This document shows positions 1 to 64,000 of a DNA stretch of 64,000 nt, in pieces. Source of the stretch: Alphaproteobacteria bacterium (lineage in GTDB: Bacteria > Pseudomonadota > Alphaproteobacteria > UBA828); NCBI GenBank assembly GCA_022820945.1, contig JAJEEP010000005.1, positions 1 through 64,000 of the forward strand, read 5' to 3'. The translations under genes were made by a program, and so were the position numbers. The notes under the pieces were generated by a model. That model made no database searches, was not told the DNA's origin, and saw nothing but the letters and a program-made list of their open reading frames with translations. How positions within the stretch are numbered: the stretch's first letter is position 1; every line of letters starts with the position of its first letter.

Positions 1-1221
1 TCTGAAGTTTCTATCCAACTTTGGCATGGACGTTGAGAGTTCGTTGGCAGAAGCGCTCGACGGTGGCGAGGATGTCGTCGGCTGACTTGGTCCAGCGGAA
101 GGGTTTGGGGTCGCGGTTGTGGGCCTCGATGTAGCGCTCGATGGCGGCCTCGAGCTCGGCGGTGGAGCGGTGGGCAGCGCGCTTGATCTGCTGCTCGGTC
201 AGCAGGGCGAAGAAGCGCTCGACCTGGTTGAGCCATGACGAGGATGTGGGTGTGAAGTGGCTGTGCCAGCGCGGCCGCTTGGCGAACCAGTCCCGGATCA
301 GCTTGGTCTTGTGGCTGGATGCATTGTCCATGACGACATGGATGTCGAGGTCGGCGGGCACGTTGCGTTCCACTTCGTCGAGGAAGGTGCGGAACTCTCG
401 CGCCCGGTGCCGCTTCATGCAGGTTCCGATGATCGCGCCGGTGGCGGTGTCCAGGGCTGCGAACAGCGTGGTGGTGCCGTGACGCTTGTAGTCGTGCGTG
501 CGCCGCTCCACCTGGCCCGGCCGCATGGGCAGCATCGGTTGCGTGCGGTCGAGCGCCTGGATCTGGGTTCGCATGTTCGCTCGGACCAGTGGCGCTCCAT
601 GCTCACTCTCGTCCACGCAGAGCACGAGCGCGCGCTCCGGCGGGTCGAGATAGAGGCCTATGATGTCGCGCACCTTGGCGACGAACAGCGGATCGCTCGA
701 CAGCTTGAAGCTCTCGACCCGGTGCGGTTGCAGGCCGAAGGCACCCCAGATGCGGTGCACCGTCGTCACCGAGACGCCCGTGGCTCGGGCCATCGAGCGG
801 CGGCTCCAGTGGGTCGCATCGTCGGGCACCGTCTCCAGCGTCCGCGTCACCACTTCGGCAATCTTGTCGTCGCCGATCTTGCGCGGCGCACCGGGCCGCG
901 GCTCGTCGTCGAGCCCCGCAAGACGCCTCTCGGCAAAGCGCGAACGCCACAGCCCGACGGTGCGCCGCGAGACGTCCAGCTTCTCTGCAATCGCGCAGTT
1001 GTTCAGGCCATCCGCCGCCAACAGCACGATCCGCGCTCGCCGCGCCGCCCCGTGCGAGGACTTGCGACGCCGAGCCCGCTGCTCAAGCTCACCCCGTTCG
1101 GCATCGCTCAGAACAATCGCAACCGCCTTGCCCCGCGCCATGGCCCCCTCCGAATCGATGACCCGAAGCACAGCGAATCACAGGCCAACAGCTTTGGCTA
1201 GTAATTTATGAAACAGAACAC
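1..1221 (-). mobile_element. IS630-family insertion sequence (left end at or beyond window edge)
   Basis: A single transposase gene fills this segment. The right end, read inward from about 1221, starts TGTTCTGTTTCATAAATTAC; the left end starts TCTGAAGTTTCTATCCAAC. They share GTTTC at the same offset, so they look like imperfect terminal inverted repeats. A TA dinucleotide, the target of IS630 elements, is at 1222-1223. The left boundary cannot be fixed because the window starts there. The exact ends are an estimate. Confidence 0.7.
11..1141 (-). CDS. IS630-family DDE transposase
   Basis: Intact transposase of 376 residues counted from the ATG at 1141, usual length for the family; an upstream start at 1171 is possible. 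The N-terminal 130 residues form helix-turn-helix DNA-binding domains (VSRRTVGLWRSRF near 57-69). The catalytic domain shows the DDE triad: D177 in VLCVDESEHG, D272 in HVVMDNASSH and E308 in SSSWLNQVERFF. These motifs are characteristic of IS630/Tc1-mariner transposases that cut and paste at TA sites. No frameshift is seen, so the element may be active. Confidence 0.95.
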   Translation of the reverse strand: MARGKAVAIVLSDAERGELEQRARRRKSSHGAARRARIVLLAADGLNNCAIAEKLDVSRRTVGLWRSRFAERRLAGLDDEPRPGAPRKIGDDKIAEVVTRTLETVPDDATHWSRRSMARATGVSVTTVHRIWGAFGLQPHRVESFKLSSDPLFVAKVRDIIGLYLDPPERALVLCVDESEHGAPLVRANMRTQIQALDRTQPMLPMRPGQVERRTHDYKRHGTTTLFAALDTATGAIIGTCMKRHRAREFRTFLDEVERNVPADLDIHVVMDNASSHKTKLIRDWFAKRPRWHSHFTPTSSSWLNQVERFFALLTEQQIKRAAHRSTAELEAAIERYIEAHNRDPKPFRWTKSADDILATVERFCQRTLNVHAKVG

Positions 1222-1234
1222 TAGCCTCGACGCC

Positions 1235-1528
1235 ATGAGTGACGGGACGCCCACCCACTACGTGGTCGTCGAGGGGCTGGCGGGCGAGGACTCGACCTGG
1301 CGTGTCGTCCGTGCCGAGGAGCACGCGCGAGGACGCAAGCTCTACGCTTTCGTGGGCACCTGTCAGACGCGCCGTGCGGCTCTGTCTCTGGCGCGCGCGC
1401 TCAACGAGAAGCGCGCTGTCGACGACGAGACGTTGCGCGCCGCGGCGCTGAAGGGGCTGGCCCTGGCTCCCGGCCGCGCCGACATCGCGCCCGCGCCGGA
1501 CCCCTACCGGCTCAGGCCCTCCTGTTAA
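1235..1528 (+). CDS. small hypothetical protein beside the IS element
   Basis: A 97-residue protein beginning MSDGTPTHYVVVEG, with a short beta-rich start (YVVVEG, TWRVVRAEE) and a helical middle (RRAALSLARALNEKR). I do not recognise a family. The reading frame extends upstream to 1208, but that part lies in the IS end, so the ATG at 1235 is preferred. No ribosome binding site is visible because the IS end lies about 12 bases upstream; the insertion may have removed the native leader. It may be intact but silent or driven from the IS. Confidence 0.45.
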   Translation: MSDGTPTHYVVVEGLAGEDSTWRVVRAEEHARGRKLYAFVGTCQTRRAALSLARALNEKRAVDDETLRAAALKGLALAPGRADIAPAPDPYRLRPSC

Positions 1529-1537
1529 GACTCTTTA

Positions 1538-1646
1538 TCGCTCACGGCAGCCGGCCTGCGGCCGGCGCCTCCGCGAGGGCGCCGCATAAGCGGCGGGCCG
1601 CGGTCGCGGCCTGTCGCGAGTCCGTCGAAGACGGACTCGCTCAAAG
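1538..1646. repeat. 109-bp dispersed repeat, copy A
   Basis: Aligns without gaps to 63612-63720 with 8 mismatches (about 93% identity). It contains several inverted repeats, the clearest being GAGTCCGTC-gaa-GACGGACTC at 1618-1638, plus GGCGCC copies that can pair. It lies between convergent genes, as does copy B. It may act as a REP/BIME-like element or bidirectional terminator; function is inferred only from position and structure. Confidence 0.8.
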
Positions 1647-1656
1647 ATCACGGGCT

Positions 1657-2292
1657 TCAGGCGTTTCGTTTCCTGATCTCGTCGAGATAGTCGAGCACCC
1701 GCTCGGACGAGACGATATCGGCGTAGCGGCGGCCGACATCGCGCAGGTTGTCCCGGTGCGGCCGCTCGTCGGCATCGCCGACGCAGTCCTCCGGCACCAT
1801 GGTGCGGTAGCCGTGGGAGAAGGAATCGATCACCGAGGCGCGGATGCAGCCGCTGGTCATGCAGCCCATGACGATGGTCGTGTCCACACCGTGCTTGGTG
1901 AGGAAGGCGGTCACCGGGGTCTGGAAGAAGATCGAGGGGCCGGACTTGCGCAGGATGTAGTCGTAGTCGGCATCGGAGGTGCGGGGCTCCATCTCGGCGC
2001 ACGGGTCGCCCTCGAAGAAGTTCTCGCGCACCGGCGCGATCTTCCAGTAGGGCATGTCGCGCTCGGAGTGATAGGCGGTGTAGCAGTTGGCGACCGGCAC
2101 CCGCGCCGCGCGCGCGGCCTCCAGCACCCGCGCGGTGTTCTCCACGGCGCGATGCACCAGCGGGCAGTTGCCGAGAGGGAACTCCGGCTGGGTGAAGCCG
2201 GTCTGGAAATCGACCACGAGGATGCCCGGCCGCTCGCCGAAGCCGATCTCCATCGCGCCGTAGCCGATGTCCTGATAGGTGTCGTCGCTCAT
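1657..2292 (-). CDS. cysteine hydrolase, isochorismatase/N-carbamoylsarcosine amidohydrolase-like
   Basis: 211 residues from the ATG at 2292, preceded by AAGGGGGAA. The isochorismatase-like fold is shown by the catalytic triad: D28 in ILVVDFQTGF, K116 in ILRKSGPS and C149 in MTSGCIRAS. The stretch GCMTSGCIRASVIDSF resembles N-carbamoylsarcosine amidohydrolases, which release ammonia and CO2 from N-carbamoyl amino acids; maleamate or related amidases are alternatives. It ends a minus-strand run following a hydroxypyruvate-isomerase-like gene. With the hydantoinase genes further right it could fit a creatinine or hydantoin route, but the substrate is not settled by sequence. Confidence 0.85.
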   Translation of the reverse strand: MSDDTYQDIGYGAMEIGFGERPGILVVDFQTGFTQPEFPLGNCPLVHRAVENTARVLEAARAARVPVANCYTAYHSERDMPYWKIAPVRENFFEGDPCAEMEPRTSDADYDYILRKSGPSIFFQTPVTAFLTKHGVDTTIVMGCMTSGCIRASVIDSFSHGYRTMVPEDCVGDADERPHRDNLRDVGRRYADIVSSERVLDYLDEIRKRNA

Positions 2293-2338
2293 TGCGTTCC
2301 CCCTTGTCGCCACTCTCTGCGGCGGCTCAAGCGACCGA

Positions 2339-3130
2339 TCAGGCGGCGCCGATGCCGTAGGGCGCGGCCCAGCCCAGGCCCTCCAGCGTGCCGCCCCTGG
2401 GCCGGTACTCGCAGCCGATCCAGCCGTCGTACCCCGCCGCATCGAGCATGTCGAACAGGTAGGGATAGTTGATCTCGCCGACGTCGGGCTCGTGGCGGCC
2501 GGGGACACCGGAAACCTGGATGTGCGAGACGATCGCGCGATGCTGGGCGAAGCCCGCCGCGAGGCTGCCTTCCATGATCTGTCGGTGATAGAAGTCGTAC
2601 TGGAGGAAGAGGTTCTTGCTCCCCACCGTCTCGATCACGCGCTGCGCGTGGCCTGAGGTCGACAGCAGATAACCCGGATTGTCTACCGTGTTCAGCGGCT
2701 CGATCAGCGAGCGGATGCCTTCGCGGCCGAACGCGTCCGCCGCATAGGCGAGGTTCCCGATATAGGTGTCCTCGTAAGCGCGCGCGTCGGCACCCTCCGG
2801 CACGATGGCGGCCAGCACATGAACCTGTCGGCAGCCCAGCGCATCAGCATAGCGGAGCGCGTTATCGACCGAACGGCGGAAGTCGTCCTGCCTGCCCGGC
2901 AACCCGGTGATGCCCCGTTCTCCGGCTTCCCAGCTTCCCGGCGAGAGGTTGAAGAGCGCCTGGCTCAGCCCGTTGTCGTCGAGCCGGGCCGCAAGCTCCG
3001 CCGGCGGCGCGAGATCGTAGGGAAACAGATATTCCACAGCCTGGAAGCCCGCGCACCGCGCCGCCTCGAAGCGGTCGAGAAAATCCACCTCCTGGAAGAG
3101 GAAGCTGAGATTGGCGGCGAATTTCGGCAT
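2339..3130 (-). CDS. hydroxypyruvate isomerase family protein (TIM-barrel)
   Basis: 263 residues beginning MPKFAANLSFLFQEVDFLDRF, the usual start of Hyi/OtnI-type isomerases (xylose-isomerase-like TIM barrel). Metal- and substrate-site segments are visible: SLIEPLN (Glu), FLQYDFYH (Asp/His), SHIQVSG (His) and WIGCEYRP (Glu). The family interconverts hydroxypyruvate with tartronate semialdehyde, or 2-oxo-tetronates. It lies 46 bases upstream of the cysteine hydrolase and downstream of a sugar-type ABC importer on the same strand, consistent with catabolism of an imported sugar acid. Substrate is inferred from family. Confidence 0.85.
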   Translation of the reverse strand: MPKFAANLSFLFQEVDFLDRFEAARCAGFQAVEYLFPYDLAPPAELAARLDDNGLSQALFNLSPGSWEAGERGITGLPGRQDDFRRSVDNALRYADALGCRQVHVLAAIVPEGADARAYEDTYIGNLAYAADAFGREGIRSLIEPLNTVDNPGYLLSTSGHAQRVIETVGSKNLFLQYDFYHRQIMEGSLAAGFAQHRAIVSHIQVSGVPGRHEPDVGEINYPYLFDMLDAAGYDGWIGCEYRPRGGTLEGLGWAAPYGIGAA

Positions 3131-3167
3131 GGTTCCTCCGGCGCCCGGCGGCCCCGGGGCAAATGCG

Positions 3168-3377
3168 CTAGAAGCAGCCCAGTGCGGCGCCCGCGCGCTC
3201 GATCCACATGACGAGGTAGGAGTCGGTGACGCTCTGGTAGGCCTCGGTGGCGAGCGCGTGGCAGGTGTCCGCGTGCGCGGCGACGAGCCCGACGCCGAGC
3301 GCTGCCGCGACCCCCATCATGAGCCTGCGGCGTGCGCCACCCCGAAGTCTGTGTCGTTCGACCGTCACTGCCGACAT
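3168..3377 (-). CDS. possible small exported protein, unknown function
   Basis: A 69-residue frame starting MSAVTVERHRLRGGARRR, then a hydrophobic stretch (LMMGVAAALGVGLVAAHA) resembling a signal peptide, then a short mature part with two cysteines (DTCHALATEAYQ and ALGCF). I do not recognise it. The frame is open further upstream but that region overlaps the leader of the divergent gene at 3518. It may be a real small periplasmic protein; evidence is limited to the signal-like N-terminus and the otherwise empty stretch. Confidence 0.35.
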   Translation of the reverse strand: MSAVTVERHRLRGGARRRLMMGVAAALGVGLVAAHADTCHALATEAYQSVTDSYLVMWIERAGAALGCF

Positions 3378-3517
3378 CACGACATGATTATGCGCCTGCG
3401 TGGAATTTAATCCTATCCCGCAGGCACCGGGCAGGCGGCAGCCGTGGTGAGAGACCCAAGTTGGTGGGATGATGCGACGGACCAGTACCAAACGAGCGCC
3501 AAGGAAGGGAGAAACGG

Positions 3518-4018
3518 ATGGCGACACGCGAGTGGTTGATGAGCGAGCGCAATCTGGCCGACGAGCCGGTGAACAGCCTCGGGGACATGAGCGAAAGCGA
3601 GCGGGCCAATCTCGCGCTCCTCGTCAGGCAGTGCCGGGGCTGGTCGAGCCAGAACGTCGACGAGGTTGTGGCGGTTATGGCCGAGGACGGGGTCTATCAC
3701 GACATCACCCTGCCGCCGGCGGTGGGCCATGACGCGATCCGCACGTTCGGCGCGGGCTGGCTCGACGCGGTGCCCGACCTCTCGCTCTACATCGAGGCGT
3801 TCTGCGTTCAGGGCAATGTCGTCTGCGACATGGGCTGGATGAGCGGCACCATCACGAAGGACTACTTCGGCCTCCCCGGCAACGGTCAGCGCTTCGACTG
3901 CCAGTTCTCCCAGATCTGCTTCGTCGAGAACGGCCGGATTCAGTATCTGCGCGGCCTCTGGAACGCGCCCGACATGTACAACCAGGTGGGCTGGGACCTG
4001 GCTGGACTGAAACGCTAG
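3518..4018 (+). CDS. SnoaL-like/NTF2-fold protein
   Basis: 166 residues; the ATG at 3518 follows a clear GGAAGGGAG ribosome binding site. The pattern is that of SnoaL-like polyketide-cyclase/ester-cyclase proteins: an N-terminal helix (LLVRQCRGWSSQNVDEVVAVM), the AEDGVYHDITLPP strand, GHDAIRTFGAGWLDAVPDLS, and C-terminal strands ending IQYLRGLWNAPDMYNQVGW. Such proteins form cone-shaped pockets and may be isomerases, hydratases or cyclases. Its stop codon overlaps the stop of the convergent dioxygenase gene by four bases. Two further SnoaL-like proteins lie at 53623 and 56217. Confidence 0.8.
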   Translation: MATREWLMSERNLADEPVNSLGDMSESERANLALLVRQCRGWSSQNVDEVVAVMAEDGVYHDITLPPAVGHDAIRTFGAGWLDAVPDLSLYIEAFCVQGNVVCDMGWMSGTITKDYFGLPGNGQRFDCQFSQICFVENGRIQYLRGLWNAPDMYNQVGWDLAGLKR

Positions 4019-4995
4019 GCGGATTCTCCGGTCTGTGCTGCGTCCTCCGAGCGGAACGCCGGGTCCCAGCGGGAGAAGTACCAGGAGCCGTCGATCGCGG
4101 GGTCGAGCGGGTCGCCGTCGCCTCGATTGACCCAGGCGTCGTACTTCTCGCGCTCCTCCTGCGCCCAGCGCATCATGTCGGGGCGGAAGGCGGGGTCGTC
4201 GCCCTTGCGCATCCGGGGCCCGCGGATCAGCACGCCCTCGAGCCCCGTGGGATCGCTCGGCCGCTGCCAGCGCACGTCGATCGCCCAGCGCACCTGGTTC
4301 GAGCGGTTCCAGAGCCCGCGGTGCGGCATGTTCTCGTGGATGAACAGCACCGAGCCCTTGCGCATCGCGCAGGTCACCAGATCGCCGGGCGGCATGTCGT
4401 CTTCGTCGATGTAGAGATACCAGGAGCGCGGATCGCCGATCACCTTCTCCACCTTGTGGCGGGCGTTGCCGGTGGGCCTGTGGCCGCCGCGCACCACCTG
4501 CAGGCAGCCGTTCTCCTCGCCCACATCGAGCAGCGGGATCCAGCAGGCGGGCTGCGCCGTGCCCTGCCCGCTGGGCGCGAGATATCCGGAATCCTGGTGC
4601 CACGGCACCGTCATCAGCACGTTTTCCGGCACCTTGGGGCGCACGTTCCAGATCGCGCCGCCCTCGATGTCGGGGCCGATGATCGCGGCCACAATGTCGA
4701 GCAGGCGGTCCGACGACCAGAGCGCCGCAAGCGCCGGCCCCATGGGCGTGGAGATCTGCATCAGGCCGGGCGCTTCGTCGTACTCCGCCGCGATAGCCGC
4801 CATGCGGGTGTAGAAGCTCTCATCCGCGTAGGCGCTCGTGATCCGGCCCGCCTCGAACAGCCGCCCGGCGAGGGAATCGACCGCCCCGGCGATCTCGTCG
4901 ATCACCGGCTGCAGGTCGTCGTCCGACAGCAATCCCTCGACCATGAGGAATCCGTCGCGCTGGTATTGCGCCAGCTGCTCAGCACTGATCGTCAC
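4015..4995 (-). CDS. phytanoyl-CoA dioxygenase (PhyH) family protein
   Basis: 326 residues. An Fe(II)/2-oxoglutarate-dependent oxygenase of the PhyH family: the iron-binding H133-x-D135 is in VPWHQDSGY and the distal His region is FIHENMPHRGLWN (H225 probable), followed by WAIDVRWQRP. These enzymes hydroxylate acyl-CoAs or small natural products using O2 and 2-oxoglutarate. It is followed 3' to 5' by the ABC importer genes on the same strand, so it may act on the imported compound. A second, only distantly similar PhyH is at 33009. Confidence 0.9.
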   Translation of the reverse strand: MTISAEQLAQYQRDGFLMVEGLLSDDDLQPVIDEIAGAVDSLAGRLFEAGRITSAYADESFYTRMAAIAAEYDEAPGLMQISTPMGPALAALWSSDRLLDIVAAIIGPDIEGGAIWNVRPKVPENVLMTVPWHQDSGYLAPSGQGTAQPACWIPLLDVGEENGCLQVVRGGHRPTGNARHKVEKVIGDPRSWYLYIDEDDMPPGDLVTCAMRKGSVLFIHENMPHRGLWNRSNQVRWAIDVRWQRPSDPTGLEGVLIRGPRMRKGDDPAFRPDMMRWAQEEREKYDAWVNRGDGDPLDPAIDGSWYFSRWDPAFRSEDAAQTGESA

Positions 4996-5029
4996 TGCAC
5001 TCCCTCCCGCTCGGCAACGGGCGCCCGCG

Positions 5030-5776
5030 TCAGCGGACGCCCATCATGAGCTTGATGATCTCGTCCTGATCGGTCTCTCCGGTCTGGCGGATGCCCGCCA
5101 GCTGCCCCCGGTGCAGCACCATGATGCGGTCTGCCGTCGAGAATATCTCCTGCAGATTATGACTCACGAATACCACGGCAACGCCGGTCTCGCGCAGGCG
5201 GCCGATCAGCTCCAGCACCTTGCCGATCTCGACCACCGCGAGCGCGGCGGTCGGCTCGTCCATGAAGATGAGCCGCGCGTCCCAATAGAGTGCGCGGCTG
5301 ATGGCGACCGCCTTCTTCTGCCCGCCCGAGAGATAGCCCACCTGCGCGGTCGGCGACAGCGAGCCGAGGCCGAGGCTCTCCAGCAGCTCCGCCGCTTCGG
5401 CGATCATGCGCCGCCGGTCGATGGTCTTGACCCGCGTGCGCAGCAGCCGGCCGAGGAAGACGTTCTCCCAGACCTCCAGCTCGTCCACCAGCGCCATGTC
5501 CTGGTAGATGACCTCGATACCGCGCTCGCGCGAATCCCGCGGCGTGACGAAGGCCACCTCCTGGTCGGCGAAGACGATCTCGCCCGCATTGGGGCGGTGG
5601 ACTCCCGAGACCAGCTTGATCAACGTCGACTTGCCCGCTCCGTTGTCGCCGACGAGGCCCAGCACCTCGTTGCCGTGCGCCTCGAAGCTCACGCCATCCA
5701 GCGCCACGACATGGTCGAAGCGCTTGGAGAGCCCGCGCACCTTCAGGAGGGCTCCGTCGGCGCCGGCAGACGTCAT
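5030..5776 (-). CDS. sugar-type ABC transporter ATP-binding protein
   Basis: 248 residues from the ATG at 5776, which overlaps the permease stop as ATGA, indicating translational coupling; longer starts at 5794 and 5824 are less likely. Walker A is GDNGAGKST (43-51), the Q-loop is near Q92, the signature is LSGGQ (149-153), Walker B is LIFMDEP (169-175) and the H-loop His is near 206. It is a single-domain ATPase, like FrcA, not the double-domain RbsA form. It energises uptake with the permease and binding protein upstream. Confidence 0.93.
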   Translation of the reverse strand: MTSAGADGALLKVRGLSKRFDHVVALDGVSFEAHGNEVLGLVGDNGAGKSTLIKLVSGVHRPNAGEIVFADQEVAFVTPRDSRERGIEVIYQDMALVDELEVWENVFLGRLLRTRVKTIDRRRMIAEAAELLESLGLGSLSPTAQVGYLSGGQKKAVAISRALYWDARLIFMDEPTAALAVVEIGKVLELIGRLRETGVAVVFVSHNLQEIFSTADRIMVLHRGQLAGIRQTGETDQDEIIKLMMGVR

Positions 5777-6750
5777 GGTGTGCCGGTCCGCCATCGTTCC
5801 TCGAAGATCTCGGTGACGCGCCACAACACGACGGCAGCGAGGATCAGCACCCCGCGCACGGCATCGACCCAGAAGCTGGAAATCGGCATGACGCTGAGCC
5901 CCGTCGTGATCACGCCCAAGAGCAGCACTCCGCCGAGCGGCCCCATCATGGTGCCCTTGCCGCCGGCGAGGCTCACCCCGCCGATCACTGCGGCGGCGAA
6001 AACCTCGAACACCATGCCCTGGCCGAGGTTGATGGTCACCGCCTGCAGCCGCCCGGCCAGCACCCAGGCCGCCAGCGCGCCCAGCATACCGGAAAGGACG
6101 AAGGCAGTGAGCGTGTGTTGGTCGACCCGGATGCCGGCCGCGAATGCGGCTTCCCGGTTGCCGCCGATCGCGTAGAGGTCGCGGCCGAAGGCGGTGTAGC
6201 TGAGGACGAACTGGCTGACGACGAACAGGCTGAGAAACAGGATCACCGATATCGGCAGGAGGCCGCCGATGCTGTAGCCGCCGAGCGCGACGAACGAGGG
6301 CGGCAGGTCGTACATCGTGTTGGCGTTGGTGAAGACGTAGGTGAAGCCCCGGAGCGCCAGCAGCATGGCGAGCGTCACGATGAAGGCGTTCACGCGGAGC
6401 TTGATGATGAAGAAGCTGTTGATGCAGCCGACCCCCGCCCCCATGGCCAGCATGAGGACGATGACGAGCGCCGGCGGCAGCTGCCAGCCCGAGCCGAAGA
6501 ACGCGTTGGTCGACACCATCCAGGCACCGACCAGTGCGGTGAACCCCAGCGTCGATTCCGAGGACAGATCGAAGCGGCCGGCGAGCAGGCAGAAGATCAT
6601 GCCGATCACCAGAATGCCGAGGATCGACGAGTGCTCCAGCACGTTGATGAAGATCCGCACCGAGAGAAGGCGCGGCTCGACCGCGACGAACGCGATGGTC
6701 GTGAACAGGAGCACGATCCAGACCGCGTTCCTGAGGAGGAACCTGGTCAA
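5773..6750 (-). CDS. sugar-type ABC transporter permease (RbsC-like)
   Basis: 325 residues with about ten hydrophobic segments. The BPD_transp_2 pattern is clear: ILGILVIGMIFCLLAGRFDLS near the N-terminus, FGRDLYAIGGNREAAFAAGI as the cytoplasmic coupling loop, and AAAVIGGVSLAGGKGTMMGPLGG. Such permeases carry ribose, fructose, autoinducer or polyol-type substrates. It lies between the ATPase (ATGA overlap) and the binding-protein gene, separated from the latter by a strong hairpin at 6793-6826. Confidence 0.93.
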   Translation of the reverse strand: MTRFLLRNAVWIVLLFTTIAFVAVEPRLLSVRIFINVLEHSSILGILVIGMIFCLLAGRFDLSSESTLGFTALVGAWMVSTNAFFGSGWQLPPALVIVLMLAMGAGVGCINSFFIIKLRVNAFIVTLAMLLALRGFTYVFTNANTMYDLPPSFVALGGYSIGGLLPISVILFLSLFVVSQFVLSYTAFGRDLYAIGGNREAAFAAGIRVDQHTLTAFVLSGMLGALAAWVLAGRLQAVTINLGQGMVFEVFAAAVIGGVSLAGGKGTMMGPLGGVLLLGVITTGLSVMPISSFWVDAVRGVLILAAVVLWRVTEIFEERWRTGTP

Positions 6751-6792
6751 TCCCGGTTGCCTCGCAATGGCATGCCGCCGGCGATCACGCGA

Positions 6793-6826
6793 AGCCGCGC
6801 CGGCTCGCCGCCCGGCCGGCGCGGCT
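6793..6826 (-). promoter_or_regulatory. intercistronic hairpin between binding protein and permease genes
   Basis: A perfect 12-bp inverted repeat, AGCCGCGCCGGC at 6793-6804 and GCCGGCGCGGCT at 6815-6826, with a 10-base loop and no following T-run. Placed just after the binding-protein gene, it is typical of a processing or attenuation hairpin that leaves more binding protein than membrane components. The role is inferred. Confidence 0.6.
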
Positions 6827-6887
6827 CATCACTCCGCCGCAGGAACAGGGTGCGCGAACCCGATTCCTGCATGCCCTAGGCGCGGGT

Positions 6888-7949
6888 CTACTGGTACTTC
6901 TTGATCGCGTTACCCCAGAGGCTGGGGTCGGTGTAGTTCGACTTGTCCACCGGACGGCTCGGCGTCTGGATCTCCCAGCCTTCGGTGGCCTCGTTCCAGC
7001 GCGCATCGATCCCGTGATACGGCGCGCCCGGATTGTCGATGGGCCCGGCCGCGGCGATCTTGAAGCTGCCGTCGAGGTAGTGCTTGATGTAGTGGGCGAG
7101 GATCGTGCCGTAGCCCACCATGTCCTGCAGGGCGGAAGCATCCCACAGGTCGTTGCCGATCAGGTCGAGGATGCGGGGGTCGGCATCGATTCCGGTGACC
7201 ACGATGTGGCCGGGCTCGCCGATCTTCTTGAGCTGGCCGAGCGAGTCGAGCGCGGCATCGACACCCGGAATCACGTCGCTGCCCATGGTGATGCCGACCA
7301 GCTCGTTGGCGCTGGCGACCGACTTGGTGATGTCGAAGAACTCCTCCGGCGTCCAGTGCTGCAGCCTGCGGATCAGCTCGATCTTCGGGTGCTTCGCCAG
7401 CACCGCCTGGATCGCCTCCGAACGCTGACGCGCGTTGACCTGGTCCATGGGGCCGTGCAGCTCCAGCACCTTGCCCGCGATCTCGCCGCGCTGCTCCTCG
7501 ATGCGCCTGACCAGCTCCTCGGCGGCGATCGTACCGAGCGAGATGTTGTCGGCCCGCGCGATCAGCTCGACCTTGCCGCCCGCCGAGGTGCGGCCCAGCA
7601 TGAAGACAGGAATGCCGGCCTCGTTGGCCTTCTTGACCGATATGGTGGCGGCAAGGCTGTCCACCGGACCGCCGACGATGGCGTCGTAACCGAGCGCGAT
7701 GGCCGTCGCCCATTCGTCGGCTTCGCGCTTGGCGGAAATCTCCGCGTTCTTGATGACCGCATCCATGCCGAGGCTCTCGGAGACGTCCTGCCAGTTCCTG
7801 GCGATGACGATATCGGCGGCGTTGTTGAGCTGTGGCGCGATGTAGATGACCTTGTACCCGTCCGCGCTGGCACTCTGGCCGCCGACCGCGATGCCGAGCG
7901 CAAGCACTGCGGCGATCGTCGCGTGTTTCAGGATTCTGCCCGCCTGCAT
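6888..7949 (-). CDS. sugar-type ABC transporter substrate-binding protein
   Basis: 353 residues with a signal peptide (MQAGRILKHATIAAVLALGI..., likely cleavage after SASA at 29) and a Peripla_BP_4 body: YKVIYIAPQLNNAADIVIARNWQ, ALGYDAIVGGPVDSLAATISVKKANEAGIPV, VELIARADNISLG, VVTGIDADPRILD. It would capture a sugar-like ligand in the periplasm for the permease and ATPase downstream. It has a good ribosome binding site (GGGGAGGGAA). It heads the operon, and a promoter with an overlapping inverted repeat lies at 8025-8065. Confidence 0.93.
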   Translation of the reverse strand: MQAGRILKHATIAAVLALGIAVGGQSASADGYKVIYIAPQLNNAADIVIARNWQDVSESLGMDAVIKNAEISAKREADEWATAIALGYDAIVGGPVDSLAATISVKKANEAGIPVFMLGRTSAGGKVELIARADNISLGTIAAEELVRRIEEQRGEIAGKVLELHGPMDQVNARQRSEAIQAVLAKHPKIELIRRLQHWTPEEFFDITKSVASANELVGITMGSDVIPGVDAALDSLGQLKKIGEPGHIVVTGIDADPRILDLIGNDLWDASALQDMVGYGTILAHYIKHYLDGSFKIAAAGPIDNPGAPYHGIDARWNEATEGWEIQTPSRPVDKSNYTDPSLWGNAIKKYQ

Positions 7950-8024
7950 GAGTTCCCTCCCCTATGTCTCTGTCGGCTGCCCCGGTTGCATTTGTCTGAT
8001 GTGGTTGGGGGCAACCGCAGGCAC

Positions 8025-8065
8025 AGCATAGCGCGGCGCGTCCTGCGTCTGTCAAACGACGCAGG
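8025..8065 (-). promoter_or_regulatory. predicted promoter with overlapping inverted repeat, ABC operon
   Basis: On the minus strand a perfect TTGACA (8055-8050) is followed 19 bases later by TATGCT (8030-8025), a plausible sigma-70 promoter about 75 bases before the binding-protein start. The -35 sits in the loop of an inverted repeat CCTGCGTC-TGTCAAAC-GACGCAGG (8042-8065), a likely operator for a repressor. No regulator gene adjoins. Prediction only. Confidence 0.45.
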
Positions 8066-8148
8066 CCGGGAGCCCTCTCCTGCGCCGTAGCGGGCCGATC
8101 CGGGGTAGGATGGGGCGGTCGGCGGAAGGCACGAGAGTGTGGTGGGAC

Positions 8149-9381
8149 ATGGCGGCGGCTGAAGCGGGGGAGCGGATCGACGCGGACGTCGTCATTGCTG
8201 GCGGCGGCCTCGTCGGGCTGACCCTCGGCGTGGCGCTCGCCGGTGCCGGGATCGAGACGGCGGTGGTCGACGGCACGCCGCCGGCTGCGATGAAGGATGC
8301 CGCATTCGACGGGCGGGTCTCGTCCATCGCGCTCGGCTCCAGGCGGGTTCTGGACGGCATCGGGCTCTGGTCCGCGCTCGCGGCCGACGCCCAGCCGATC
8401 CTGGAGATCCGCGTCTCCGACGGCGACGTGCCGCTCTTCCTGCACTACGACCACAAGAGCGTGGGCGACGACCCGCTCGGCTATATCGTCGAGAACCGCA
8501 ATATCCGCGCCGCCTTGCTGGAGCGGGCGGCGGCGTTGACTTCGCTCCGTCACCTGGCGCCGGCCTCGGTGGAGGCGCTGGAGCCCGCCGCCGGCGGCAT
8601 CGAGGCCCGGCTTGCGGACGGCCGCTGCGTGCGCGCCCGCCTCGCGGTCGCTGCCGACGGCGCCAACTCAGGCCTGCGCGCCGCCGCCGGGATTGAGACC
8701 GTGCGCTGGTCCTACGAGCAGACGGGCATCGTCTGCACGGTGTTGCACGAGCGGCCGCACCGAGGCATCGCGCACGAGCGCTTCCTGCCGGCCGGGCCCT
8801 TTGCCATCCTGCCCATGACCGGCGACCGCTCTTCCCTGGTCTGGACCGAGCGGGCGTCGCTGGCACCGGCTTTGATGGACGCACCGCCCGAGGTCTTCGC
8901 CCGGGAGCTCGGCGCACGCTTCGGCGACTTTCTGGGAGCGCTGGAGCCGACCGGCCCGCGCTGGAGCTACCCGCTCCGCCTCACCCATGCGAAGTGTTAC
9001 GTCGCACCGCGCCTCGCGCTCGCGGGCGATGCGGCGCATGCGATCCACCCGCTCGCGGGCCAGGGCTTCAATCTCGGCATCCGCGACGCTGCGGTTCTGG
9101 CCGAGCTGGTGGTGGACCGTGCGCGCCTCGGCCTCGACATCGGCGGCGACGACGTGCTCACCCACTACCAGCGCCGGCGGCGCTTCGACTCAGTCGTGCT
9201 GATCGGCGTGACCGACGGGCTCAACCGGCTCTTCTCGAACGACAATCAGGGTCTCCGTCTGGTCCGCGACGTCGGCCTCGCGGCGGTCAACGAAATGCCG
9301 CCGGTCAAGCGCTTCTTCATGCGCCACGCCATGGGGCTCGCCGGCGACCTGCCGCGCCTTGCCCGCGGCGAGCCGCTCTAG
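8149..9381 (+). CDS. UbiH/UbiF-family FAD-dependent monooxygenase
   Basis: 410 residues from the ATG at 8149; an ATG at 8110 would add 13 residues. The FAD-binding Rossmann motif DVVIAGGGLVGLTL starts at residue 13, the NAD(P)H/FAD 'DG' region is RLAVAADGANSGLR, and the second FAD motif is LALAGDAAHAIHPLAGQGFNLG. These are hallmarks of class A flavin monooxygenases of ubiquinone biosynthesis (UbiH, UbiF, UbiL, Coq6). Which ring position it hydroxylates cannot be told from sequence. It is monocistronic, with its stop four bases from the convergent ligase gene. Confidence 0.9.
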   Translation: MAAAEAGERIDADVVIAGGGLVGLTLGVALAGAGIETAVVDGTPPAAMKDAAFDGRVSSIALGSRRVLDGIGLWSALAADAQPILEIRVSDGDVPLFLHYDHKSVGDDPLGYIVENRNIRAALLERAAALTSLRHLAPASVEALEPAAGGIEARLADGRCVRARLAVAADGANSGLRAAAGIETVRWSYEQTGIVCTVLHERPHRGIAHERFLPAGPFAILPMTGDRSSLVWTERASLAPALMDAPPEVFARELGARFGDFLGALEPTGPRWSYPLRLTHAKCYVAPRLALAGDAAHAIHPLAGQGFNLGIRDAAVLAELVVDRARLGLDIGGDDVLTHYQRRRRFDSVVLIGVTDGLNRLFSNDNQGLRLVRDVGLAAVNEMPPVKRFFMRHAMGLAGDLPRLARGEPL

Positions 9382-9385
9382 TCGG

Positions 9386-10732
9386 CTACAGCCACTCCAC
9401 GTAGCGCGCTCGCTCGGTCTCCGGCACCTGGCGGCGGAAGTCGTCGTACTCGTAGCGCTTGACCAGGGCGTAGTTGCGGCAGAACTCCTCGCCGAACCAC
9501 TCCCTGGCCCAGTCGGAGGCCTCGAACCGCGCGAGCGCCTCGCCCCAGTCGTCGGGCAGGCGGGTCACCTCCTGCTCGTCGAGGTCGCCCTCCGCCGGCG
9601 GGCCCGGATCGGTCCTGTTCTCGACCCCGTCGAGCCCGGCCGCCAGATAGGCGGCGAGCGCGAGGTAGACGTTGACGTCGCCGCCGCAGACGCGGAGCTC
9701 CGGCCGCGTCGCCGCCGGGCTCTCGTTGATCAGGCGGATCGAGGCGGTGCGGTTGTCCACGCCCCAGGCCAGCGAGATCGGCGCGAAGGCGCCGGGCACG
9801 AGCCTGCGGTAGGAGTTGGAGTTGGGGAAGAAGACGGCGGTGAGCTCGGGCAGGCGGGCGAGCACGCCGCCCATGAAGTGCCGGCAGGTGTCGTTGATGT
9901 GCTGCGGCTCGTCCGGCGCCGCGAAGGCGTTGGTGCCGTCGCCATCCACCAGCGACATGTGGATGTGGCAGGAGTTGCCGGTCATCTTGTCGAACGGCTT
10001 GGCCATGAAGGTGACGCGGCGGCCCATCTGCATCGCCGCCTCCTTCATGGTGGCGCGGAAGAGGTGCCCGTCGTCGCCCATCTCGCGCACCGGGCGGTGG
10101 CGGATGCTGACCTCGTACTGGCCGGGGCCCCACTCGTAGTGGCTGCATTCGAGCTCCCCGTGGGCGGCGACCGCGTCCAGCAGCGAGTATTCCTCGGCGA
10201 GGAACTGGGTGCGCTTCTGCATCGAGTAGCACTGCAGCCCGTCATCGAGCCTCTCGTGCTCGTCGTCGAGGAGGAAGAACTCGAACTCGGGCGCGCAGCG
10301 GGCGCCGTAGCCCATCCCTTCCATGCGCCGGACCACGCGGTGCAGCACGTTGCGGGGCTCGCCCTCGACCAGGCGCCCGTCGGGCCATTTCATCGTGCCC
10401 ATGACCAGCGCCGTGTCGGGCTCGTGGCGCAGGATGCGCATGCTGGAGAGGTCGGGCACTGCGATGAAATCGGCGTAGCCGATGTTCTCGCCGTAGTCGG
10501 TGCCGAGGACCACGTTGGCGCCGATGTCGAAGGCCATGACTGTGGCGCAGAAGGCGATGCCGTGGTGCATCGTGCGCTCGAAATGGGCGATGTCCATCGC
10601 CTTGCCGCGGGAGACGCCGCCATAGTCGCAATACTCGACGCGGACGCGCTGGACGCCGTTGGCGCGCAGCCAGTCGATGACCTGATCGCTCGTGCCCGTG
10701 AAGCGCACAGGGCCCGTTACAGCCTCGCTCAT
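9386..10732 (-). CDS. glutamine-synthetase-family ligase (GlnA-like, probable gamma-glutamyl amide ligase)
   Basis: 448 residues. The GS beta-grasp N-terminus (VIDWLRANGVQRVRVEYCDYGGVSRGKA) is followed by the catalytic domain with APEFEFFLLD, HYEWGPGQYEVS, the ATP-site KPFDKMTGNSCHIHMSL, and WGVDNRTASIRL. It lacks the adenylylation loop of GlnA and resembles the group that joins glutamate to amines (putrescine, ethanolamine, methylamine). With surrounding amine and amide genes, a role in amine assimilation is a reasonable inference; glutamine synthesis itself is less likely. Confidence 0.85.
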   Translation of the reverse strand: MSEAVTGPVRFTGTSDQVIDWLRANGVQRVRVEYCDYGGVSRGKAMDIAHFERTMHHGIAFCATVMAFDIGANVVLGTDYGENIGYADFIAVPDLSSMRILRHEPDTALVMGTMKWPDGRLVEGEPRNVLHRVVRRMEGMGYGARCAPEFEFFLLDDEHERLDDGLQCYSMQKRTQFLAEEYSLLDAVAAHGELECSHYEWGPGQYEVSIRHRPVREMGDDGHLFRATMKEAAMQMGRRVTFMAKPFDKMTGNSCHIHMSLVDGDGTNAFAAPDEPQHINDTCRHFMGGVLARLPELTAVFFPNSNSYRRLVPGAFAPISLAWGVDNRTASIRLINESPAATRPELRVCGGDVNVYLALAAYLAAGLDGVENRTDPGPPAEGDLDEQEVTRLPDDWGEALARFEASDWAREWFGEEFCRNYALVKRYEYDDFRRQVPETERARYVEWL

Positions 10733-10849
10733 TCCTCGACGCTCCCGTTGATCGGCTCGCGGGGCCGTACCATACCGGCAGAGGTGCGGCCGCTCAAAGC
10801 GGGGGTGGAATCGGGTTGTCAGGGGGCGAATGCCGGATTAGGGTGCGCA

Positions 10850-10870
10850 TGCAACTCGTTTGCGTTTGCA
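10850..10870. promoter_or_regulatory. inverted repeat upstream of iron-type transporter
   Basis: TGCAA-10 bases-TTGCA lies 27 bases before the ATG of the binding-protein gene and includes a direct GTTTGC-GTTTGC. Palindromic sites of this kind can be metal-regulator operators; the assignment to any regulator is speculative. Confidence 0.3.
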
Positions 10871-10896
10871 GCATGAATCCACAGGGAGGCACACCA

Positions 10897-12009
10897 ATGC
10901 GTGGGATTGCGGTCGCTGCTTCTGGCGAGCGCACGGCCCGCGCGGTGCGTGGGAGGCTGGCGCGCGTCGGGGCCGCAATGCGGTCGCCGGCCCGCGTCGG
11001 TTTGTTGGGATTGCTCGCAGGCCTTGTCGGCCTTGCCTGGGCTGCAGACGGCGCGCAGGCGGCGGACGAGCTCAACCTCTATTCCCACCGGCAGCCCTTC
11101 CTGATCGAGCCCTTCCTGGAGGCCTTCACCGCCGAGACCGGGATAAAGGTCAACGTGGTCTACGCCTCCAAGGGTCTCGCCCAGCGGCTCCAGGCCGAGG
11201 GCAAGAACAGCCCGGCCGACGTGGTGCTGACCGTGGATATCGGGCGCCTCGCCATCTATGCGGACAAGGACCTGCTGGCACCTGTCGAGTCCGCGGTGCT
11301 GAGCGAGGCCGTGCCGGCCCACCTGCGCGACCCCGAAGGGCGCTGGTTTGCGCTGTCCAAGCGTGCGCGGGTGATCGCGGTTTCCAAGGATCGCGTGGAG
11401 CCCGGTGCGATCACGACCTACGAGGATCTGGCTGACCCCAAGTGGGCCGGGCTCGTCTGCTCGCGGCCCGGCAGCCATGTTTACAACCGGGCGCTGATGG
11501 CCTCGATGATCGCCGCCCAAGGGGAAGAGGGCGCCGAGGAGTGGGCCACCGGCCTGGTGGCCAACCTCGCCCGCCGGCCGCAAGGCAACGACCGGGCGCA
11601 GGTCAAGGCGATCTACGAGGGCCTCTGCGACGTTGCCCTCATTAACAGCTATTATTACGGAAAGCTTGCGTCCTCCGAGATCGAGGAGCAGCGGGCCTGG
11701 GCAGCGTCCATGACCATGATCTTTCCCAATCAGGATGACCGTGGCACGCACATCAACATCTCGGGTGGCGGCGTCGCCAAGCACTCGAAGAACAAGGAGA
11801 CGGCGGTGGCGTTCCTCGAGTTCCTGACGGAAGAGGCCGCACAAGTGCTCCACGGCACGGTCAACTACGAGTTTCCGGTGAATCTCGCCGTCGAAGCCGC
11901 TCCGGGGGTTCGTGCCTGGGGCACGTTCAAGGAAGACGCGCTGCCGATCGTGCGCATTGCCGAGCTCGCACCCGCTGCCCAACGCGTAATCGACCGCACC
12001 GGGTGGTAA
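10897..12009 (+). CDS. iron(III) ABC transporter substrate-binding protein (FbpA/FutA-like)
   Basis: 370 residues from the ATG at 10897, which follows AGGGAGG; a longer frame from 10816 is not needed. A long N-terminal leader ends in the hydrophobic stretch VGLLGLLAGLVGLAWAADGAQA. The mature part begins DELNLYSHRQPFLIEPFLEAF, and shows the family features VYASKGLAQRL, ADVVLTVDIGRL, SRPGSHVYNRALMASM and INSYYYGKL; the tandem tyrosines ligate ferric iron in FbpA/FutA. It binds Fe(III) in the periplasm for the permease that overlaps its 3' end. Confidence 0.92.
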   Translation: MRGIAVAASGERTARAVRGRLARVGAAMRSPARVGLLGLLAGLVGLAWAADGAQAADELNLYSHRQPFLIEPFLEAFTAETGIKVNVVYASKGLAQRLQAEGKNSPADVVLTVDIGRLAIYADKDLLAPVESAVLSEAVPAHLRDPEGRWFALSKRARVIAVSKDRVEPGAITTYEDLADPKWAGLVCSRPGSHVYNRALMASMIAAQGEEGAEEWATGLVANLARRPQGNDRAQVKAIYEGLCDVALINSYYYGKLASSEIEEQRAWAASMTMIFPNQDDRGTHINISGGGVAKHSKNKETAVAFLEFLTEEAAQVLHGTVNYEFPVNLAVEAAPGVRAWGTFKEDALPIVRIAELAPAAQRVIDRTGW

Positions 12010-13679
12010 GCCCAACAGCCACGCTGGCGCGCCGGGCCTACCTCGCCCGGCCGAATCGCTGGTTCGTTGCTGCGTTCGTGCTCGCGCTGATCCTGTCGGC
12101 GCCGATCCTCTCGGTGGTCGCCGCCGCGACGGAGGACAGCGGCGGGCTCTGGGGGCACCTCTTCGGGACCGTTTTGCCCCGCTACGTCGCGAACACGATC
12201 GCGCTCATGGCGGGCGTCGGCGGGCTCAGCCTGGTGCTGGGCGTGAGCACGGCCTGGGTGGTGACGCGCTACGAGTTCCCGGGCCGCCGGGTGCTCGAAT
12301 GGATGCTGGTGCTGCCCTTCGCCGTGCCGGCCTATCTCATCGCCTACGTCTACACCGACCTCCTGGACTATGCGGGGCCGGTGCAGGGCGCGCTGCGCGA
12401 TGCCTTCGGCTGGCAGACGCGACGGGACTACTGGTTTCCCGAGATCCGCTCCATGGGCGGTGCCATCGTGGTGATGGGCGCGGTGCTCTACCCCTACGTC
12501 TACATGATGACGCGGACGGCCTTCAAGCTGACGCCGCACACGCTGTTCGAGATCGCGCGGGTGCACGACCGGGGCCTCTTCCGCACCGTGGGCCTGCCGC
12601 TGGCCAGGCCCGCGATCGCCGCCGGCCTCGCGCTCGTGCTGATGGAGACGGTGTCCGATTTCGGCACCGTGGACTACTTCGCGCTGGAGACGCTGACACT
12701 CGGCATCTTCAACGTCTGGCTCGGAATGAACAGCCTGCCGGCGGCCGCGCAGATCGCGACGCTCGCCTGCATCTTCGTGATCGCCATGCTGGTGCTGGAG
12801 CTCTATTCGCGCCGTCGCCGGCGCTACGTGGATACCGGCCGGCGCATGCGGAGCCTCGGACGCCAGCGTGCGGGCCCTGTCGCCGCCGCTGCCTGTCTCG
12901 CCATTTGCCTGCTGCCGGTGACGGTGGGGTTCCTGATCCCCGTGGGCGTGCTGCTGAGCTTCGTGGTCCAGGGCTATGCGTTTGCCGACTATGGCGACGT
13001 GCTGACGGTCACGCTCAACTCGGTGTTCGTGGCCCTCGCGGTGGCGGCGCTGGTGATGGCGGCGGCGGCGCTGATGGTGGTCACCGTCGCGTACCGGCCG
13101 AGCCGCCCCCTCAAGGTGCTGGCCGGCATCGCGTCGTCGGGCTACGCCTTCCCCGGCACGATCCTGGCCATCGGCGTCGTCACCTTCGCCGGCGCGGTGG
13201 ACCGCGGGCTCGATGGCCTGATTTCGGGCGTGATGGGGCTCACGTTCGACGGCTTCCTCACCGGCGGCATCGGCCTCGTGCTCTTCGCCTGTATGGTGCG
13301 CTTCCAGGCGATCGGCTTCGGCGCGCTCACCTCGGGCATGGACCGGCTGCCGCGCAACATAGTGTCCGCCGGCCGTGTGCTCGGCCTCAGCCTGCCGGCC
13401 AATCTCTTCCGCGTGATCCTGCCGTTGCTCGGCACCTCCCTCCTCGCCGGCGGGCTGCTGGTGTTCGTCGACGTGATGAAGGAGCTGCCGATGACGCTGC
13501 TGCTCCGCCCCTTCGGCTTCGACACGCTGGCGACCCACCTTTACCAGTACGCCAAGGACGAACTGCTGGAGCAGGCGGCGGTGCCGGCGCTCCTCATCGT
13601 GCTCGCCGGCACCGGCCCCGTGATCCTGATGAACGAAGCCCTCCGCCGCCTGGGCGAGGGCCGGGCCGGGAGCAGGTGA
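12003..13679 (+). CDS. iron ABC transporter permease, two fused transmembrane domains (FbpB-like)
   Basis: 558 residues with two membrane modules of about six helices each. Both coupling (EAA) loops are visible: ALFEIARVHDRG-type TLFEIARVHDRGLFRTVGLPLARPAIAAG and RNIVSAGRVLGLSLP. It starts with GTG at 12003 and overlaps the binding-protein stop by seven bases. FbpB-type permeases work with an FbpC ATPase, which is not found next to it: the next gene is foreign TcmP. The ATPase is either elsewhere in the genome or was displaced by the island insertion. Confidence 0.92.
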   Translation: MVSPTATLARRAYLARPNRWFVAAFVLALILSAPILSVVAAATEDSGGLWGHLFGTVLPRYVANTIALMAGVGGLSLVLGVSTAWVVTRYEFPGRRVLEWMLVLPFAVPAYLIAYVYTDLLDYAGPVQGALRDAFGWQTRRDYWFPEIRSMGGAIVVMGAVLYPYVYMMTRTAFKLTPHTLFEIARVHDRGLFRTVGLPLARPAIAAGLALVLMETVSDFGTVDYFALETLTLGIFNVWLGMNSLPAAAQIATLACIFVIAMLVLELYSRRRRRYVDTGRRMRSLGRQRAGPVAAAACLAICLLPVTVGFLIPVGVLLSFVVQGYAFADYGDVLTVTLNSVFVALAVAALVMAAAALMVVTVAYRPSRPLKVLAGIASSGYAFPGTILAIGVVTFAGAVDRGLDGLISGVMGLTFDGFLTGGIGLVLFACMVRFQAIGFGALTSGMDRLPRNIVSAGRVLGLSLPANLFRVILPLLGTSLLAGGLLVFVDVMKELPMTLLLRPFGFDTLATHLYQYAKDELLEQAAVPALLIVLAGTGPVILMNEALRRLGEGRAGSR

Positions 13680-13815
13680 AGGGGACGAAAACTATTCCTT
13701 GCGAAACCCGTGCTGTTGTGGCAACGTAATAAAGAACAAACGATGAATCTCGAGAGCTCTCAACTCCAGCCCTTTGCTTGGAACTAGAGTGGCACATGTG
13801 CTCTGTGTTTAGGTT

Positions 13816-14667
13816 ATGAACGATCAGATATCTCAGCCCGCGCCGGCATTCGGTGGACGGTGGACCGAGGAAAAACTCACCATACTCGAAAGCTATCTTG
13901 ACGCGTACACAACCGCGCTTAAGGATAGACCCTTCAAACTTTGGTATATCGACGCGTTTGCGGGTACTGGTCGGGTCGAACTGTCCGCCAACGATCAGAG
14001 GGATATCCGGCGCTTTGTGAGCGGATCGGCTGAACGTGCGATTAAAATTAGCGAAAAGCCCTTCGACAAGCTGGTCTTTGTTGAACAAGACCGTGATCGT
14101 TGTTCTGAGTTGGCAAATCTGAAAGTCAAACACGACAATAGAGATATTCAAATCGTGAACTCCGACTCAAATACGTATCTGTCACATCTCGATGGTGACT
14201 GGCGCGGTCGTCGAGGAGTTCTATTTCTCGACCCATACGCCACCCAAGTCGAATGGTCAACGCTGGAACGAATCTCAGAATTCGAAGCACTTGACACATG
14301 GATACTATTTCCCGTTTACGCAATCTCCCGAATGCTGCCTCGATTGCGGCGTCCGGATGAGAATTGGGTGGCGCGCCTTAATGCGATTTATGGGGACGAG
14401 AGCTGGCGGCGCCTATATCTGGAGAGTCGTCAACCCAATTTGTTCGATATGGACGAGAGAGAATCCGGCGTTGATGGGCTTCTCGCCATATACAAGAGCA
14501 AGCTTTCCGACTTGTTCGGTGATAGGCTTTTGCAAACATCTCGATCTCTGAAAAACTCGAAGAATTCTAATTTATTCGAATTGATATTTTGTGCTGGTAG
14601 CCCCAATCCCCGAGCAATATCTATCGCCAAGAGAATCGCTCAATATATCCTGATGAAGGGCCTTTAG
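13816..14667 (+). CDS. tcmP: three-Cys-motif partner protein TcmP
   Basis: 283 residues, low G+C. The N-terminal AFGGRWTEEKLTILESYLDAYTTALK and KLWYIDAFAGTG are typical of TcmP, the partner of three-Cys-motif proteins. Motifs resemble class I methyltransferases: IDAFAGTG at 45-52 (SAM-loop-like), VFVEQD at 87-92 (acidic motif II) and LFLDPYA at 136-142 (motif IV-like). The biochemical role is not established to my knowledge. It is followed two bases later by the three-Cys protein, so the pair is translationally coupled. Codon use differs from all neighbours, indicating transfer. Confidence 0.88.
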   Translation: MNDQISQPAPAFGGRWTEEKLTILESYLDAYTTALKDRPFKLWYIDAFAGTGRVELSANDQRDIRRFVSGSAERAIKISEKPFDKLVFVEQDRDRCSELANLKVKHDNRDIQIVNSDSNTYLSHLDGDWRGRRGVLFLDPYATQVEWSTLERISEFEALDTWILFPVYAISRMLPRLRRPDENWVARLNAIYGDESWRRLYLESRQPNLFDMDERESGVDGLLAIYKSKLSDLFGDRLLQTSRSLKNSKNSNLFELIFCAGSPNPRAISIAKRIAQYILMKGL

Positions 14668-14669
14668 AG

Positions 14670-15386
14670 GTGTCCACGCACTCTAGCATCGAATGGACGG
14701 ACGTCACCTGGAATCCCGTGACCGGCTGCACCAAGATCAGTCACGGATGCAAGCACTGTTACGCTGAACGGATGGCGAATCGACTGCGGGAGATGGGACT
14801 AGAGAAATACAGGGAGGGCTTTTCGATCAACGTGCACGAGTCCGCGCTCAACGATCCGCTAAAGTGGAAACAGCCGCGGTTTGTGTTTGTAAACTCGATG
14901 TCTGATCTGTTTCACAAATCAGTACCAGCAGAGTTCATCGAAAGGGTTTTCGATGTAATGGGCCGCGCACCACAGCACCGGTTTCAGGTGCTAACCAAGC
15001 GCCCCAGCCGAGTCGCTCAGATGGGAGGAAAGTTGAATTGGGCGCCAAATGTCTGGCTTGGAGTAAGCATCGAGTCCGAGCGATGGTTGGGTCGGCTAGC
15101 GACTCTGAAGGGAACGGCCGCCCGCGTGAAGTTCCTGTCTCTTGAACCGCTGCTCGGACCGTTGCCGAATATGGAGCTTGATGGAATCGACTGGGTAATC
15201 GTCGGCGGCGAATCGGGGCCAGGCGCAAGGCCCATGGAAGCCAATTGGGTGAGGGACATTCGCGATCAGTGCGAAAGCAATGACGTACCGTTCTTCTTCA
15301 AGCAGTGGGGTGGGGTTTTCAAGAAGAGAACGGGCCGGACGCTGGATAATCGCGAATGGAACCAGATGCCTCGCGTGATGCAGTAG
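14670..15386 (+). CDS. phage Gp37/Gp68 family protein (DUF5131), three-Cys motif
   Basis: 238 residues from a GTG two bases after the tcmP stop. The N-terminus SIEWTDVTWNPVTGC carries cysteines at 20, 27 and 30 (C-x6-C-x2-C), likely to bind an iron-sulfur cluster in a radical-SAM-like barrel. Later motifs are FQVLTKRPSRV, WLGVSIES, FLSLEPLLGPL and WVIVGGESGPGARPM, all standard for the Gp37/Gp68 family found in phages and mobile islands. It probably modifies a nucleic acid or protein target with TcmP; the target is unknown. Confidence 0.9.
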   Translation: MSTHSSIEWTDVTWNPVTGCTKISHGCKHCYAERMANRLREMGLEKYREGFSINVHESALNDPLKWKQPRFVFVNSMSDLFHKSVPAEFIERVFDVMGRAPQHRFQVLTKRPSRVAQMGGKLNWAPNVWLGVSIESERWLGRLATLKGTAARVKFLSLEPLLGPLPNMELDGIDWVIVGGESGPGARPMEANWVRDIRDQCESNDVPFFFKQWGGVFKKRTGRTLDNREWNQMPRVMQ

Positions 15387-15398
15387 AAGTGAGGAGAG

Positions 15399-15417
15399 GG
15401 TTGCACGGTACGCAACC
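15399..15417. terminator. short hairpin between convergent genes
   Basis: GGTTGC at 15399-15404 and GCAACC at 15412-15417 form a 6-bp stem with a 7-base loop, between the convergent DUF5131 and dimethylformamidase-like genes and touching the latter's stop codon. No T-run is present, so it is a weak terminator at best. Confidence 0.3.
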
Positions 15418-17699
15418 TATGTCTCGCCCCCAGGCAGCGGGCCGGGCTTCATGAACGCGTTCAGGACGTTGGCGGTGACTTTCGACGCGCTGTTGTCGCA
15501 GGCGTCGATGGGGAGCGCCTGACCCCAGGCGATGGAGCTTGCGGACCACACCGCGCCGTCGTTCGGCGTGGTGAAGTAGGTCATGTCCGCGCGGATGCGG
15601 TGGTCCTGGGTGCCGCCCATGCCGGGGTAGTTGCAGAGGATGTCCTCCACCACCAGGGGGAAGTTGTCCGAATGCCCTTCCGATGAGGCGAGGATCAGTG
15701 TGTGCGGGGGCGTGCCGAGGGCGAGGTCGTAGCGGTCGAACTCGATGCCGGCGGCACCGCCCACGGCCAGCCCCCGATCGCCGATGATGTCGCCGTCGAT
15801 GCCCTCGAAGATCCAGGCGGCGGCGGGGTTCTCGGCATCGGGCATCTTGCGGTAGGGCTTGGATTCGTCCATGCCCTCGGAGGTGAAGCCGGTGCCGAGC
15901 AGCTTCTGCGGCGCCCGCCCGCGCCCGCGCCAGAGGCCGCCGCGCTCTCCGTTGCTCACCATGTAGTGCTCGCCGGGCTCGGCGGCCCAGGCCCGCGTGC
16001 CCATGTCGAGCCGGCGCACCTCCATCACGTCCATGTCGCCCGCGCGGAACGAGACGACCCAGTAATAGCCGTTGCCGGAGAGGTACATGAGCCTGCCGCC
16101 GGACGCGAGATAGTCCTCGGTCGCGTCCATCATGGCCTCGGAGTAGTACTCGGCGTGGGTGGCGTTGATGACGACGTTGTAGGGCTCGAGGCAAGCGAGG
16201 CCCTCCTGGTGCAGGTCCTCGTCGGTGATCACGTCGTAGTCGTAGCCCATGGTCTCCAGCCAGTAGATGACCGAGAGGTCGGCCGGGAACTGCCAGGGCA
16301 CCACCGTGGGCGCCATGCGGTGCTTGGGCCGCATGTTGAGGATGGGGCGGAGCCGGGTGGAGTAGCAGACGCCGGCGCCGTCCCGGTGGCTGTCGTAGCA
16401 GGAGACGCCGTATTCCGGGCGCTGGCGCAGCTCCAGGTCCCATTCGTGGATCACCGTCACCTGGCTGCTCAGCACCTGGGCCATGCCGGTGTCGAGGCCG
16501 ATGCGCTCGTTGGCGTAGGCCAGATAGCTGCAGGTGGGCATCAGCATCGCGATGGGCGCCGAGGGCTCCCTGGGCCGAAGGAAGAAGACCACGTGCTCTT
16601 CCGCATCGCCCGCCCTGAGTCTCGCGGCGTAGACGCCGCTCTTCACGTCCGGCACCTCCATGGAGATGGTCGGCTCCCAGCCGCAGTCGGCGAGCGCGTC
16701 CTCGTGGAACTCGATGCCGCCGAACTGCGCCGGCGCGTAGCGGAAGCAATCGTCGTGCCCGTTCCAGTTGAAGCCGGTCATGCCCCGCACCGGGCGGTTG
16801 ACGCCTTCGCCGTGGAGGCCCTGGGGGCCGGTGTCGACCACCGTGTCGCCGATGCCGGTCTCTCCATAGCCGGCCGTGGTGTCCCAGGCCGCGATGACGG
16901 TGTCGCTTGCCGGCGCGCCGCCCGCCCCTCGTGCAGCATCGAGCGCGTCGCGGCCCAGCACGGCGCCTGCGACGCCCGCGCGGTCGATCTTGCCGTTGTA
17001 GAGCTGGCTGGCGAAGGCGCTCCGCCCGGCCTCACGGTCGCCCGCGGCGGCCCACAGGAAATCGGCGTCCGCCGGCGCCGGGCTGGCCGAGAGCCGCGCG
17101 CTCGCGTGGCAGGAGCGCGGCAGCGGCACGATCTTGGAGAGGAGGTTGCTGTAGCGGTTCTCGATCGGCTCCTGGTAGAGCGTCGCCTCGCCGCTCGCCG
17201 GGTCCCAGGAGGCGGCCACCAGATACCACTGGCGCGCGATCAGCGGAATGTCGGCGCAGACCGCGGCCGTGTTGCCTGCGCCGTCGCCCACGCGGAATTC
17301 AAGCGTACCGGCCTTACCGATGCCGAGCGCATAGCCGGCGCCGTCGGCGATGGACCAGCGGGTGAGGATGCCCTGGCGACCGTCGTCAGGCGTCCGGGGC
17401 CAGATGTAGGCCCAGAGGGTGAAGGGACCGCTCGTGGCAAGCCGGCCCTCCGGGTCCGCGACGCGGACGAAGCTCCCGAGCTGCGTGTGTTGCCGGGTCA
17501 CGGCATGCGTCCCGTTCACCGTCGCATCCACCTCGCGCTCGACGAAGCCGGGCCCCTCCGGGTTCTCGTCGCCGTGGATCAGGCGCACGAGCTGGAGCTC
17601 GACCCGGTCCGTGCCCTCGGCGTTCACCATGATGTCGAGCCGCTCGCCCGGCCGCGCGCTGAAGCGGTCGCAGTAGCCCGCCAGGTGAATCTCTGCCAT
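15417..17699 (-). CDS. N,N-dimethylformamidase large (beta) subunit family protein
   Basis: 760 residues. The N-terminal half has a LamG/concanavalin-like domain (SGPFTLWAYIWPRTPDDGRQGIL...), and the C-terminal half is the catalytic domain of DMFase. Candidate iron ligands match those of the Paracoccus enzyme: Y392/Y395 in TCSYLAYANER, Y435 in VSCYDSHRD, and H515 and E517 in NATHAEYYS. The family hydrolyses DMF to dimethylamine and formate, but many members probably act on other amides. The small subunit is encoded just upstream (18 bases). The substrate here is unproven. Confidence 0.9.
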   Translation of the reverse strand: MAEIHLAGYCDRFSARPGERLDIMVNAEGTDRVELQLVRLIHGDENPEGPGFVEREVDATVNGTHAVTRQHTQLGSFVRVADPEGRLATSGPFTLWAYIWPRTPDDGRQGILTRWSIADGAGYALGIGKAGTLEFRVGDGAGNTAAVCADIPLIARQWYLVAASWDPASGEATLYQEPIENRYSNLLSKIVPLPRSCHASARLSASPAPADADFLWAAAGDREAGRSAFASQLYNGKIDRAGVAGAVLGRDALDAARGAGGAPASDTVIAAWDTTAGYGETGIGDTVVDTGPQGLHGEGVNRPVRGMTGFNWNGHDDCFRYAPAQFGGIEFHEDALADCGWEPTISMEVPDVKSGVYAARLRAGDAEEHVVFFLRPREPSAPIAMLMPTCSYLAYANERIGLDTGMAQVLSSQVTVIHEWDLELRQRPEYGVSCYDSHRDGAGVCYSTRLRPILNMRPKHRMAPTVVPWQFPADLSVIYWLETMGYDYDVITDEDLHQEGLACLEPYNVVINATHAEYYSEAMMDATEDYLASGGRLMYLSGNGYYWVVSFRAGDMDVMEVRRLDMGTRAWAAEPGEHYMVSNGERGGLWRGRGRAPQKLLGTGFTSEGMDESKPYRKMPDAENPAAAWIFEGIDGDIIGDRGLAVGGAAGIEFDRYDLALGTPPHTLILASSEGHSDNFPLVVEDILCNYPGMGGTQDHRIRADMTYFTTPNDGAVWSASSIAWGQALPIDACDNSASKVTANVLNAFMKPGPLPGGET

Positions 17700-17717
17700 C
17701 GCTCTTCCCCCCGGCCT

Positions 17718-18086
17718 TCAGGCGTCGCTCGCCATCAGCGCGTCCACCCGCATGAGGAAGACTGCGTGGAGCGCCTCGTTCTTGTCGGTGTAGATCGTGC
17801 CGTCCACGTCCTGGGGCAGGCCGCCCTCCTGCGCCGTGGTGGTCACGATCCTGTACTTGCGGTTGGCCTCGAGCTCGAACAGCACGTACTTGCCCTCGAA
17901 GGGCCCGCGCCGGAAGTAGTTGAGCACGCGCTCCAGATCGTCCGAGTGCTGGCCGAGCGGGCTCGCGCGGTATTCCTCGATGAGCGCCGGCGTGATGAGG
18001 GTCCTGAGGTGCGCGCGCAGCTGCCTGTCGAAGCGCCGCTGGTACACCTTGTCCCTGTCGTGATGGGCGGCCGTCTCGCCTGCCAT
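17718..18086 (-). CDS. N,N-dimethylformamidase small (alpha) subunit homologue
   Basis: 122 residues, close to the roughly 130 of known DMFase small subunits. The shared pattern is a helical N-terminus (QLRAHLRTLITPALIEEYRASPLGQHSDDLERVLNYFRRGP), then GKYVLFELEANRKYRIVT, and the C-terminal motif EALHAVFLMRVD. In the characterised enzyme this subunit stabilises the (alpha-beta)2 assembly. It is the first gene of a two-gene operon with the large subunit. A GGGAG ribosome binding site precedes the ATG at 18086. Confidence 0.85.
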   Translation of the reverse strand: MAGETAAHHDRDKVYQRRFDRQLRAHLRTLITPALIEEYRASPLGQHSDDLERVLNYFRRGPFEGKYVLFELEANRKYRIVTTTAQEGGLPQDVDGTIYTDKNEALHAVFLMRVDALMASDA

Positions 18087-18210
18087 ACCTTGTACTCCCG
18101 GTCGTGAACGGGCGGGCAGGATAACCCCCGTCTCGCGTCCGGGTCATCTGGCTCCGATCCGTGCTAGGTTCCGGCGCACCGGGCCAGCGACGGAGTGGGA
18201 GAGGCGCGAC

Positions 18211-19080
18211 ATGAAAGAGTTGGGCAAGCGTGGGGTGTGGATATTCCCGGATGCGCCATCGGCGCGCGAAGTCGCGGCCTTTGCGCAGGCGGCGGAAGGC
18301 CTGGGCTACGACGCGCTCTGGTATCCCGAGGGCACGGGCTTCGAGAGCCTCAGCTTCGCCGGTTTCGTGCTGTCGGAAACCGAGCGGCTCTGCGCCGCAA
18401 GCGGCATCGCCAACATCTACGCGCGGGATGCGGTGGCCGCGATCTCGGGCCACGACACCCTCAATCACTTCTATGGCGATCGATTCGTGCTCGGGCTCGG
18501 CGTCTCGCACGTGCCGCTGGTGGAGGGATTCCGCGGGCATGCCTACGCTAAGCCCGTGGCGACCATGCGCGCCTACCTCGACGCCATGGACGCGGCCGAG
18601 GTGGCCATTCCTGCGCAGGAGCGGAACGTTGTGCTTGCCGCTCTTGGGCCCCGGATGCTGGCACTGGCCGCGGAGCGCACGCAGGGCGCGCACCCTTACA
18701 ACGTGACGCCGGAGCACACCGCGCGGGCGCGGGAGATCGTGGGGCCCGATGCCTGGCTCTGCGTCGAGCAGAAGGTTTGCGTCACCAACGAGGCATCGAC
18801 GGCGCGCAACGTCGCGGCGCAGACCCTCTCGATCTACATGCCGCTCACCAACTATCGCAACAACTGGCTCAGCCTCGGCTTCGGCGAGGACGAGCTGGGC
18901 GAGCGGGGCAGCGACCGCTTCCTCGATGCCATGGTCGCCTGGGGCAAGCCCGAGACCGTGCGCGAGCGGATCAGGGAGCACTTCGACGCGGGCGCCAGCC
19001 ACGTCTGCATCCAGCCTCTCGATCCGGCCGGCAGCACGGCGCCCGACCTGAACGCCGTCGAGGCCCTGGCAGCGCTCTAA
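18211..19080 (+). CDS. LLM-class flavin-dependent oxidoreductase
   Basis: 289 residues with the luciferase-like TIM-barrel pattern: AREVAAFAQAAEGLGYDALWYPEG, ASGIANIYARDAVAAISGHDTLNHFYGDRFVLGLGVSH, AALGPRMLALAAERTQGAHPYNVTPEHTARARE. It resembles the subfamily annotated as probable F420- or FMN-dependent oxidoreductases, but the cofactor cannot be told here. It is divergent from the dimethylformamidase-like operon and followed 84 bases later by a ThDP enzyme, so an oxidation of an amine- or acyl-type intermediate is possible. Confidence 0.88.
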   Translation: MKELGKRGVWIFPDAPSAREVAAFAQAAEGLGYDALWYPEGTGFESLSFAGFVLSETERLCAASGIANIYARDAVAAISGHDTLNHFYGDRFVLGLGVSHVPLVEGFRGHAYAKPVATMRAYLDAMDAAEVAIPAQERNVVLAALGPRMLALAAERTQGAHPYNVTPEHTARAREIVGPDAWLCVEQKVCVTNEASTARNVAAQTLSIYMPLTNYRNNWLSLGFGEDELGERGSDRFLDAMVAWGKPETVRERIREHFDAGASHVCIQPLDPAGSTAPDLNAVEALAAL

Positions 19081-19164
19081 GCACACGGTAAGCGTGTCGC
19101 CACGCCTCGATTTGCGGGCGACGGGCGCGCGCGCAAACGAATGGTGGATAGTGGGGAGACCAGC

Positions 19165-20817
19165 ATGACCGGCGCCGATCTCTTGGTGAAGATTCTGAAA
19201 GCGGAAGGCGTCCGCCAGTGCCTCTGCTTCCCCATGACCCCGATCATCGAGGCGATGGCACGCGCCGGGCTCCGCGTCATCACCACGCGGCAGGAGCGCG
19301 TGGCCGGCAACATGGCGGACGGTGTCTCGCGCTCCACCAACGGCCGCGAGATCGGCGTCTTCACGGTCCAGGCGCTGGCGGGGTCGGAGAACGCGTTCGC
19401 CGGCGTCGCCCAGGCGCACACGGATTCCTCGCCGGTGCTCTTCCTCCCCGGCCACCCCGGCACGTCCTACGTGGACCAGGCGCCCACCTTCGACAGCAAG
19501 GCGAATTACGCCGCCACCACGAAGATGGCGCAGAAGGTGCTGGCCGCCGACCACATGCCGATCAAGCTGCGCCAGGCCTTCACGGCGCTCCGCTCCGGCC
19601 GGCCGCAGCCGGTGATGCTGGAGCTGCTGGGCGATGCGTGCGCGGGCGAGGTGAACGGTGCGCCCGAGTACACGCCAGTGCGGCGCATGCGCTCTGCGGC
19701 CGACGACGGCGCGGTGCGGGAGGCGGCCGAGCGCCTGCTCCAGGCCGAGACGCCTATGATCTGGGCCGGCCAGGGCGTGCTCTATGCCGAGGCGAGCGAC
19801 GAGCTGCGCGAGGTGGCCGGGCTGCTCGGCGCGCCCGTGATGACGACGCTGCAGGGAAAGAGCGCGATCCCCGAGGTGCATCCGCTGGCGGCGGGCGTTG
19901 GCGCGCTGTCCACCACCGCCATGGCAGCGCACTACCTGCAGGCGAGCGATTGCATGCTCGCCGTTGGCTCGAGCCTGACCCGCGCGCCCTTTACGCCGGT
20001 GATTCCGGATGGCAAGACCCTCATCCACGCAACGGTCGATCCCATCGACATCAACAAGGAATATGCCGCCGCCGTCGGCATCGTGGCCGACGCCAAGCTC
20101 TTTCTGGGTCAGCTCGCCGCCGAGCTCAGGCGCCATGTGGGCGAGGGCCGGGCCGAGCGCCGCGCCGAGACCGCCGACACCAACGCCCGCATAAAGGCGG
20201 AATGGCACGCCGAGTACGAGCCGTTGTTCGCCGATGCTTCGGCGCCGATCAACGGTTACCGCATGATGCGCGAGCTCTGGTCGGTGCTCGACCCGGAGAC
20301 GACGATGCTCACCCACGAGTCCGGCGCGTCCCGGGATATCCAGAGCGTCTTCTACGAGTCCGGCCCGCCGCGCAGCTACCTGGGCTGGGGCCAGTCCTCG
20401 CAGCTCGGCTTCTCCCTCGGCCTCGCCATGGGCGCGAAGCTCGCGAACCCCGACAAGCTGGTAGTCAACGTGATGGGCGATGCCTCGGTGGGCATGACCG
20501 GGATGGACTGGGAGACCGCGTCCCGCAACGACATCCCGATCCTCACCGTGATCAAGCACGATTCGATCTTCTCCGGCTACGACCGCAACATCCCCGAGGC
20601 CTCGGCGCGCTTTGAGGCGAACCGGCAGCAGGGCGACTACGCGACCATCGCGGCGAGCCTCGGCTGCCACGCTGAGAAGGTGACCGAGCCGGCGGCGCTC
20701 AGGCCCGCGCTGGAGCGCGCGATCCGCGCCAACCGCGAAGGCCAGCCTGCGGTGGTGGACGTCATCACCGCCGAGACCCGCAAGCTCTCACGCCTCGCGC
20801 CGACCTCGATCGGCTGA
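19165..20817 (+). CDS. thiamine-diphosphate-dependent enzyme (acetolactate-synthase-like)
   Basis: 550 residues from the ATG at 19165, preceded by GGGGAG; an upstream ATG at 19141 lacks such a site. Three ThDP-enzyme domains are visible: the PYR domain with the catalytic Glu in ITTRQERVAGNMADG, a central domain (PMIWAGQGVLYAEASDELREVAGLL), and the PP domain with VVNVMGDASVGMTGMDWETA binding Mg-ThDP. No FAD motif typical of AlsS/IlvB was recognised. It could be a 2-oxo acid decarboxylase, lyase or oxalyl-CoA-type enzyme. It precedes a pair of duplicated SDR genes. Confidence 0.85.
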   Translation: MTGADLLVKILKAEGVRQCLCFPMTPIIEAMARAGLRVITTRQERVAGNMADGVSRSTNGREIGVFTVQALAGSENAFAGVAQAHTDSSPVLFLPGHPGTSYVDQAPTFDSKANYAATTKMAQKVLAADHMPIKLRQAFTALRSGRPQPVMLELLGDACAGEVNGAPEYTPVRRMRSAADDGAVREAAERLLQAETPMIWAGQGVLYAEASDELREVAGLLGAPVMTTLQGKSAIPEVHPLAAGVGALSTTAMAAHYLQASDCMLAVGSSLTRAPFTPVIPDGKTLIHATVDPIDINKEYAAAVGIVADAKLFLGQLAAELRRHVGEGRAERRAETADTNARIKAEWHAEYEPLFADASAPINGYRMMRELWSVLDPETTMLTHESGASRDIQSVFYESGPPRSYLGWGQSSQLGFSLGLAMGAKLANPDKLVVNVMGDASVGMTGMDWETASRNDIPILTVIKHDSIFSGYDRNIPEASARFEANRQQGDYATIAASLGCHAEKVTEPAALRPALERAIRANREGQPAVVDVITAETRKLSRLAPTSIG

Positions 20818-20892
20818 GTCTCGCGACCCGATCTCCGGGCGCACGACCCTGCGCGCGAGCGGCAGCCGCCGCAACGAAGGAACGAGACCACG

Positions 20893-21654
20893 ATGGGAAG
20901 ACTGAACGACAAGGTCGCGGTGGTCACCGGCGGCTCGCGCGGCATCGGCGCCGCCATCGCGCGCCGCTTCGGCGCAGAGGGGGCGCGCGTGGCGGTGGTC
21001 TACAGGGCGGCGGCCGAGGCCGCGAACGAGGTCGTCGCGTCGATCGAGGCCGGCGGCGGTGAGGCGACAGCCATCCGCTGCAACGTGGCGCAGACGAAAG
21101 AGTGCGCGGCCATGGCGGAGGGCGTGGCGGCGGCATTCGGCGGCGCCGACATTCTCGTCAACAATGCGGGCATCCATCTTCTGACCGACCTCGGCCAGAC
21201 CACCGAAGACCAGTGGGACCGGCAGATGGACACCAACGTCAAGGGCGCCTACTTCGCAGCCCAGGCGCTGCTGCCGCAGATGATGGCCCGCGGTGGCGGC
21301 AAGATCATCAACATCGGCTCGATCGTCGGCGAGACCGCCATCATGCGCTCGGCGGTCTACTGCGCCAGCAAGGGCGCGCTCAAGCTGATGACCAAGTCGC
21401 TCGCGCTCGACCTGCGCCCGCACAACATCCAGGTGAACAGCCTTTCGCCCGGCTGCGTCGCGACCGATATGAACGCCCGCTACCGGGTCGAGATCGAGGG
21501 CTACGCCGAATCCCTGCAGGGCCGCTTCGGGCCGGGCGATCCGTGGATGACGCCCGACGACATGGCGGGCACCGCCCTCTATCTGGCGTCATCGGATTCC
21601 GATACGGTCACCGGCGCCAACATCATGGTGGACAAAGGCTATTCCGCCTACTGA
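20893..21654 (+). CDS. SDR-family oxidoreductase, tandem copy 1
   Basis: 253 residues of the classical SDR type: cofactor motif VVTGGSRGIGAAIA near residue 10, NNAG at about 89, catalytic Ser in NIGSIVGET and YxxxK in AVYCASKGALK. The C-terminus PDDMAGTALYLASSDSDTVTGANIMVD is the usual FabG-like end. It is about 80% identical to the next gene (47 differences in 253 residues by my count), so the pair arose by recent tandem duplication. Substrate unknown; 3-oxoacyl or sugar alcohol oxidation are common for the family. Confidence 0.93.
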   Translation: MGRLNDKVAVVTGGSRGIGAAIARRFGAEGARVAVVYRAAAEAANEVVASIEAGGGEATAIRCNVAQTKECAAMAEGVAAAFGGADILVNNAGIHLLTDLGQTTEDQWDRQMDTNVKGAYFAAQALLPQMMARGGGKIINIGSIVGETAIMRSAVYCASKGALKLMTKSLALDLRPHNIQVNSLSPGCVATDMNARYRVEIEGYAESLQGRFGPGDPWMTPDDMAGTALYLASSDSDTVTGANIMVDKGYSAY

Positions 21655-21714
21655 CCCGCTCGGCAAGAATACGACGTGGCCGGCACGCGGGCGCAACCAG
21701 AGGACGAGACCAGG

Positions 21715-22476
21715 ATGGGAAGGCTGAACGACAAGGTGGCAGTGGTGACAGGCGGCTCACGCGGTATCGGTGCCGCCATCGCCCGCCGTTTCGGTGCGGA
21801 GGGCGCGCGCGTCGCCGTGGTCTACAAGGCGGCGGCCGAGGCCGCAGACGAGGTCGTGACCGACATCAAGGCCGCCGGCAGTGAGGCCACCGCCATCCGC
21901 TGCGACGTGGCGCAGACGCAGGACTGCAACGCCATGGCGGACGCCGTGGCGGCAGCCTTCGGCGGTGCCGACATCCTCGTGAACAACGCGGGCATCTACC
22001 TGCTGACGATGCCGGGCGAGACCAGCGAGGACGAGTGGGACAGCCAGATGAACACCAACGTCAAGGGCGCCTACTTCGCCGCGCAGGCGCTGCTGCCGCA
22101 GATGATGGCCCGCGGCGGCGGCAAGATCGTCAACATCGGCTCGATCGCAGGCGAGACAGGGATTCCCGCTTCGGCGGTCTACTGCGCCACCAAGGGCGCG
22201 ATCAAGCTGATGACCAAGTCGCTCGCGCTCGATCTCCGCCCGCACAACATCCAGGTGAACAGCCTCTCGCCGGGCTGCGTCGAATCCGACATGAACGCCG
22301 GCTACCGGGCCGAGCTTAAGGAATTCATGGATGCCCTGCAGGGCCGCTTCGGCGTCGGCAATCCGTGGATGGTGCCGGACGACATGGCGGGTACGGCGGT
22401 GTTTCTCGCGTCCTCGGATTCGGACACGGTCACGGGAGCCAACGTCATGGTCGACAACGGCTATTCCGCCTTCTGA
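21715..22476 (+). CDS. SDR-family oxidoreductase, tandem copy 2
   Basis: 253 residues, from the ATG at 21715 that aligns with the start of copy 1; an upstream in-frame start at 21676 only translates the intergenic region. It has the same motifs as copy 1 (VVTGGSRGIGAAIA, NNAG, SIAGETGIPASAVYCATKGAIK). Differences concentrate around residues 90-115 and 205-225, i.e. the substrate-binding loop, suggesting changed specificity after duplication. Its stop is 12 bases from the convergent molybdopterin oxidoreductase gene. Confidence 0.93.
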   Translation: MGRLNDKVAVVTGGSRGIGAAIARRFGAEGARVAVVYKAAAEAADEVVTDIKAAGSEATAIRCDVAQTQDCNAMADAVAAAFGGADILVNNAGIYLLTMPGETSEDEWDSQMNTNVKGAYFAAQALLPQMMARGGGKIVNIGSIAGETGIPASAVYCATKGAIKLMTKSLALDLRPHNIQVNSLSPGCVESDMNAGYRAELKEFMDALQGRFGVGNPWMVPDDMAGTAVFLASSDSDTVTGANVMVDNGYSAF

Positions 22477-22488
22477 TCCGGTCGAAGA

Positions 22489-24867
22489 TCAGCCTGCCGG
22501 TGTCGATGAGCGCTCCAGCCGGCAGCGGTAGGCCCTGAGCGGCACGCAGCCGCCGATGGGATCGAAGGTCTCGTTGCCGATCGCCGCGTTCAGATTGGCG
22601 CCGTCGGTGATCGGGTAGCCGGGGAGCGAGAGTTCCTCGCAGGCCTGCCACCAGCCGTGCGTGGCGCTTACCACCTGGGGATGGAGTTTCTTGGCGAAGC
22701 GGGCCCGGCCCCGCAGCGTGCCGTGGGGCGTGGTCAGCGCGACCCAGTCGCCCTCGCCGACCTCATGGGCGGCGGCCGTCTCCGGGTTGATGTCCACCAT
22801 GGGGTCTGGCTCGTGCCGCCTGAGCGATGGCAGATTGCGGCTCATGCTGTGCATGAAGTGCGGTGACTTGCCGCCGGTCAGCACCAGCGGGAAGGCCGCC
22901 GCACGGTCCCCGTCGTCGCCATCGTCGAGTACTGTCTCGACATAGTCGGGCAGCGGGTCGTAACCGTGATCGAGGAAGTGCTCGGCGTAAATCTCGACCT
23001 TGCCGGTCGGCGTATCGAATCCGGCCGGGCTGCCGTCGACGGACTCGGCGTACTTGCGCCGGCGCACCGGCTGCGCCGTCGAGAGACCCCGCGGCGCCGC
23101 CCGCAGCTCCTCCAGCGTCAGACCGCTCGGCTCGATGCGGTACTGCATGGCTGCATCGATATCGCCCTGCCAGAACATGTTGCCGAGGCCCAGGCGCTCG
23201 GCCAGTGCGAAGGCAATCCAGGTGTCGGAGCGAGACTCGCCCCGCGCCTCCACGGCGGCGGGACGGAGCTGGAGCCACCCGCTCGCCTCGTCGTCCACTA
23301 CGAAGTCCGTGCAAAGGCCCTCACGCTCGAAGGCCGAGGCGACCGGCAGGACGATGTCCGCGTACTGCGCCGTCGGGGTCATGAAGAGATCGGTGTGAAC
23401 CATGAACTCGAGCGCAGCAAGCGCGCGAGCGCCGCGCGCACCGTCGGCGTGGGAATAGAGGATGTTCTTGCCGAAGTTCACCAGCGCGCGCACCGGGTAG
23501 GGCCGTTGCTCGAGGATCGCGTCGTAAAACACGTCGGTGTTGATCCAGCCCTCTGTTTCGGGGCCGAGCGGCCGCTCTGCCAGCCCGATCGTCTTGTCGC
23601 GCAGTGCCTCCGGCAACAAGTCCATGCTCATCACGTCGTTCGTCGGGACCTTGGCGTGCACGACGCTGCCGCCGTCGGCGTCGAAGCTCCCGGTGAGCGC
23701 ATAGAGCAACGCGACGGCACGGTTGGTCTGGCCCGCGTTCGCCTGCATCTCGAGCCCGGTCCAGGAATGAAGCGAAACCGGCCCCGACGTGCCGATTAGT
23801 CGCGCCGTCTCGCGCACCTGCGCCGCCGGGACATGGGAGATGGCCTCGACCCGCTCGGGCGGATAGCGCCGGCAGAGCTCCGCATAGAGGTCGAACGCGG
23901 GGCGGCAGGCAAGGGTGCCGCCGACGCCCTCGACCTCATAGCGGCCTTCCAGCGCGAGCGCGGCATCCTCGCGCTCGTAGGTCCCGCGCCCGCCGTCGTA
24001 GCGGAGCGGTGCGCCCGACGCGCTGTCCCAGGCGACGCGTGCGGCAGGGTCGCCGCCCTCGTCGAGGTCGGCGCCGGTGAGAAAGCGGCCGGTGTCCTCG
24101 CGCACCAGGAACGGGCCGTTGGTCCAGCGTGTGACGAAGGCGCGATCGAACAGGTCCTCGTCAATCATCACGCCGGCCAGGCCCAGCGCCAGCGCCCCGT
24201 CGCTGCCCGGGCGCACGCGGAGCCACTGATCGGCCTTGACCGCGAGGCCGGCATGGCGCGGGTCGATCACCACGAGCTTGGCGCCGCGCGCCTTGGCGTT
24301 CGCGACCCGGGTGCCGTGGGCGAGCCAGGTCGCGCTCGGGTTGTGCCCCCAGAGGATGACGCAGCCGGTGCGGGGAAGATCGGGCACGGGCAGCGGCACG
24401 CCGAAAGTCTGGGCGAAAAACATGTCTTTGCCGAAGCCGCACAGCTCCATCGCGATCACCGCGTTGGAGCTGCCGAAGGCGCGGCGCAGACGCTCAACCC
24501 AGACAAAGCCGTCCTGCATCGCGGTGCCGGCCGTCGTCGTGATGGCGAAGGCGACCGACTCCGAGCCGGACTCGTTCGCCAACCGCGCGAGCGTGTCGGC
24601 AATGGTGTCGAGCGCCTCGTCCCACGAGATTTTCTGCCAGCCTGGATCGTCGTCCCCTTTCGGCCGTGTCCGCTTCATCGGGTGGAGCAGGCGGTCGGGG
24701 CTATGCACCAGCTCGGGCGCGGCCCGGCCCTTGGCGCAAAGCGCCTGGCCCGTGGGATGCTCCGGGTCTGGATCGACCGCGACGAGGCGGCCGTCCTCCA
24801 CCGTGGAGATGCAGCCGCAGCGCGACCAGCAGAGCGCGCAGAAACCGTGGACTCGTTCGGTGGCCAT
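22489..24867 (-). CDS. molybdopterin-dependent oxidoreductase (formate-dehydrogenase/DMSO-reductase family)
   Basis: 792 residues. An N-terminal 4Fe-4S motif has C10-x2-C13-x3-C17-x26-C44, followed by the molybdopterin domains: CVILWGHNPSATW, AKLVVIDPRHAGLAVKADQWLRVRPGSDGALALG, and a C-terminal MopB-binding domain with LTGGKSPHFMHS. C143 in MELCGFGKDMF is a candidate metal ligand. No twin-arginine leader is present, so it is cytoplasmic. No electron-transfer subunit adjoins. Formate oxidation would fit the formate released by a DMFase, but other substrates are equally possible. Confidence 0.88.
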   Translation of the reverse strand: MATERVHGFCALCWSRCGCISTVEDGRLVAVDPDPEHPTGQALCAKGRAAPELVHSPDRLLHPMKRTRPKGDDDPGWQKISWDEALDTIADTLARLANESGSESVAFAITTTAGTAMQDGFVWVERLRRAFGSSNAVIAMELCGFGKDMFFAQTFGVPLPVPDLPRTGCVILWGHNPSATWLAHGTRVANAKARGAKLVVIDPRHAGLAVKADQWLRVRPGSDGALALGLAGVMIDEDLFDRAFVTRWTNGPFLVREDTGRFLTGADLDEGGDPAARVAWDSASGAPLRYDGGRGTYEREDAALALEGRYEVEGVGGTLACRPAFDLYAELCRRYPPERVEAISHVPAAQVRETARLIGTSGPVSLHSWTGLEMQANAGQTNRAVALLYALTGSFDADGGSVVHAKVPTNDVMSMDLLPEALRDKTIGLAERPLGPETEGWINTDVFYDAILEQRPYPVRALVNFGKNILYSHADGARGARALAALEFMVHTDLFMTPTAQYADIVLPVASAFEREGLCTDFVVDDEASGWLQLRPAAVEARGESRSDTWIAFALAERLGLGNMFWQGDIDAAMQYRIEPSGLTLEELRAAPRGLSTAQPVRRRKYAESVDGSPAGFDTPTGKVEIYAEHFLDHGYDPLPDYVETVLDDGDDGDRAAAFPLVLTGGKSPHFMHSMSRNLPSLRRHEPDPMVDINPETAAAHEVGEGDWVALTTPHGTLRGRARFAKKLHPQVVSATHGWWQACEELSLPGYPITDGANLNAAIGNETFDPIGGCVPLRAYRCRLERSSTPAG

Positions 24868-24895
24868 GATCTGCGTCCCTCTATGATGGGCGCGG

Positions 24896-26689
24896 CTACG
24901 CCGCGCAGCGTTCGCCCCTGAGCGCCTCGGTGGCTGCGATGTCGACGACGCGCTCTTCAGAGTCGATCACCACGCCGTAGGACGCCCGCGCTTCGTCGAT
25001 CGAGATGTAGTCGTCGAGAACGTCGTCGAGAACCTGCTCCACCGGCCGGACCATGGGGTCGCCCCAACCGCCCCCACCGCCGGTCTCGATACGGAAGGCC
25101 TCGCCCGGCGCGAAGCGATAGGCCGCGAGCAGCGGGTTGTGCCACGCGCCGTCGTCCGCCAGACCGCCGATCACCTCGGCGGAGCCGTCCGGCAGGAGCT
25201 TGCAGAGCCGCTGCGCGCTGCTTTCCTGCCCTCCTTCGACGCCAGGGCTGCCCGCGAGGGTCCGCGAGGTCTCGATGCTGAGCTCGGCGTTTCCGTTGAA
25301 GCGGAATTGCAGCCTGGCGCCGAGCCCGCCTCTGTGGGTGCCGGGCCCGGCGGAATCCTGCCTCAGGTCGAACGCCTCGTAGACGATGGGGTAGCAGAGC
25401 TCGGCCACCTCGGCCGAGAGATTCATGCAGTTGCCGGTGGGGTCGAACCTGACGCTGGCGCCGTCCATGTCGTTCATGCCGCCCCAACCGCCGGCAGGCA
25501 GGTCGGAGAACACGGTTTGGCGCCGGGTCTCCGGGTCGGTTACGGCACAGACCAGCCAATTCACGTCCGACATGGTGCCGCCCGTCGCGTCCTGCGGCAT
25601 GGCCTGGCTCATCGCCAGCCAGATCGAACTGTTGATCTTGGCGGCGGTCACCGTGGTACAGCCGATGGTGGGCGCGGGCCACTTGGCGTTGAGCCAGCAA
25701 TCGTCGGGCAGGACGATGTCGACGGCGTCGAACAGGCCGGCGTTGGCAGGGGCCTCGGGGCAGAGGTAGAAGCGCAGCGCCAGATAAGTGGCCGAGAACG
25801 TGTTGGCGAGCGGCGAGTTGATAGCGCCGACGCATTGCGGGTCCGACCCGGTGAAGTCGACGGTCATCTTCTCGCCTTCGGCGACGATCTTCACGGCGAG
25901 CTTGATCGGCTCCTCGCTGAAGCCGTCGGTATCCACGAAGTCGGTCACCGCGTACTCGCCGTCGGGGATCGCCTCGATGCGGCTGCGGCTGATGCGATTG
26001 GTGTAGGCGATCAGCTCGCGCATGGCGATCTCGACCGTCTCCAGTCCGTAGCGGGCGACCCCGCGGCTGAACTCCTGCTCGGCGACCTTCAGCGCTCCCA
26101 TGTGGGCCTGGATGTCGCCCTCGATGTATTCCGGGCAGCGCGTGTTGTTCTTGATCAGGGCCAGCAGGTCCTGGTTCATCTCGTATTCGTTGAAGAGCTT
26201 GAGCGGCGGGATGCGCAGCCCTTCGCCCGCGATATGCGTGCCGAAGGACTGCCCGCCAGCGGCGCCGCCGCCGAGGTCCTGCCAGTGCCCCCGGCTCACG
26301 GCGAAGCCCAGGAGCCTGTCGTCGCTGAAGATCGGCATCGTGAAGGTGGTGTCCGGAATGTGTGTCCCGCCCTGGAAGGGATCGTTCAGGACCACCACGT
26401 CGCCGGGGCGGAGCGCCTCCTTGCCGTACTTGTTGACCGATTCCTGGGCGGCGAAGTGCATGGCCGCCATGTGGATCGGACAACCCGGCGACTGGGAGAC
26501 GAGGCGGATGTCCGCGTCGTAGACGGCGTTGGAGTAGTCGAGGATGTCGCTCAGGATCGGCGAGAACGCGGTCTTCTGCAGCACCTTGCTCATGCGCTCG
26601 CAGCAGAAATCGAAATGGCTGCGCAGGACCTCGAAGGTCACCGGATCGAGATCTCGGATCTCCGATGCGTTGTAGTTGGCAGCTTCCAT
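24896..26689 (-). CDS. hydantoinase B / oxoprolinase-type subunit (HyuB 1)
   Basis: 597 residues from the ATG at 26689, preceded by GAGGGATCAAGG. Family features: DPVTFEVLRSHFDFCCERM at the N-terminus, VVLNDPFQGGTHIPDTTF, VSRGHWQDLGGGAAGG, and near the C-terminus DSAGPGTHRGGLGARLQF and GGGGGWGDPMVRP. HyuB works with HyuA in ATP-dependent opening of hydantoins, 5-oxoproline or in carboxylation of ketones. Its HyuA partner is the next gene upstream (26728). The N-terminus has no basic tail, unlike the three HyuB proteins at 31042, 45368 and 54243. Confidence 0.92.
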   Translation of the reverse strand: MEAANYNASEIRDLDPVTFEVLRSHFDFCCERMSKVLQKTAFSPILSDILDYSNAVYDADIRLVSQSPGCPIHMAAMHFAAQESVNKYGKEALRPGDVVVLNDPFQGGTHIPDTTFTMPIFSDDRLLGFAVSRGHWQDLGGGAAGGQSFGTHIAGEGLRIPPLKLFNEYEMNQDLLALIKNNTRCPEYIEGDIQAHMGALKVAEQEFSRGVARYGLETVEIAMRELIAYTNRISRSRIEAIPDGEYAVTDFVDTDGFSEEPIKLAVKIVAEGEKMTVDFTGSDPQCVGAINSPLANTFSATYLALRFYLCPEAPANAGLFDAVDIVLPDDCWLNAKWPAPTIGCTTVTAAKINSSIWLAMSQAMPQDATGGTMSDVNWLVCAVTDPETRRQTVFSDLPAGGWGGMNDMDGASVRFDPTGNCMNLSAEVAELCYPIVYEAFDLRQDSAGPGTHRGGLGARLQFRFNGNAELSIETSRTLAGSPGVEGGQESSAQRLCKLLPDGSAEVIGGLADDGAWHNPLLAAYRFAPGEAFRIETGGGGGWGDPMVRPVEQVLDDVLDDYISIDEARASYGVVIDSEERVVDIAATEALRGERCAA

Positions 26690-26727
26690 TGCCTTGATCC
26701 CTCGTGCGCCCCGGCTGCTCCGCGCGC

Positions 26728-28758
26728 TCAGACGGTTCCGTCCAACGCGATCAACAGGTTGCCGCTGCGGTCGACCGACGCCTGCGTGCCGGGCGGCAGG
26801 ACAGTCTCCGAATGATTGTAGTCTACAATGGCGGGGCCCGTGATGGCGACGCTGGGATAGAGCCGCTCGCCGGCATAGATCGCGACATCGTGCCATGATC
26901 CGCCAAAATAGACCGGCCGCGCGCCGCGCTCGACCTCGGCAGCAGCGCCAGCCTCGGCTCCATGCAGGGTCGGGCGTGCGAACGCGCCTGCGGCGGTGAC
27001 GCCGATGCTGACGAACTCGGCGGGGAAGGTTGGCGACTTGACGCCGTGCTCGGCTTCATGCGCGTCGTGGAAGGCATCTGCGATGTCCTGAGCGCGGTCC
27101 GCCGGGAGCGGGCTGTCACCCAGCGGCGTCAGCACCTCCCAGAACTGGCCCACGTAGCGCATCTGCGCGTGACGCGAGAGCATCATCTCGTCTTCCGCGA
27201 TGCCGTCTCGCGCGAGCAGGGCCCGGCCCTGGCTCTCCAGCTCCGAAAACATCCGGTTGAGGCGGTTGAAATCCGCTTCGTCCACGGAGGCGTAGTAGAA
27301 CTCCTCCAGGTCGTGGCGGATGTCCATGGCGGTCGCGCCGAAGGCCGAGGCGACGCCGGCGTGGGCCGGAACCACGATACGCGGGATGTTCATCGCGCGG
27401 GCGATCTGGCAGGCGTGCATCGGGCCTGCACCGCCGAAGCTCGCGAGCACGAAGTCGCGCGGGTCCCGGCCTCGATCGGTGAGCACGAGCTTGATCGCCT
27501 GGGCCATGTTCTCGCACGTAATGGAGATGATCGCCTCGGCCGCCTCCAGCCGGTCTATGCCGAGCCGGTCGGCAATCCTGCCCACGGCGCGCTCTGCGGC
27601 GTCGGCGTCGAGGGTGAGCTTGCCGCCCAGCGTGGCGTCCAGGCGGCCGAGGACGAAGTTCGCGTCCGTCACCGTCGCCTCGGCCCCGCCGCGATCGTAG
27701 CAGGCCGGCCCCGGATCGGAGCCCGCGCTCTGCGGCCCGACCCGCAGCGAGCCGCCTTTGTCGACCCAGGCGATCGACCCGCCGCCGGCGCCGACGCTCC
27801 GTATATCCAGCATCGGGATGGTGATCGGCACTTCCCATTCGAGCTGGTAGTCGTGGGTAAGCAGCCCTTCCCCGTGGTCGACGATGGAGGCGTCGAAGGT
27901 CGTGCCACCCATGTCGGTATGGATGATATTCGAGAACTCGGTCGTCTGGCTCAGGTAGCGGGCGTAGGCGACACCGCCGGCAGGCCCGGATTCCACCAGC
28001 TCCTCCGGACGCTCGATGGCGAGATCGACGCCCATCATGCCGCCGTTGCTCTTGAGCGCGAGCAGCGAGCCGGTGAAGCCGTTGTCGCTGAGCCCGGCCG
28101 CCAGGCGGTTGAAATAGTCGGTCATCACGGTGAGCAGCGCAGCGCGCACCACGGTCGTGGAGAAGCGCCCGTGCTCCCTGAACTTCCTCACTGTCTCGGA
28201 GGAGAGCGCGATGTGACAGTCGGGGTATTCCTTCAGCAGGATGTCGCGCATCCGGGCCTCATGCCGCCCGTCCACATAGGCGTTGATGAAGCAGATCGCG
28301 ACCGACTGAGCGCCCTGCTCCCTGATTTGGCGCGCGACGCGCCGTGCTTCCTCGTCGTCGAACGGGCTCAGTTCGTCGCCCGAAGCAGAGAGCCGGCATC
28401 CCAGGGTGAAGCGCTGGCGCCGGGGGACGATGGGCGCAGGCCGCTTCTGGCGCAGTGCGAACAGGTGCTGCCGGCGCTGACGCCCGATTTCGATGACGTC
28501 GCGAAAGCCCTCCGTCGTGACCATGGCGACCGGCGGATAGCTGCGCTCGACCAGGGCGTTGGTCGCGGTCGTGGTGCCGTGGACGAGCACGCTTATCTGT
28601 GCCGGGTCGATCGCGGCCGCCGCCAACGCGTTCAGCACACCCACCGAGCGGTCGCCGGCGGTGGTCAGCACCTTCGCCGAGATCGTCGCGCCGCTCTCTC
28701 CATTCGCCGCGAAGAGGTCGGTGAAAGTTCCTCCAACGTCAATTCCGACGTGCCACAT
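26728..28758 (-). CDS. hydantoinase A / oxoprolinase-type ATPase subunit (HyuA 1)
   Basis: 676 residues from the ATG at 28758. The actin-like ATPase fold is shown by GIDVGGTFTDLF (phosphate 1), LVHGTTTATNALVE, ESGPAGGVAYARYL and HTDMGGTTFDASIVDHG (phosphate 2/adenosine region), and SVGAGGGSIAWVDKGGSLRVGPQSAGSDPGPACY. It would phosphorylate or activate the substrate for the HyuB encoded 38 bases downstream. It is transcribed divergently from a second HyuA gene at 28964; identity between the two is modest. Confidence 0.92.
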   Translation of the reverse strand: MWHVGIDVGGTFTDLFAANGESGATISAKVLTTAGDRSVGVLNALAAAAIDPAQISVLVHGTTTATNALVERSYPPVAMVTTEGFRDVIEIGRQRRQHLFALRQKRPAPIVPRRQRFTLGCRLSASGDELSPFDDEEARRVARQIREQGAQSVAICFINAYVDGRHEARMRDILLKEYPDCHIALSSETVRKFREHGRFSTTVVRAALLTVMTDYFNRLAAGLSDNGFTGSLLALKSNGGMMGVDLAIERPEELVESGPAGGVAYARYLSQTTEFSNIIHTDMGGTTFDASIVDHGEGLLTHDYQLEWEVPITIPMLDIRSVGAGGGSIAWVDKGGSLRVGPQSAGSDPGPACYDRGGAEATVTDANFVLGRLDATLGGKLTLDADAAERAVGRIADRLGIDRLEAAEAIISITCENMAQAIKLVLTDRGRDPRDFVLASFGGAGPMHACQIARAMNIPRIVVPAHAGVASAFGATAMDIRHDLEEFYYASVDEADFNRLNRMFSELESQGRALLARDGIAEDEMMLSRHAQMRYVGQFWEVLTPLGDSPLPADRAQDIADAFHDAHEAEHGVKSPTFPAEFVSIGVTAAGAFARPTLHGAEAGAAAEVERGARPVYFGGSWHDVAIYAGERLYPSVAITGPAIVDYNHSETVLPPGTQASVDRSGNLLIALDGTV

Positions 28759-28845
28759 CGCGCTAGTCCCGGTGGTTCGATAGATCGTGAGAGCCGGTCG
28801 AAAACAGCCTGGTCGAGAATGCAACCCGGCAACGCGCGCCGGAGG

Positions 28846-28935
28846 CGCCGTCTTTCTAGCGGATCGCCGTCTTTACGGAAATATCGGCCGGCCCCAAAGA
28901 TGACCTCGGCAAGGGTCCTGTGATAGAGACAGGAC
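28846..28935. promoter_or_regulatory. repeats in the divergent HyuA control region
   Basis: The 205-base divergent region holds a direct repeat CGCCGTCTTT at 28846-28855 and 28865-28874 (19 bases apart), and an inverted repeat GTCCTGT-7 bases-ACAGGAC at 28915-28935, 28 bases before the plus-strand start. These are candidate operator sites for shared control of both hydantoinase operons. No regulator gene adjoins. Confidence 0.35.
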
Positions 28936-28963
28936 GGCAGTTGAATGCGCGGGGAGAGGCTTC

Positions 28964-31030
28964 ATGCGCCACATCATGGGCGTCGATATCGGCGGTACCT
29001 TCACGGATTTTTCGCTTATTGACGATCAGGGAGGCATCACGCTTTGGAAGGAGGCGACGACGCCTGCCGATCCGGGACTGGCCGTCCAGCGCGGCCTGGA
29101 AGCGCTCGCCGATGCGCAGGGCCTGGGGGTCGATTCCTTCGTCGGTAGTCTGGACCTCTTCGTGCACGGCCAGACCATCGCCACGAACACGGTGATCCAG
29201 CGCAACGGCCCCAAGACGGCGCTGCTCTGCACCGAGGGCTTCCGCGACGTTCTCTACTTCCGCGACGGCTTCAAGCCCGACCGCTACAACGTCAGCCTTC
29301 CCAGATCGAAAGACTTCATCCGCCGCGACCTGCGCCTACCGCTGACGGAGCGGATGGACTATCGCGGCGAGCCGCTGATCGAGCTCGACGAGGACTCGGT
29401 GCGGGCGGCGGCCCGGACGCTCAAGGAACAGGGCGTCGAATCCGTCGCCGTCGCGCTGCTCTGGTCTATCATGAACTCGAGCCACGAGGTCCGGGCGAAG
29501 GAAATCCTTGCCGAGGAGCTTCCAGACGTGCCCGTGGTGCTGAGCTCGGACGTACTGCCCATGATCCGCGAGTGGGAGCGGACATCGAGCACCGTCCTCA
29601 GCGCCTACATCCTGCCGCGCATCTCCAGCTACATGATCGCGCTCGAAAAATATCTCTCCGAGAACGGCTTCGGTCAGAACCTGCTTGTCATGCAGCTCAA
29701 CGGCGGCACGGCAACGGTCAAGCAGATCATCGAGCGGCCCATCTACGCGCTGGCCTCGGGCCCGGCGGCGGGGCCGGCAGCCGGCCTCTATTGCGCCGAG
29801 CGGGTGGGCGTCAACAACGTCATCACCATCGACATGGGCGGCACCAGCTTCGACGTGTGCATGGTGACCGACGGCGAGCCCGCGCTGACCAAGGACATGC
29901 GGGTGCACGACAACCCGGTCGGTGTTGCTGCGGTTGACGTGCATTCGATCGGCGCGGGCGGCGGCAGCATCGCCTGGATCGACAAGGGCGGCGCGCTGCA
30001 GGTGGGGCCGATGAGCGCCGGCGCGGAGCCGGGGCCTGCCTGTTACGAGCTGGGCGGCGACCGGCCGACCGTGACCGATGCCAACGTGGTCCTCGGCTAC
30101 ATCAATCCCGAATTCTTCCTCGGTGGCCGGCGGGACATCAATCCCGATGCCTCCTCCCGGGTTATCGAGGAGTCAATTGCGAAGCCTCTGGGCTTGAGCG
30201 TTGAACAGGCGGCCGACGGCATCTTCCAGATCGTCAACACCAACATGGTCGACGCGATCCGCGTGGTCTCGGTCGAGAAAGGCATCGACCCCCGTGGCTA
30301 CAGCCTGGTGGTGGGCGGCGGCGCGGGCGCCATCCATGCCGGAGCACTCGGCGTGGAACTCGGCATGAAGCAGGCGATCATTCCGCGCTACGGCGGGGTC
30401 TTCTGCTCCTACGGGATGATCGCGAGCGACGTCCGGCACGATCTGATCAAGGCCTTCGCGACCAACACCAGCGACTTCGACCTCGCTCGCGTCAACCAAA
30501 TATTCGCTGAGCTCGAAGCCGAGGCGATTGCCGAGCTCAAGGCGCAGGGCTTCGCCCGCTCGCGGATCAGGATCGCCCGCTTTGCCGATGCCAAGTACTC
30601 GAACCAGATTCACGAGCTGACGATCCCGCTGCCGTCCAAGGGCAAGATCAAGAAATCGGATATCGAGAACATCGCCGAGGCCTTCCACGGCCTGCACGAG
30701 CGCATGTTCTCCTACTGCGTGCGGGAGAGCGCGGTCGACCTGTTCCACTGGCGGATCACGGCGGAGGGCAGGTTGCCCGAGCGCGAGACGCCGATTCAGA
30801 AGCGCACGCGCAAGCCCGCGAGCGAGGCGCAGAAGGGCACGCGCATGGTCTATTTCAGGGCCTTCAAGAAGTACCGCCGGACCAAGATCTACGACGGCAG
30901 CAAGGTGCGCCACGGCATGACAATCGAAGGGCCGGCCGTGGTCGAGCAGGAGAATTCGACGATCGTGGTCCAGCCCAAGCACACGCTGAAGGTCAACCGC
31001 TACGACGATTTCGTCCTCGCGATCAACTAG
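28964..31030 (+). CDS. hydantoinase A / oxoprolinase-type ATPase subunit (HyuA 2)
   Basis: 688 residues, start preceded by GGGGAGAGG. It has GVDIGGTFTDFSLID, LFVHGQTIATNTVIQRNGPKTAL, GPAAGPAAGLYCAERVGVNNVITIDMGGTSFDV and SIGAGGGSIAWIDKGGALQVGPMSAGAEPGPACYELGG. It is the ATPase partner of the HyuB gene 11 bases downstream. The C-terminal part contains a basic stretch (IQKRTRKPASEAQKGTRM). It is a probable partner for the orphan HyuB proteins at 45368 and 54243 as well, since those resemble its own HyuB and have no HyuA beside them (inference). Confidence 0.92.
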   Translation: MRHIMGVDIGGTFTDFSLIDDQGGITLWKEATTPADPGLAVQRGLEALADAQGLGVDSFVGSLDLFVHGQTIATNTVIQRNGPKTALLCTEGFRDVLYFRDGFKPDRYNVSLPRSKDFIRRDLRLPLTERMDYRGEPLIELDEDSVRAAARTLKEQGVESVAVALLWSIMNSSHEVRAKEILAEELPDVPVVLSSDVLPMIREWERTSSTVLSAYILPRISSYMIALEKYLSENGFGQNLLVMQLNGGTATVKQIIERPIYALASGPAAGPAAGLYCAERVGVNNVITIDMGGTSFDVCMVTDGEPALTKDMRVHDNPVGVAAVDVHSIGAGGGSIAWIDKGGALQVGPMSAGAEPGPACYELGGDRPTVTDANVVLGYINPEFFLGGRRDINPDASSRVIEESIAKPLGLSVEQAADGIFQIVNTNMVDAIRVVSVEKGIDPRGYSLVVGGGAGAIHAGALGVELGMKQAIIPRYGGVFCSYGMIASDVRHDLIKAFATNTSDFDLARVNQIFAELEAEAIAELKAQGFARSRIRIARFADAKYSNQIHELTIPLPSKGKIKKSDIENIAEAFHGLHERMFSYCVRESAVDLFHWRITAEGRLPERETPIQKRTRKPASEAQKGTRMVYFRAFKKYRRTKIYDGSKVRHGMTIEGPAVVEQENSTIVVQPKHTLKVNRYDDFVLAIN

Positions 31031-31041
31031 GGGAGCGAGTC

Positions 31042-32985
31042 ATGCCCAACATATCGACGGTGCATGGAGCCAAGCCGCAGGCCAAGAGAATCGCGAAGCG
31101 CCGGGTCAGCGCGCCCGCACGGAAGAGCGCCAAGGCGGCTGTCGACCCGATCACCTTCTCGGTCGTTCTCAATCGCTTCAACACGATTGCGAACGAGATG
31201 ACGCTGACCATGGAGAAGACCTCCTGGACCTCGATCATCGCGCTCGCGCGCGACTTCTCTTGCGCCATCTACGACGCCAAGGCGCGCCAGATCTGCATGA
31301 TGGACGCGCTGCCGGTGCACACCAACTCGATGCATGTGGTCCTGAAGGAGATCGCGCGGGTCTTCGAGGGCGACATCCACGACGGCGATGTCATCGTCTG
31401 TAACGACGCCTACAGCGGTAATACCCACGTCGGCGATTTCGTCACCGCCTGCCCGGTGTTCCACAAGGGCAAGCACATGTTCTGGAGCATGACCAAGGGG
31501 CATCAGCTCGATTGCGGCGCCTTCATCCCCACCAGCACGCCCGCCGCCGCCAAGGACGTGTGGCAGGAAGGGCTGCAGCTGCCGCCGATCAAGTTCTACG
31601 AGAAGGGCGAGCGGCGGGAGGACGTGGTCCGCATGTACCTCGCCAACGTGCGCTGGCAGGAGTGGCTCTACGGCGACCTGATGGCGCAGCTCGGCTCGAT
31701 CTGGACCGGCAAGCGGCGGCTCATCGAGCTTGCGTCGCACTACGGCAACGACGAGGTGGAGCGCTACATCGAGGCGATCTTCGACTACGCCGACCAGCGC
31801 ATGGCACAGGAAATCCGCCAGATGCCGGACGGCGAGTACGAGGGGACCTCCTGGCTCGACACCGACGGTCAGGGCGGCACCGACATTCCCGTGAACGCGC
31901 GGGTCTCGATCCGGGACGACCGGGTTCACGTCGATTTTGGCGGCTCGGCGCCGCAGACGCCGGGCGCGAACAACTCCTCATTCGGCGTGATGCAGGCCGC
32001 GGCAGGCATCCCGATTCTCTGCACGATCGACCCCTCGATTCCCCATAACGACGGCTGCCTGCGCCATATCACGGCCGAGGCGCCGCTCGGCTCGGTGTGC
32101 AACGCGCAGTATCCGGCATCCACGGCACTCGCCACCATCGGCCCCGACGACACGATGCAGGACGCCGTCTACAAGGCGCTCGCCCACGCGGTGCCCGAGC
32201 GCGTCACCGGCGGCAACGGCCGGGTCAGCTGCGTGCCCTTCTTCTCCGGCACCGACACCCGCGACGGGCAGGATCGCTCCTGGGGCTGCATGTTCTTCAA
32301 CGGCGGGCCGGCGGGCGGGGCATCGTCCAAGGAGGATGGCTGGCCTTTGCTGATCACCTCGGCCGGCATGGGCGGGCTCAAGATCCTGAGCGTCGAGATG
32401 AGCGAGATGCTCTACCCCATGCGCGTCGATAAGCAGGAGATCGGCGCCGATTCCATGGGTCACGGCGAGCATCACGGCGGCCCCGGCGTCGAGATTCAAA
32501 TTACGCCCATCGGCGGCCCGATCGAGTGCCACCTGTTCGGAGACGGCACCGCCAATCCGCCTCACGGCGTGATGGGCGGCACGACCGGGATAGGCGGCGG
32601 CAGCTACAAGGAGAACCTGGAAACGGGCAAGCGCACCTATTGCTCCTCAAAGGGGCTCCTCATGATCGAGGAGAACGAGATCTGAGTGGCGCACTCCAGT
32701 GGCGGCGGCGGTTACGGCGATCCGCTGAAGCGCGATCCCGAGGCGGTGCTGGAAAGCATCTTCGAGGGGCTGCTCACGGTCGAATGCGCGGCCGAGGTCT
32801 ATGGCGTCGTCATCAACAAGGCGACCATGACCATCGATTGGAACAAGACCGAGGCGCGGCGTGAGAAGATGGCGGCGGAGCGCGGCCCGCTCGAGGTGGT
32901 GGTGCCGACCACGCCAGGCGCCTCCGACTGGGTCGAGAATCGGCTCCGCGACGGCGACGAGTACCTGATCGACCCGCAGTGACGG
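31042..32985 (+). pseudogene. hydantoinase B-type subunit (HyuB 2) interrupted by an in-frame TGA
   Basis: The frame encodes 547 residues, then TGA at 32683-32685, then continues in the same frame for 98 more to 32982 before a TGA at 32980-32982 region end. Together they give about 646 residues, matching the intact paralogues (650 and 647). The stop falls exactly where the paralogues have Trp (EDEVWVGLS and ENEVWGGTS; here ENEI-stop-VAHSS), i.e. TGG to TGA. A GTG follows the stop immediately with GAGGAG 12 bases before it, so reinitiation could yield a split protein. It may be a nonsense mutation, a sequence error or a working two-piece subunit. The N-terminus is a basic tail (GAKPQAKRIAKRRVSAPARK). 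Confidence 0.8.
32686..32982 (+). CDS. C-terminal fragment of HyuB 2, possible separate polypeptide
   Basis: 98 residues from a GTG adjoining the premature stop. It begins MAHSSGGGGYGDPLKRDPEAVL and aligns with the end of HyuB at 45368 and 54243 (GGGGYGDALERDPEAVLESVFDGLLSLESAEDIYGVVINR). It ends VENRLRDGDEYLIDPQ, like the paralogues' NLRQGDDYLIDPQ. No mutations beyond the TGA are seen, so the tail is still under constraint or the change is very recent. Confidence 0.6.
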   Translation: MAHSSGGGGYGDPLKRDPEAVLESIFEGLLTVECAAEVYGVVINKATMTIDWNKTEARREKMAAERGPLEVVVPTTPGASDWVENRLRDGDEYLIDPQ

Positions 32986-33008
32986 GTCGCGCGAGACGGG
33001 ACCGGACC

Positions 33009-33923
33009 ATGGCGAGGCTCAATACATTCGATGCCGACGTCGGCGCTGACACGGTGGCGGCGGCGATCGAGCGGGACGGCTACGCGATCGTGCGGGGGCT
33101 TCTTGACCCGGAGACCCTTGCGCGGCTTGAGGGCGAACTGACTCCACATCTGGAAGCGACGGAGCTCGGCGACCCCGACGCGTTCATGGGGCACAAGACG
33201 AAGCGCTTCGGCGCGTTGCTCTCACGTTGCCCGACGACGCGGGACATGGTCGTTCACCCGCTCGCACTCGGGATCGCCGACCGCGTGCTCGGGCCGTACT
33301 GCGCGCGTTACCAGGTTCATTACACCGGTGTCATGCACATCGAGCCCGGCGAAACGGTGCAGACGATGCACAGGGATACCGGCCCGTTTCCTATCCAGAA
33401 CCCTGCACCGCCGCTCACGCTCGCGACCATGTGGGCGGTCAGCGATTTCTCGGCTGAGAACGGAGCGACCCGCATCGTGCCGGGCAGCCATCGTTGGACC
33501 GACGACCGGGTTCCGGAGCCGGACGAGATCACGCAGGCCGAGATGCCGGCGGGCTCGATGCTGATGTATGTCGGCAGCCTGATTCACGGCGCCGGAGCCA
33601 ATCGTGCGAACGGCGCTCGCTGCGGCGTCGCGCTTCATTACGCCCTCGGCTGGCTGCGCCAGGAGGAGAACCAGTATCTCGCCGTGCCCATGGAAGAGGC
33701 GCGGAGCTTCCCCCATCAATTGCAGTGCCTGATGGGCTATGAGCTGGCCACGGTCAATCTGGGCTTCGTCGACCACAAGCACCCGAACGATATCCTGAAC
33801 GGGACCGCCGGCGAACAGGCGGGCGAGCTCGGACCTCAGGAGCTGATGGATGCGGACAACGCGATCCAGCGCTTCAAGGTCGAGGGCACCGCAGCCGTCG
33901 GCCGCGCGCGCATGAGGGTGTAA
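33009..33923 (+). CDS. phytanoyl-CoA dioxygenase (PhyH) family protein
   Basis: 304 residues from the ATG at 33009. It shows Fe(II)/2-oxoglutarate oxygenase motifs H121-x-D123 in MHRDTGPFPIQ and distal H193 in LIHGAGANR, with TRIVPGSHRW typical of PhyH. It begins 26 bases after the HyuB 2 tail and ends the HyuA2-HyuB2 operon, so it probably acts in the same pathway, hydroxylating an amide or acyl intermediate (inference). Many members of this group remain uncharacterised. Confidence 0.9.
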   Translation: MARLNTFDADVGADTVAAAIERDGYAIVRGLLDPETLARLEGELTPHLEATELGDPDAFMGHKTKRFGALLSRCPTTRDMVVHPLALGIADRVLGPYCARYQVHYTGVMHIEPGETVQTMHRDTGPFPIQNPAPPLTLATMWAVSDFSAENGATRIVPGSHRWTDDRVPEPDEITQAEMPAGSMLMYVGSLIHGAGANRANGARCGVALHYALGWLRQEENQYLAVPMEEARSFPHQLQCLMGYELATVNLGFVDHKHPNDILNGTAGEQAGELGPQELMDADNAIQRFKVEGTAAVGRARMRV

Positions 33924-33964
33924 GCGACGGTCAAGTAGTCGGCCCGCCCTTGCAGGCCCTCACC

Positions 33965-34870
33965 TCATAGCGGATCCCAACTGAACACGTCGCCGGAGCG
34001 GTCGAGCGCGGCGAAGTGGCCCTTCAGCGCCGGCACGGCATGGTCGGCGATTGCCTGCGCATCCCAGCCCTCGCTCCGGTGGACGCTGCGCGCGGGCCGG
34101 AAGGGGTCGAAGAGGAAGATCTCGTTGTGGCGCGCGGCGAAGACCTGTCCCGTGATGTCGTACGCCGCGTCCGACGCAAGAAACACGGCGAGCGGGGCGT
34201 TCTTCTCAGGCGTCATCTTCTTGAGGCGCTCGATCCGCTCCCGCTGTTCGTCGGTGTCGGCCGGGATTTCGCTCGTCATCCGGCTCCAGGCGAAGGGCGC
34301 GATGCAATTGGAGCGCACGTTGAAGCGTTTCATGTCGAGGGCGATCGACTTCGAGAGCGCGCAAATGCCGAGCTTGGCCGCCGCGTAGTTGGCCTGCCCG
34401 AAGTTGCCGATGAGCCCCGACGTGCTGGTCATGTGCACGAAGGCGCCCGACTCCTGACGTCGGAAGTGCTCCGCCGCCGCGCGGCTCAGGAAGAAGCTGC
34501 CGTTGAGGTGCACGCCGATGACGGAGAGCCATTGCTCGGCCGTCATCTTGTGAAAGATCGTGTCGCGCAGGATGCCGGCGTTGTTCACCACGATGTCGAT
34601 CCGCCCGAACGCCTCGATTGCCGTTTGCACGATGGCGCGTGCGCTATCCCAACTCTCGACGCTGTGCGTGTCGACGACGGCCGTTCCCTGGGCTTCCTCG
34701 ATCAGCCGCCTGGTCTCCTCGGCCGGGGTCGCCGAGCCACCCTCGCCCGACACCGAGACGCCAATATCGTTGACGACGACGGAGGCCCCGGTGCGCGCCA
34801 GCGCCAGGGCGACCTCGCGGCCGATGCCGCCGCCCGCGCCGGAGACAATTGCAACCCTTCCCTCGTTCAC
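33965..34870 (-). CDS. SDR-family dehydrogenase, (3R)-hydroxyacyl-CoA dehydrogenase-like
   Basis: 301 residues from a GTG at 34870 (GGGAGAAG precedes it); an upstream TTG at 34909 is poorer. SDR motifs: VSGAGGGIGREVALALA, VVNNAGILRD and the catalytic AFVHMTSTSGLIGNFGQANYAAAKLG. The insert VVVNDIGVSVSGEGGSATPAEE and SWDPL-type C-terminal extension match the dehydrogenase domains of MFE-2-like beta-oxidation enzymes. It follows a MaoC hydratase gene by about 35 bases; together they would hydrate and oxidise enoyl-CoAs, for example in side-chain or branched acyl degradation. Confidence 0.85.
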   Translation of the reverse strand: MNEGRVAIVSGAGGGIGREVALALARTGASVVVNDIGVSVSGEGGSATPAEETRRLIEEAQGTAVVDTHSVESWDSARAIVQTAIEAFGRIDIVVNNAGILRDTIFHKMTAEQWLSVIGVHLNGSFFLSRAAAEHFRRQESGAFVHMTSTSGLIGNFGQANYAAAKLGICALSKSIALDMKRFNVRSNCIAPFAWSRMTSEIPADTDEQRERIERLKKMTPEKNAPLAVFLASDAAYDITGQVFAARHNEIFLFDPFRPARSVHRSEGWDAQAIADHAVPALKGHFAALDRSGDVFSWDPL

Positions 34871-34905
34871 CGTTCTTCTCCCGTCATTGCTGCCGCGCCG
34901 CTGTT

Positions 34906-35751
34906 TCAACCGAACGTTGCGAGTCCGTTGTGCAGGACAAAGTCATCGCGCTCAACGACCCGTGCGCGAAAGGCGCCGTTCCGCCACATCTCCACCTCGA
35001 CGGTCTCGCCCGGAAAGACCGGGGCCGAAAAACGGGCGGACATGCCGCGGAGCGATTGGGGATCGTCGTCTGCAAGCGCGCGCAGGACGGCGTGGCAGGC
35101 GATGCCGAAGGTGCAGAGGCCGTGGAGGATCGGCCGGTCGAAGCCCGCCTGCTGCGCGACCGCAGGGTCGAGATGCAGCGGGTTGGGATCGCCGTTCAGG
35201 CGATAGAGGAGCGCTTGCTCCGGCCGCGTCTCGACGGCAACGGTGCAGTCGGGATCGCCGCCGGGCTCCTCCGGCGCAGGACGCGGCGTGCCGGAAGGGC
35301 CATCGTAACCACCATCGCCACGGAGCATGAGCGTGCGCGTCTCGGTCGCGATCACGTCGCCGCTGTCGGCGTCGTGCAAGTCCTTCTCGAGGTAGAGCAG
35401 CGCGCCCTTCGCAGCGCCCTTGTCGACGATATCGACGATTCTGGTTATTCCAACGACCGTACCGGCGCTGGGGATGGGTCTCTTCAGAGAGAAGCCCTGC
35501 TCGGCATGGACCAGCCGGCCCGCATCGACAGTGGTGCGCGGGTCGGCCAGCCAGAAGCCGGGATGGCCGAGCACCGAGCAGAACGACGGCACGATGCGGG
35601 GACCCTTGTGGTCGTCCACGAACTGCAGCTGCCACGGGTCGAGAGGATCGCGACCAAACCCGATGGAGAGCGCGTAACGGACCGCGTCGAGCGGGCCGAA
35701 GGTCTGGCGGGCCTCGGGAATCTCGAAGCCCATGAGCGCGTCGTAGTTCAC
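34906..35751 (-). CDS. MaoC-family enoyl-CoA hydratase 2-like protein
   Basis: 281 residues with two hot-dog folds. The C-terminal hotdog has the hydratase-2 motif: ALLYRLNGDPNPLHLDPAVAQQAGFDRPILHGLCTFGI with D and H catalytic residues. It starts at GTG 35751 (an ATG at 35733 is also possible); no strong ribosome binding site is seen. It would hydrate trans-2-enoyl-CoA to (3R)-hydroxyacyl-CoA, the substrate for the SDR encoded next. Confidence 0.88.
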   Translation of the reverse strand: MNYDALMGFEIPEARQTFGPLDAVRYALSIGFGRDPLDPWQLQFVDDHKGPRIVPSFCSVLGHPGFWLADPRTTVDAGRLVHAEQGFSLKRPIPSAGTVVGITRIVDIVDKGAAKGALLYLEKDLHDADSGDVIATETRTLMLRGDGGYDGPSGTPRPAPEEPGGDPDCTVAVETRPEQALLYRLNGDPNPLHLDPAVAQQAGFDRPILHGLCTFGIACHAVLRALADDDPQSLRGMSARFSAPVFPGETVEVEMWRNGAFRARVVERDDFVLHNGLATFG

Positions 35752-35842
35752 GGCGCTGGATTATCGGGGCGCAGCGGGCGGGTCACGGCCATCGCAATAG
35801 AGCACGGAGCCTGCCGCTGCCGGGATTGGCGCGGCAGGCCGC

Positions 35843-37045
35843 TCAGCCGTCGTAGTGTCCGACGATCGCCACGCTACAGACGTTTTGCACCGGGTGGCCG
35901 CCCAGGTTGTGGGTCAGGCCGTAGCGCATGCTGTCGATCTGGCGCTCCTCCGCGCGGCCGTGGAACTGCAGGTAGATCTCGTAGAGCATCCGCAGGCCGG
36001 AGGCCCCGATGGGGTGGCCGAAGCACTTCAGGCCGCCATCGATCTGGCACGGCGTGTCGCCATCGGCGTCGTAGCGGCCGTCGAGCACCGCCTTCCAGGC
36101 CTGGCCCTCGTCGGCGAGGCCGAGGTCCTCCATGGTCACCAGCTCGGTGATCGAGAAGCAGTCGTGAACCTCGGTCGCGCTGATCTCCTTGCGCGGGTCG
36201 TCGATGCCGGCCTCCTCGTAGGCGCGCTGGGCGGCGATGCGCGTGGTCTTGAAGTGGGCGCCATTCCAGCTGTTGAAGCCGATCTCCTCGCCGTTCGAGA
36301 CGCTGAGCTGCAGGGCCTTGACCGTCACGACGTCGGTCTTGCCCAGGGTCATGGCGATCTCGGGCGTGGTGACGATGGCACACGCCGCGCCGTCGCTCAC
36401 GCCGCAGCAATCGAACAGACCGATGGGCTCCGCCACCATCGGCGCCCCGATCGCCTGCTCGTGGGTGATCTCGCGGCGCAGGTGCGCCTTGGGATTGCGC
36501 GCGCCGTTCGCGTGGCTCTTGACCGAGACATGCGCCATTGCGCGCTTCAGATCGTCCCTGTCAATGCCATGAGCCCCGCGATAGCCGGCTGCGAGCTGCG
36601 CGAAGGCGCCGGGGGCGGAGACGTTGGGGGAGAACAGATCGTTGGTTACCCCGCGGGTCCGGGCCGGCAGGCCGCCGTAGCCTGTGTCCTTCAGCTTCTC
36701 CACGCCGAGCGCGAGCGCGAAGTCCGCGGCGCCCGAGGCCACGGCGTAGCAGGCGCCGCGGAAGGCCTCGGTTCCGCTGGCGCACATATTCTCGACGTGG
36801 GTGACCGGGATGTAGCCGAGCCTGAGCGAGGTCGCGAGCGGCAGCGCGCTCGGCCCGACGTTGACGGAATCGAACGCCGTGCTCAGCCATGCCGCATCGA
36901 TCTGCGAGCGTTCGATCCCGGCGTCGGCGATGCACTCCTCGAACGCCTCGGCCATCAGGTCCGAGGGCTCGGCAGCCCATCGCTCGCCGAACTTCGAGCA
37001 CCCCATGCCGAGGATTGCGACCTTGTCTCGAATTCCGCTGGCCAT
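35843..37045 (-). CDS. thiolase-family protein (acetyl-CoA acetyltransferase / SCP-x type)
   Basis: 400 residues. The thiolase nucleophile C88 is in VENMCASGTEAF and the active-site His and C-terminal segments are visible in EVHDCFSITELV and CFGHPIGASGLRMLYEI. It resembles the SCP-x/lipid-transfer class of thiolases used in steroid and branched-chain acyl-CoA breakdown. It begins 21 bases after the HMG-CoA-synthase-like gene and probably forms a complex with the OB-fold part of that protein, as known for many thiolase/DUF35 pairs (inference). Confidence 0.9.
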   Translation of the reverse strand: MASGIRDKVAILGMGCSKFGERWAAEPSDLMAEAFEECIADAGIERSQIDAAWLSTAFDSVNVGPSALPLATSLRLGYIPVTHVENMCASGTEAFRGACYAVASGAADFALALGVEKLKDTGYGGLPARTRGVTNDLFSPNVSAPGAFAQLAAGYRGAHGIDRDDLKRAMAHVSVKSHANGARNPKAHLRREITHEQAIGAPMVAEPIGLFDCCGVSDGAACAIVTTPEIAMTLGKTDVVTVKALQLSVSNGEEIGFNSWNGAHFKTTRIAAQRAYEEAGIDDPRKEISATEVHDCFSITELVTMEDLGLADEGQAWKAVLDGRYDADGDTPCQIDGGLKCFGHPIGASGLRMLYEIYLQFHGRAEERQIDSMRYGLTHNLGGHPVQNVCSVAIVGHYDG

Positions 37046-37066
37046 GTTCGTTCTCCCCGCGCCGCC

Positions 37067-38497
37067 CTAGTCGGGCGCCGCCTTCCAGAAATACTGACGC
37101 ATCCCGCGCCGCTCATCCACATGCTTGATCCTGAAGCGCATGCTCGTCGGCGTGCCGACATCGAAGCTCTCGGGATCCACCTCCGTGAACTCCACCATCG
37201 TACGGCCGCCGCCCTCGAACTCGACGAGGCCGAGGTAAGCGGGCGGATCCATGGAGAACACGAGATGGTCCGCGGTGAAGGTCTTCACCTTCGCCGGTAC
37301 GTCCGCCATGGGATGGGGCTCCTGCGTGTCCCTGGCGCCGCAGTTCGGATTCACGCAGTAGATCGCCTTCGGGTACTGCACCGTGCCGCACCGGCTGCAC
37401 CGGCCGCCGACGAAGCCGGTGACACCCTCGCGGTTGCGGTACTGCGCGGTGAGCGCCGGCGAGCGGTCGAGCTCGGCGCGCTTGCCGTACTCGCGTTCGA
37501 CCACGCCGCAATAGGTCAGGAACTTGGCGTAGTTGGTTTCCTCGACCCTGCGCTCCAGCCAGCCTGCGACGCCGCGTTGGGGCCGGCTCGTGCCGACGGC
37601 GTCCGTGACGCGGAACACCAGGGCGTCGCAGCCCTGGCCGAACCCGGTGACGACGATGGTCTGCCCCGGCTTCGCGCCCTCGAGTTCGGCCGCGAGCATG
37701 AGCAGCGGCTGTGCGGTGCCGCATTGTCCGACCGTGTTCATCATCGGGTCGGCGACGGCCTCGGCGGGAATGCCGCACGCCTTGGCGACGCTCTCCGGCA
37801 CCCGTCTCAAGTGGCAGGGGACGATCAGGCGGTGGACATCCGAAGGCTCGACGCCCGCCTTCGCGAGAGCCTGCGCCACCGCCTGCGGCACCAGCTTCAG
37901 CCAGCCTTCGTCGCGAATCCAGCGGTCTTCCCAGGCATAGTCGTAGGCGTCGCCGCTCGCGCGGAAATGATCGATGAAGTCGGCGGCGACGGTTGCGGAG
38001 CCGAGCAGCGTCGCGATCTCTCCCTCCGCGCCTACCTGGAGCGCGGCGGCCCCGTCGCCCGAGAGCATTTCCATCGGGCTGCCGGCGCGGGCCTTGCGCC
38101 TGTCGGCTGCCACCACGACTGCCGGCGTTCCCGCCGCAGCCGCATCGAGCGCGCTCATCAGCGCGGTGGTCGAGGCGCGGAGCGAGCCTGCCACGTCCAT
38201 GGTGCGCAGGTCGCTGCCGATGTTCAGTGCGTCCGCGACGATGCCGGCGTTCTGGCGGACCGCGAACGGGTGCGTGGTCGATGCGAGGAACAGCGCTCCG
38301 GTCTGCGCGGCCGGACCCATGTCGCGCGCCGCCTCAACGGCCATGGTCACCGTGTCCTCGTCCCAGCTGCACATGGTGCGCTCGCCGCGGGCCAGGCCGC
38401 GCAGCGATGCGTCGAACCAGGTGTTGGCGGCGGCGATTGCCGAACGCTGGAGGCGCCGGCGCGGCAGATAGGCGCCATACGCGGTGATGCCAGGCAC
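37067..38497 (-). CDS. HMG-CoA-synthase-like protein fused to a zinc-ribbon OB-fold domain
   Basis: 476 residues from a GTG at 38497. The first ~330 residues are a KAS III/HMG-CoA-synthase-like thiolase fold; the last ~130 are a zinc ribbon (RCSRCG...CVNPNC) and OB-fold (DUF35). The catalytic Cys position in this superfamily reads MDVAGSLRASTTAL here, with Ser 105 instead of Cys, so condensing activity is doubtful. The OB-fold domain commonly escorts acyl-CoA to partner thiolases. The gene precedes the thiolase by 21 bases. Confidence 0.85.
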   Translation of the reverse strand: MPGITAYGAYLPRRRLQRSAIAAANTWFDASLRGLARGERTMCSWDEDTVTMAVEAARDMGPAAQTGALFLASTTHPFAVRQNAGIVADALNIGSDLRTMDVAGSLRASTTALMSALDAAAAGTPAVVVAADRRKARAGSPMEMLSGDGAAALQVGAEGEIATLLGSATVAADFIDHFRASGDAYDYAWEDRWIRDEGWLKLVPQAVAQALAKAGVEPSDVHRLIVPCHLRRVPESVAKACGIPAEAVADPMMNTVGQCGTAQPLLMLAAELEGAKPGQTIVVTGFGQGCDALVFRVTDAVGTSRPQRGVAGWLERRVEETNYAKFLTYCGVVEREYGKRAELDRSPALTAQYRNREGVTGFVGGRCSRCGTVQYPKAIYCVNPNCGARDTQEPHPMADVPAKVKTFTADHLVFSMDPPAYLGLVEFEGGGRTMVEFTEVDPESFDVGTPTSMRFRIKHVDERRGMRQYFWKAAPD

Positions 38498-38587
38498 GTG
38501 TGGGCTCCGGAGTTTCAGGAACGCGTGACGAAGGGCAGCGGCATACTACACGCTCGCTCCGGCAAGGCTAATCTGCGGCCGGCACCT

Positions 38588-39298
38588 TCAGAGGCCAAGG
38601 TAGGCAGCCCTGACGCTGTCGTCCTCGATCAGTTCGTTGGCAGGCCCCTGGAGCACGAGCGAGCCCTGCTCCAGGACGTAGCCGTGGGAGGCCACGCTGA
38701 GCGCGAGCGCGGCGTTCTGCTCGACCAGGACGACGCCGACATTGTGCTCCATCGCCAGCACGCTGATCGTCTCCATGATCTTTTGCTCGATGACCGGTGC
38801 GAGGCCGATCGAGGGCTCGTCCAGCAGCAGAAGCTTGGGGTCCGACATGAGCGCGCGGCCGAAGGCCAGCATCTGCTGCTCGCCCCCGCTCAGGTTGCGC
38901 GCGAGCTGGCGCCTGCGGTCCTTGAGGATGGGGAAGTGCTGGTAGATCTGCTCGAGGTCGCGCCGGATGGCCTTCTTGTCCTTGCGCAAGTAGGCGCCCA
39001 CCATGAGGTTGTCGTAGACGCTGATGCGCGGGAAGAGCTCGCGCCCCTCCGGTACATGGGAGATTCCCATGCGCACGATGGCGGACGGCGAGGCCGTGTC
39101 GATCCTGTCGCCGAGGAATCGAATTTCGCCGGAGGCCGGCCGGATCAGGCCCGAGATGGTCTTGAGCAGGGTGGTCTTGCCGGCGCCGTTGCTGCCGACG
39201 ATGGTCGTGATCGTCCTCTCCTCCGCCGAGATCGACACCTCGGAAAGGGCCGAGATCAGGTCGTAGTTGACCGTCAGATCGCGGGTCTCAAGCATCAT
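38588..39298 (-). CDS. livF: branched-chain amino acid/amide ABC transporter ATP-binding protein LivF
   Basis: 236 residues: Walker A IVGSNGAGKTTLL, signature NLSGGEQQML, Walker B KLLLLDEPSIGLAP, and the LivF pattern HVPEGRELFPRISVYDNL and VLVEQNAALALSVASHGYVLEQG. It overlaps the 3' end of livG by 11 bases. With LivG, LivM, LivH and the periplasmic protein it makes a complete HAAT-type importer for branched-chain amino acids, amides or urea. Distinction among those substrates is not possible from sequence. Confidence 0.93.
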   Translation of the reverse strand: MMLETRDLTVNYDLISALSEVSISAEERTITTIVGSNGAGKTTLLKTISGLIRPASGEIRFLGDRIDTASPSAIVRMGISHVPEGRELFPRISVYDNLMVGAYLRKDKKAIRRDLEQIYQHFPILKDRRRQLARNLSGGEQQMLAFGRALMSDPKLLLLDEPSIGLAPVIEQKIMETISVLAMEHNVGVVLVEQNAALALSVASHGYVLEQGSLVLQGPANELIEDDSVRAAYLGL

Positions 39299-40058
39299 GG
39301 CGCGAATGCTTTCCGAGATAAGCCTCGATCACGGCCGGGTTGCTGGTCACCTCGTCCGCCGTGCCCTCGGCGATCTTCTCGCCGAAGTCGATCACGGTGA
39401 TGAGCTCACAGACGCTGAGCACCGAGCGCACGTCGTGCTCGACCAGGAGGATCGTGATGCCGTGATCGCGCAGGCTCGCGATCTTCTGTGCGACGCTGCT
39501 CTTCTCGGTCGGGTTGAGGCCGGCGAGCGGCTCGTCCAGCATCAGGAGCGTCGGCCGCACTGCGAGCGCGGTGGCGATGGAGAGCACGCGCTGCATACCG
39601 GCGGGCAGCATACGCGCGGCGGTTTCAGCCTCGTCCGAGAGCGCCATGAAGTCGAGAATCCACTCGGTGCTCTCGTCCACCGACCCGAATTGCGGCAACT
39701 TCTCCAGGGAGGGTCGCGGCCTCGCCCCCCGGCGGCCGGCATGGACGTGATGGCCCATGGTCACGTTCTCGCGCACCGTCATCTCGCGGTAGATGCTGGT
39801 GAGCTGGAACGTGCGGACGAGCCCGCGCTTGGCGATCTGGTGCGGCCGTTTGCCCTTGACCGAATGGCCCTGAAAGCGCACGTCGCCGGAGGTGGGTCTG
39901 AGGAAGCCGCTGATCAGGTGGAACATCGTCGTCTTGCCGGAGCCGTTCGGCCCGATCAGACCCCTGATCTGCCCCTCCGGAATCTCGAACGAGATTCCCT
40001 TCACGGCGGCGAGCTTGCCGAAGCGTTTGGCGACATTATCGACTTCGAGGATCGCCAT
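39288..40058 (-). CDS. livG: branched-chain amino acid/amide ABC transporter ATP-binding protein LivG
   Basis: 256 residues: Walker A LIGPNGSGKTTMFHLISGFLRP (split over 33-45 region), RKGLVRTFQLTSIYREMTVRENV-type Q-loop, LPAGMQRVLSIATAL as a diverged signature, and Walker B LLMLDEPLAGLNPTEK. The signature has AGMQ instead of the usual SGGQ or YGxQR; LivG signatures often vary, but this is worth noting. It starts after a GGTGAGCG site, three bases after livM. Confidence 0.92.
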   Translation of the reverse strand: MAILEVDNVAKRFGKLAAVKGISFEIPEGQIRGLIGPNGSGKTTMFHLISGFLRPTSGDVRFQGHSVKGKRPHQIAKRGLVRTFQLTSIYREMTVRENVTMGHHVHAGRRGARPRPSLEKLPQFGSVDESTEWILDFMALSDEAETAARMLPAGMQRVLSIATALAVRPTLLMLDEPLAGLNPTEKSSVAQKIASLRDHGITILLVEHDVRSVLSVCELITVIDFGEKIAEGTADEVTSNPAVIEAYLGKHSRHDA

Positions 40059-40061
40059 CGC

Positions 40062-41087
40062 TCACCGCCCCTGCCGGGCCCCGTCCGGCGGCCGGTCGCC
40101 GCGGCTCCGCCACCAGCGTCGCGCACGGCGGACGAGCCGGATGATGACCATCTCCAGTCCGCCTTCCGCAAGCAGGATCACGCCGAGCACGCTGACGCCC
40201 CAGAGCAGCGGAATCCACTGCGTGAAGTCCCGGAACGCCTCTTCCAGCACGGTCAGGTAGAGCAGGCCGACGAGCGGCCCCCAGAAGGTGGTGACGCCGC
40301 CGACGATGGCCGCCGCCACCAGCTTGAACATGAGCACCGCGCTGAAGTCCAGCGGATTGATCGACCCATTGAAGTTCGCGTAGAGCACGCCGCTGAAGCC
40401 CGCCACGACCGAGCCAATGACGAAGGGCAGGGTGCGAAGCGCCCAGGTGTTGACGCCGATCGATTCCGACAGCTCCTCGTTGGCGGCAACCGCCTTGATC
40501 GTGCGGCCAAGGCGGGAGAGGTCGAAGCGGTAGAGTAGGAGGCCGACGACCACGGCGAGCGCCAGCGCCAGGTAATAGAAGCCGACGCTGTTGCCGAAAT
40601 CCATACCCAGGATGGGCTCCGGCCGCGGGATGAAGGAGATGCCGTAGGTACCGCCGGTGATCCCACTGAACTGGACGTAGCACTGGCGTAGCGCTTCGCC
40701 GGCCGCGAAGGTGCTCAGGAAGAAGTAGTAGTGCCGGGTACGCAGCACCGGATAGGCGATGATCATCGCGAAAGCGCCGGCGATCAGCGCGCCGAGGAAA
40801 AACGTCGCCCAGAACGACCAGGGCGTCTCCAGCGTCGTGAGCACCGCCGTGGTGTAAGCGCCGAGGCCGGCCGTCGATATGTGAGCGAACGACCAGCCGC
40901 CCATGGTCGTGATGAGCCGGTAGCCCATCAACGAGACGGCGTTGATGGTGAAGAGCACCAGCACGCTTTGCCAGTAGACCGAGAGCGCGTGCGGCAGGGC
41001 GACCAGCAGCGGCAGCGCGATGCCGGTGCCGATAAAGGCCCGCAAGAAAATCTTGTTGGCCTCTCTGCTGGCGGCGCGGTTGATCAT
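40062..41087 (-). CDS. livM: branched-chain amino acid/amide ABC transporter permease LivM
   Basis: 341 residues with around nine hydrophobic helices. The BPD_transp_2 pattern is evident: WSFAHISTAGLGAYTTAVLTTL and SRLGRTIKAVAANEELSESIGVNT as the EAA-like coupling loop, then AAAIVGGVTTFWGPLVG. It begins with ATG that overlaps livH's stop as ATGA (41084-41087). It pairs with LivH to form the pore. Confidence 0.92.
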   Translation of the reverse strand: MINRAASREANKIFLRAFIGTGIALPLLVALPHALSVYWQSVLVLFTINAVSLMGYRLITTMGGWSFAHISTAGLGAYTTAVLTTLETPWSFWATFFLGALIAGAFAMIIAYPVLRTRHYYFFLSTFAAGEALRQCYVQFSGITGGTYGISFIPRPEPILGMDFGNSVGFYYLALALAVVVGLLLYRFDLSRLGRTIKAVAANEELSESIGVNTWALRTLPFVIGSVVAGFSGVLYANFNGSINPLDFSAVLMFKLVAAAIVGGVTTFWGPLVGLLYLTVLEEAFRDFTQWIPLLWGVSVLGVILLAEGGLEMVIIRLVRRARRWWRSRGDRPPDGARQGR

Positions 41088-41947
41088 TCGCGCGCCCCGA
41101 GGAGCCCGCTCGGCAGGAAGGACAGCACCAGCAGCATGATTATGGCATCGACCATCGGCGCGAATTTGCCCGCGCCGAAGGTCGTCATCAGCGTGTCGAT
41201 GATGCCGAACAGGAAGGCGGCCACCACGGCGCCGGAGAGGCTCCCGATCCCCCCTACGATGATGATGATGAAGGCGCGCCAGAGCGCTTCGCCGCCCATG
41301 AACGGGCTGATGATGAGCACGCTGCCCATGAGCACGCCGGAAAGGGCCGCCAGCGCCGAGCCCACGAACATGGTCGTGAGCGCGATATGGTTCATGCTGA
41401 TGCCCTGCAGCATGGCGCCGGTGCGGTTCTGCGCGGTCGCGCGGACAGCGCGCCCGAGATCGGTGCGCATCAGGAAGAGCCAGAGGCCGCCCATCATCAC
41501 GACGGTGAAGCCGAAGACCACCAGCCTCTGAATCGGCAGGACCATGCCCTCGAACAGGATGAAGCCCGGAAACGGCGCCGGCACGGACTGCCCCATCGGG
41601 CCGATGGCCTTCACCACCACCACTTGGAGGACATAGGAGAGCCCGAGGGTCGCCATGAATATGGAGAAGGGCTGCTTCCGCAATCGATGGAAGATCGAGA
41701 GCTGAACCAGAATCCCCATGACGCCGACCACTGCCGCGGCAACGATCAGCGCGACGATGAAGGTTGCGCCCGGCGGCATGAGGTCGGTGAAGGCGTTGAT
41801 CAGCAGCCAGAGCGCGTAGCCGCCGAACATGTAGAACTCGCCATGCGCGAAGTTGATGGTGCGCATGACGCCGAAGACGAGAGCGAGTCCGACCGCGAAG
41901 GACACGTAGAAGGTGCTGAGAAAGATGATGTTGGCGACGATCTGCAT
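41084..41947 (-). CDS. livH: branched-chain amino acid/amide ABC transporter permease LivH
   Basis: 287 residues: LALVFGVMRTINFAHGEFYMFGGYALWL is the LivH signature near the N-terminus; TDLGRAVRATAQNRTGAMLQGISMNHIAL is the coupling loop; WRAFIIIIVGGIGSLSGAVVAAFLFG is the conserved C-terminal segment. It is separated from the binding-protein gene by 173 bases with a strong hairpin. It forms the permease dimer with LivM. Confidence 0.93.
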   Translation of the reverse strand: MQIVANIIFLSTFYVSFAVGLALVFGVMRTINFAHGEFYMFGGYALWLLINAFTDLMPPGATFIVALIVAAAVVGVMGILVQLSIFHRLRKQPFSIFMATLGLSYVLQVVVVKAIGPMGQSVPAPFPGFILFEGMVLPIQRLVVFGFTVVMMGGLWLFLMRTDLGRAVRATAQNRTGAMLQGISMNHIALTTMFVGSALAALSGVLMGSVLIISPFMGGEALWRAFIIIIVGGIGSLSGAVVAAFLFGIIDTLMTTFGAGKFAPMVDAIIMLLVLSFLPSGLLGARE

Positions 41948-42055
41948 GTCGTTACACGCGTTTCCGTCGCCTGACGGCTAGCACCGTCGCCGCGCTGGGC
42001 AGGGCCGAGCGGACCAGCCGCTCGTCGTATGCGCCTGCCGGGTATCGAAAATGGA

Positions 42056-42097
42056 CGGGCCGGGAACGACGCCGCACGCGACGCGCTTCCCGGCCCG
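42056..42097 (-). promoter_or_regulatory. intercistronic hairpin between livK and livH
   Basis: An 11-bp perfect stem: CGGGCCGGGAA at 42056-42066 and TTCCCGGCCCG at 42087-42097, with a 20-base loop. Read on the minus strand it is followed by a short TTTT, so partial termination after the binding-protein gene is likely. Same arrangement as 6793-6826 in the other importer. Confidence 0.6.
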
Positions 42098-42120
42098 CAA
42101 AAACCAGATTTTTCAGCGAC

Positions 42121-43410
42121 TTATCTGAATACTTGACCGCCTGCCTCAAGGACGGGCAGGGCAACGGCCATGTGCTCCTCCCACCACGCGGCGTGGTCGA
42201 GGAGATGGTCGAGCACCAGGTTGCCGTCCGCACCGAGGTTGTAGATCGGCAGCGGTGTCAGCAGGTGGTTGTTGGCGCCGTAAATCTCCTCGCCGCCCCA
42301 ACGCGAGGGACCGAAGATCGGGTGATCGACGACCTCTGCGCCGAGCAGGGTCTTCATCACGACCTCGGAATCGATGCTGGGAGACATCCTGATGCCGGCC
42401 TCGATCGTGCCGATCGCGGCATAGCCGATCGGGGTGTAGGGCGACCACTGGTCCTCGCCGAACTGCTCCACGTAGGTGGTGTAGAGCTCGTGACCCTTGG
42501 CGCTGAAGGACGCCTCGGAGGCTTCGAAGGCGTAGCCGAAGTACATCCGCCCGGCGAGCACCTCGGCGGGCACCCGCTTCAGGATGAGCGGCATGGTGAA
42601 GCCCTCAGCGCAGTAGACGCCCTTGAAGCCGAGCTGCTCGACGGTCTCGACCATGATCGCGAGCTGCGCCGGCACGAAGCCGAGCTGACAGATCATGTCC
42701 GGCTCGGACGCCATGAGCGGCGTCAGAAGGCCCAGCATGTCCTTGGTGGCGTCAGGCGAATAGCTCTCGTTGTAGACGATCTCCGCTTGGTCCGGATGCG
42801 CCGCGACGCCGGCCTCGAAATAGGCCTTGGCGGCGAGGCCGTAAGACGCGTCCGCCGTGATGATGGCGACCCGCTTCACATCGGGGTTGGCGGTGAGCGC
42901 GCGGCTTGCGACCAGCATGTAGGCCGCCGGCGAGCCGGTGATGCCGCCGATCAGGTACGGGTGATCCTTGCTCAGATAGCCCGCGCCGTAGGACGTGGTG
43001 AGCACGTGGTGGTCAGTGGTCATCTGGGCGATCGCCTGCCGGCTGCCCGGAGTGAAGGTCTGCAGCATGAACTTGATGCCGTCATCCAGGATGGCGCGGC
43101 GGCCGGCCTTCAGCTCCTCGCCCGGAATGTAACAGACGTTGTCGTACGCCTTGATCTCGATCATGTAGCGCTTGCCGTCGCCGGCCAGCAGACCGCCCTC
43201 GGCGTTGAGCTGATCCGCCCAGATCTGCATGCCACGGGTGATGGGAATCCCCCATTGCCCGCAATCACCGGCCTGCGGCTGGATCGCGCCGACTTGGAGC
43301 GTCTCCTGCGCCGATGCCGTTTCGGTGGTGGCTGTTACGGCCATGCCCAAAGCGGCCGCACCGGCAACTGCCGATAATGCAAGCCTGGGAATGCCCCTAG
43401 TGTTCCTCAT
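42121..43410 (-). CDS. branched-chain amino acid/amide ABC transporter substrate-binding protein (LivK-like)
   Basis: 429 residues from the ATG at 43410 (GGGAG ahead); in-frame starts at 43419 and 43458 are less well placed. The signal peptide is MRNTRGIPRLALSAVAGAAA... with likely cleavage after A34 (TASA). The mature protein has the Peripla_BP_6 layout: GIPITRGMQIWADQLNAEGGLLAGDGKRYMI, GSRQAIAQMTTDHHVLTTSYGAGYLS, VAIITADASYGLAAKAYFEAGVAAHP. It binds an amino acid, amide or related compound in the periplasm. A predicted promoter lies at 43446-43474. Confidence 0.92.
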   Translation of the reverse strand: MRNTRGIPRLALSAVAGAAALGMAVTATTETASAQETLQVGAIQPQAGDCGQWGIPITRGMQIWADQLNAEGGLLAGDGKRYMIEIKAYDNVCYIPGEELKAGRRAILDDGIKFMLQTFTPGSRQAIAQMTTDHHVLTTSYGAGYLSKDHPYLIGGITGSPAAYMLVASRALTANPDVKRVAIITADASYGLAAKAYFEAGVAAHPDQAEIVYNESYSPDATKDMLGLLTPLMASEPDMICQLGFVPAQLAIMVETVEQLGFKGVYCAEGFTMPLILKRVPAEVLAGRMYFGYAFEASEASFSAKGHELYTTYVEQFGEDQWSPYTPIGYAAIGTIEAGIRMSPSIDSEVVMKTLLGAEVVDHPIFGPSRWGGEEIYGANNHLLTPLPIYNLGADGNLVLDHLLDHAAWWEEHMAVALPVLEAGGQVFR

Positions 43411-43445
43411 AGTTCCCATCTCCCTGCGTTCAAAGACAGCTTTCG

Positions 43446-43474
43446 CTTTTAGAGACATTGCTTAGCCCCGTCAA
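43446..43474 (-). promoter_or_regulatory. predicted promoter of the Liv operon within a palindrome
   Basis: On the minus strand TTGACG (43474-43469) is 17 bases from TAAAAG (43451-43446), matching a sigma-70 promoter with about 30 bases to the start codon. The -35 lies in a perfect 14-bp palindrome CCGTCAATTGACGG at 43468-43481, which carries a TTGAC on each strand and could serve as operator or divergent -35. Prediction only. Confidence 0.45.
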
Positions 43475-43536
43475 TTGACGGCGGTTGTACCGGCGGCGTG
43501 TTCATGTGAAGGAGAACGGCAGCCGTGGGAGAGGGG

Positions 43537-44172
43537 ATGAGCACGGGCGCTGCGAGCGAATTCAGCCTTCGTCTTATGACGGCCGACGACGTCGGGCGGG
43601 TGCCGATCGGCTGCCAGGGTGGCGAGACCGCGCTCGCGGCGCGGATCGCCGACGTGGGCTCGGCGGCCGTCCTCGCCTTCGACGGCGCCCGGCATGTGGC
43701 GCAGCTCCAGTTCCGCCGCTACGACCCGACCTGCCGCTCGCCGAACGGCCTGTGGGACCCGCTCTACTGGGGCGAGTTCGGCGACGCCGCACCCGCACTG
43801 CCGGACAACAGCCTCTCGATCTTCTGCTATCACGTGGGCCAGCTCGACGATTCCGAACGTCGGGATGCGCGCTACCAGGGCCGGGGCCTCGGCGTGGCAC
43901 TCTTGGATTATCTGCTCGATTGGGCCGTCGGCGCGGGCTTCGCGGCGGTAACGGCGAAGGCGACGCCCCCGCACCGGGCGGTGATGAGCTTCATGGGCGG
44001 GCAGCCCGCGAGCATCTACCGGGCGCACGGATTCGAGGTCGAGGCGAGCTGGATTGACAGGCAATTGCTCGATGTGGTCCATGAGAAGGCGCTGGTGCCG
44101 GAGGGAACCGCGCCCGATGTTGCGGCGCGCGTCAGCCTGTGCGTCAAGAATCTCAAGGCCGGCACGGAATAG
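43537..44172 (+). CDS. GNAT-family N-acetyltransferase
   Basis: 211 residues from the ATG at 43537 just after GGGAGAGGGG (a GTG at 43525 is an alternative). The acetyl-CoA binding motif A is near YQGRGLGVALLDYLLDWAVGAGFAAVTAKATPP, with RFRTYxP-like loops ahead; motif B follows (SIYRAHGFEVEASW). It would acetylate an amino group of an unknown small molecule or protein. It is the first gene of a long plus-strand run and lies divergent to the Liv operon. Confidence 0.82.
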   Translation: MSTGAASEFSLRLMTADDVGRVPIGCQGGETALAARIADVGSAAVLAFDGARHVAQLQFRRYDPTCRSPNGLWDPLYWGEFGDAAPALPDNSLSIFCYHVGQLDDSERRDARYQGRGLGVALLDYLLDWAVGAGFAAVTAKATPPHRAVMSFMGGQPASIYRAHGFEVEASWIDRQLLDVVHEKALVPEGTAPDVAARVSLCVKNLKAGTE

Positions 44173-44186
44173 TCCGGGGGAGGGGC

Positions 44187-44948
44187 ATGTCCAAGGTAAT
44201 GATCGTCACAGGCGGCAGCCGCGGGATCGGCGCCGCCATCGCGCGGCTTGCCGGCGCCAAGGGCTACGACGTCGCCGTCAACTACGCCCAGGCCAGGGAT
44301 CGTGCGGAGGAGGTCGCGGCCGATATCGAGAAGGCGGGCCAGCGCGCCATCGCGGTCCAGGCCGACATGGGCAAGGAAGACGACATCCTGCGGATGCTGG
44401 ACACGGTCGACAACGAGCTCGGGCCGGTCGCCGCCGTCGTCAACAATGCCGCTATCGACTACGAGACCCTGATCCCCGACATGACGTTGGAAGGGCTGGA
44501 GCGCGTCTTCGCCATCAACGTGTTCGGCCTGTTCATCATCGCACGCGAGGCCGTCACGCGTATGTCCACCAAGCACGGCGGCAAGGGCGGCTCGATCGTG
44601 AACGTGGGCTCCATCTCAGCCCGCTATGGCGGGCTTCCCAGCGATGTCGTCTATGCGTCCTCCAAGGGCGCCGTGGATTCCTTCACCAAGGGTTTGGCCC
44701 ACGAATATGCCGAGCACGGCATCCGCGTGAACTGCGTGCGCCCGGGCCTCATCCTCACCGACATCTGGGAGCGTTCCATCGGGCCGGAGGCCGCGATCGC
44801 GCTCGGCAAGACCGGCTCGATGCTGAAGCGCATCGGCCAGCCCGAGGAGATCGCCACCATGTGCCTGTGGCTCTGCTCGGACGAGGCCTCCTACGTCACC
44901 GCGGCGATCTACGATGTCGATGGAGGGCGCGGCAACAGGCCGGCGTGA
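44187..44948 (+). CDS. SDR-family oxidoreductase
   Basis: 253 residues from the ATG at 44187 (GGGGGAGGGG before it). MIVTGGSRGIGAAIARLAGAKG is the cofactor site, VVNNAAIDYETLIP the NNAG region (NNAA), NVGSISARYGGLPSDVVYASSKGAVDSF the catalytic Ser-Tyr-Lys. The C-terminus EIATMCLWLCSDEASYVTAAIYDVDGGRG is usual. It is close to glucose-1-dehydrogenase/FabG-like SDRs. It precedes a cupin and a HyuB gene on the same strand. Confidence 0.9.
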   Translation: MSKVMIVTGGSRGIGAAIARLAGAKGYDVAVNYAQARDRAEEVAADIEKAGQRAIAVQADMGKEDDILRMLDTVDNELGPVAAVVNNAAIDYETLIPDMTLEGLERVFAINVFGLFIIAREAVTRMSTKHGGKGGSIVNVGSISARYGGLPSDVVYASSKGAVDSFTKGLAHEYAEHGIRVNCVRPGLILTDIWERSIGPEAAIALGKTGSMLKRIGQPEEIATMCLWLCSDEASYVTAAIYDVDGGRGNRPA

Positions 44949-44999
44949 GTCGAGCGGTCGCGTGTATCGGAACAAGAACAGAAACAGGGAGACGAGCGG

Positions 45000-45338
45000 A
45001 TGAGCGGCATCAAGGTCATGGATTTGGACGACGCGGAGGTCTACGAGGACGAGACCGTCATCAGCCGGCGCCTCGTCCGCCGCGCGCACGGGTCGGAGGA
45101 GATGTCGCTCAACGTCTCGACTCTGAAGGAAGGCATGGAAGATACGGACTGCGTCTACGCCGACTACGACGAGATCGTCTACGTCCTGAGCGGCAAGGCG
45201 GAGTTGACCATCGACGGCGAAACGCAGACGGTGGGGAAGGGGACCGCCTTCTACGTCCCGCGCGGGGCCTCGTATGGCTACAAGGTGATCGAAGCGCCCA
45301 ACGACGTGATCGCGGTGTTCACGCCGGCCAAGACCTGA
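45000..45338 (+). CDS. small cupin-domain protein
   Basis: 112 residues with a single cupin: motif 1 region DTDCVYADYDEIVYVLSGKAELTIDGETQTVGKG and motif 2 AFYVPRGASYGYKVIEAP. The usual metal-binding His of motif 1 is not evident (DYDEIVYVLSG), so it may bind no metal or a different one. It lies 29 bases before the orphan HyuB gene, so it is probably in the same operon. The role may be a regulator or small-molecule binding partner. Confidence 0.82.
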   Translation: MSGIKVMDLDDAEVYEDETVISRRLVRRAHGSEEMSLNVSTLKEGMEDTDCVYADYDEIVYVLSGKAELTIDGETQTVGKGTAFYVPRGASYGYKVIEAPNDVIAVFTPAKT

Positions 45339-45367
45339 AGATGCCGGACAAGGCGGGAGGAAAGCCG

Positions 45368-47320
45368 ATGGCACGATCGAAGAAGTCCAATGGCAAGAGC
45401 CGCCCGGCGGCCCTCGGTCGCACCGCGCGCACCACACGCCCCAAGGGCCGGGGCCGAAAGACGAACGGGCACGCCGATATCGACCCGATCACCTTCTCCG
45501 TCATCCTCAACCGCTTCAACACGATCGCCAACGAGATGACGCTCGTCATGGAGCGGACGGCGTGGACCTCCATCATCGCGCTCTCGCACGACTTCTCCTG
45601 CGCGATCTACGATCGGAAGGACCAGCAGGTCTGCATGATGGACGCGCTGCCGATCCACACGAATTCCATGCACGTCGTGCTGAAGGAGATTGCGCGGGTT
45701 TTCGATGGAGACATCCACGACGGCGATGTGATCGTCTGCAACGATCCCTACAGCGGCAACACCCACGTGGGCGACTTCGTGACCGCGTGCCCCGTGTTCT
45801 ACAAGGGCGAGCACCTGTTCTGGAGCGTGACCAAGGGTCATCAGCTCGATTGCGGCGCCTTCATGCCGACCAGCGTGCCGGCTGCGGCGAAGGACGTGTG
45901 GCAAGAGGGGCTGCAGCTCCCGCCGATCAAGTTCTACAAGAAGGGCAAGCCCTGCGAGGACATCATCCGCATGTACCTCGCGAACGTGCGGTGGAAGGAC
46001 TGGCTCTACGGAGACCTGATGGCGCAGCTCGGGTCCATCTGGACCGGCCGGCGGCGCATCCTCGAAATGCTGGAGCGCTACGGCAAGGAGGAGCTGGAGG
46101 GCTACATCGACGCGATCTTCGATTATTCGGACCAGCGCATGGCGGCCGAAATCCGTGACATGCCCGACGGCGAGTATCACGGCGATGCCTGGCTGGATAC
46201 CGATGGGCAGGGCGGCACCAACATCCCGATTCACGCCAAGGTCACGATCAAGGGCGACAAGGCGCACGTCGACTTCACAGGCTCCGCGCCGCAGACGCCC
46301 GGCTCCAACAACAGCACCCAGGGCGTGATGCAGGCGGCGGCCGGCATCCCGATCATGTGCATGATCGACCCCACAATCCCACACAATGACGGCTGCCTCA
46401 GGCACATCACGGCGGAGGCGCCGGCAGGCACGGTCTGTAACGCCAACCACCCGTCCTCGACTGCACTGGCGACGATCTGCCCCGGCGACACCATGCAGAT
46501 CGCGGTCTGGAAGGCGCTGGCCCGGGCCATGCCGGAGCGCGCGACCGGCGGCATGCCCGCCATTCATTGCGTGCCCATGTTCTCGGGCACCGACCGGCGC
46601 AACGGCGAGTCCAAGGAGTGGGGCAGCATGGTGTTCAACGCCTCGCCCGGCGGCGGGGCCGGGGTCGGCACCGACGGCTGGCCCATCATGCTCTCGCCCG
46701 CTGCCCTTGGCGGGCAGAAGATCATCAGTGTCGAGGTGAGCGAGATGCTCTACCCGATGCACTTCGACAAGCAGGAGATCGCCGTCGATTCGATGGGGCA
46801 CGGGGAGGACATCGGCGGCCCCGGCGTGGATATCCGGATTCGCCCGGTGAGCGGAGTGATGGACTGCAACATATTCGGTGACGGCAACATGAACCCGCCC
46901 TACGGCACGATAGGCGGGACGCCCGGCATCGGCGGCGGCAACTACAAGGAAAACCTGACCACCGGCAAGCGCACCTTCTGCACGGCCAAGGGAAATCTTG
47001 TCATCGAGGAGGACGAAGTCTGGGTGGGCCTTTCCACCGGCGGCGGCGGGCGAGGCGATCCATTGAATCGCGATCCCCAAGGGGTGCTGGAGAGCGTTCT
47101 CGACGGCATGATCTCGCTCGAGAGTGCCGAGGACATTTACGGCGTCGTGATTGATCGCGTCACCATGACGGTCGATCTGGCAGCAACCGAATCGCTGCGC
47201 GCAAGGTTACGTGCGGCGCGGGGCCCGGTCGAAGTCGTCAGGCCCGATCGTCCCGACGCGGGCGACTGGGTGCAGCGGAACTTGCGTCAGGGCGACGACT
47301 ACCTGATCGACCCGCAATAG
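45368..47320 (+). CDS. hydantoinase B / oxoprolinase-type subunit (HyuB 3), orphan
   Basis: 650 residues from the ATG at 45368 (GGGAGGAAA ahead); an ATG at 45341 and a much longer open frame upstream are not used. DPITFSVILNRFNTIANEM, VIVCNDPYSGNTHVGDFV, TKGHQLDCGAF, NDGCLRHITAEAP and SMGHGEDIGGPGVDIRI match HyuB proteins. The first ~40 residues are a basic tail (KKSNGKSRPAALGRTARTTR). No HyuA gene adjoins; the closest partner type is HyuA 2 (28964). It keeps the EVWVG Trp lost in HyuB 2. Confidence 0.92.
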   Translation: MARSKKSNGKSRPAALGRTARTTRPKGRGRKTNGHADIDPITFSVILNRFNTIANEMTLVMERTAWTSIIALSHDFSCAIYDRKDQQVCMMDALPIHTNSMHVVLKEIARVFDGDIHDGDVIVCNDPYSGNTHVGDFVTACPVFYKGEHLFWSVTKGHQLDCGAFMPTSVPAAAKDVWQEGLQLPPIKFYKKGKPCEDIIRMYLANVRWKDWLYGDLMAQLGSIWTGRRRILEMLERYGKEELEGYIDAIFDYSDQRMAAEIRDMPDGEYHGDAWLDTDGQGGTNIPIHAKVTIKGDKAHVDFTGSAPQTPGSNNSTQGVMQAAAGIPIMCMIDPTIPHNDGCLRHITAEAPAGTVCNANHPSSTALATICPGDTMQIAVWKALARAMPERATGGMPAIHCVPMFSGTDRRNGESKEWGSMVFNASPGGGAGVGTDGWPIMLSPAALGGQKIISVEVSEMLYPMHFDKQEIAVDSMGHGEDIGGPGVDIRIRPVSGVMDCNIFGDGNMNPPYGTIGGTPGIGGGNYKENLTTGKRTFCTAKGNLVIEEDEVWVGLSTGGGGRGDPLNRDPQGVLESVLDGMISLESAEDIYGVVIDRVTMTVDLAATESLRARLRAARGPVEVVRPDRPDAGDWVQRNLRQGDDYLIDPQ

Positions 47321-47345
47321 CACGCAAAGGGGAGTTTCCAAGAAC

Positions 47346-47744
47346 ATGACCGACGCGGAACGGGACGCGTTTCTGCGCGAGACTCGCATTGCCACACTCT
47401 GCACGCTGAACGAGGACGGCTCCCCCAACGCGCTCCCGCTCTGGTACGAGTGGGACGGCGAAAAGGCCCGCATGTTCTCGATGTTGGACACCGGCAAGGT
47501 GAAGCGGCTGCGGCGCGATCCGCGTGCCTGCCTCACTGTGGCCGACCCGGTCGGCGCGCCGGAGGCATGGGTCACGGTGGAGGGGACGGTCGAGATTTTC
47601 GACGAGGGCGGCAAGGAGTTCGGACTCGAGCTCACCAAGCGCTACTACGAGAGCCCGCGGCGGGAGGAAGCCATCGCCGAGTGGTCCGCCAGGGACGACT
47701 GGGTCCTGCTGGAGCTCACGCCGACCCGCTTCCTCACGTATTAG
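47346..47744 (+). CDS. PPOX-class (pyridoxamine-5'-phosphate-oxidase-like) flavoprotein
   Basis: 132 residues with the split-barrel FMN/F420-binding pattern: TRIATLCTLNEDGSPNALPLWYEWDG, KVKRLRRDPRACLTVADPVG, AWVTVEGTVEIFD, DDWVLLELTPTRFLTY. Such small proteins reduce or oxidise varied substrates, and some are F420- or heme-binding. It lies 26 bases after HyuB 3. LLM oxidoreductase at 18211 belongs to the same cofactor milieu. Cofactor type cannot be told. Confidence 0.82.
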   Translation: MTDAERDAFLRETRIATLCTLNEDGSPNALPLWYEWDGEKARMFSMLDTGKVKRLRRDPRACLTVADPVGAPEAWVTVEGTVEIFDEGGKEFGLELTKRYYESPRREEAIAEWSARDDWVLLELTPTRFLTY

Positions 47745-47763
47745 TGCCTGAGGCGAGCTTCCG

Positions 47764-48534
47764 TTGAAAATTGCCGACAAGTCCGTCGTCGTCACCGGCG
47801 GCGCCAGCGGTATCGGGCTCGCGCTCGCGCGCCGTTTCAGGGCGGAGGGCGCGCGGGGCATCGCCCTGGCCGATCTGCAGGAGGACGCCCTGCTGGACGC
47901 CGCCGGCGAAATCGACGCCCTAGCAGTGCCCTGCGATGTCGCGGACGAGGCCGACATCGAGCGCCTCGTCGCTGCCGCCGAGGATGCCTTCGGTCCCATC
48001 GACGTGTTCGTCTCCAACGCCGGCATCGCGCGCATGGGCGGCGTTGACGTGCCAGACGATGAGTGGCGGCAGAATTGGGACATCCACGTCATGGCCCACG
48101 TCTACGCGGCGCGGGCGGTGGCGCCCAAGATGGCCGCGCGCGGCAGCGGCTATCTGGTCAACACGGCGTCCGCCGCAGGCCTCCTCAGCCACGTGGAATC
48201 GGCGACCTATTCGGTGACCAAGCATGCCGCCGTGGCCTTCGCCGAATGGCTCTCGATCGCCTACGGCGACCAGGGAGTGCAGGTCTCGGTGCTATGCCCG
48301 CAGGCGGTCCGCACAGCGATGCTCACGGGCCGGGGCGAGGGCGTCGCCAGCCTGGACGGCGTGCTGGAACCCGAGCAGGTGGCCGATAACGTGATCGCGG
48401 CGATGGAGCGGGAGGAGTTCCTGATCCTTCCCCACGCCGAGGTGCAGGACTACGTGCAGCGCAAGGCCTCGGATCGCGAGCGCTGGCTCAGGGGGATGCG
48501 CAAGTTACGCGCGGCGCACGGAGGAGCCTCCTAG
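47764..48534 (+). CDS. SDR-family oxidoreductase
   Basis: 256 residues from a TTG at 47764, with GAGGCGAG before it. VVVTGGASGIGLALARRFRAEG is the cofactor site, FVSNAGIARMGG the NxAG region, TASAAGLLSHVESATYSVTKHAAVAF the Ser-Tyr-Lys active site. It lacks the usual C-terminal PEEVA end, instead having PEQVADNVIAAMEREEFLILPHAEVQDYVQRKASDRERW, like SDRs acting on acyl or alcohol substrates. It is followed 4 bases later by an acyl-CoA ligase. Confidence 0.88.
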   Translation: MKIADKSVVVTGGASGIGLALARRFRAEGARGIALADLQEDALLDAAGEIDALAVPCDVADEADIERLVAAAEDAFGPIDVFVSNAGIARMGGVDVPDDEWRQNWDIHVMAHVYAARAVAPKMAARGSGYLVNTASAAGLLSHVESATYSVTKHAAVAFAEWLSIAYGDQGVQVSVLCPQAVRTAMLTGRGEGVASLDGVLEPEQVADNVIAAMEREEFLILPHAEVQDYVQRKASDRERWLRGMRKLRAAHGGAS

Positions 48535-48538
48535 GCTT

Positions 48539-50290
48539 ATGGACCGGCGTTTGAGCCGGGTGGAGGCCCACGAGCGCCTCGTGGGCGCCGGGCTTCCCTT
48601 CGAGCTTGAAGAGATCGAAATTCGGGGCGTTGTCTTCCGCGCGTGGAAGAACGCGCCGGGCACGCTCGGCGCCGTCCTCGCCGCGTCGGCGGAGTACGGC
48701 GAACGGACGTGCCTCGTGCTCGACGGGGAGCGCCTGAGCTACGCCGGCCACCATCGCCAGGCGTGCCGGTTGGCGCAGGCGCTGCGCACGCGCTACGGCA
48801 TCCGCAAGGGCGACCGGGTCGCGATCGCCATGCGCAACCTGCCGGAATGGTCCGTCGCCTTCTGGGCTATCACCCGCATCGGCGCCATCGTGGTGCCCCT
48901 CAATGCCTGGTTCACTGCACGCGAGCTCGCCTACTGCGTGACCGATTCCGGTTCGCGGGTAGTGGTGGCGGATGGCAAGCGCGCGGCGCTTCTCGCTTCG
49001 TGCAAGGAGGAACTCGGTCTGCTGGGCCTGGTCGTCGTGCGAGACGAAGACGCGGAGCACGATGACGGCATTACCCTTTGGGACGACGTGCTCGCCGCCG
49101 CGGACGACGATCCATCGCTGCCTGACGGGTCGATCGAGCCCGACGACGACGCCACGATCTTCTACACCTCCGGCACCACGGGGACGCCCAAGGGCGCTGT
49201 CGGTACGCACCGCAACATCTGCACCAATATCATGACGGTGGCCTACCGCGGCGCCGTGCGGCAGCTCGGTCGCGGCGTGACGCCGGTCTGGCTGGGCGGG
49301 GCGGTGCCGCACCCCACTGTGCTGGTTCCAGCGCCGTTCTTTCACGTCACCGGCTGCCATTCGATCCTGGCGCCGGCCATCTTCGGCGGCACCACGCTGG
49401 TCCTGATGCACCGGTGGGACCCGGAGCAGGCGCTCGCGCTGATCGAGCGGGAGAGGATCACGCATTTTACCGGCGTGCCGGGCATGGCACTGCAGATGCT
49501 CGAAGCGCCCGGCTTCGCCGACCACGATACCTCGTCGCTGATCGGCCTCAATTATGGCGGCACGCCGCCGTCGGTGAGACTCCTCGATCTCATAGCGGAA
49601 CGGCTGCCGCAGGCGGAGGCCGAGAACGGCTACGGCCTTACCGAAGCATCGTCCCTCGTGAGCTATAACGCGGGCGAGAGCTATCGCCGCCACCCAGACA
49701 GCGCCGGCATTCCAGCGCCCACGTGCGACATCAAGATCGTCGACGAAAACGGTGCAGAGGTGCCTACAGGCGTGCGCGGCGAGGTTTGCGTGAAGGGGCC
49801 CAACATCGTCAGAGGCTACTGGAAGCAGCCCGAGGCGAGCGCCGAGACCTTCCGCGACGGCTGGCTGCACACCGGCGATATCGGGCTGCTGGACGAGGAC
49901 GGCTTGCTCTTCCTGCTTGACCGCGCCAAGGACATGCTGATCAGGGGCGGCGAGAACGTCTATTGCGTCGAGGTGGAGAACGCGCTTTGTAGTCATCCGG
50001 CGGTCAAGGACGCGGCCGTGATCGGCAAGCCGCACCCCGTGCTCGGGCAGGAGGTCGCGGCGGTCGTGCAGGTCTCGGTCGGGCAGGCGGCCGGCGAGGA
50101 GACATTGATCGAGCACAGCCGCTCGCGCCTTGCCGCATTCAAGGTGCCGGTGATGATCGACGTGCGGACCGAGCCACTGCCGGTCAACGCGAACGGAAAG
50201 GTCATCAAGCGGCAGCTTCAGAAGGAGCTGTTCGCGGTATCGGACGAAGGAACGGGCTGCAGCGGCGGCCAGACGAGCGACGGGCGATAG
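48539..50290 (+). CDS. acyl-CoA synthetase (AMP-forming, class I)
   Basis: 583 residues. The ATP-binding motif IFYTSGTTGTPKGAVGTH is near residue 208, followed by NYGGTPPSVRLLDLI, ENGYGLTEASSLVSY, WLHTGDIGLLDEDG and the C-terminal DRAKDMLIRGGENVYCVEVENAL and NANGKVIKRQLQKEL with the catalytic Lys. It activates a carboxylic acid to its CoA thioester. It is followed by a class III aminotransferase and an acyl-CoA dehydrogenase, so a carboxylate derived from an amine is a likely substrate (inference). Confidence 0.92.
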   Translation: MDRRLSRVEAHERLVGAGLPFELEEIEIRGVVFRAWKNAPGTLGAVLAASAEYGERTCLVLDGERLSYAGHHRQACRLAQALRTRYGIRKGDRVAIAMRNLPEWSVAFWAITRIGAIVVPLNAWFTARELAYCVTDSGSRVVVADGKRAALLASCKEELGLLGLVVVRDEDAEHDDGITLWDDVLAAADDDPSLPDGSIEPDDDATIFYTSGTTGTPKGAVGTHRNICTNIMTVAYRGAVRQLGRGVTPVWLGGAVPHPTVLVPAPFFHVTGCHSILAPAIFGGTTLVLMHRWDPEQALALIERERITHFTGVPGMALQMLEAPGFADHDTSSLIGLNYGGTPPSVRLLDLIAERLPQAEAENGYGLTEASSLVSYNAGESYRRHPDSAGIPAPTCDIKIVDENGAEVPTGVRGEVCVKGPNIVRGYWKQPEASAETFRDGWLHTGDIGLLDEDGLLFLLDRAKDMLIRGGENVYCVEVENALCSHPAVKDAAVIGKPHPVLGQEVAAVVQVSVGQAAGEETLIEHSRSRLAAFKVPVMIDVRTEPLPVNANGKVIKRQLQKELFAVSDEGTGCSGGQTSDGR

Positions 50291-50307
50291 CGGCGGGAGA
50301 ACCGGAC

Positions 50308-51717
50308 ATGGACATCGAACAGGCCCACAATCTCTCTCTCGAGGAGATGGACAAGCAGAGCTTCCTGCACCCCTACACGGCTCTCAAGCCGCATCTCGAG
50401 AACGGGCCCAACATCATCAAGTCGGGAAGCGGCGTACGGCTCACCAACGCGGAGGGCAAGTCGTACATCGACGGCATGGCCGGCCTCTGGTGCGTCAACA
50501 TCGGCTGGGGACACCAGGAGGTGGTCGACGCGATCGCCGAGCAGGCCGAAAACCTCGCCTATTACCACAGCTTTTTCTCGATGGGGACCGAGGCGCCGAT
50601 CCGCCTCGCGGACCGCATCCTCCGCCTCGTGCCCGGCAACATGAGCAAGGTGTTCTTCGGCAATTCGGGCTCGGACGCGAACGATACCAATGTCAAATTG
50701 GTTCACTATTACAACAACTTGCGAGGTAAGCCCGAGAAGAAAAAGATCATCTCTCGCAAGCGCGCCTATCACGGCGTCACGGTCGCATCGGCGAGCCTGA
50801 CAGGTTTACCGAGCATTCACACGGCGTTCGATTTGCCGCTGCCGACAATCCTCCATACCGAAACCCCGCACTATTGGCGGAACGCCGAGCCGGGGATGAG
50901 CGAGCGCGACTTCTCCAGGTGGTGCGCGCAGAAGCTGGAAGAGATGATCCTCGCAGAGGGGCCCGAGACGGTGGGTGCGTTCATCGCCGAGCCGGTGATG
51001 GGCGCGGGCGGCGTGATCATCCCGCCGGAGGGCTACTTCCCCGAGATCCGGAAGATGTTGCGCAAGTACGACGTGCTGATGATCGCCGACGAGGTCATCA
51101 CCGGCTTCGGCCGCACCGGCAACTGGTTCGGATCCCAGACCTACGATATCGAGCCCGACATCATCACCATCGCGAAGGGACTGACCAGCGGCTACGTGCC
51201 CATGTCGGGCAGCATCATCTCCGACGAGATCTGGCAGGTGATCAAGGAAGGCGCGCCCGGCGTCGCCTACTTCGCGCACGGCTACACATACTCCGCGCAT
51301 CCCGTGGCGGCCGCGGCGGCCATGGCCAACATCGACATCATGGAGCGGCTGGACCTGCCGGCGAAATGCGCCAAGGTCGGCAGCTACTTCCAGCGGCGGC
51401 TGCGTGAGGTCGCCGCCGACCATCCGCTGGTCGGCGAGGTGCGCGGCGAGGCCCTGCTGGCGGCGGTCGAACTGGTGAAGGACAAGGAGACCAAGGAGTC
51501 CTTCGATCCCGACCTGCTGGTCGGGCCGACGCTGAGCAAGTACACGATCGAGGAAGGGCTCATCATCCGCGCGCTCCCGCTCAGCGATGCGGTGTCGTTC
51601 TCGCCGCCCCTGGTCATCACCGAGGCGGAGGTGGACGAGGCGCTCGCGCTGTTCAAGCGCGCGCTGGACCGCGTCACCGACGAGCTGGTCAAGGAAGGCA
51701 CTTGGCAGCCGAAGTAG
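50308..51717 (+). CDS. class III (omega) aminotransferase
   Basis: 469 residues. Fold-type I aminotransferase of the omega-amino acid/pyruvate type: MAGLWCVNIGWGHQEVV, HSFFSMGTEAPIRLAD, VFFGNSGSDANDTNVKLVHYYN, KRAYHGVTVASASLTGL and the PLP lysine in DIITIAKGLTSGYVPMSG (near residue 290), preceded by VLMIADEVITGFGRTGNWFGSQ. It transfers an amino group from a primary amine or omega-amino acid, perhaps with pyruvate. The position between acyl-CoA ligase and acyl-CoA dehydrogenase suggests amine catabolism. Confidence 0.93.
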   Translation: MDIEQAHNLSLEEMDKQSFLHPYTALKPHLENGPNIIKSGSGVRLTNAEGKSYIDGMAGLWCVNIGWGHQEVVDAIAEQAENLAYYHSFFSMGTEAPIRLADRILRLVPGNMSKVFFGNSGSDANDTNVKLVHYYNNLRGKPEKKKIISRKRAYHGVTVASASLTGLPSIHTAFDLPLPTILHTETPHYWRNAEPGMSERDFSRWCAQKLEEMILAEGPETVGAFIAEPVMGAGGVIIPPEGYFPEIRKMLRKYDVLMIADEVITGFGRTGNWFGSQTYDIEPDIITIAKGLTSGYVPMSGSIISDEIWQVIKEGAPGVAYFAHGYTYSAHPVAAAAAMANIDIMERLDLPAKCAKVGSYFQRRLREVAADHPLVGEVRGEALLAAVELVKDKETKESFDPDLLVGPTLSKYTIEEGLIIRALPLSDAVSFSPPLVITEAEVDEALALFKRALDRVTDELVKEGTWQPK

Positions 51718-51737
51718 TCCGCTAGCCGGCCGATAGG

Positions 51738-53543
51738 ATGGAAAGCGCGGTCGTCAATCCGCGCGACCTGCGGTTTCAGCTCTTCCAGGTTCTGGGCGCA
51801 GACTCGCTGTGCGCGCGTGCGCGCTACCGCGACCACGACCGCGAGTCCCTGGAAGCCGCGCTCGATCTCGCGATCCAGATCGCGGACGAGGTGCTCTGGC
51901 CGAATGCGCCGATCGGGGACCGGGACGAGCCCCGGCTGGAGAACGGCCGGGTGCGCGTGCCACCGGCCATTCACGAGAGCGTCGCCGCGATCACCGACGC
52001 GGGCTTTATCGCCGCCGCCCTCGACTACGACCGGGGCGGCATGCAGCTTCCGGCCGTGCTCCTGCAGGCGTGCCTCGGGGTCCTGAAGGCGGCGGATTCG
52101 GCGACGACCGGCTACCTGATGCTGACCAAGGCGGCGGCCAATCTGCTCGACGTTCACGGCACGGACGAGCAGAAGCGCCTCTACATGGAGCCGCTCTACG
52201 CCGGGCGCTTCATGGGCACGATGTGCCTTTCGGAACCCGACGTGGGCTCCTCGCTGGGCGATATCAGATGCCGGGCGGTGCCCGCCGGCGACGGCAGCTA
52301 CCGGCTCTCCGGCAGCAAGATGTGGATTTCCGGCGGCGACCAGGACATCTCGGAGAACATCGTCCACCTGGTTCTCGCGAAGCTCCCCGACGCGCCGCCC
52401 GGCGTGAGAGGAATCTCGCTCTTCATCGTGCCCAAGATCCGCGTGAAGGCCGACAGCACGCTCGGGGGCCCCAACGATGTCGCCGTTGCCGGCCTCAATC
52501 ACAAGATGGGCTACCGCGCGATCTCGAACTGCTTGTTGAGCTTCGGCGAGAACGGCGCGTGCGAGGCGCACCTGGTGGGCGCCCCTCACGAGGGCCTCGC
52601 TTGCATGTTTCACATGATGAACGAGGCGCGGATAGGCGTCGGCATCAGCGGCGCCATGATCGGCTATGCGGGCTACATGCAAGCGGTCCGCTACGCCGGG
52701 GAGCGGCGCCAGGGCCGGCCGGTCGACGACCGGGATCCGTCGCGGCCCCCCGTTCCCATCGTCCGGCACGCCGACGTGAAGCGCATGCTGCTCAGGCAGA
52801 AAGCCATCGTCGAGGGTGCGCTCGCGCTGTGCCTGACCTGCGCGCGATATCTGGACGACATGACCACGGCGGCGGGCGAGGACGAGCGGCGGCGGGCCGC
52901 CCTGCTGCTCGACATCCTCACGCCCATCGCCAAGGCCTGGCCCGCGGAGTTCTGCCAGGAGGCCAACAGCCTCGCGATCCAGGTTCACGGCGGCTACGGC
53001 TACACGCGGGACTTTCCGGTCGAGCGCCTCTACCGCGATAACCGCCTCAACGCCATCCACGAAGGGACCAACGGCATCCAGGCGATCGACCTTCTCGGGC
53101 GCAAGGCGCGCCAGCAGGATGGCGCGGCGCTCGCAGCGTTGACGGAGGAGATTCGCGCCGATATCGCCGCGGCACGAGGTCTGCCCGCGCTCGCCGAGCA
53201 ATGCGACGCGTTGGAGGCGGTGGCGAGCGAGATCGAGGCGGCGACTACCTCCATCGGCGCGGCACGCGCGGATGGCCGGAGCGGCGACTCGCTCGCGAAC
53301 GCGAGCCTCTACCTCAACGCCCTGGGCCACATCGTGGTCGCGTGGCTCTGGCTGCGTCAGGCGCGCGCCGCGGACGCTGCATTTCGGCAGGGCGTGGCAG
53401 CGGATGACGCCGCGTTCTATCGCGGCAAGCTCGCGGCCTGCCGCTACTTCTTCCGCTACGAGCTGGCCGGGATGAGGCCCGCCATTGCGCTGCTCGCGCA
53501 GGTCGATACGACCTGCGTCGAGATGGACGCGGACATGTTCTAG
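51738..53543 (+). CDS. acyl-CoA dehydrogenase (long form, DmdC-like)
   Basis: 601 residues, longer than the usual ~380, matching the form seen in 3-methylmercaptopropionyl-CoA dehydrogenase (DmdC). MCLSEPDVGSSLGDIRC binds FAD, MWISGGDQDISENIVHLVLAKL follows, EANSLAIQVHGGYGYTRDFPVERLYRDNRLNAIHEGTNGIQAIDLLGRKA holds the catalytic Glu (near residue 441), and a ~150-residue C-terminal extension. It desaturates an acyl-CoA. The real substrate cannot be fixed; the acyl-CoA ligase next door is the likely supplier. Confidence 0.9.
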   Translation: MESAVVNPRDLRFQLFQVLGADSLCARARYRDHDRESLEAALDLAIQIADEVLWPNAPIGDRDEPRLENGRVRVPPAIHESVAAITDAGFIAAALDYDRGGMQLPAVLLQACLGVLKAADSATTGYLMLTKAAANLLDVHGTDEQKRLYMEPLYAGRFMGTMCLSEPDVGSSLGDIRCRAVPAGDGSYRLSGSKMWISGGDQDISENIVHLVLAKLPDAPPGVRGISLFIVPKIRVKADSTLGGPNDVAVAGLNHKMGYRAISNCLLSFGENGACEAHLVGAPHEGLACMFHMMNEARIGVGISGAMIGYAGYMQAVRYAGERRQGRPVDDRDPSRPPVPIVRHADVKRMLLRQKAIVEGALALCLTCARYLDDMTTAAGEDERRRAALLLDILTPIAKAWPAEFCQEANSLAIQVHGGYGYTRDFPVERLYRDNRLNAIHEGTNGIQAIDLLGRKARQQDGAALAALTEEIRADIAAARGLPALAEQCDALEAVASEIEAATTSIGAARADGRSGDSLANASLYLNALGHIVVAWLWLRQARAADAAFRQGVAADDAAFYRGKLAACRYFFRYELAGMRPAIALLAQVDTTCVEMDADMF

Positions 53544-53622
53544 GTGCAAAGCCGCTATGATCGTCTGAGGGACCGCGCCGGGCCGCGCGCCCCAACCAAC
53601 GGCCACGCAAGGGGAGGCGGAC

Positions 53623-54108
53623 ATGGCAGAGCTCACGCTGGAGCAACGGGTTCAACGGATCGAGGATGCCGAGGCGATCCGACGCCTGCGCTACGAATAC
53701 TGCGAGTACGGCAACCTCTACGACGCCGCGCGCTTCGCCGCGCTCTTCGCGCCGGGCGCGATCTGGGACGGGGGCGACGCGTTCGGGCGCCAGGAGGGGC
53801 TGGAGCAGATCGAGCAGATGGTGCGCGATGCGGGCGAGCGAATCCGCTTCTCCGCCCACTACATCATGAACGAGCTGATCGACGTCGACGGAGACAACGC
53901 GACCGGACGCTGGTGGCTGCTGATGCCGTGCGTGCTGGACGGTGAGTCGACCTGGCTCTTTGCCACCTACGAGGACGAGTACGTCAGGCTCGACGGGCGC
54001 TGGCTGTTCAAGAAGATCGTGCTCGACGTCAAGAACTTCTCGCCCCACGACAAGGGCTGGGCCGAGAGCGCCAAGGCCTGGGTCGACGACGCGTGGAAAG
54101 GTCCCTGA
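53623..54108 (+). CDS. SnoaL-like/NTF2-fold protein
   Basis: 161 residues; good ribosome binding site AGGGGAGG. The pattern MAELTLEQRVQRIEDAEAIRRLRYEYCEYGNLYDAARFAALFAPGAIWDGG is typical of SnoaL_4-like proteins, with VDGDNATGRWWLLMP and YVRLDGRWLFKKIVL strands. It is a paralogue of the gene at 56217 (same start MAELTLEQ, same WDGG, VDGD and WLF segments). The two bracket HyuB 4, suggesting a functional tie to that protein. Confidence 0.82.
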   Translation: MAELTLEQRVQRIEDAEAIRRLRYEYCEYGNLYDAARFAALFAPGAIWDGGDAFGRQEGLEQIEQMVRDAGERIRFSAHYIMNELIDVDGDNATGRWWLLMPCVLDGESTWLFATYEDEYVRLDGRWLFKKIVLDVKNFSPHDKGWAESAKAWVDDAWKGP

Positions 54109-54242
54109 CCCGGCCTCCACAGATGACCCCTTGCACCGCCCTGCCCGGCAGCGGCAATCTGCGGGCTGGGCAGGCGGCAAGATCGTTCCGCGCCGCCACG
54201 AACATAATCGCACGCACGCATCGCATGCAGACAGGGTGAGAC

Positions 54243-56186
54243 ATGGCTTCGACCTCCACAGCGCGCCGCGCCGTGCGGCAGATCAAGGACAAGGACAAGC
54301 CTCGGACGGCCGCCAGGAAACGCGGCAACGGGGCTGCAAACGCCGTCGATTCGATCACCTTCTCCGTCATCCTCAATCGCTTCTCCACCATCGCGAACGA
54401 GATGACGCTGACCATGGAGAAGACCGCCTGGACCTCCATCATCGCGCTCGCGCGCGACTTCTCCTGCGCGATCTACGACGCCAAGGCGCGCCAGATCTGC
54501 ATGCAGGATGCCCTGCCCATCCATACGAATTCGCTGCACGTCGTGCTGGGCGAGATCGCGCGGGTCTTCGAGGGCGACATCCATGACGGCGATGTCATCG
54601 TCTGCAACGACGCTTACAGCGGCAACACCCACATCGGCGACTTCGTCACGGCTTGCCCCGTGTTCCACCAGGGCAAGCACATGTTCTGGAGCGTAGCGAA
54701 GGGCCATCAGCTCGACTGCGGCGCGTACATCCCCACCAGCGTGCCGGCGCCTGCCAGGGATGTCTGGCAGGAGGGGCTGCAGCTGCCGCCGATCAAGTTC
54801 TACGAGAAGGGCGAGCGGCGTGAGGACGTGGTGCGCATGTACCTCGCCAACGTGCGCTGGCAGGAGTGGCTCTACGGCGACCTGATGGCGCAGCTCGGCT
54901 CGATCTGGACCGGCCGGCGGCGCCTCGTCGAGCTTGCGGCGCACTACGGCAACGACACGCTGGAGCGCTACGCCGAGGCGATTCTCGATTACTCCGACAG
55001 GCGCATGGCCGAGGAGATCCGCGCAATCCCCGATGGCGACTACGACGGCATGTCGTGGCTCGATTCGGACGGTTATGGCACCACGAACATCCAGGTCGGC
55101 GCCCGGGTCTCGGTGCGTGACGACAAGGTCCACATCGATTTCTCGAACTCGGATCCGCAGAACCCGAGCGGCAACAACTCGTCGTATGGCGTAATGCAGG
55201 CTGCGGCGGGTATCCCGGTGCTCTGCTCCATCGACCCCACCATTCCTCACAACGACGGCTGCCTCCGGCACATCACGGCAGACGCGCCCAAGGGCACCGT
55301 CTGCAACGCGCAATACCCGGCGTCCACCGCGCTTGCCACCGTGGGCCCCGGCGACACCATGCAGGAGGCGGTGTGGAAGGCGCTGGCGCACGCCGTGCCG
55401 GAGCGCGTCATGGGCGGCAGCGGCAAGGACGGCAACCTGCCGATGTTCTCCGGCACCGACACGCGGAGCGGCAAGCCGGTCGAGTGGGGCTGCATGCTGT
55501 TCAACGGCGCGCCCGCCGGCGGAGCCACGTCGTCGTCGGACGGTTGGCCGCTGATCATGACCTCGGCCGGCATGGGCGGGCTCAAGATCATGAGCGTGGA
55601 GCTCTGCGAGCTGTTCTACCCCTACCGCATCGACCGGCAGGAAATCGCGACCGATTCCATGGGGCACGGCAAGCATATCGGCGGCCCCGGCGTCGACATC
55701 CAGGTCAGCCCGACCGACGGCGGCTTCCAGGTCGAGCTCTTCGGCGAGGGGCAGGGCAACCCGCCCTTCGGCGTGATGGACGGAACGCCCGGCATCGGCG
55801 GCGGCAGCTACAAGGAGGATCTGGAGACCGGCAAGCGGACCTACTTCTCCTCCAAGGGCCGCTTCGTGGTCGGCGAGAACGAGGTCTGGGGCGGTACGTC
55901 AAGCGGCGGCGGGGGCTACGGCGATGCGCTGGAGCGCGATCCCGAGGCCGTGCTGGAGAGCGTCTTCGACGGCCTGCTGTCACTCGAAAGCGCCGAAGAC
56001 ATATACGGCGTCGTCATCAACCGGGCGATGATGACCATCGACTTCACCGCGACCGAGAAATTGCGCGCCAAGATGGCGAAGAAGCGCGGCCCGCTCCAGG
56101 TGACCTCGCCCAGCCGTCCCGGCGCCGCCACCTGGATTCAGAAACAGCTGCGCCAGGGCGACGAGTTTCTCGTCGACGCGCAATAG
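54243..56186 (+). CDS. hydantoinase B / oxoprolinase-type subunit (HyuB 4), orphan
   Basis: 647 residues. It has DSITFSVILNRFSTIANEM, VIVCNDAYSGNTHIGDFV, AKGHQLDCGAY, NDGCLRHITADAP and SMGHGKHIGGPGVDIQV. Very similar to HyuB 2 (31042) and HyuB 3 (45368), judged by eye at roughly two thirds to three quarters identity. The N-terminal ~35 residues form a basic tail (RRAVRQIKDKDKPRTAARKR). It has no HyuA partner alongside and is flanked by two SnoaL-like genes, 134 bases after the first and 30 before the second. Confidence 0.92.
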   Translation: MASTSTARRAVRQIKDKDKPRTAARKRGNGAANAVDSITFSVILNRFSTIANEMTLTMEKTAWTSIIALARDFSCAIYDAKARQICMQDALPIHTNSLHVVLGEIARVFEGDIHDGDVIVCNDAYSGNTHIGDFVTACPVFHQGKHMFWSVAKGHQLDCGAYIPTSVPAPARDVWQEGLQLPPIKFYEKGERREDVVRMYLANVRWQEWLYGDLMAQLGSIWTGRRRLVELAAHYGNDTLERYAEAILDYSDRRMAEEIRAIPDGDYDGMSWLDSDGYGTTNIQVGARVSVRDDKVHIDFSNSDPQNPSGNNSSYGVMQAAAGIPVLCSIDPTIPHNDGCLRHITADAPKGTVCNAQYPASTALATVGPGDTMQEAVWKALAHAVPERVMGGSGKDGNLPMFSGTDTRSGKPVEWGCMLFNGAPAGGATSSSDGWPLIMTSAGMGGLKIMSVELCELFYPYRIDRQEIATDSMGHGKHIGGPGVDIQVSPTDGGFQVELFGEGQGNPPFGVMDGTPGIGGGSYKEDLETGKRTYFSSKGRFVVGENEVWGGTSSGGGGYGDALERDPEAVLESVFDGLLSLESAEDIYGVVINRAMMTIDFTATEKLRAKMAKKRGPLQVTSPSRPGAATWIQKQLRQGDEFLVDAQ

Positions 56187-56216
56187 CGTCGCGACGCACC
56201 CGCAAGGAGAACGACG

Positions 56217-56684
56217 ATGGCTGAATTGACCCTTGAGCAACAGGTGGCGCGGCTCACCGCGATCGAGGATATCAAGCGGATGAAGGCGCAGTACTGCTAC
56301 TACGCCGATCACGGCTACGATCCTGATGGCCTGGCGAGCCTCTTCGTCGAGGATGCCACCTGGGACGGCGGGGACTTCGGCCTCTACAAGGGCAAGGAAG
56401 CCATCCGGGAGTTCTTCTCCGGCATCAAGGACGACATCGTTTTCGCGATCCACCCGGTGATGAACCCGATCATCACGGTGGACGGCGATACGGCCAACGC
56501 CAAGTGGTGGCTCATCATGTGGTGCACCATGATGGTCGACGGCGAGAAAAAGGCGCGCTGGTTCGCCGCGGAGTACGACGACGACCTGGTGAAGCGCGAC
56601 GGCGAGTGGCTCTTCACCCACATCAAGGTCACGGGCCATTTCATGGCCGAGCACGCCGAAGGCTGGGCCGGCCAGACCGGATAG
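56217..56684 (+). CDS. SnoaL-like/NTF2-fold protein
   Basis: 155 residues; AAGGAGAACGAC precedes the ATG. The pattern MAELTLEQQVARLTAIEDIKRMKAQYCYYAD, EDATWDGGDFGLYKGKEAIREFFSGI, NPIITVDGDTANAKWWLIMWCTMM and KRDGEWLFTHIKV is that of SnoaL_4-like proteins. It is a paralogue of the gene at 53623 and ends the plus-strand run; the next gene is on the minus strand. Possible roles are cyclase, hydrolase or isomerase, or a chaperone-like partner of HyuB 4. Confidence 0.82.
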   Translation: MAELTLEQQVARLTAIEDIKRMKAQYCYYADHGYDPDGLASLFVEDATWDGGDFGLYKGKEAIREFFSGIKDDIVFAIHPVMNPIITVDGDTANAKWWLIMWCTMMVDGEKKARWFAAEYDDDLVKRDGEWLFTHIKVTGHFMAEHAEGWAGQTG

Positions 56685-56718
56685 GCGGCCACTGCGGCCA
56701 GCCGCTCCTTCGGAGCGC

Positions 56719-57927
56719 TCAGCCCGCGTCCGATGCGGGCCAGGCGGCGGGGCGGCCGTCCGGCGTCCACACCCCTTCGACCGAGGGCTCTCCGCGACCC
56801 ACGCCCGCGATCGGCACGATGCAGGCGCGGGTGAAGAAGGCCTGCGCGCGGAAGCCGAAGATGACCGTATCGCCCACCGCGACGCGGTGGTGGGGCTCCG
56901 GCATTAGCTGGCCGTAGTAGTCGATCATCGCCGGGTCCGGCGTGCCGGCGTCGACCTCCCGCGCGAACGCGGCCTCCGGGTCCGGACCCACCAGCGCCTT
57001 GAGCGGGTAGGGCGCGAACACCGGGTCGATGTAGAGGCCGCCGCCGAAGCAGTAGGCGCGGCCCTGGTGGAAGTGGGAGACTTCGGTCAGATAGAGCATC
57101 GCCGGGCGCTCCGGCAGCTCGGAGCGGGCGTGGAGCGGTGTCGTGCCGGTGAGCCCGTGGCCGGGTTCCACCTGGGTCGCGCCGCCGTCGGCCAGCGCCG
57201 CCATCACACGGGCAGACGTGGTGCCCGGCGCGTTGATGACGATGCCCTGCCGGCCCTGCCTGCCAAGTCGTGACGCAGCCTCGCGCAGGGTCGCGAGGTT
57301 GGGGGTCGGCCTCGCTTCGCCCGAGGCTTCGTCGAAGAGCAGGGCAGGGAAGGTGGTGAGCCCGGCGAAGTAGCCGCCCGGCGTGCTGTCGAGCGCGTCC
57401 GCCACGGCCTCGACGGCGTCCGCGGAAAAGCCCCCTTCGTGGCCGGAATAGAAGGTATCGCCAGGCGCCTGGATGCGCGCGATCAGCGCCTGTTCGTGGC
57501 CTTGCGCCGCAGCGGCGCGCGCGGCCTCGGCCGCCTTTTCCTCGTTGAAGACGGTCCAGTAGTCGGCGCGCATTGCCGCGGCCTCCGCCGCCTCGTGGCG
57601 TGGGATCTGGCCGAGGTGGCCGATGTGAGCGAGCCCGTGGCCGTTCGCGTGGATCGGCCGGGCGCAGGTCATGTCGACTGCCACGAAGCGCTCGATCCCG
57701 CCCGCCTTGAGGGCATCGAGCGCCGGCGGGTTGCGGCCGATCTGCTTGGTCATCGCCAGCACGTCGAGGCCGAGCCGGGCCGCCTCGGCGCTCATCAGGC
57801 GCGCGTTCTCGGTCATCGTATCGAGATCGAGCAGATAGGCGCCTGCAGGCACCCGACCCGCCTGGTGCAGCGTGACGGCCGCTTCGAGGAATGCCCGGTT
57901 GCGGTCTTTCAGCGCTCTCAGGAACAT
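56719..57927 (-). CDS. YhfX-like PLP-dependent protein (alanine-racemase-fold)
   Basis: 402 residues from the ATG at 57927, with GGGGAGG ahead. The N-terminus MFLRALKDRNRAFLEAAVTLHQAG and the PLP lysine segment LDVLAMTKQIGRNPPAL match the YhfX family, of alanine-racemase/D-threonine-aldolase fold. Further motifs are ARIQAPGDTFYSGHEGG and VEPGHGLTGTTPLHA. In enterobacteria yhfX lies in a phosphonate/sugar-type operon, absent here. The reaction is unknown; amino acid racemase or lyase is plausible. It is divergent from an MFS gene. Confidence 0.85.
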   Translation of the reverse strand: MFLRALKDRNRAFLEAAVTLHQAGRVPAGAYLLDLDTMTENARLMSAEAARLGLDVLAMTKQIGRNPPALDALKAGGIERFVAVDMTCARPIHANGHGLAHIGHLGQIPRHEAAEAAAMRADYWTVFNEEKAAEAARAAAAQGHEQALIARIQAPGDTFYSGHEGGFSADAVEAVADALDSTPGGYFAGLTTFPALLFDEASGEARPTPNLATLREAASRLGRQGRQGIVINAPGTTSARVMAALADGGATQVEPGHGLTGTTPLHARSELPERPAMLYLTEVSHFHQGRAYCFGGGLYIDPVFAPYPLKALVGPDPEAAFAREVDAGTPDPAMIDYYGQLMPEPHHRVAVGDTVIFGFRAQAFFTRACIVPIAGVGRGEPSVEGVWTPDGRPAAWPASDAG

Positions 57928-58040
57928 CGCCCGTCGCCTCCCCTGTTGGCTGCCGGGTCGTCTCGCCCGGTTGCCGGGCGCGTGGTAGCGTGCACAACCG
58001 ACGCCACCCTGTGCGTGGGCGGCCGCCACGTGGACGATAC

Positions 58041-59267
58041 ATGAGCGAGACCCACCGCACGACGCCGGGCGCGGCGCCCTCCTATTACCCGGTGATTCGC
58101 CTGATTACCTCGTTGGTCCTCGTGACCATGGGCGGCGCTGCCATGTATGCGGTGATCGTGGTCCTCAAGCCCGTGTCCTTCGAGTTCGGTGTGGGCCGTG
58201 GCGTCGCGTCGCTCCCCTACATGATGTTCATGGTGACGGGCGGGATCGGCGGCGTGGTGATGGGCCGCCTTGCCGACCGCTTCGGCGTGATGGTGCCGGC
58301 GCTGATCGGCTGCGTCGGCCTGCCCGCCGGCATGGCCGGCGCCGCCTTCGCCGAGGAGTTCTGGCAATTCTGTATCTCGCTCGGGGTGCTGTCCGGCCTG
58401 CTGGGCACTTCCGCCCTCTTCGCCCCGATGGCGGCCGACATCTCGCACTGGTTCACCCGGCGGCGCGGGCTCGCCGTCGCGATCGTGATTACCGGAACCT
58501 ATTTGGCAGGCGCGCTGTGGCCGCCGATCGTCCAGGCCTCGCTCGATGCGCGGGGCTGGCGCGAGACCTTCGTCCTGATCGCCATTCTCATGGCGTGCGT
58601 CATGCTGCCGCTGATTGCGTTGCTCTACCGCAAGCCGGCCGCGCTGATCGAGGCGCAGGCGGCGCGCATGGCGCCCGGCGCAGGCAGACCGCTGGGCGTC
58701 ACTCCCGGCACGCTTCAATGCCTGATTTGCGCGGCCGGGCTCGGCTGCTGCATCGCGATGGCGGCACCCCAGGTGCACATCGTCGCCCACGTCACCGATC
58801 TCGGATACGCCGCCCAGCACGGCGCCGCGATGCTCTCGCTCATGCTCGGCACCGGTATCGTGAGCCGGATCGGCTCCGGCTTCATCTCGGACCGGATCGG
58901 CGGGCTGCGCACGCTGCTGCTCGGCTCAGTCCTGCAGGCCATCACGCTGATGGCCTTCCTCGGTGCCGACACGCTCACCCTGCTCTACGTGGTCTCGGCC
59001 GTCTTCGGCCTCTCCCAGGGCGGGATCGTGCCGTCCTACACCATCATCATCAGGACGTTCTTCCCCGCGCACGAAGCGGGCCGCCGGGTCGGCTGGGCGA
59101 TGCTCTTTACCTTCGCAGGGATGGCGCTCGGCGGCTGGATGGCCGGTGCGCTGTACGACCTGACGGGCTCCTACACCGCGTCGTTCATCAACGCGGTCGG
59201 ATTCAACGTGCTGAACGCCGCGATCGTGGTCTTCCTGGCGCAGCGCCACCGGGCGCTGGCAGCTTAG
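58041..59267 (+). CDS. MFS-family transporter
   Basis: 408 residues with about 12 hydrophobic helices, MFS_1 type. The cytoplasmic motif A-like GRLADRFG lies between helices 2 and 3 and SGFISDRIGGLRTLLLG between helices 8 and 9. The family includes oxalate/formate and monocarboxylate carriers. It is divergent from the YhfX-like gene by 113 bases, and its stop overlaps that of the convergent HyuB gene by four bases. The start at 58041 has only a weak ribosome binding site. Confidence 0.88.
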   Translation: MSETHRTTPGAAPSYYPVIRLITSLVLVTMGGAAMYAVIVVLKPVSFEFGVGRGVASLPYMMFMVTGGIGGVVMGRLADRFGVMVPALIGCVGLPAGMAGAAFAEEFWQFCISLGVLSGLLGTSALFAPMAADISHWFTRRRGLAVAIVITGTYLAGALWPPIVQASLDARGWRETFVLIAILMACVMLPLIALLYRKPAALIEAQAARMAPGAGRPLGVTPGTLQCLICAAGLGCCIAMAAPQVHIVAHVTDLGYAAQHGAAMLSLMLGTGIVSRIGSGFISDRIGGLRTLLLGSVLQAITLMAFLGADTLTLLYVVSAVFGLSQGGIVPSYTIIIRTFFPAHEAGRRVGWAMLFTFAGMALGGWMAGALYDLTGSYTASFINAVGFNVLNAAIVVFLAQRHRALAA

Positions 59268-61123
59268 CTCGCCTCCGCCCTTTGCTCGCCGCCGTTGAGC
59301 CGCTCCCGGCGGAGCGCCTCGGTCGCCGCCATATCGACGGCGAGGTCGTCGTCCTCCTCCGAGCCCACGATCACCACGCCGTAGAGCGCCTCCGCCTTGG
59401 CGCGCGAGACGTAGCGCTCGTTCACGTCGTCGAGCACTCGCTCGGGCTCGCGCTCCAGCGGGTTGCCGTAGCCCCCGCCGCCGTTGTCGATGGCGTGCAA
59501 GCGCGAGCCCGGCTCCAGGTGGCAGTAGGCGTCGGTCTCGTAGACTTCTCGTGTGCCGTCCGTCGCAATCTTGGCCTGATAGCCCGCCTGCGAGGGCAGG
59601 CCGCCGCGCACGCCCTGCGGCAGGATGGTGAGCCCGTTGCATATGTTGATGACCAGCATGGGGTCATGGCGCGGGCCGAAGATCACCTCCGAGGCCGGCC
59701 CGCCGCGCCGGCGGCCGGCACCGCAGGAATCCACCAGCGCGCGTACGCTGTCGACCTGAAACGGGAAGCGCTGCTCGTTGACCTCGATACTGTCGCGGTA
59801 GACCAGGCCGACGCTCACCGGGTTGACCAGGCCGTGCATACCGTCGGTCTCGGCCGAGGCCGCCATGCCGCCCGCCGACATGAACATCTGGTTGACGTAG
59901 GGGGCGCCCTCCCGCCGCCAGTCCTTGCCCGAGCAGACCCCGGTGCCCGCACCGTTGCAGAAGTTGCCCTGGCTGAAGCCGTAGCCGTCCCCCAGGGAGG
60001 CGAAGGCCGACTGGATCAGGTTGATGATCATGTCGGTCATGTTGGTGGTGGCGACCGAGCAGCTGTGCGGGAAGCGCGGGATGCCGACGACGCAGTTCTC
60101 CCGGAGCAGCACCTCGAGCCGGCGGAAGCTGCCGGCGTTGTGCGGGATGTCGGAATCGAGGCAGGCGAAGACCGCCTGGGCCGCCGCCATGGTCGAGGTG
60201 ACGCGGGTGAGGTTCATGCCGGCGTCCACGCAATCGGGGTTGTCGCGCAGATCGACCGTGATGAAGCCGTCCTCGCCGTCGATATCGACGGTCACCTTGA
60301 TCGGGATGCCGTCCGGCAGGAACGGCTGGATCGGGTCGTGGCAGCCTTCGTTCTCGAGCCGTCCGCTGGGCAGCGCCCGGATCGACTCGCGCGCCCGCCG
60401 CTCGGAGTAGGCGAGCCATTCGCCGATGAAGGCGCGCACCGCCTTGGCGCCGTACTTGTCGAGGAACTCCTTGAGCCGCCGCTCGCCGATCCGTGCCGCG
60501 CCGATGGCCGCGAGGTAGTCGCCGAACCACTGGTCGGGCACCCGGATGCGGCGCCGGCACATGCGGACGATGTCGTCGATGTCGCGATAGTCGCTCTGCA
60601 CCTGGACGCAGGGGAAGATCAGCGCGCCCTCGTGATAGACGTCGGTGGCCGCGGCGAAGTAAGTGGTCGGCTGGCTGTTTCCCACGTCCGCCTGGTGGGC
60701 CTTGATGCCCACGGTGAAGAAGTGCTCGCCCTCGTGGAATACCGGCACCAGGATCGTGTGATCGGCCGCGTGGCTGTTGCCGCCGTAGGGGTCGTTGTCG
60801 AGAAAGGCGTCGCCCTCGCGGAAGTCCGGGTGCCTCTCGCTCATGATGGTGGTCTGGATGTTCATGCCGAAGACGTGGATCGGCATGGCCTCGGCCGTCG
60901 CCAGCACCTCGTGATCGGACGTGATGATGGCGCAAGAGAAGTCCCGCGCGATGCCGATGACCGCCGAGCGCGCGCTGTGCAGCACGGTGTTGGTCATCTC
61001 GCGGCAGATCGCGTCCATGCGGTTGGCCATGACCGCGAGATTGAGGGCGCTCAGGCGCTCTTCGGTCCCGGCCGGGGCGGCGGTGGACACGGCCGCGGAT
61101 GCAGCAGGCGATGGATCGTTCAT
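59264..61123 (-). CDS. hydantoinase B / oxoprolinase-type subunit (HyuB 5)
   Basis: 619 residues from the ATG at 61123; a much longer upstream open frame is antisense to the aminotransferase gene and not used. MDAICREMTNTVLHSARSA, DAFLDNDPYGGNSHAADHTILVP, HQADVGNSQPTTYF, HNAGSFRRLEVLL and DNGGGGYGNPLEREPERVL are the family segments. It is clearly HyuB-type but distant from HyuB 2-4, with an N-terminus that is not basic. No HyuA gene adjoins, so the catalytic partner is elsewhere. Confidence 0.9.
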   Translation of the reverse strand: MNDPSPAASAAVSTAAPAGTEERLSALNLAVMANRMDAICREMTNTVLHSARSAVIGIARDFSCAIITSDHEVLATAEAMPIHVFGMNIQTTIMSERHPDFREGDAFLDNDPYGGNSHAADHTILVPVFHEGEHFFTVGIKAHQADVGNSQPTTYFAAATDVYHEGALIFPCVQVQSDYRDIDDIVRMCRRRIRVPDQWFGDYLAAIGAARIGERRLKEFLDKYGAKAVRAFIGEWLAYSERRARESIRALPSGRLENEGCHDPIQPFLPDGIPIKVTVDIDGEDGFITVDLRDNPDCVDAGMNLTRVTSTMAAAQAVFACLDSDIPHNAGSFRRLEVLLRENCVVGIPRFPHSCSVATTNMTDMIINLIQSAFASLGDGYGFSQGNFCNGAGTGVCSGKDWRREGAPYVNQMFMSAGGMAASAETDGMHGLVNPVSVGLVYRDSIEVNEQRFPFQVDSVRALVDSCGAGRRRGGPASEVIFGPRHDPMLVINICNGLTILPQGVRGGLPSQAGYQAKIATDGTREVYETDAYCHLEPGSRLHAIDNGGGGYGNPLEREPERVLDDVNERYVSRAKAEALYGVVIVGSEEDDDLAVDMAATEALRRERLNGGEQRAEAS

Positions 61124-61165
61124 GGCTTCGCGCGCTCCTCGGTCGGGCCTAAGCCGTGACCTTAG

Positions 61166-62449
<1,284 letters not shown>

Positions 62450-62565
62450 GGGCTGCTCACGCAGCGTTGAGTTGCCGTGAGCGGCCGCCGGTGTCATCTG
62501 TCATTGCAAGAGCCCCGCGCACGGGCGCAGGGCGGAACGCAACTGGCATTTGCGGAGGGCCTTCG

Positions 62566-63558
62566 ATGCTGATCAAGATCAAGCGCGGTTGGGAGCTGCC
62601 GGACTCCGCCGCAACTCCTGAATCCGTGTTCATGAACCGGCGCACGCTGCTCAAGGGGCTCGCCACCGGCCCGCTGCTCGCAGCGGGTGCCGCAATGCCC
62701 TTCGCGGGCGGCCTTGGTTCGGCGCTGGCGGACGAGGAGCAGGAAGACCCCTCGGCCCACCTCTATCCGGTCGAGCAGAACCCCGCCTACACCCTCGACC
62801 GGCCGCTCACGCCGGAGGACATCGCCACCACCTACAACAACTACTACGAGTTCGGCTCCTACAAGGAGATCTGGCAGGAGGCGCAGGCGCTCAAGATCCG
62901 GCCCTGGACGGTCGAATTCGACGGGATGGTGGAAGAGCCGATGACCGTCGCCATCGACGATCTGCTGGCGAAGATGCCGCTGGAGGAGCGGCTCTACCGC
63001 CACCGCTGTGTCGAGGCGTGGTCGATCGCCGTGCCCTACAGCGGCTTTCCGCTCAAGGCGCTCGTCGATTTCGCGCGGCCCCTCGGCGATGCCAAGTATC
63101 TGGTCATGCAGACCTTCGAGGACGACGACGTGGCCCAGGGCCAGCGGCAGTTCTGGTACCCCTGGCCCTATATCGAAGGCCTGACGATGGCCGAGGCCAC
63201 CAACGAGCTCGCCTTCATCGCCACCGGTTACTACGGCAAGCCGATTCCGAAGCAGAACGGCGCCCCGTTGCGCCTCGCTGTGCCGTGGAAGTACGGCTTC
63301 AAGCATATCAAGGGCATCGTCCGCTTCAGCTTCACGGACGAACGGCCGGTCTCCTTCTGGGAGGAGCTTGCGGGCAACGAATACGGCTTCTGGGCCAACG
63401 TCAATCCGGATGTGCCGCACCCGCGCTGGAGCCAGGCGAACGAGCGCTTCTACGGGCCCGACGGGCAGGAGCGCCTCCCGACCCAGCTCTACAACGGTTA
63501 CGCCGAGCAGGTCGCCTCGCTCTACGAGGGCATCGAGAACGAGTTGATCTTCATGTAG
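62566..63558 (+). CDS. msrP: protein-methionine-sulfoxide reductase catalytic subunit MsrP
   Basis: 330 residues from the ATG at 62566 (GCGGAGGGC ahead). A twin-arginine leader (MNRRTLLKGLATGPLLAAGA, RR at 25-26) exports the folded molybdenum enzyme. C148 in YRHRCVEAWSIAVPYSGFPL is the Mo ligand; VMQTFEDDDVAQGQ, YIEGLTMAEATNELAF and KYGFKHIKGIVRFSF are MsrP motifs. It repairs oxidised methionine in periplasmic proteins. Its usual heme-b partner MsrQ is not next to it. Confidence 0.95.
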   Translation: MLIKIKRGWELPDSAATPESVFMNRRTLLKGLATGPLLAAGAAMPFAGGLGSALADEEQEDPSAHLYPVEQNPAYTLDRPLTPEDIATTYNNYYEFGSYKEIWQEAQALKIRPWTVEFDGMVEEPMTVAIDDLLAKMPLEERLYRHRCVEAWSIAVPYSGFPLKALVDFARPLGDAKYLVMQTFEDDDVAQGQRQFWYPWPYIEGLTMAEATNELAFIATGYYGKPIPKQNGAPLRLAVPWKYGFKHIKGIVRFSFTDERPVSFWEELAGNEYGFWANVNPDVPHPRWSQANERFYGPDGQERLPTQLYNGYAEQVASLYEGIENELIFM

Positions 63559-63569
63559 CGCCGGCGCTG

Positions 63570-63604
63570 CCAGAGCGTTTCCGTCTTTCGCGGAAACGCT
63601 CTGG
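63570..63604 (+). terminator. 14-bp hairpin after msrP
   Basis: CCAGAGCGTTTCCG at 63570-63583 pairs perfectly with CGGAAACGCTCTGG at 63591-63604 with a 7-base loop, 12 bases after the msrP stop. No T-run follows, so it may be a weak terminator or mRNA-stabilising hairpin. The repeat element follows within 8 bases. Confidence 0.55.
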
Positions 63605-63611
63605 CTCCATT

Positions 63612-63720
63612 TCGCTCACGGCAGCCGGCCTCTGGCCGGCGCCTCCGCGAGGGCGCCGCATAAGCGGCGGGCCGCGGTCGCGGCCTGTCGCGAGCTCGTA
63701 AGAGACGGACTCGCTCCAAG
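63612..63720. repeat. 109-bp dispersed repeat, copy B
   Basis: Copy of 1538-1646 with 8 mismatches. Like copy A it lies between convergent genes (msrP and an aminotransferase). The hairpin GAGTCCGTC...GACGGACTC of copy A is weakened here by changes at 63696-63703. Confidence 0.8.
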
Positions 63721-63730
63721 CGTTGCGGGG

Positions 63731-63765
63731 AGGGCCGCCCTGGCCATCGGTCGGGGCGGCCCTTT
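63731..63765 (+). terminator. Rho-independent-type hairpin
   Basis: AGGGCCGCCC at 63731-63740 pairs with GGGCGGCCCT at 63754-63763, giving a 10-bp GC-rich stem with a 13-base loop, followed by a short TTTCGT. It lies between msrP plus repeat B and the convergent aminotransferase gene. It may terminate msrP transcripts or act in both directions. Confidence 0.55.
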
Positions 63766-63815
63766 CGTGCGCGGGGCGGTGTTGCTCCAGCGCGCGTGTC
63801 CTTCTCTTTGCCGGT

Positions 63816-64000
63816 TCACACCGAATCGAACTCGTTGTCGTGGCGCTCGATGTAGCGGACGATACGCTCGAGCCCTTCGCGCAGTGCCTCGTGCGAATGC
63901 GCGAAGCAGAGGCGGAAGTGCTCCTCGTTGCCGGGGCCGAAGGTGTAGCCCGGCGCGATTCCGACGTCCTCCTCCGCGAGCACGCCCTCCGCGAATGCGA
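63816..64000 (-). CDS. aminotransferase class I/II, C-terminal part (runs off window)
   Basis: The minus strand encodes, up to a stop at 63816-63818, a C-terminus reading EEDVGIAPGYTFGPG, then EEHFRLCFAHSHEALREGLERIV and ends HDNEFDSV. This is the last ~60 residues of a fold-type I aminotransferase: the GxGxxFG-like substrate strand and the FRLCFA segment with the conserved Arg that binds the substrate carboxylate. The rest of the gene lies beyond the right edge, so the subfamily is unknown. Confidence 0.8.
   Translation of the reverse strand, partial: AFAEGVLAEEDVGIAPGYTFGPGNEEHFRLCFAHSHEALREGLERIVRYIERHDNEFDSV

Follow-up and report, generated by a model that had tools for sequence, protein, structure and literature searches.

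A premature in-frame stop codon, TGA at positions 32683-32685 (+ strand), interrupts a HyuB gene in the 64,000-nucleotide stretch of DNA analysed here (the window; GCA_022820945.1, contig JAJEEP010000005.1), where it replaces the TGG codon of the conserved residue Trp548. We favour, with moderate confidence, a very recent lineage-specific or strain-level nonsense mutation, which would have turned one of 43 HyuB paralogues into a pseudogene. The host is an uncultured alphaproteobacterium, probably related to Rhodospirillales. The stop was observed directly, as were its absence from three close sister genomes and from both paralogues and the scarcity of subsequent decay; the effect on the protein and the tolerance of its loss are inferred. 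A search of titles and abstracts returned no report on the TGA site. The parts of the locus are as follows:

28964-31030, + strand: HyuA-type subunit (ATP-binding), 688 aa, intact (Pfam PF05378, PF01968 and PF19278); presumed partner of the interrupted HyuB
31042-32685, + strand: HyuB head, closed by the premature TGA after 547 aa (matches positions 1-489 of the 519 in the PF02538 profile, scoring 468.7 bits by itself)
32668-32673 (to within a base), + strand: GAGGAG, proposed in the original prediction as a candidate ribosome-binding site; encodes Glu-Glu
32683-32685, + strand: in-frame TGA in place of the TGG of Trp548 (direct reading and alignment)
32686-32982, + strand: HyuB tail, 98 codons, intact and in frame with the head, with GTG first and a terminal TGA (ORF list and alignment)
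33009-33923, + strand: PhyH-type dioxygenase, the next gene downstream, intact in the window and in the sisters (PF05721)
24896-26896, 31042-32982, 45425-47320, 54243-56186 and 59264-61100: the five Hydantoinase_B copies of the window

No Rfam families were found in 28000-36000, nor were promoter- or terminator-like sites found in 32400-33200.

The sequence around the site reads GAG AAC GAG ATC TGA GTG GCG CAC TCC (ATC TGA GTG GCG at 32680-32691), and the TGA is in register with the ATG at 31042. Two HyuB ORFs share this one frame, 31042-32685 (547 aa) and 32686-32982 (98 aa), with a read-through length of 646 residues. The description given in the original prediction was borne out, i.e. the frame runs in register across the TGA, the downstream 98 residues are intact (about 646 in sum), the aligned codon is TGG (Trp) in the two close paralogues (45425-47320 and 54243-56186), and a GTG lies directly 3' of the TGA with GAGGAG about 12 bases ahead. 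In a PF02538 profile search of the genome, HyuB scored above the family cut-off and the Hydantoinase_B match (31144-32724; 490.6 bits) spanned the stop, with one TGA inside it. Across the Pfam region, the interrupted gene alone among the 43 HyuB copies contains an internal stop, and none was found among the copies listed for genus mates. A chance open frame was ruled out by comparison with the sisters, in which one uninterrupted gene matches it at 97% protein identity.

Comparisons were performed against three sister genomes of the same genus, all draft metagenome bins with records labelled Rhodospirillales or Alphaproteobacteria. In their orthologues (L010, L011 and L012; 96-97% protein identity) codon 548 is TGG within a clean single frame, a finding that the original prediction had itself named as counting against it; the stop is thus absent from the sister orthologues, as expected of a recent nonsense pseudogene. 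The aligned codon is TGG in nine loci from other genomes (L010-L018; 61-97% protein identity), six of which are more distant, while at 40-45% identity it encodes Trp in one locus and Tyr in two. Gene order around HyuB is the same in the three sisters over 11-14 kb, HyuA is intact and conserved in all of them, and neighbour genes compared codon by codon with the sisters showed no stop in the window copy. A six-frame comparison with a sister was swamped by stops in non-coding shadow frames, and a gene-by-gene comparison was used instead. Among 39 window genes set against sister G002, HyuB alone was cut short by a large amount, losing 99 aa (at 59264-61100 a difference of 28 aa was left uncounted, as the gene-list stretch there overruns the gene's own frame). 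Three HyuB paralogues of one subgroup lie within 26 kb (31042-32982, 45425-47320 and 54243-56186); the interrupted copy shares 73% and 69% protein identity with the other two, and G002 has all three at matching places.

The proposed lesion would be a single G-to-A transition in the third base of the conserved Trp codon (TGG to TGA), leaving a HyuB truncated at 547 residues. The protein was compared with CapB of the Pseudomonas jessenii caprolactamase (6yra_B; PF02538), which sequence similarity (E 2e-101) places in the same fold family. The CapB metal-site residues D41, H99, D102 and H124 (PMC8453981) align with D71, H129, D132 and H154 of HyuB, all upstream of the stop, and the window DNA shares with CapB both this Asp/His/Asp/His set and the downstream GGGGYGDPL motif. 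The CapB barrel extends to residue 531 and is followed by a C-terminal domain at 533-581 (PMC8453981); in the alignment to 6yra_B, Trp548 falls near CapB residue 520, ahead of the barrel end. Unlike CapB, the HyuB frame is cut by a TGA, at codon 548, so that a complete barrel and C-terminal domain are not encoded in one polypeptide. The stop deprives the protein of its C-terminal domain as well as the last barrel segment, in which the glycine run GGGGYGDP lies; the tail (32686-32982) includes the GGGGYGDPL motif and that domain. Although it retains the metal site, the 547-residue product is probably inactive or unstable, and without the barrel end and C-terminal domain it is unlikely to fold or function. 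The predicted structure of the read-through protein, obtained from a shallow alignment, had a mean pLDDT of 36 and was set aside.

Three readings had been offered in the original prediction: synthesis in two pieces, read-through, or a freshly broken gene. Under the first, translation would stop at the TGA and restart at the adjoining GTG, and the 547-aa and 98-aa pieces would assemble into a newborn split HyuB at UGAGUG. The adjoining stop and start codons, the GAGGAG upstream of the GTG and the intact tail are all compatible with such a restart, but both the GTG (Val549) and the GAGGAG (Glu-Glu) are ancestral coding sequence, unchanged in the three stop-free sisters. Since these elements are older than the stop, the TGA-GTG junction results from one base change, and no sign of a designed restart was seen there. 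A Shine-Dalgarno spacing of about 12 bases is also longer than usual. The cut lies inside the barrel, ahead of its last segment, rather than at a domain border, and the tail by itself found no family match in a Pfam search. No orthologue or paralogue split at the Trp548 site was seen among the close relatives examined, and the split is thus not a shared one. We found no positive support for two-piece synthesis and regard it as highly improbable.

Programmed or natural read-through of the UGA (Trp, Sec or near-cognate) would instead yield a full-length protein. Termination at UGA is leaky in many bacteria, and the tail has kept its frame and sequence, both of which would suit this reading. However, the tRNAs that ARAGORN named in the draft genome include a single tRNA-Trp(CCA) and none with a UCA anticodon, the tRNA-Sec model matches over the cut-off coincided with tRNA-Ser gene places, and SelB matches lay below the cut-off with none above it; neither a decoding tRNA nor SelB for UGA recoding was therefore found. 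As the bin is ∼95% complete, this absence of UGA-decoding machinery is strong, not absolute. The genome also encodes RF2, 18 of 38 window genes end in TGA, more than in any other stop, the RNA 3' of the stop is no more stably folded than shuffled sequences (z -0.6), and the TGA is conserved in no relative examined. With neither suppressor or Sec machinery nor an unusual RNA structure in its favour, read-through appears about as improbable as a restart, and the two taken jointly carry little weight. The draft contains 37 tRNA matches, all except one named by ARAGORN; the match that it missed (L081; G000:C66:10788-11095; 57.5 bits, 108 bases) carries a long insertion within its anticodon arm and, by eye, the anticodon TCT (Arg).

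Changes specific to the window branch (head N2/S35; tail N1/S2; HyuA N4/S39) gave no sign of relaxed selection in the head, the tail or HyuA. Had the tail been neutral over the whole branch, ∼16-20 replacements would be expected, against one observed. A neutral share of the branch above ∼0.1-0.2 is disfavoured (P below about 0.05-0.1, varying with transition bias) in this test, which is based on three tail changes and one simple codon model. The stop, if recent, would have arisen within roughly the final fifth of the branch, or later. Changes in the tail are too few for long neutral drift, which supports the freshly broken reading over the other two. The original prediction further held that an intact tail favours recent change or function. 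A near-unchanged tail implies that the stop is recent, or is not real, or that the tail is still used, and sequence alone cannot tell these apart. We rank continued translation of the tail as the least likely, below a recent stop and a consensus or strain artefact, although unrelaxed selection in the head, tail and HyuA also fits an assembly error or continued tail use.

An assembly, base-call or strain-consensus artefact, with the living population carrying TGG and a normal 646-codon HyuB, is a possibility that we take seriously but consider less likely. The bin, in draft form, comprises 178 contigs and has an estimated contamination of 6.45%, and one substitution, accompanied by no other damage, is the sole difference. 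Against this, the assembly contains no TGG-bearing second copy of the HyuB gene (its closest other match being a paralogue with 80% DNA identity), and no other gene among the 39 compared is shortened relative to G002, suggesting that the contig is not generally error-ridden. The contig scan that recovered the sisters found no second assembly of the species. The TGA is ordinary whether it arose by mutation or by assembly error.

The locus resembles a recent nonsense pseudogene in having one in-frame stop from one transition, an intact downstream sequence and intact sister orthologues; it differs in that fixation in the population is unproven and the TGA may be an assembly artefact. Hydantoinase_B copies number 43 in the 4.66 Mb genome and 23-51 in genus mates. 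Loss of one HyuB may be tolerated through this large number of paralogues, provided that they are redundant in substrate. The stop affects one copy in a large family of paralogues and is of small significance beyond annotation. If it is an artefact, it serves as a warning against annotating this HyuB gene as split; if it is real, it would represent early gene loss inside the HyuB expansion.
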